Origin: an uncultured Phycisphaerales bacterium
GTDB lineage: Bacteria > Planctomycetota > Phycisphaerae > WQYP01
Reading direction: 5' to 3'
DNA length: 16,162 bases
NCBI GenBank assembly: GCA_903868035.1
Contig: CAIPTQ010000141.1
Location: 1-16,162 of the forward strand
Shown: positions 1 to 16,162 of the stretch, piece by piece
Numbering within the stretch: the first letter of the stretch is position 1
How the letters are laid out: each line of letters opens with the position of its first letter
Position numbers and translations under genes: made by a program
Notes under the pieces: model-generated
Seen by the model: the letters and a program-made list of their open reading frames with translations, nothing else
Told to the model about the DNA's origin: nothing
Databases searched by the model: none

Positions 1-229
1 CCCAAACACGGGGATAACCAAAATGCCGTCGCAAACAAATGACGTGCTGAAAGTAGAGGATCATGGGGACGAACAACGGCAGGCACAGCACATCGTTGAA
101 ATATCCGTGGGTAAACCAACCGCCCACGTGCCGGGGTTTCAGGACGAAGCGATTGATCGCGTACAGAATGAGCGCCGCGATGCATACGGGATCGGCCAGA
201 TACCGAAATCGACGGGGAGAATCAGCCAT
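1..229 (-). CDS. Small membrane protein, 3' end outside window
   Basis: Translating the minus strand from the ATG at 229 gives an open frame of 76 codons that runs off the left edge. It begins MADSPRRFRYLADPV. A first hydrophobic stretch covers roughly residues 15-30 (CIAALILYAI), followed by N-R-F-V-L-K-P-R, then W-F-T-H-G-Y-F-N-D and a second hydrophobic stretch (LCLPLFVPMILYF). The pattern 'membrane segment, NRxxxKP, FxxGxFNDxLxxP' resembles uncharacterised small membrane proteins I associate with planctomycetes and relatives; that match is from memory. The start codon lies one base past the stop of the upstream zinc-ribbon gene (stop at 231-233), so the two are almost certainly translationally coupled. 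The function is unknown. Confidence 0.7.
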   Translation of the reverse strand, partial: MADSPRRFRYLADPVCIAALILYAINRFVLKPRHVGGWFTHGYFNDVLCLPLFVPMILYFQHVICLRRHFGYPRVW

Positions 230-230
230 G

Positions 231-464
231 CTAATGCCCGCTTGCGCCAGCCATTTGGAAAAAAGCGACCACAAACGCACCGATGATACTGATGATCGTG
301 GTGCCCACAATGTACGCGACGATTCTCCATTTACCCGGGAATGGACGAGTCAGGTAAGTTCTGGGATCAGCCGGATTGAAGGCATAAGCACAGCGCAGAC
401 AACGCGAAAACTCCGCCGCCTCATCCAGTTTCGCATAACATTTTCGGCAATACATCGCGTCCAT
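231..464 (-). CDS. Small zinc-ribbon membrane protein, 77 aa
   Basis: The protein starts MDAMYCRKCYAKLDE and has two Cys pairs, C-x2-C at residues 6-9 and a second C-x2-C near 22-25, which suggests a zinc ribbon close to the N-terminus. After a P-F-P-G-K-W-R linker there is one clear transmembrane segment (about residues 46-69, I-V-A-Y-I-V-G-T-T-I-I-S-I-I-G) and a short tail. The first residues after the start read like a degenerate 'two-cysteine plus membrane anchor' protein; no catalytic motif is visible. It begins 9 bases after the stop of the 173-aa gene and ends 1 base before the next start, so it sits in a tight three-gene operon of small membrane proteins. The function is unknown. Confidence 0.7.
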   Translation of the reverse strand: MDAMYCRKCYAKLDEAAEFSRCLRCAYAFNPADPRTYLTRPFPGKWRIVAYIVGTTIISIIGAFVVAFFQMAGASGH

Positions 465-473
465 CGAGTCCCC

Positions 474-995
474 TTATTTTGGCGGTAGGATGGGCCGGGT
501 GGCCGGGGCGATTGTGACCGGCGGCAACGGGATTGGACCACGGGCGAATGGGCCATAAACGCTCCAGCCCTCCGCACTGGTCGTGAAATCGTAGGTAATC
601 ATGTGGTTCATACCGCGAAACGCCAACTGCTTGAAGCTTCCGTCGTCTATAAACTGCCTCTCGGATAACGACGCGAGGTATTTAGGCACCAGATCTTCCA
701 TCGCGCTTGGCAGGTGCCCGGTATCTATCTGATATTCCTTCATGGCACGGACGGTGGGAACGCAGGTTCCTTGAACCTCCGCCACAAAATCGGCGGGCGA
801 GAGCGAGGTCAGCTTGCCGAAATTAATCAGGTTCGGCCCCAAATAAAACGTCACCGGCATCAAAAGCAGAATGACCCCGACGCGGAACAGAATCCGCCAC
901 AATCGCCAGCACCGCGATTCCGCATCCTCCGGCACCCTGTACCGCGGCGCTATTCCACGGTAGTCCAAAGGCTGAGATCTTGGTTCATCGTCCAT
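474..995 (-). CDS. Single-pass membrane protein with pilin-like periplasmic domain, 173 aa
   Basis: I place the start at the ATG at 993-995 (MDDEPRSQPLDYRG). The frame stays open further upstream to 1127, but that extension is Trp/Gly-rich and overlaps the HigA gene. An N-terminal cytoplasmic stretch of about 30 residues is followed by a transmembrane segment (about 31-53, F-R-V-G-V-I-L-L-L-M-P-V-T-F-Y). The outer part contains V-R-A-M-K-E-Y-Q-I-D-T-G-H-L-P-S and D-L-V-P-K-Y-L, which recalls the 'Y-x-x-D-x-G-x-x-P ... L-V-P-x-Y-L' pattern of type II secretion pseudopilin (GspG-like) globular domains. There is no prepilin peptidase motif, so this is a resemblance and not an assignment. The C-terminus ends in T-I-A-P-A-T-R-P, a tail style I associate with Phycisphaerae. 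It is the first gene of a minus-strand operon with the two genes that follow. Confidence 0.65.
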   Translation of the reverse strand: MDDEPRSQPLDYRGIAPRYRVPEDAESRCWRLWRILFRVGVILLLMPVTFYLGPNLINFGKLTSLSPADFVAEVQGTCVPTVRAMKEYQIDTGHLPSAMEDLVPKYLASLSERQFIDDGSFKQLAFRGMNHMITYDFTTSAEGWSVYGPFARGPIPLPPVTIAPATRPILPPK

Positions 996-1074
996 TGACG
1001 TAATTGTAACGCTCAAGAACGTTGAGGGATACCATAATCGCTGTCCCCCACCAACACCCCACACCTCCTCACCC

Positions 1075-1506
1075 TCATCCCAAAAACAACCCCGGTTCCA
1101 CCGCAAAGCGCTCCGCCAGCCGGCCAATCATCAATTTGCTCAAGCCGCGCTTGCTGTGGAGAACTTCCGAGGCCAATCCCCGGCTGCCCAGCACGTTCCC
1201 CAGGTCCGTCGTCGTCATATGGTTCTGCTCCATCAGGTAACGGAGCGCCTCCAGCGGCTTGAGGGCGTGCAGCTTCAACTTCACGGCATTGCGTTCGTAA
1301 TCCCCCACAAAATGTGAAAGCGCCGCCAGATAATCCCCCTCGCCGGCATCGAGCCCCTCCCGACTGGCCAGCCTTCCCAGAATTTCCAGAGCCTCACGGT
1401 ACTCCGCCTCCGCCCGAATCGGCCGCAAAGGGAATTCGCGTACGCAAGCCAAATAACTGTCCGTTACGCGCGCCGCCGTGTGAGGTCTTGCCGTTTTCAG
1501 TATCAT
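1075..1506 (-). CDS. higA: HigA-family antitoxin, HTH protein
   Basis: This 143-aa protein has the features of the COG5499 HigA antitoxins. An N-terminal segment carries L-R-P-I-R-A-E-A-E-Y-R-E-A-L, then E-G-D-Y-L-A-A-L-S-H-F-V-G-D-Y-E. These are followed by P-L-E-A-L-R-Y-L-M-E-Q-N and an XRE-type helix-turn-helix region around residues 95-125 (T-D-L-G-N-V-L-G-S-R-G-L-A-S-E-V-L, K-R-G-L-S). In this family the N-terminal region binds and neutralises HigB, and the HTH represses the operon. The start overlaps the toxin stop in an ATGA (1503-1506), the usual arrangement for coupled TA genes. Toxin-first order is typical of higBA. The assignment is firm; activity is inferred. Confidence 0.92.
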   Translation of the reverse strand: MILKTARPHTAARVTDSYLACVREFPLRPIRAEAEYREALEILGRLASREGLDAGEGDYLAALSHFVGDYERNAVKLKLHALKPLEALRYLMEQNHMTTTDLGNVLGSRGLASEVLHSKRGLSKLMIGRLAERFAVEPGLFLG

Positions 1507-1808
1507 GTCGAACCCTTCCAGCGTTCCTCGCTATATTCCTTGTGCGTCATGATCCGCCGTATGACCACCAGGTTACCCGCATAGACCACGGCCACAACCA
1601 ACCGGTAACGCGAACCCTTGATGTTGAACACCGTCACGACGCCCGATGCCACACGCACCTGGTCGGCATGCGGAAATGTCTTCCGGCATTCCGGAAAATT
1701 CGACCACTGCGCGGCCTGCACGACGCCCACCCAGCGGAGCAATGGCCCTTCCGCGTCCCGATAAACCCGGCAGAAATCCTCAATCAGACCAAGGCCGCGA
1801 ATATCCAT
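1503..1808 (-). CDS. higB: HigB-type mRNA interferase toxin
   Basis: This 101-aa protein is of the usual size for the HigB_toxin family (RelE/ParE fold, PF09907). Diagnostic blocks are A-A-Q-W-S-N-F-P-E-C-R-K-T-F-P-H-A-D, then V-F-N-I-K-G-S-R-Y-R-L-V-V-A-V, and a C-terminal R-R-I-M-T-H-K-E-Y. The N-I-K/G-x-x-Y-R-L segment and the terminal H-K-E-Y are conserved in this family, whose members cleave mRNA on the ribosome. The start is the ATG at 1806-1808; only a weak GAGA precedes it, and the predicted transcription start is about 5 nt upstream, so translation may begin almost leaderless. All expected motifs are present, so the toxin is probably intact. Confidence 0.92.
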   Translation of the reverse strand: MDIRGLGLIEDFCRVYRDAEGPLLRWVGVVQAAQWSNFPECRKTFPHADQVRVASGVVTVFNIKGSRYRLVVAVVYAGNLVVIRRIMTHKEYSEERWKGST

Positions 1809-1819
1809 GTGCAGTTCTC

Positions 1820-1848
1820 ATTATGTGATCAAAAGCATCGCGTGTCAA
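1820..1848 (-). promoter_or_regulatory. Predicted sigma70-type promoter of higBA
   Basis: Reading the minus strand there is a perfect -35 hexamer TTGACA at 1848-1843, a 17-bp spacer, and CATAAT (5 of 6 matches to TATAAT) at 1825-1820. The expected start of transcription is near 1813, only a few bases ahead of the higB ATG at 1808. It is the best consensus promoter I found in the window. Confidence 0.75.
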
Positions 1849-1850
1849 GT

Positions 1851-1871
1851 GCCAACCGCCACATTTGGCGG
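1851..1871. promoter_or_regulatory. Inverted repeat upstream of higBA, candidate HigA operator
   Basis: CCGCCA (1856-1861) and TGGCGG (1866-1871) form a perfect 6-bp dyad with a 4-base centre. A nested alternative pairing, GCCAA (1851-1855) with TTGGC (1865-1869), shares the same bases. It lies directly upstream of the -35 box, where an autorepressor such as HigA could bind. Sequence evidence only; TA operators more often overlap the -10 or -35, so confidence is modest. Confidence 0.4.
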
Positions 1872-1941
1872 CAATGCGGTCATGCCGTCAAGTCCCATGG
1901 CAACCGCACCCATCTCAAATCGAAAATCGGAACATCGGAAA

Positions 1942-2322
1942 TCACTTCGCCCCCACCACGAACGCCGCCAGCAACAATCCCAGCACCACCAGCGTAATCG
2001 CCACAAACACCCAATCCCGTTGCAGCAGGAAAATTACCACCGACACCGCCACCCGCAGCACCGGCGTGGCGATCAGCAGCATCAGGCCCGCCAGCACCAC
2101 GGCCTCGCCATGACCCGCGAGGATGCCGGACCACACTGCCCCCACCGACACCGGCACCATGCCGCCCCACCTCGTCAGCCCCCCTAAATCCTGACCGGAC
2201 CCCAGATACCCCGGATGATGCACAAACGATAGCACGATCCCCACCACCACCACCGCCAGGCTCACGGTCACGCCGATGCGCAACAGCCCGCTGATCACCC
2301 GCTCAACGCGTTCCACCGTCAT
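1942..2322 (-). CDS. DUF1634 membrane protein
   Basis: The start is taken at the ATG at 2320-2322 (MTVERVERVISGLLRIG), because it overlaps the stop of the upstream permease in an ATGA. An upstream in-frame ATG would run deep into that gene. The 126-aa product has three hydrophobic segments (about residues 11-33, 73-92 and 103-123), with a loop containing L-G-S-G-Q-D-L-G-G-L. This matches the DUF1634 family, small three-helix proteins usually encoded next to TauE/SafE (DUF81) permeases, as here. An accessory role to the permease is inferred from this recurring pairing; no biochemical function is established that I know of. Confidence 0.85.
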   Translation of the reverse strand: MTVERVERVISGLLRIGVTVSLAVVVVGIVLSFVHHPGYLGSGQDLGGLTRWGGMVPVSVGAVWSGILAGHGEAVVLAGLMLLIATPVLRVAVSVVIFLLQRDWVFVAITLVVLGLLLAAFVVGAK

Positions 2323-3164
2323 ACGCCCACCCCCCAGACGCCTTTGTACAGCATCTCCATGCAAATCCACGTCAGCACCACCACAAATATCGCGCGCACC
2401 GTCTTGCCCGCCAGCCGCGGCAGCAGGCGCGAACCGGCCAGCGCCCCCACCAGCACACCGGCCGCCACCGGGGCGGCGATAAACGGATTGATTTGCCCGC
2501 GCATGAAATAGACACCGGCCGAGGCCGCGGCGGTCACGCCGATCATGAAGTTGCTCGTGGCCGACGACACCTTCATCGGCAGGTGCATCGCCAAATCCAT
2601 CGCCGGCACCTTGAGCGACCCCGACCCGATCCCCAGCAGCCCGGAGACCACGCCGGCCACATACATCAGCGCCAGCCCCAGCCCGCTGTGCGCCACCCGA
2701 TAAGCCACAGTCTCCCCCGCCTGGTTGACGTATTGGCCATGCAGATGCAGCCGATCGGCGACCCGATCCCCCGGCACGGCGGCGTGCGAGTCGGAATGAC
2801 GCTTGTGAAACATCGCAAAAGCCGAGACCCCCAGCACGGCGGCAAACACAATATAGAGCCAGCGGCCGGCAAGGATGCCCGCCACATACGCCCCCGAGAG
2901 CGCCCCCGCGGTGGTGCCCAGTTCCAGAAACATCGCCACGCGCAGGTTGGTCATATGCTCGCGCACGTATGCCGCGGCCGCGCCGGAGGAGGTGGCGATC
3001 ACGGAGATGATGGAGGCGCCGATGGCGTAGTGGATGTCAATGCCAAAGCCCAGCGTCAGCACGGGTATGATGATGATGCCGCCGCCGAGGCCGAGGATGG
3101 AGCCCGTGAAACCGGCCACGATGGAGGCGGCGAAAACCAGCAGCGTGAAAACTAATGGCGTCAT
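2319..3164 (-). CDS. TauE/SafE family anion permease (DUF81)
   Basis: I place the start at the ATG at 3162-3164 (MTPLVFTLLVFAAS), which has an AGGA five bases upstream, rather than at an in-frame ATG 36 bases earlier. The 281-aa protein has about eight hydrophobic segments in two internally repeated halves. The signature G-L-G-G-G-I-I-I-I-P-V-L (residues 25-36) is mirrored by G-L-L-G-I-G-S-G-S-L-K-V-P in the second half, as is usual in TauE/SafE proteins. These inner-membrane carriers move sulfite, sulfonates or related organic anions; the actual substrate here cannot be told. It overlaps the DUF1634 gene by 4 bp, so the two form one unit. Confidence 0.9.
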   Translation of the reverse strand: MTPLVFTLLVFAASIVAGFTGSILGLGGGIIIIPVLTLGFGIDIHYAIGASIISVIATSSGAAAAYVREHMTNLRVAMFLELGTTAGALSGAYVAGILAGRWLYIVFAAVLGVSAFAMFHKRHSDSHAAVPGDRVADRLHLHGQYVNQAGETVAYRVAHSGLGLALMYVAGVVSGLLGIGSGSLKVPAMDLAMHLPMKVSSATSNFMIGVTAAASAGVYFMRGQINPFIAAPVAAGVLVGALAGSRLLPRLAGKTVRAIFVVVLTWICMEMLYKGVWGVGV

Positions 3165-3241
3165 GTCGATCCTATAGGGGAAATGTGTGGGGGAGTGCAA
3201 GACCTACAAACGGGAAATCGCCGCAGGAGATCCGGTATCTG

Positions 3242-3793
3242 CTAGAGTTCCTCCAAAATATGGAATGATTCATCGCTGCCGGTGGGTAGATCGTTATCGT
3301 TACGAAAGCCAACGAGTGATCTGGCGATTTCTACGGGAATCTCAAACGTATAATCGACATTCGTGTATGGATCCGCTGCATTCCGTTTGCGGTCTGCTTC
3401 AGCTTGTTTGATTCGATACTGATCGCAAATCGCCAAAAGTTCCGTTGGTAGGTCGCCCTGTATCTGCAAATGATTGATGCCCTTCTCGGAGTCGTGTAGC
3501 ACCGACCAGATTTGTCTGCCATCTCGCCAAAAACTCGCTGCGCTCACCATTACGTGCTCTTCCACGTAGCAGGTCACTACGTCTCTACCCATGGACAGCA
3601 TGGCCAGAGGCATCTTCTCTAGAAAATGCGGGTGATCCTTGACCACTAAATACCACCCGCCTGCCAAAGACGCGCCAGCAAAGGGTCGCGCGGGAACAGG
3701 GGAATATTCCCCTGTTTGCCTCAGCCGGAAAAGGTCACGCACCTCCGCAGGCGGCATTCCGCGCACTGCAACCCAACAAAGCGAATAGCCCAT
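3242..3793 (-). CDS. Hypothetical protein, 183 aa
   Basis: The start ATG at 3791-3793 has AGGTG about eight bases upstream. The protein begins MGYSLCWVAVRGMPP and continues with G-E-Y-S-P-V-P, G-G-W-Y-L-V-V-K-D-H-P-H-F, C-Y-V-E-E-H-V-M-V-S and W-S-V-L-H-D-S-E-K-G. I recall similarly starting proteins ('G-Y-S-x-x-W-x-A-V-R-G') as scattered uncharacterised singletons in several phyla, but cannot give a function. No signal peptide or membrane segment is visible, so it is probably a soluble cytoplasmic alpha/beta protein. The coding sequence is visibly richer in A/T than its neighbours, which could reflect recent acquisition. It starts 15 bases after the stop of the UPF0173 hydrolase gene. Confidence 0.7.
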   Translation of the reverse strand: MGYSLCWVAVRGMPPAEVRDLFRLRQTGEYSPVPARPFAGASLAGGWYLVVKDHPHFLEKMPLAMLSMGRDVVTCYVEEHVMVSAASFWRDGRQIWSVLHDSEKGINHLQIQGDLPTELLAICDQYRIKQAEADRKRNAADPYTNVDYTFEIPVEIARSLVGFRNDNDLPTGSDESFHILEEL

Positions 3794-3808
3794 CTGTACG
3801 CACCTTTC

Positions 3809-4504
3809 TTACAAATCGACCGATTGTCCAGCTATTAGCGCCACGCCTTCAATCCCCACTTCCTTGAGCGCTGCCGTAAACTTGGCCGCATCCTGCTGGA
3901 TCGGCGGGAAGGTGTTGTAGTGGATGGGCAGGACTTTTTTGGCGCGCAGGAACTGGGCGGCCTTGACGGCCAGGGCGGGGCCCATGGTGAAGCAATCGCC
4001 CATGGGCAGGCAGGCCAGGTCGATGGCGTACAGTTCGCCCAGCAGCTTCATGTCGCCGAAGAGCGCGGTGTCGCCGGCGTGGTAGATGGTTTTGCCGCCG
4101 GTTTCGACGATGAACCCGGCGGGTTGGCCGCCGTAGGTGCCGTCCTCGAAAGAGGAAGTGTGGAAGGCGATGGTCATCGTCACATGCCCCCCGCCCCCCC
4201 CGCCCGGCAAGGCCAGCGACCCGCCATGATTCATCGGGAGCACTGTCGGCACGCCCTTTTTCGCCAGATACATGCACATTTCATAATTCGCGGCCACGGG
4301 CGCTTTGGTTCGCTGGGCCAGCGCCACCACATCCCCCACGTGATCCCCATGCGCGTGGGTCAACAGAATGAGCGTCGGATTCACCTTGGCCGCCGCCACA
4401 TCGGCCAGGGGATTGCCGGTGTAAAACGGATCGATCTGAATCCGGTGCGGGCCGGAATGAATTTCGACATTGGAATGGCCATGGTAGATCACGCGAGCTG
4501 ACAT
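3809..4504 (-). CDS. UPF0173 metal-dependent hydrolase (metallo-beta-lactamase fold)
   Basis: The start is the ATG at 4502-4504 (MSARVIYHGHSNVEI), preceded by a near-perfect AGGAGGT six bases upstream; the open frame further upstream lacks such support. The 231-aa length suits the family. The metal-binding motif T-H-A-H-G-D-H-V (H50, H52, D54, H55) is intact. Further metal ligands are expected in A-F-H-T-S-S-F, Y-H-A-G-D-T-A-L-F and P-I-H-Y-N-T-F-P near the C-terminus, all present. These are typical of the UPF0173 (YtkL-like) Zn-dependent hydrolases, whose physiological substrate is not known. An oddity is a run of six glycines before H-V-T-M-T-I-A-F-H, from a C-rich tract near 4187-4206, where relatives have a short turn. 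Confidence 0.9.
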   Translation of the reverse strand: MSARVIYHGHSNVEIHSGPHRIQIDPFYTGNPLADVAAAKVNPTLILLTHAHGDHVGDVVALAQRTKAPVAANYEMCMYLAKKGVPTVLPMNHGGSLALPGGGGGGHVTMTIAFHTSSFEDGTYGGQPAGFIVETGGKTIYHAGDTALFGDMKLLGELYAIDLACLPMGDCFTMGPALAVKAAQFLRAKKVLPIHYNTFPPIQQDAAKFTAALKEVGIEGVALIAGQSVDL

Positions 4505-4653
4505 GATAGACCTCCTGCAGGGGATGGACGACTTCATGATACCGCGCCCGGCCAACCAACCACATCGAGCTTTTTTACACGGCCATAGCGGCAGACCACA
4601 CGCACGCACGCGGGAAACCACGCTCCCTCACGGTCGCGTCTCCGATGCACCAC

Positions 4654-5145
4654 TTACGGAATCGTCTCCGCATGCTTGCACTTGGGGCAACGAATCCGCA
4701 CGCCGCTGGTCGGTTTCACACGCAATTTCTGGCCACAGTGCCGGCAACGCATAATGGATGGAGTGCGTACCCGTACCGGCTTGCGTTGGGTTTTGGGCGG
4801 AGTTTCCGGCACACCGGTGAGGGCGCGGAAGGCCCGCCCAAACAGGGCACCTGCAATGCGGGCCAGGGTTGGGGGGCGCGGGCCTTTGGCAGGGCGCGGT
4901 TTAACGCGGCTTGCCGGGCGCGGTCGCGGCGGTGGCGGAGCTTGACGTTCCGTGTCGTAAGCGCGGCGTTTATCGGGGTTTCCCAGCACATCCCAGGCTT
5001 CGTTGAGGCGCAGCATCAGGCGATGCGAGCCGCCGCGATCCGGATGGGCGGCGAAGGCCTTTTGGCGATAGGACTGGCGAATCTCTTCGAGGGACGCCGT
5101 CGGGGGAACGTCCAGAATGGCGTAATAATTGGGATGTTCCGGCAT
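4654..5145 (-). CDS. J-domain protein with C-terminal zinc ribbon
   Basis: The start ATG at 5143-5145 has AGGA six bases upstream. Residues 5-65 form a J domain: Y-Y-A-I-L-D-V, the essential H-P-D at 34-36, and L-N-E-A-W-D-V-L-G-N-P-D-K-R-R-A-Y-D. A basic, Pro-rich linker follows (about 70-128), and then a C-terminal zinc ribbon with C134-x2-C137 and C153-x2-C156. The J domain would stimulate DnaK/Hsp70 ATPase. The glycine/phenylalanine region, the four-repeat zinc finger and the C-terminal substrate domains of true DnaJ are all absent, so this is a small specialised co-chaperone (type III-like), not DnaJ itself. It is divergent from hcp, with 141 bp between the two start codons. Confidence 0.88.
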   Translation of the reverse strand: MPEHPNYYAILDVPPTASLEEIRQSYRQKAFAAHPDRGGSHRLMLRLNEAWDVLGNPDKRRAYDTERQAPPPPRPRPASRVKPRPAKGPRPPTLARIAGALFGRAFRALTGVPETPPKTQRKPVRVRTPSIMRCRHCGQKLRVKPTSGVRIRCPKCKHAETIP

Positions 5146-5192
5146 AAAGCGTCCTACAATATGGGCAGTCGCCCCTTCTTTTTGAGTAATTC

Positions 5193-5208
5193 TGCGATAT
5201 TTGTCGCA
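5193..5208. promoter_or_regulatory. CRP/FNR-type dyad upstream of hcp
   Basis: TGCGA (5193-5197) and TCGCA (5204-5208) form a perfect 5-bp inverted repeat with a 6-bp centre. This is the TGxGA-N6-TCxCA architecture bound by CRP/FNR-family dimers. In several anaerobes hcp is controlled by HcpR, a CRP/FNR-family regulator, so an HcpR-like site is an attractive reading. The regulator itself is not in this window. Confidence 0.5.
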
Positions 5209-5213
5209 TGCCT

Positions 5214-5250
5214 GTCAAATTGACTTGCAAATTCGATGTAACTGGATAAA
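5214..5250 (+). promoter_or_regulatory. Candidate hcp promoter with overlapping small palindrome
   Basis: TTGACT at 5220-5225 (5 of 6 to the -35 consensus) is followed 19 bp later by GATAAA (5245-5250), a weak -10. The -35 lies inside the 11-bp palindrome GTCAA-A-TTGAC (5214-5224), a second possible operator half-turn downstream of the TGCGA/TCGCA dyad. The non-ideal spacer would suit an activator-dependent promoter. Confidence 0.35.
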
Positions 5251-5286
5251 CTGGTCCAATTACCTTTCTTTCTTTATGGAGAAATC

Positions 5287-6582
5287 ATGTTCTGTAACCA
5301 ATGCGAGCAGGCCCAAAACACAGTCGGTTGTTCCAGCAATGTTGGCGTTTGCGGAAAATCCGCGGATGTGCAATCGCTTCAGGAGCTTATTTTGTACGGC
5401 CTTAAGGGTATGGCAGCATATGCCCACCACGCCCGCAGGCTGGGCAAATCCGACGAAAACGTCTCGGCGTTCATTGAGGAAGCGCTTTTTTCCACCATGA
5501 CCAACGTCAATTTCGACATCCCGGCACTCCTGGAAATCGCCTTGGAAGTCGGCCGCAAGAATCTCCGCGTCATGGAACTCCTCGACGCGGGCCACATCGA
5601 GCGCTTCGGCAAACCGGCGCCCACGGAAGTATTTGAAGGCACCCATGCCGGGCCGGGGATTTTGATCACGGGGCATGACATGCTGGACCTGTTCAACCTT
5701 CTGAAGGCCTGCGAAGGCACCAAGATCAAGGTCTACACGCACGGCGAGATGCTGCCGGCGCATATGTACCCCGTGCTGCGCGACCATCCGAACATGGGCG
5801 GGCAGTACGGCACGGCCTGGCAGAAGCAGAAGACGGAGTTTTCCGACTTCCCCGGCCCCGTCGTGGCCACCACCAACTGCATCAGCATTCCGCCGTCATC
5901 GTACTCGGGGCGCATGTACACGACGCGCGCCACGCACGCGCCGGGGGCGACGCGGATCGTGAAGGATGATTATTCGCCGGTGATCCGCCAGGCACTGGCG
6001 GGCGAGCCGTGCGTGGAGCATTGCGCGAAGAAATCGACCATCGGGTTCCATCGCACGGTGCTGCTGGATGCCGCCCCGGTGCTCGTGCAGGCGGTGAAGG
6101 ACAAGAAGATATCGCACTTTTACGTGATCGGCGGCTGCGACGGACATGAGGCCTCGCGGAATTTCTTTGACCGCTTCGCCGCCGAGACGCCGAAGGATTC
6201 CTTCATCCTGACGCTGGGCTGCGGCAAGTACCGCATCCGCGCGCACGACCACGGCACGCTGCTGGGCTTCCCGCGCTTGCTGGACATGGGCCAGTGCAAC
6301 GACGCCTACGGGGCGATCATGGTGGCGGTGGCGCTGGCGTCGGCGTTTAACTGCACGGTGAACGATCTGCCGCTGACGTTGTGCATCAGTTGGTTCGAGC
6401 AGAAGGCGGTGGCGGTGCTGCTGACGCTGCTGTCGCTGGGGGTCAAGGGGATCACGATCGGGCCGAATCCGCCGGCGTTCATCACGCCGAATATTTTCAA
6501 GGTGCTGCAGAGCGAGTTTGACCTGCGGCTGACGCCGGCGAACGGGGGCGGGCGGGTGGCGTTGGGGGTGTTGAACAGGTGA
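5287..6582 (+). CDS. hcp: Hybrid cluster protein (hydroxylamine/NO reductase), class III-like
   Basis: This 431-aa cytoplasmic Fe-S protein has GGAG five bases before its ATG. The N-terminal cluster cysteines are C3-x2-C6-x8-C15-x6-C22. All ligands expected for the hybrid Fe-S-O cluster are present in order: H130 (T-G-H-D-M), E154 (H-G-E-M-L), C198 (T-T-N-C), C284 (G-G-C-D-G), C312 (G-C-G-K-Y), C337 (G-Q-C-N-D), E371 and K373 (W-F-E-Q-K-A-V). Class I and II Hcps are about 550 residues with two three-helix bundles in the first domain; here only one bundle separates the cysteine motif from G-P-G-I-L-I-T-G-H. This matches the shortened class III form. Hcp reduces hydroxylamine in vitro and detoxifies nitric oxide in vivo. 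No hcr reductase gene is adjacent, so the electron donor is unknown. Confidence 0.93.
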   Translation: MFCNQCEQAQNTVGCSSNVGVCGKSADVQSLQELILYGLKGMAAYAHHARRLGKSDENVSAFIEEALFSTMTNVNFDIPALLEIALEVGRKNLRVMELLDAGHIERFGKPAPTEVFEGTHAGPGILITGHDMLDLFNLLKACEGTKIKVYTHGEMLPAHMYPVLRDHPNMGGQYGTAWQKQKTEFSDFPGPVVATTNCISIPPSSYSGRMYTTRATHAPGATRIVKDDYSPVIRQALAGEPCVEHCAKKSTIGFHRTVLLDAAPVLVQAVKDKKISHFYVIGGCDGHEASRNFFDRFAAETPKDSFILTLGCGKYRIRAHDHGTLLGFPRLLDMGQCNDAYGAIMVAVALASAFNCTVNDLPLTLCISWFEQKAVAVLLTLLSLGVKGITIGPNPPAFITPNIFKVLQSEFDLRLTPANGGGRVALGVLNR

Positions 6583-6586
6583 GTAG

Positions 6587-6607
6587 TCAGTGGTCAGTGG
6601 TCAGTGG
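6587..6607. repeat. Heptanucleotide tandem repeat, (TCAGTGG)x3
   Basis: Three perfect tandem copies of TCAGTGG lie in the short convergent junction between hcp and the FlgI-like lipoprotein gene. The repeat supplies the last codons and the stop codon (TCA at 6587-6589, read on the minus strand) of the lipoprotein gene, so its C-terminal T-T-D-H is repeat-derived. Confidence 0.8.
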
Positions 6608-8551
6608 TGTGCCCACTTTCGGCAGCCCGACATCCGTAGCGCCGGGGGCGATTGCCGGCGGTTTGGTCATGGAGGACGGGGCGGTGGCGGGCGAGGGCAC
6701 TCGGGTGGAGCCCTCCGGGCGGCCGGAGAGGGCCTGATCCGTGGGGCTGATCAACTCATCCGGCGCGTGTTGCACCACGAACGTCGCGTCGATGGTCTTG
6801 TCGGTACACATGCCGGCGAGCAATTCCGTGATCCGCTGGTAGGAGACGCCGATGAACGGGGCCTTCGAGTCATAGCCGGCGGCCAGGGGATCGGGAATCC
6901 AGCAGGCCCGGGCGACAATCGCCGGCAGATAGGGCGCCGCGTAGAGCAGCGCCTCCTTGTCGCCCAAAGGCGAACGCCAGAACAACATCACCGTCTCCTC
7001 CCGGGGCTTGGCCGCCGGGGCGGCCGCGGGCACCAGCCCGCCCATCCCGCCGCCCAGCCGCGGCGGCGGCGCCACGGGCGTGTCCGAAGTCTCCTGCACG
7101 GTCAGCAGTCTGTCCTTGCTGTAGAACAACGCGCCTTGGGGCAGATTGATGTCGGGCCCGATGAACGCGATGCGCGGCGTTTCGGACTCCAGGACGTAAA
7201 TCAGCGGCGGGCTGTCGGCGGGTATCACGTCCACCATGAACTTCCGCCCGATGTTGTAGGTGTACACCGCGCGCGAACGCAGCGCCAGCAGCGCGTGATA
7301 CGCCTGCAGCCGGTCATCCGTGTTGTACGAGCGGATCATGTCAACCAGCGCCATCGTGACGCGCTCGGTGTCGTGGCCGCGGCTGGCTTCGATCATCGCC
7401 TGCAGCGCCTGGCGCCGGAAGGAATTCTGCGGATTGCGCGCCATCTCCAGCAAGGTCGTCATCCCCATCCCCTTTTCATCCTGCAGGCACGCCCCCGCGC
7501 GGGCGCACCAGAACCGCAGCTCCTGGTTGGGGGAGGTGTAATAGGGCTGGATATAGTCGGGCAGAATCGAGCGCCCCAGCCCCTGGAGCGCCAGGCCCAG
7601 GTCGCGGTGGGGCGTCGCGGGATCCTGGAGCGCCGCGATGATCTCGGCGGCCTTGCGCTCGACAAATCCCGGCTCATCGGTCGTTATATATAGATGCCGG
7701 GCCAGGTCCACAAAATCCATCGGATTATCCTTGTATTCCGCGGGGATGTGGAGGCTGATCGTGGAATCGTCGTTCGCCGTGGCGGCCTTGTCGCGGCCCG
7801 GGAAATGGGAATTGATCGTCCGTTCGATCAGGCGGGTCTTCACCCAGTCGGGGGCGTAAAGCTGCAAGCGCGCCTCGCGATCCTCCACGCAGATGCCGCC
7901 GGCGATCACGCGGCCCGAGAGCTGGGCCTTGCGGGCATCGGCGGGTTTGGCGCCCGCCGCCGCGAGGGCTTCGAGCGGCCCGGGCAGGAAGACCGGTCCG
8001 CGGCCCGTGGCGAGGGTCCGCGAATCGTTATTCTCCAAAGTCAGGCCGAACTGCTTGAGGTCGCTGGGCCAGAGGATGCCGTTGGCCAGGGAGGTAGTGC
8101 CGCTGCCGGGGAGGGTGTTGATGTAGAGGTCAAAAGTGGTGCCCTTGCTAGCCAGCGGGGGAATGATGCCGCGGACTTCGACGACGGATATTTTCGAGGA
8201 GGCGAGGATGGCCTCGGGGCTGATGTTCTGCGTGCCCGTACTATATTCACCCACGCGGAGCTTCAGCATTTTGTTCAACATCAATTGATAGAGGCGCTGG
8301 TCCATGGTGGGGGAGCCGGTGTTGGGCAGTTCCCCCACGAGGCCCCAGCCTTCGACGCGGACGGGGGCGGCATCGACCAGGGCGGAAAATTCGCCGATGG
8401 TGTCGTGGAGGGCCGGGTGCAAATTGGCCGACATGCGCGACTGGATGTCGGAAGTCACCGGGGGGTTGCGCGGCGGGGATTGACAGGCGGCGAGCACCAC
8501 CGCCGCCAGGGTCAGTCCCGCCAAGGAAATGCGCCAGGATCGAAGGGTCAT
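6587..8551 (-). CDS. Lipoprotein with FlgI-like N-terminal region and HEAT-like helices
   Basis: The start is the ATG at 8549-8551 (MTLRSWRISLAGLTLAAVV), with GGAG seven bases upstream; the frame is open a little further. A lipobox L20-A-A-C23 predicts a lipid-anchored exported protein of 654 aa. Residues about 55-260 recall FlgI, the flagellar P-ring protein: V-E-G-W-G-L-V-G-E-L-P-N-T-G-S, V-V-E-V-R-G-I-I-P-P-L-A-S-K-G-T-T-F-D-L and S-G-T-T-S-L-A-N-G-I-L-W correspond to FlgI's G-x-G-L-V-x-G-L-x-G-T-G-D, the V-x-A-x-L-P-P-F-A-x-x-G blocks and S-L-x-x-G-x-L. The next part, about 300-450, is helical and HEAT-like (R-F-W-C-A-R-A-G-A, F-R-R-Q-A-L-Q-A-M-I-E-A-S, L-Q-A-Y-H-A-L-L-A-L-R). The tail is low complexity, rich in Pro, Ala and Thr. 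FlgI itself is about 370 aa and not a lipoprotein. The FlgI relation is my inference from patterns; no flagellar gene is nearby. Confidence 0.7.
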   Translation of the reverse strand: MTLRSWRISLAGLTLAAVVLAACQSPPRNPPVTSDIQSRMSANLHPALHDTIGEFSALVDAAPVRVEGWGLVGELPNTGSPTMDQRLYQLMLNKMLKLRVGEYSTGTQNISPEAILASSKISVVEVRGIIPPLASKGTTFDLYINTLPGSGTTSLANGILWPSDLKQFGLTLENNDSRTLATGRGPVFLPGPLEALAAAGAKPADARKAQLSGRVIAGGICVEDREARLQLYAPDWVKTRLIERTINSHFPGRDKAATANDDSTISLHIPAEYKDNPMDFVDLARHLYITTDEPGFVERKAAEIIAALQDPATPHRDLGLALQGLGRSILPDYIQPYYTSPNQELRFWCARAGACLQDEKGMGMTTLLEMARNPQNSFRRQALQAMIEASRGHDTERVTMALVDMIRSYNTDDRLQAYHALLALRSRAVYTYNIGRKFMVDVIPADSPPLIYVLESETPRIAFIGPDINLPQGALFYSKDRLLTVQETSDTPVAPPPRLGGGMGGLVPAAAPAAKPREETVMLFWRSPLGDKEALLYAAPYLPAIVARACWIPDPLAAGYDSKAPFIGVSYQRITELLAGMCTDKTIDATFVVQHAPDELISPTDQALSGRPEGSTRVPSPATAPSSMTKPPAIAPGATDVGLPKVGTPLTTDH

Positions 8552-8687
8552 GTCAATACTCCACGCCAAGGTCGTTATGCCCACCCGCTGAGGGATTCTG
8601 CCACGGGCGGGCATTGTACTCGCAAGGGGGGGGCGGGAGGCAAATTACCTGCGCTGGCGAAAGGTCAAGTGTGCCAGGCAATAGGGC

Positions 8688-10922
8688 CTAATTGCGAACT
8701 TTGGCCCATTGTTTTTCCAGGCGGCGGGGGGAGACCTGGAGGGAGGTGCCGAGTTCCTGGGCGAAGAGGTGGACGCGGTATTCTTCGAGCATCCAGCGGA
8801 AGAGGTGGAGTTCGGGGTCGTGGAGGGCGATGGCGTCGTGTTGGGATTGGCGGTGGAGGTATTGGGACCAGAAGGGGGTGAGTTGGGCGCGGGCATCGGC
8901 ATCGCTCGCGGCGGTTTCGGGGCCGCCTTGTTCGAGTTTTTCGAGGCGCAGACGCGCGGCGGCAAGGTAGCGGGGGAGGTGCTGAAGCCATTCGTATGGG
9001 GTGGTGAGGAGGAAGTGCGGGGGCATGAGGAAGCGGAGTTGGTCCTGGACGTCCGTGAGGGCGGTGGTGGCGCGGGTGAGGCGCACCGCGTGGGCGGCGT
9101 GGTCGAGGGCGAGCGTGAGGTAGTGGTAGTTTTCGAGGATGGCGGCGGCAAGGGCGGAAACTGCGGTGCCGGTGTCCGCAAGGCGCGCGGCGGCGAGCGT
9201 TTTCAGGTCGTGCCAGGCGGCGGCGGTGCGGGGCACGGGTTGGTCGGCAAAGAGGGCGCGTTCCAGGACGATGGTGACGAGGTCTTCGCGGAGTTGTTTG
9301 GACTGGCCGAGGGTGAAATGTTGGAGGGCCATTTTGGGGAACTCGGGGAGGTGGGCGGCGAGGGCTTTGACGTCGCGGCGGAATTCGAGGCGGAAAAGTT
9401 TGCGGATGCCGAGGCGGTGGGCGGTGTCGGCGGCGTCTTTGGAGGGGAGGAGGCGGAGGGCGCACGTTTCAGCCCCACCCGCAGGATCGATAAGGGCGGG
9501 GAAAGCGAGGATATCCATGCCGAAGCGTTGGACGGTGAGGGAGTCGGGGAGGTCGGGGAAGTCCCAGGCGGTGATGTAGTCGCGGTGGTAGTGGCGGTTG
9601 TAGAGGGTGCCCAGGGCGTCGGCGGCATGGGGGGCGAGTTGGCGCTGGAGGAGCGGGAGGTCGCGGGAGAGGGCCAGGACGCGGCCGTCGTCGGCGAGAA
9701 CTTTGAAGGCCATGCGGAGGAAGGGGGGGAGGGCGGAGTCGGGGAAGTCGGCGGCAGTGATTTCGACGCCGGTTTGTTGGGCGAGGTAGGCGGCGAGGGC
9801 TTCTTTGAGGGAAAGGGAATTTTCGATTTTCGATTTTCGATTTTCGATTTCTTCCTGGGAGGCGGCGGCAGTCGGTGTGGTGAGGGGGAATTCCTTCAGC
9901 AATGCTTCGGTGGCGGATTTGGCCCAGTGGGGGACGGGGACGAAGTTGCGGCGGAGGGTGCCGGGGAGTTCGCGGAGCAGGGCGGCGATTTTGTCTTCGA
10001 GCATGCCGGGGACGAGCCATTCGTAGCGCTGGGGCTGGAGCTGGGCGAGGGCGGCGACGGGGACGGCGAGGGTGAGGCCGTCGTTAGCGTCGCCGGGCTG
10101 GTAGGCGTAGGTGAGGGGGAGGTGGAGGTTGCCGCGGCCGGCGAGGTTGTCGGCGAGGCGGTCGGGGAAGTTTTCGGGAGTGATGGGCGGGGCGTCGGCG
10201 CGGAGGAGGTCGGCTTTGTCCATGAAGAGCAGGCGGGGGTTGCCGCCCCCCCCGGTGCGCGGGTTTTCGGCGAGGCGGCGCCAGGATTCGAACTGGGTGC
10301 CGTTGGTGACGGATTGGGGAATGCGGGCGTCGTAGAAGGCGAAGCGGGTGGCGGCATCGGCGAGGAGGTTGCGCTGGCGAATCTTGGATTCGAGGAGTTG
10401 AACTTCTTCGACCAGGGCGGCATTGTGGCGGACGAAGGGGGCCAGGGTGTGGGGCGGGAGCCAGTCGCCCAGGACGAGGGCGTGATGGATGAAGAGTTCG
10501 CGGGCCAGACGCGGGTTGATGGGGGAGAAAGGAACGATTCTTGCGGGGATGATCACCAGGCCGTGGAGGGAGACTTTTTCGGTGGCCAGGACGGAGGCGG
10601 ATTTGGCGTCCCAGCGGGGTTCGGAGTAGGTGCGTTCTACGAGGTGGGCGGCGGCGCGTTCGATCCATTGGGGTTGAATCGCGGCACAGGTGCGGGCGTA
10701 GAGTTTGGTGGTCTCGACGAGTTCGGCGGCCATGAGCCACTTGGGTTTGGCGGAGAAGAGGGCGCTGCCGGGGTGAATGTGGAAGCGGGTGGCGCGCGGG
10801 GCGAGGTATTCGTGGGTGTCGGATTTGGTGCCAAGGTTGGAGAGCAGGCCGGTGAGGAGGGCGCGGTGGATGGCGTCGTAACGGGGGTGGAGGGGGGCGC
10901 GGCGTTGGGGCTGGGTGTCCAT
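8688..10922 (-). CDS. HrpA C-terminal region (OB fold + DUF3418) without helicase domains
   Basis: This 744-aa open frame aligns by eye to the C-terminal half of HrpA, the about 1300-residue DEAH-box RNA helicase. Matching blocks are A-I-H-R-A-L-L-T-G-L-L-S-N-L-G, F-H-I-H-P-G-S-A-L-F, P-K-W-L-M-A-A-E-L-V-E-T, T-Y-S-E-P-R-W-D, E-K-V-S-L-H-G-L, R-E-L-F-I-H-H-A-L-V-L-G-D-W, E-S-W-R-R, and the C-terminal E-E-Y-R-V-H-L-F-A-Q-E-L-G-T with S-x-x-R-L-E-K-Q-W. Walker A, DEAH and the motif VI Q-R-x-G-R-A-G-R segment are absent, and upstream DNA belongs to the divergent GH2 gene. The start ATG (10920-10922) has no ribosome binding site. Frame integrity over 744 codons favours a functional stand-alone protein or a very recent truncation. 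In-frame insertions are a poly-Gly run near 10247 and a heptamer repeat at 9820-9850. Confidence 0.8.
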   Translation of the reverse strand: MDTQPQRRAPLHPRYDAIHRALLTGLLSNLGTKSDTHEYLAPRATRFHIHPGSALFSAKPKWLMAAELVETTKLYARTCAAIQPQWIERAAAHLVERTYSEPRWDAKSASVLATEKVSLHGLVIIPARIVPFSPINPRLARELFIHHALVLGDWLPPHTLAPFVRHNAALVEEVQLLESKIRQRNLLADAATRFAFYDARIPQSVTNGTQFESWRRLAENPRTGGGGNPRLLFMDKADLLRADAPPITPENFPDRLADNLAGRGNLHLPLTYAYQPGDANDGLTLAVPVAALAQLQPQRYEWLVPGMLEDKIAALLRELPGTLRRNFVPVPHWAKSATEALLKEFPLTTPTAAASQEEIENRKSKIENSLSLKEALAAYLAQQTGVEITAADFPDSALPPFLRMAFKVLADDGRVLALSRDLPLLQRQLAPHAADALGTLYNRHYHRDYITAWDFPDLPDSLTVQRFGMDILAFPALIDPAGGAETCALRLLPSKDAADTAHRLGIRKLFRLEFRRDVKALAAHLPEFPKMALQHFTLGQSKQLREDLVTIVLERALFADQPVPRTAAAWHDLKTLAAARLADTGTAVSALAAAILENYHYLTLALDHAAHAVRLTRATTALTDVQDQLRFLMPPHFLLTTPYEWLQHLPRYLAAARLRLEKLEQGGPETAASDADARAQLTPFWSQYLHRQSQHDAIALHDPELHLFRWMLEEYRVHLFAQELGTSLQVSPRRLEKQWAKVRN
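9820..9850. repeat. Heptanucleotide tandem repeat, (TTTTCGA)x4 plus TTT
   Basis: Four perfect copies of TTTTCGA (9820-9847) followed by TTT lie inside the HrpA-like coding sequence. On the minus strand they encode I-E-N-R-K-S-K-I-E-N, a seven-residue period created by a 7-bp unit cycling through three codon phases. A degenerate trace of the same AAATCGA/AAAATCG unit is present at about 1917-1930, between DUF1634 and higB. Confidence 0.85.
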
Positions 10923-10994
10923 ATATGGGGATTGAACGCGCGGCGGGCGCGGAAGGCAAGGGGCTGATTACGATGATGAAAGTACGCGCCACGG

Positions 10995-11025
10995 TTGACA
11001 ACATGGGATCAATGGAGACGATATT
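10995..11025 (+). promoter_or_regulatory. Possible promoter of the GH2 gene
   Basis: TTGACA (10995-11000), a perfect -35 hexamer, is followed after 19 bp by GATATT (11020-11025), a 4 of 6 match to the -10. The spacer is longer than optimal. It sits 59 bp ahead of the GH2 start codon in the 161-bp gap between the two divergent genes. Confidence 0.35.
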
Positions 11026-11083
11026 GATTCCACCACCGGCACCGCCGGCGGGGCATGTCGCCAAATTGAAAGGAAGTATTATT

Positions 11084-14000
11084 ATGAAAACGGAAAATCA
11101 CACCCGATCCACCTTGGGTCGAACCTCGCTGCTGCTGGCGGCGAGCGTGGCGGCGGTGCTTTTGCAGACGGGAGCCGTCATGGCCGCGGATTCCCCGCGC
11201 GAGCGGATTTCGATCAATAATGACTGGCGGTTCACGAAGAATGACCCCGCCGGGATCACGGACAACCTGGCGTATCCCCGGAGCGCCGGTGGCGGGGGTG
11301 GCGGGGGTGGCGGCCGCCGCGGCGGGGCGGCAGGTGGTGGGGCGGCCACCGCGGCCGGCGAACCCCAGATCGGACCTTATGCCGGCATTGCCACCGGCGG
11401 CATCGCCGCGTTCATACTGCCGACGGGAAATTCCCTCATCTCCAATCCCGCAAAGCGCTTCCCGAAGCCCGCCGGCAATTACGGCGCGGACATCCCGTAT
11501 GTCAGCCCCACGTTCAATGACACCGCCTGGCGCCAGTTGGACTTGCCGCATGACTTTGGCATTGAAGGACCGTTCCTGGCGCAAGGCGACGGCTCGACGG
11601 GCAAACTTCCCTTCTATGGCGTCGCCTGGTACCGCAAGAAGCTGTCCATCCCCGCCACCGACAGCGGCAAAGAATTCTTCCTCGACCTGGATGGTTCCAT
11701 GTCCTTCACCACCGTCTGGTGCAACGGCCAGATCGTGGGCGGCTGGCCGTATGGCTATTCGTCGTGGCGCGTGGATCTTACTCCTTATGTGAAACCCGGC
11801 GGCGATAATGTTCTGGCCATCCGCCTGGATAACCCCAACAGTTCCTCGCGGTGGTATCCCGGCGGCGGCATCTATCGCAATGTCTGGCTGACCAAGACGG
11901 CGCCCGTGCATGTCGCCCAGTGGGGTACGTATATCACCACGCCCGAGGTTTCCAAGGAATCCGCCACCATCAATCTGAAAGTCACCATCGACAACGACTC
12001 CAAGCAGGATTCCACCGTTTCTGTCGAAACCATCCTCTACGCCCTGGACGCCGCCGGCCAAAAGATTATTACCACGGGCCGGCCCATCGGCGTCTTCCGC
12101 GCCGCTCAGGTTCAGCTTGCCGCAGGCAAATCCGCCACCAGCGAAAGCAAAATCACCCTCTCCAATCCCCATCTCTGGAGCCCCAACACCCCCAATCGCT
12201 ATGTCGCCGTCACCACCGTCACCCCGAACGGCGCTCCCATCGGCGTTCCCATCGATTCCTACGAAACACCCTTTGGCATCCGGAGCATCAAATACGACCC
12301 CGATACCGGCCTGTACGTCAATGGCGAACACTTCAAGCTCAACGGCGTATGCAATCACCACGACCTGGGCGCGCTGGGCACGGCCGTCAACGTCCGGGCC
12401 TTGGAGCGGCAGCTTCAGATGCTCCGCGACATGGGCTGCAACGCCATTCGCACGAGCCACAATCCGCCGGCCCCGGAGTTGCTCGATTTTGCCGACCAGA
12501 TGGGATTCATGGTGCTGGATGAAACCTTCGATACCTGGCAAGGTCATAAATCCGGGCATAATAATGATTACGGCGGCGACATGCTCTTCAACGCCTGGCA
12601 TGAACAGGACACGCGCATGCTGGTGCGCCGCGATCGCAATCACCCGTCGGTCGTCATGTGGAGCATCGGCAACGAAATCGGCGAACAAAGCCAGGGGGCC
12701 AATTCCGCCGTGGCCAAGGAACTGGCCGCGATTGTGCATTCCGAGGATAACACCCGTCAGGTCACGGCCGCGTGTAACGGAGCCGAGTCGGCGGCCAACG
12801 GCTTCAGCACGCTGCTGGACTCCATGGGCTTCAACTACAAACCCGACCTCTATATCTCCTTCCACCAGAATTTTCCGAAACAGTTCTTCTTCAGCACCGA
12901 GTCCGCCTCGACGATTTCTTCCCGGGGCGAATACTTTTTCCCGGTCGTGCCGCCGGGGTTTGGGGCAGTCAGCGCGATTCCGAACCCGGGCGGCGGCGGA
13001 CGGGGACGCGGGCGCGGACCCGCGACCGGTCCGACGACGGGTCCGGCCACGGCACCGGCGGGCGGCGCGGGGAGCGCCAGCGCGGGGATGCCGTATTCGA
13101 TTGACGACCAGCCGCTGTATTTGACGGCGGCGCCCGGAGGCGGAAGGGGAGGCGCTGGAGGTGCTGGTGGCGCCGGTGGTGGTGCCGGCGGGCGGGCGGG
13201 CGGGGCGGGGCGAGGTCGCGGCCCGGTGGACGGGACGGACTTCAACAGCGGCAACGGGGGCGAGCGGCAGATGAGTTCCTACGACCTGTATTATCCGGGC
13301 TGGGCCAGCTCTCCCGACCATGAGTTCTTTGGCCAGGACCACAGCGCCGCGTGTGCCGGCGAATTTGTCTGGACGGGCTGGGATTACATCGGCGAACCGA
13401 CACCCTTCAACTCGCGTTCGAGCTACTTCGGGATCATCGATCTGGCCGGATTCCCGAAGGACCGGTATTACATCTATCAGGCCCACTGGCGGCCGGAATT
13501 GCCGATGGCCCACATCCTGCCGCACTGGAACTGGCCGGAACGCGTCGGCCAGGTCACGCCGGTCCACGTGTACACGTCGGGCGACGAGGCCGAACTGTTC
13601 CTCAATGGCAAGTCGCTGGGCAAGAAGAAGAAGATCTTCGAAGGCGTCAACGGCAACGACGGTCAGCCGCTGGTGGTCAACGGCATCTCGGTTAACGGGC
13701 AACCGGCGTACCGTATCCGGTGGGATGATGTGGTCTACCAGCCGGGCGAGTTGAAAGTGGTCGCGTATAAGGCCGGCAAGGAATGGGCGACCGACACGGT
13801 CAAGACCACCGGTGCCGCCGCGCAACTGAAGCTCAAGCCGGACCGCGCGGAGATTGCCGGCGACGGGCATGACCTGTCGTTCGTGACGCTGACGGTGGCG
13901 GACGCGGCGGGCCTGATGGTGCCGCGGTCGAAGAATATGATCAGCTTCGAAATCTCCGGACCCGGCGAAATCGTGGCGACGGACAACGGCGACGCCACCG

Positions 14001-14152
14001 ACATGAACATCTTCGCACTACCCAAGCGCAACGCCTTTAACGGGCTGGCGCTGGCGATCGTGAAGGCCAAGCGCGGGCAGACCGGCGCGATCACGCTGAC
14101 GGCCAAGGCCGACGGGCTGACGACGGCGACGACGACGATCACGACCAAGTAA
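11084..14152 (+). CDS. Secreted GH2 beta-galactosidase-type glycosidase with Gly-rich insertions
   Basis: The start is the ATG at 11084 (MKTENHTRSTLGRT) with AAGGA upstream; the frame is open back to 10925 but that part lacks homology. A signal peptide ends near A-V-M-A / A-D-S. Domains in the 1022-aa protein: GH2 sugar-binding (about 140-270, L-P-H-D-F-G-I-E-G-P-F, W-Y-P-G-G-G-I-Y-R), Ig-like (270-400), TIM barrel (about 400-810), DUF4982-like (V-Y-T-S-G-D-E-A-E-L-F-L-N-G-K-S-L-G) and a C-terminal Ig-like domain. The acid/base is E531 in S-I-G-N-E-I-G-E; the likely nucleophile is E606 in S-T-E-S-A-S-T-I-S-S-R-G. Both are present, with G-E-F-V-W-T-G-W-D-Y-I-G-E-P downstream. Three low-complexity insertions stand out: about residues 68-95, 633-665 and 682-718, made of G, R, A, P and T. 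The last two interrupt the barrel just after the nucleophile. Beta-galactosidase is likeliest; other beta-glycosides are possible. Confidence 0.9.
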   Translation: MKTENHTRSTLGRTSLLLAASVAAVLLQTGAVMAADSPRERISINNDWRFTKNDPAGITDNLAYPRSAGGGGGGGGGRRGGAAGGGAATAAGEPQIGPYAGIATGGIAAFILPTGNSLISNPAKRFPKPAGNYGADIPYVSPTFNDTAWRQLDLPHDFGIEGPFLAQGDGSTGKLPFYGVAWYRKKLSIPATDSGKEFFLDLDGSMSFTTVWCNGQIVGGWPYGYSSWRVDLTPYVKPGGDNVLAIRLDNPNSSSRWYPGGGIYRNVWLTKTAPVHVAQWGTYITTPEVSKESATINLKVTIDNDSKQDSTVSVETILYALDAAGQKIITTGRPIGVFRAAQVQLAAGKSATSESKITLSNPHLWSPNTPNRYVAVTTVTPNGAPIGVPIDSYETPFGIRSIKYDPDTGLYVNGEHFKLNGVCNHHDLGALGTAVNVRALERQLQMLRDMGCNAIRTSHNPPAPELLDFADQMGFMVLDETFDTWQGHKSGHNNDYGGDMLFNAWHEQDTRMLVRRDRNHPSVVMWSIGNEIGEQSQGANSAVAKELAAIVHSEDNTRQVTAACNGAESAANGFSTLLDSMGFNYKPDLYISFHQNFPKQFFFSTESASTISSRGEYFFPVVPPGFGAVSAIPNPGGGGRGRGRGPATGPTTGPATAPAGGAGSASAGMPYSIDDQPLYLTAAPGGGRGGAGGAGGAGGGAGGRAGGAGRGRGPVDGTDFNSGNGGERQMSSYDLYYPGWASSPDHEFFGQDHSAACAGEFVWTGWDYIGEPTPFNSRSSYFGIIDLAGFPKDRYYIYQAHWRPELPMAHILPHWNWPERVGQVTPVHVYTSGDEAELFLNGKSLGKKKKIFEGVNGNDGQPLVVNGISVNGQPAYRIRWDDVVYQPGELKVVAYKAGKEWATDTVKTTGAAAQLKLKPDRAEIAGDGHDLSFVTLTVADAAGLMVPRSKNMISFEISGPGEIVATDNGDATDMNIFALPKRNAFNGLALAIVKAKRGQTGAITLTAKADGLTTATTTITTK

Positions 14153-14164
14153 GCGCACACCCTG

Positions 14165-14214
14165 CGGGCGGCGCCTGTGTGCCAGGCGCCGCCCGTTTTC
14201 TTAAACTTTTTTTT
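14165..14214 (+). terminator. Intrinsic terminator after the GH2 gene
   Basis: CGGGCGGCGCC (14165-14175) pairs perfectly with GGCGCCGCCCG (14185-14195), plus one more T-A pair inside, leaving a 7-base loop. TTTTC and then an eight-T run (14207-14214) follow. The strength suggests a true transcription stop, so the next gene would need its own promoter or depend on read-through. Confidence 0.88.
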
Positions 14215-14237
14215 CCAATCTTGCCTGGAGGAAGCGT

Positions 14238-15323
14238 ATGAAACTCGCATCCTTGACGATGGGGGCCGTGGCGTTGTTGTGCCTGGGCCGCGGAGCCCTG
14301 GCGCTGGACCGGCCCGAGGTGACGTTCAAAATCTTCCAGTTTCCGCCGGACAAAATCCCGCGGATCGACGGCAAGGCCGACGACTGGGCGCTCGTGCCCG
14401 ACGACTATGCCATCGGCGGCGACCAGCTTGTCAATGACTCCAACCCCGCCGTCAAGATGGACCCCAAGAACCTCGACGTGAAAGTCAAGGTCGGCTGGGT
14501 CAAGGGCGAAAGCCGGTTGTACTTTCTTTATGAGGCCACCGACGACGTGTGCGACTATGGCCAGCCCGGGTTGCACAATGACACCTTCGAGATCGTCGTC
14601 GACGGCGACAAGTCCGGCGGCAACCTATTGGCGAGCAACTATCCGGACAAATCCATCAGCCGATGGGATGCCTGGTTCCTGATGCAGGGCGTCCATGCGC
14701 AGAATTACCACATTTTCGTGCCCGCCGTGGACAAAGACTGGTGCATGGCCTGGGGCCCGCAGGCGTGGTGGATCAAGAAGATGCCGTGGTCAAACTACGC
14801 GGCAACGTGTACGGCCAAGCCGGGCGCGGCGGGCAAGGTGACGGCGGAAATGTGGATCACGCCGTTCGACCATGCCGATGCCGCGGGGCCGGAGAAGTCC
14901 ACGCCCAGCAAGCTGGTGGAGGGCGACACGATCGGGTTGTCGTGGGCGATCATGGATTACGACGATCCGAAGTCCGACAAGCACGCGTTCTGGAACCTGT
15001 CGCGCACGCACACGATGTACGGGGACGCGGACCATCTGTGCGCCTTCAAGCTGATGCCTGTGGAGCCGCAGTTCCTCAAGAAGATCGACGCCCAATGGTC
15101 CTTCAAACTCGCCGACGAGAAACAGCGCCTCATCGCCTTCCACGACGAATCTGTCGGCAAAATCACCAGTTGGAAATGGGACTTCGGCGACAACTCCACC
15201 TCCACCGACCCAAACCCCCAACACGCCTACAAAGCCCCCGGCAACTACATCGTAACCCTCGACATCGAAGGCCCGGAAGGAAAATCCCGCCTTTCCAAAG
15301 TGTGGGATGTGACCCTCAAATGA
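14238..15323 (+). CDS. Secreted protein with CBM9-like domain and C-terminal PKD domain
   Basis: GGAGG lies a few bases before the ATG. The 361-aa product has a signal peptide (MKLASLTMGAVALLCLGRG, cleavage near A-L-A / L-D). The mature start contains P-R-I-D-G-K-A-D-D-W, the opening of CBM9-like domains ('carbohydrate family 9 binding domain-like'), and the beta-rich block to about residue 275 fits it (S-R-L-Y-F-L-Y-E-A-T-D-D, F-E-I-V-V-D-G-D). Residues about 290-361 are a PKD domain with the hallmark W-K-W-D-F-G-D-N-S-T-S and P-Q-H-A-Y-K-A-P-G-N-Y-I-V-T-L. Both domain types bind carbohydrate or act as spacers in extracellular enzymes. No catalytic domain is apparent, so a sugar-binding partner for the GH2 enzyme upstream is a reasonable but unproven guess. 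Confidence 0.82.
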   Translation: MKLASLTMGAVALLCLGRGALALDRPEVTFKIFQFPPDKIPRIDGKADDWALVPDDYAIGGDQLVNDSNPAVKMDPKNLDVKVKVGWVKGESRLYFLYEATDDVCDYGQPGLHNDTFEIVVDGDKSGGNLLASNYPDKSISRWDAWFLMQGVHAQNYHIFVPAVDKDWCMAWGPQAWWIKKMPWSNYAATCTAKPGAAGKVTAEMWITPFDHADAAGPEKSTPSKLVEGDTIGLSWAIMDYDDPKSDKHAFWNLSRTHTMYGDADHLCAFKLMPVEPQFLKKIDAQWSFKLADEKQRLIAFHDESVGKITSWKWDFGDNSTSTDPNPQHAYKAPGNYIVTLDIEGPEGKSRLSKVWDVTLK

Positions 15324-15339
15324 TTCCGGAGACCGCACC

Positions 15340-15492
15340 ATGCGCACATTGGCCTCTGTTATGGTACTCGCCATGCTGACCGCTTCCACGACCGCTTTGG
15401 GCCAGTTCCAAGGCATGCCGATGGGCGGCGACGCCCTGAACTCGACCAGCGCACCGTCAACGTCATCTTCGTCACACCCCGTCTGGAATTAG
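15340..15492 (+). CDS. Small exported peptide, 50 aa
   Basis: The ATG at 15340 has GGAG eight bases upstream and opens 16 bases after the PKD gene. The peptide starts MRTLASVMVLAMLTASTTA, a convincing signal peptide with probable cleavage at T-A-L-G / Q or nearby. The mature part is about 28 residues: F-Q-G-M-P-M-G-G-D-A-L followed by a Ser/Thr-rich tail ending H-P-V-W-N. No family is recognised. It may be a genuine small secreted peptide co-transcribed with the PKD gene, or the 5' remnant of a longer exported protein truncated when the ORF6N gene arrived. The stop is 3 bases before the next ATG. Confidence 0.5.
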   Translation: MRTLASVMVLAMLTASTTALGQFQGMPMGGDALNSTSAPSTSSSSHPVWN

Positions 15493-15495
15493 TCC

Positions 15496-16162
15496 ATGAA
15501 CAAAAAACACCTGCTCCCCATCATCCCCATCGAGCGCGTCCGCCAAGTCATCCTCCTCCTGCGCGGCCAACGCGTCATCATAGACGCCGACCTCGCACGC
15601 CTCTACGGCGTCACCACCACGCGACTGAATCAACAGGTTCGACGGAACATCGACCGCTTTCCGGAAGATTTCATGTTCCAACTGACCTGGGAGGAGGCCG
15701 ATTCTTTAAGAATGCAAATTGCAATCTTAAACGTACCGCCTGACCACACCGATCCAAGGTCACAAATTGTGACCTTGGACCCACAGGAAAATACACAAGC
15801 ATCTGAAAATGAAGCACTTACATCTGATTCTTTAAGATCACAATTTGCAATCTTAAACGAATCGGATGTCAGCTTGATGTCGCAAACTGCGACATCAAGA
15901 CGAGGCAAACACATCAAATACCGCACCTTCGCCTTCACCGAACACGGGGCGATCATGGCGGCCACCGTCCTTAACAGCCCCAACGCCGTCAAAGCCAGCC
16001 TCTTCGTCGTCCGCGCCTTTGTCCAACTCCGCGAACTCCTCTCCACCCACCGCAACCTCGCCGAAAAACTCAACGATCTGGAACGCAAACTCCAGCACCA
16101 CGACGGACAAATCCTCGACATCATCGACGCCATTCGCAGCCTCATGAAACCTCCTGAGGATC
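15496..16162 (+). CDS. ORF6N-domain DNA-binding protein with internal palindromic repeats, 3' end outside window
   Basis: Reading from the ATG at 15496 gives 222 codons without a stop to the window edge. Residues about 7-70 are an ORF6N domain (PF10543): I-P-I-E-R-V-R-Q-V-I-L-L-L-R-G-Q-R-V-I-I-D-A-D-L-A-R-L-Y-G-V, T-T-R-L-N-Q-Q-V-R-R-N, R-F-P-E-D-F-M-F-Q-L-T. Family members normally go on with a single L-R-S-Q-x-A-T and then R-K-Y-x-x-Y-A-F-T-E-H-G. Here that motif occurs four times over about 65 codons (L-R-M-Q-I-A-I-L, P-R-S-Q-I-V-T-L, L-R-S-Q-F-A-I-L, L-M-S-Q-T-A-T-S) before I-K-Y-R-T-F-A-F-T-E-H-G. The C-terminal part is a coiled coil (A-E-K-L-N-D-L-E-R-K-L). ORF6N genes are common in phages and mobile islands, with roles as antirepressor-like or DNA-binding proteins. 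The repeat segment is clearly A/T-richer than its flanks. Only a weak GGAA precedes the start; it may be coupled to the 50-aa gene. Confidence 0.88.
   Translation, partial: MNKKHLLPIIPIERVRQVILLLRGQRVIIDADLARLYGVTTTRLNQQVRRNIDRFPEDFMFQLTWEEADSLRMQIAILNVPPDHTDPRSQIVTLDPQENTQASENEALTSDSLRSQFAILNESDVSLMSQTATSRRGKHIKYRTFAFTEHGAIMAATVLNSPNAVKASLFVVRAFVQLRELLSTHRNLAEKLNDLERKLQHHDGQILDIIDAIRSLMKPPED
15705..15731. repeat. 27-bp palindrome, unit 1 inside ORF6N gene
   Basis: Left arm TTTAAGAATGCAA, one central A, right arm TTGCAATCTTAAA: 12 of 13 positions pair. It begins at a third codon position and encodes L-R-M-Q-I-A-I-L. Its flanks GATTC and ACG are repeated around unit 3. Confidence 0.9.
15753..15779. 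repeat. 27-bp perfect palindrome, unit 2 inside ORF6N gene
   Basis: Left arm TCCAAGGTCACAA, central A, right arm TTGTGACCTTGGA: all 13 positions pair. It begins at a third codon position and encodes P-R-S-Q-I-V-T-L. Relative to unit 1, five arm positions (2, 3, 7, 9, 10) changed with matching changes in the other arm, and the one mismatch of unit 1 is a pair here. Confidence 0.92.
15831..15857. repeat. 27-bp palindrome, unit 3 inside ORF6N gene
   Basis: Left arm TTTAAGATCACAA, central T, right arm TTGCAATCTTAAA: 11 of 13 positions pair. The right arm is identical to unit 1, and the inner left arm (TCACAA) is identical to unit 2, so it looks like a chimera of the two. It has the same codon phase as the others and encodes L-R-S-Q-F-A-I-L. 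Confidence 0.85.
15873..15899. repeat. 27-bp palindrome, unit 4 inside ORF6N gene
   Basis: Left arm CTTGATGTCGCA (15873-15884), centre AAC, right arm TGCGACATCAAG (15888-15899): 12 perfect pairs. It begins at a third codon position and encodes L-M-S-Q-T-A-T-S, directly ahead of the conserved second half of the protein. Confidence 0.9.

Follow-up and report, generated by a model that had tools for sequence, protein, structure and literature searches.

The window, as the whole stretch of DNA analysed is called here, is 16,162 nucleotides long and breaks off inside a gene for an ORF6N-domain protein. The product of this gene matches Pfam PF10543 (ORF6N) with E=3.8e-31 and 107.7 bits, the curated cut-off being 27.8, and in the PHROG collection it matches the anti-repressor phrog_4792 (E=1.4e-19). 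Other genes of the window encode a hybrid-cluster protein of the hydroxylamine reductase family (5287-6582), a beta-galactosidase of the GalB type (10925-14152) and a PKD-domain protein that looks secreted (14238-15323).

The ORF6N gene contains four inverted repeats, or dyads. The base pairs of a dyad are numbered d1 to d13, counted from the central base outward, and the class of a half-site is given by its bases d5 and d4, in that order. The features are as follows.

15496..16161, forward strand: ORF6N-domain gene, an open reading frame of 222 codons up to the window end, with its 3' end missing
15616..15645, forward strand: predicted recognition helix of a helix-turn-helix, codons 41-50, from the structure model
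15619-15621, forward strand: putative specificity residue T42, in the predicted recognition helix
15622-15624, forward strand: putative specificity residue R43, in the predicted recognition helix
15631-15633, forward strand: putative specificity residue Q46, in the predicted recognition helix
15705..15731, unstranded: dyad unit 1, 12/13 pairs, both half-sites of class TG, as the gene's own helix predicts
15721..15909, forward strand: codons 76-138, a low-confidence loop (pLDDT <50), probably disordered, holding the end of unit 1 and all of units 2-4
15753..15779, unstranded: dyad unit 2, 13/13 pairs, class CA, other than the gene's own
15831..15857, unstranded: dyad unit 3, 11/13 pairs, a hybrid with CA in the left half and TG (own) in the right
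15873..15899, unstranded: dyad unit 4, 12/13 pairs, class CG, other than the gene's own

An earlier note on this DNA had described four 27-bp dyads with 12, 13, 11 and 12 of 13 pairs, and both the coordinates and the pair counts are exact. In all four the centre is a codon's first base, directly preceded by CAA. Because they share one codon phase, their spacings are multiples of 3. Units 1 and 2 differ at six positions of the left arm, five of which are matched by a change on the opposite arm; the sixth, d6, is the mismatch of unit 1. Likewise, units 1 and 4 show six left-arm differences, with five matched and the sixth again at d6, so the arm covariation that the note had reported is indeed present in both comparisons. 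Unit 3 is a diverged duplicate of unit 1. A scan of codons 60-143 and of the remainder of the gene found no other dyad with at least 11 pairs.

The earlier note had also held that the symmetry is kept, and not the peptide alone, and had proposed a codon-preserving shuffle as a check. Among 20,000 within-gene synonymous permutations of the window gene, a single dyad appeared in 37 and two dyads never. Uniform synonymous resampling gave a similar picture: a single dyad in 91 of 20,000 sequences, and two never. The claim stood up in the wider family as well.

The segment concerned, LRSQIATL or a sequence like it, occurs in one to several copies between the RFPxDFMFQLT and AFTEHG motifs of 120 homologous proteins. 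It is palindromic at the DNA level in relatives from genomes labelled as many different phyla, whose DNA was collected through protein or Pfam homology. The arms of the dyad vary from one ORF6N gene to another, yet match each other within a gene. In a set of 139 ORF6N genes having both flanking motifs, a few of them from loci fetched by pattern rather than homology, the best dyad in the stretch between those motifs has 9 pairs or more out of 11 (d2-d12) in 136 genes and the full 11 of 11 in 87. Within-gene synonymous permutation of the same set gives at least 9 pairs in 6.7% and 11 pairs in 0.16% of cases, and 111 of the 139 genes beat all 50 of their own permutations. Stretches of equal length elsewhere in these genes reach 9 pairs in 6 of 262 cases and never more.

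A second set of 151 ORF6N genes, assembled by other rules, includes 6 genes without a recognised unit, 125 with a single unit and 20 with two to five. Unit number thus varies from 0 to 5, as the earlier note had looked for. A tandem array of four ORF6N reading frames about 850 bp apart, together with a fifth partial match, is found at one locus (L185, G029:C66), with a dyad in each frame. Treponema saccharophilum (L667) and Bacteroides finegoldii (L664) have dyads whose CAA core, too, is altered; the core, otherwise invariant, may therefore vary too in remote ORF6N relatives. Each protein search with an ORF6N query gave at least about 8,000 significant matches, and the phage collection yielded only 3 distant relatives. 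In some Acidobacteriaceae genomes (for instance G293 and G324) the match to the L070 query is confined to its initial 100 bases, a portion that belongs to the gene preceding ORF6N, which suggests that an ORF6N gene can be present or absent at one and the same locus.

One group of relatives shows what is being conserved. Genes of the EVVANCDHL type, which seemingly lack the segment, have this DNA dyad too, displaced by one base relative to the reading frame. Since the same dyad occurs in two codon phases, the conserved entity is the DNA and not the peptide. In the structure model of the window protein (mean pLDDT only 67) residues 76-138 have pLDDT <50. In the model of a one-unit homologue (mean pLDDT only 74) the dyad-encoded residues 69-77 form the end of a helix running into a loop, with pLDDT <50 at positions 74-78. 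The dyad-encoded peptide being mostly flexible loop, a constraint on the DNA can prevail there, and two codon phases are possible. A Foldseek search returned no match at E 0.001 or better.

The letters of the dyad are linked to the protein that the gene encodes. Protein positions outside the dyad-encoded segment were scored for association with dyad bases, and the top z values for d4, d5 and d7 are 56, 34 and 34, compared with column medians of 2.2, 0.9 and 0.0. The associated columns are neighbours in the second helix of the predicted helix-turn-helix, where they occupy positions 2, 3 and 6 in the model. Alignment columns 67, 68 and 71, which correspond to T42, R43 and Q46 of the window protein, co-vary with d7, d4 and d5, respectively.

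This association can be written as a table of residues and bases, built on the 125 single-dyad genes. Helix Glu goes with CG (TCGCAA) in 42 of 42 genes, Lys with TC (TTCCAA) in 8 of 8, and Arg with GC (TGCCAA) in 12 of 14. Gln goes with CA (TCACAA) in 57 of 60; the three exceptions are all TG, and each has Arg at the preceding variable position. One gene combines Leu with TT. Lys at the first of these helix positions is accompanied by G at d7 in 67 of 67 genes, and Arg there by A in 30 of 41. Genes with the dyad in phase 1 fit the code in 12 of 12 cases.

The outer arms behave differently. In class CG, 236 of 252 outer pairs (d8-d13) are symmetric over 18 differing arm sequences, and the outer arms follow no protein column clearly (best z 7). 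Reading by the helix does not by itself explain their symmetry; template switching or a second protein contact could maintain it.

The code was derived from the same 125 genes on which the table is built. In held-out DNA, 26 of 27 genes have a predicted class, and the dyad matches it in both halves in 22 of these 26, in one half in 2 and in neither in 2; the four misses all belong to the Arg or Lys class.

A protein-only test covered 360 proteins, the class of the site being inferred from the encoded peptide. Helix and motif were read in 275 and the motif expression failed in 39; another 4 had been part of the DNA set, and the remainder were missed by the expressions for helix or region. The 218 proteins with a single motif, many of them closely related to two queries, pair Glu with CG in 39 of 39 cases, Lys with TC in 89 of 92, Arg-Gln with TG in 11 of 12 and other Gln with CA in 18 of 20. 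Arg with GC, at 42 of 55, is the looser class. Counted by residue pair, the matches are 39/39 for RE, 70/71 for NK and 11/12 for RQ.

Further tests follow the code within genomes, within a bacterial family and within genes; all or, for the paralogues, part of each reuses genes from which the code was read, and the relatives are not independent. Paralogues in the same genome have a unit matching their own helix in 45 of 49 genes (12 genomes), whereas dealing the units at random among same-genome paralogues gives a mean of 20.1 and a maximum of 33 in 5000 deals. Because the code holds among paralogues that share a genome, shared host ancestry is disfavoured as its cause. In Acidobacteriaceae relatives of the L070 gene, which fall into classes CA (16), CG (6) and TG (3), the in-gene unit agrees with the helix in all 25 and the closest upstream unit in 15 of 20; L544, a further gene, has no unit at all. 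Multi-unit genes retain a unit of their own class in 18 of 19 cases (shuffled mean 10.9), and 14 of their 45 units have no half-site of the own class.

The dyad is also present in 8 of 8 complete plasmids from cultured isolates of Bacteroides, Segatella, Sulfuricurvum, Butyrivibrio, Treponema and Haliovirga. In these genes, whose helices were read by expression in three cases and by eye in five, seven dyads fit the helix in both halves; for Butyrivibrio, one half of the in-gene dyad fits, and both halves of the upstream one.

Copies of the dyad are also found in front of ORF6N genes. Over 164 genes from homology-based loci, strong dyads have a density of 1.78 per kb inside the gene and 1.33 per kb between -100 and the start codon. 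The density is 0.30 per kb from -250 to -100 and 0.13 per kb in the 100 bp past the stop, and falls to 0 to 0.08 per kb in flanks beyond 250 bp. The 164 genes have 28 upstream units within 250 bp between them, so the majority have none. Upstream and in-gene units resemble each other more within a gene (0.69 at d4, d5, d7 and d8) than between different genes (0.49). When 47 upstream units are compared with the class of their gene, both halves match in 26, one half in 2 and neither in 19 (shuffled mean 17.5). The Acidobacteriaceae relatives of the L070 gene have an upstream unit in 25 of 30 cases, mainly at -21 to -47, and an in-gene unit mainly at +213, and the identity between the two ends at the unit edges (27-29 bp).

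Gene conversion between the upstream and in-gene copies was considered and set aside. The arms of the two copies agree, with 0 of 2000 shuffles reaching the observed agreement at d4-d7 and likewise at d13. The observed similarity of the centre triplets is reached in 230 of 2000 shuffles for identical and 55 of 2000 for partial agreement. Since the arms agree but the centre triplets are not clearly shared, gene conversion alone is unlikely. In L542 one mismatch is common to the upstream and in-gene copies, as gene conversion would predict.

Pattern searches place the dyad in its genomic context. The pattern GRTCRCAANNTGYGAYC was found in 30 of 31 ORF6N-bearing genomes and its reversed control in 0. 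The search covered one sequence class family, and among the outlying matches listed for these 31 genomes no dispersed copies in unrelated genes were found. The outlying matches at L163 and L176 lie inside other genes and look like chance, and that at L155 sits at a contig end behind promoter-like sequence. At about 2700-3300 of L175 there is a degenerate ORF6N remnant that has kept two strong dyads, of which one lies upstream. Dyads of this type, likewise strong, occur at position 1509 of L161 and positions 1509 and 1569 of L172, with no ORF6N gene on the locus. Among 199 Planctomycetota genomes, GRTCRCAANNTGYGAYC is present in 20 of 43 with an ORF6N gene and 11 of 156 without (reversed control 4 of 199); several of the 11 ORF6N-less matches are asymmetric and chance-like.

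In viral contigs, an ORF6N reading frame was found on 7 of 200 loci among the matches listed by two pattern scans. The patterns GGTCACAANNTGTGACC and GGTCGCAANNTGCGACC occur in many terminator-like phage hairpins, mostly without ORF6N (viral contigs L344-L423 and L224-L343). Because the viral matches are largely ORF6N-less and many are terminator-like, the viral scans are uninformative on whether the dyad is exclusive to ORF6N genes.

Taken as a whole, the evidence points to a protein that recognises its own gene. Since the dyad letters track the predicted DNA-reading helix of the gene's own protein, binding to the self gene is strongly suggested. ORF6N proteins very probably bind, as symmetric dimers, to operators of their own class within their own coding sequence, likely for autoregulation; site specificity, as far as co-variation in sequence can tell, is that dictated by the recognition residues of the gene's own product. 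In this model the dyads would be operators, and nearly every ORF6N gene would retain at least one site of its protein's class. Three residues near the start of the second helix would read d7, d4 and d5 of each half-site in TnnCAA-N-TTGnnA. A symmetric dimer requires a symmetric site, and therefore both arms change at the inner positions when the helix changes. That the regulation is autoregulatory, with an in-gene operator that is joined in some genes by one near the start codon, is a reasonable but less secure expectation; a roadblock or looping would be the way in which the in-gene operator acts, in some genes together with the start-proximal one.

Several other explanations deserve consideration. 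The closest accepts self-recognition and assigns it another role, namely the silencing of incoming genes of the same class or a cross-regulatory network among paralogues, in place of simple autorepression. Multi-unit genes keep their own-class unit and add units of other classes, 19 of the 47 upstream units belong to another class, and genomes often have several ORF6N genes of different classes, tandem arrays such as that at L185 included. However, classes CA and CG are so common that matches between foreign units and paralogues would often arise by chance, and this role is possible but rather unlikely. A quite different idea is that the symmetry has no function, an old palindrome being repaired again and again by template switching at replication so that both arms change together. 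Template switching reportedly repairs stems (PMC8794818) and has been proposed for coding palindromes of Nematomorpha (PMC6649704), and the outer arms are symmetric without following the helix, so that template switching may contribute to them. As a full account it is very improbable, for it predicts no link between dyad bases and the recognition helix, yet that link is very strong, and it predicts no enrichment upstream of the gene.

The two remaining candidates had both been raised in the earlier note, and neither fared well, while its suggestion of binding sites for the protein itself gained strong support from the co-variation of dyad and predicted recognition helix. If the dyads worked as mRNA hairpins governing translation or stability, the ability of the dyad to form a stem with a 3-nt loop, the frequent loss of the innermost pair (62% paired in phase 0) and the position of some upstream copies near the start codon would make sense. 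Sense-strand G.T mismatches are nevertheless not in excess over A.C mismatches in three sets taken together (30 vs 47, 19 vs 6 and 6 vs 15; total 55 vs 68), although they exceed them in phase-1 units alone (the 19 vs 6), and a link with helix residues is not expected of a hairpin, which makes this reading scarcely credible. A palindromic mobile element entering ORF6N genes in frame, in the manner of the Rickettsia elements, would account for the range of unit number, the presence of the site in two codon phases and the end of upstream/in-gene identity at the unit edges. Against it, the dyad is limited to one gene family, where it keeps to one place and the upstream region: the matches inspected in 31 genomes lie mostly within or beside ORF6N genes or a remnant, flanks beyond 250 bp are nearly empty, and the dyad bases follow the gene's own helix. 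This was the least probable of the explanations weighed. Nothing observed points to the note's other suggestion, recombination sites that would diversify the protein.

With self-directed operators as the preferred explanation, the other-class units of the window gene may be candidate targets of paralogous ORF6N proteins. On a bolder reading, about as likely as not, bacterial and phage regulators of the ORF6N and BRO-N kinds are self-addressed, and a gene would take its regulation and its class label along wherever it is moved. Proteins of the same class would recognise incoming copies whatever their promoter, and units of other classes would wire paralogues together. The in-gene site would then be a record of specificity, so that gene sequences alone could reveal the DNA-binding code of thousands of regulators yet to be characterised. 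Because each ORF6N protein brings its own target site, a protein-DNA code could be learned at scale from sequence. Self-directed operators would supply both a target and a recognition code for the ORF6N proteins, a large family of little-known function; no target site for any ORF6N protein is apparent in the accessible parts of the open-licence PMC literature. They would also be a clear case of a DNA-level function imposing the sequence of a protein segment, in different phyla and in both reading phases.

Intragenic operators and palindromes in coding DNA are both known kinds of element. A family-wide operator with a legible code, placed in the coding sequence of the reader's own DNA-binding domain, was not found in open-licence PMC, an absence that is weak evidence. 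An example of an operator inside a gene is lac O2 in lacZ; another is the internal gal operator. The ORF6N sites resemble autoregulatory operators of helix-turn-helix proteins in being symmetric and in having copies both in the promoter region and inside the gene. Unlike the internal operators of lac and gal, they are embedded, in different phyla, in the stretch that codes for the DNA-binding domain of the regulator itself, occur in two codon phases and have bases that follow the gene's own helix.

The Rickettsia palindromic elements are insertions in various genes. They share with the ORF6N dyad the presence of palindromic DNA within open reading frames; the dyad differs in occurring only in a single gene family, where it has one fixed place besides the upstream region. 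PMC6649704 describes the Rickettsia elements as transposable palindromic elements in coding sequences.

The window gene belongs to the network of BRO/antirepressor regulators of phages and bacteria (PF10543, phrog_4792), whose Pfam domains are listed in PMC10111431, and Bro-N genes show a similar in-gene dyad. It has an ACAAnTTGT-like core about 136-148 nt past the domain start (L104, L624-L631, L633, L636 and L640). Of 12 Bro-N genes, one taken from a viral contig and 11 from ORF6N-bearing genomes, 9 have a dyad with at least 9 of 11 pairs; permutations get there in 3.5% of cases, and following stretches of the same length in 0 of 12. A broader scan gave at least 10 pairs in 9 of 25 genes and in 4 of 250 permutations. 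No dyad excess was seen in 7 KilA-N and 3 pRha genes. Whether ORF6N and BRO-N, with its other core, make up a self-addressed superfamily in which the in-gene operator co-evolves with the recognition helix is at present evenly balanced.

Nematomorpha mitochondria offer the other comparison among coding palindromes. Their genes contain perfect repeats of up to 284 bp that encode conserved residues, and template switching is discussed as a possible mechanism (PMC6649704). As there described, they are like the ORF6N dyads in being inverted repeats in protein-coding genes whose arms change together. The ORF6N dyad differs from these repeats in being one 27-bp site, placed in a loop and tied to the helix predicted to read DNA.
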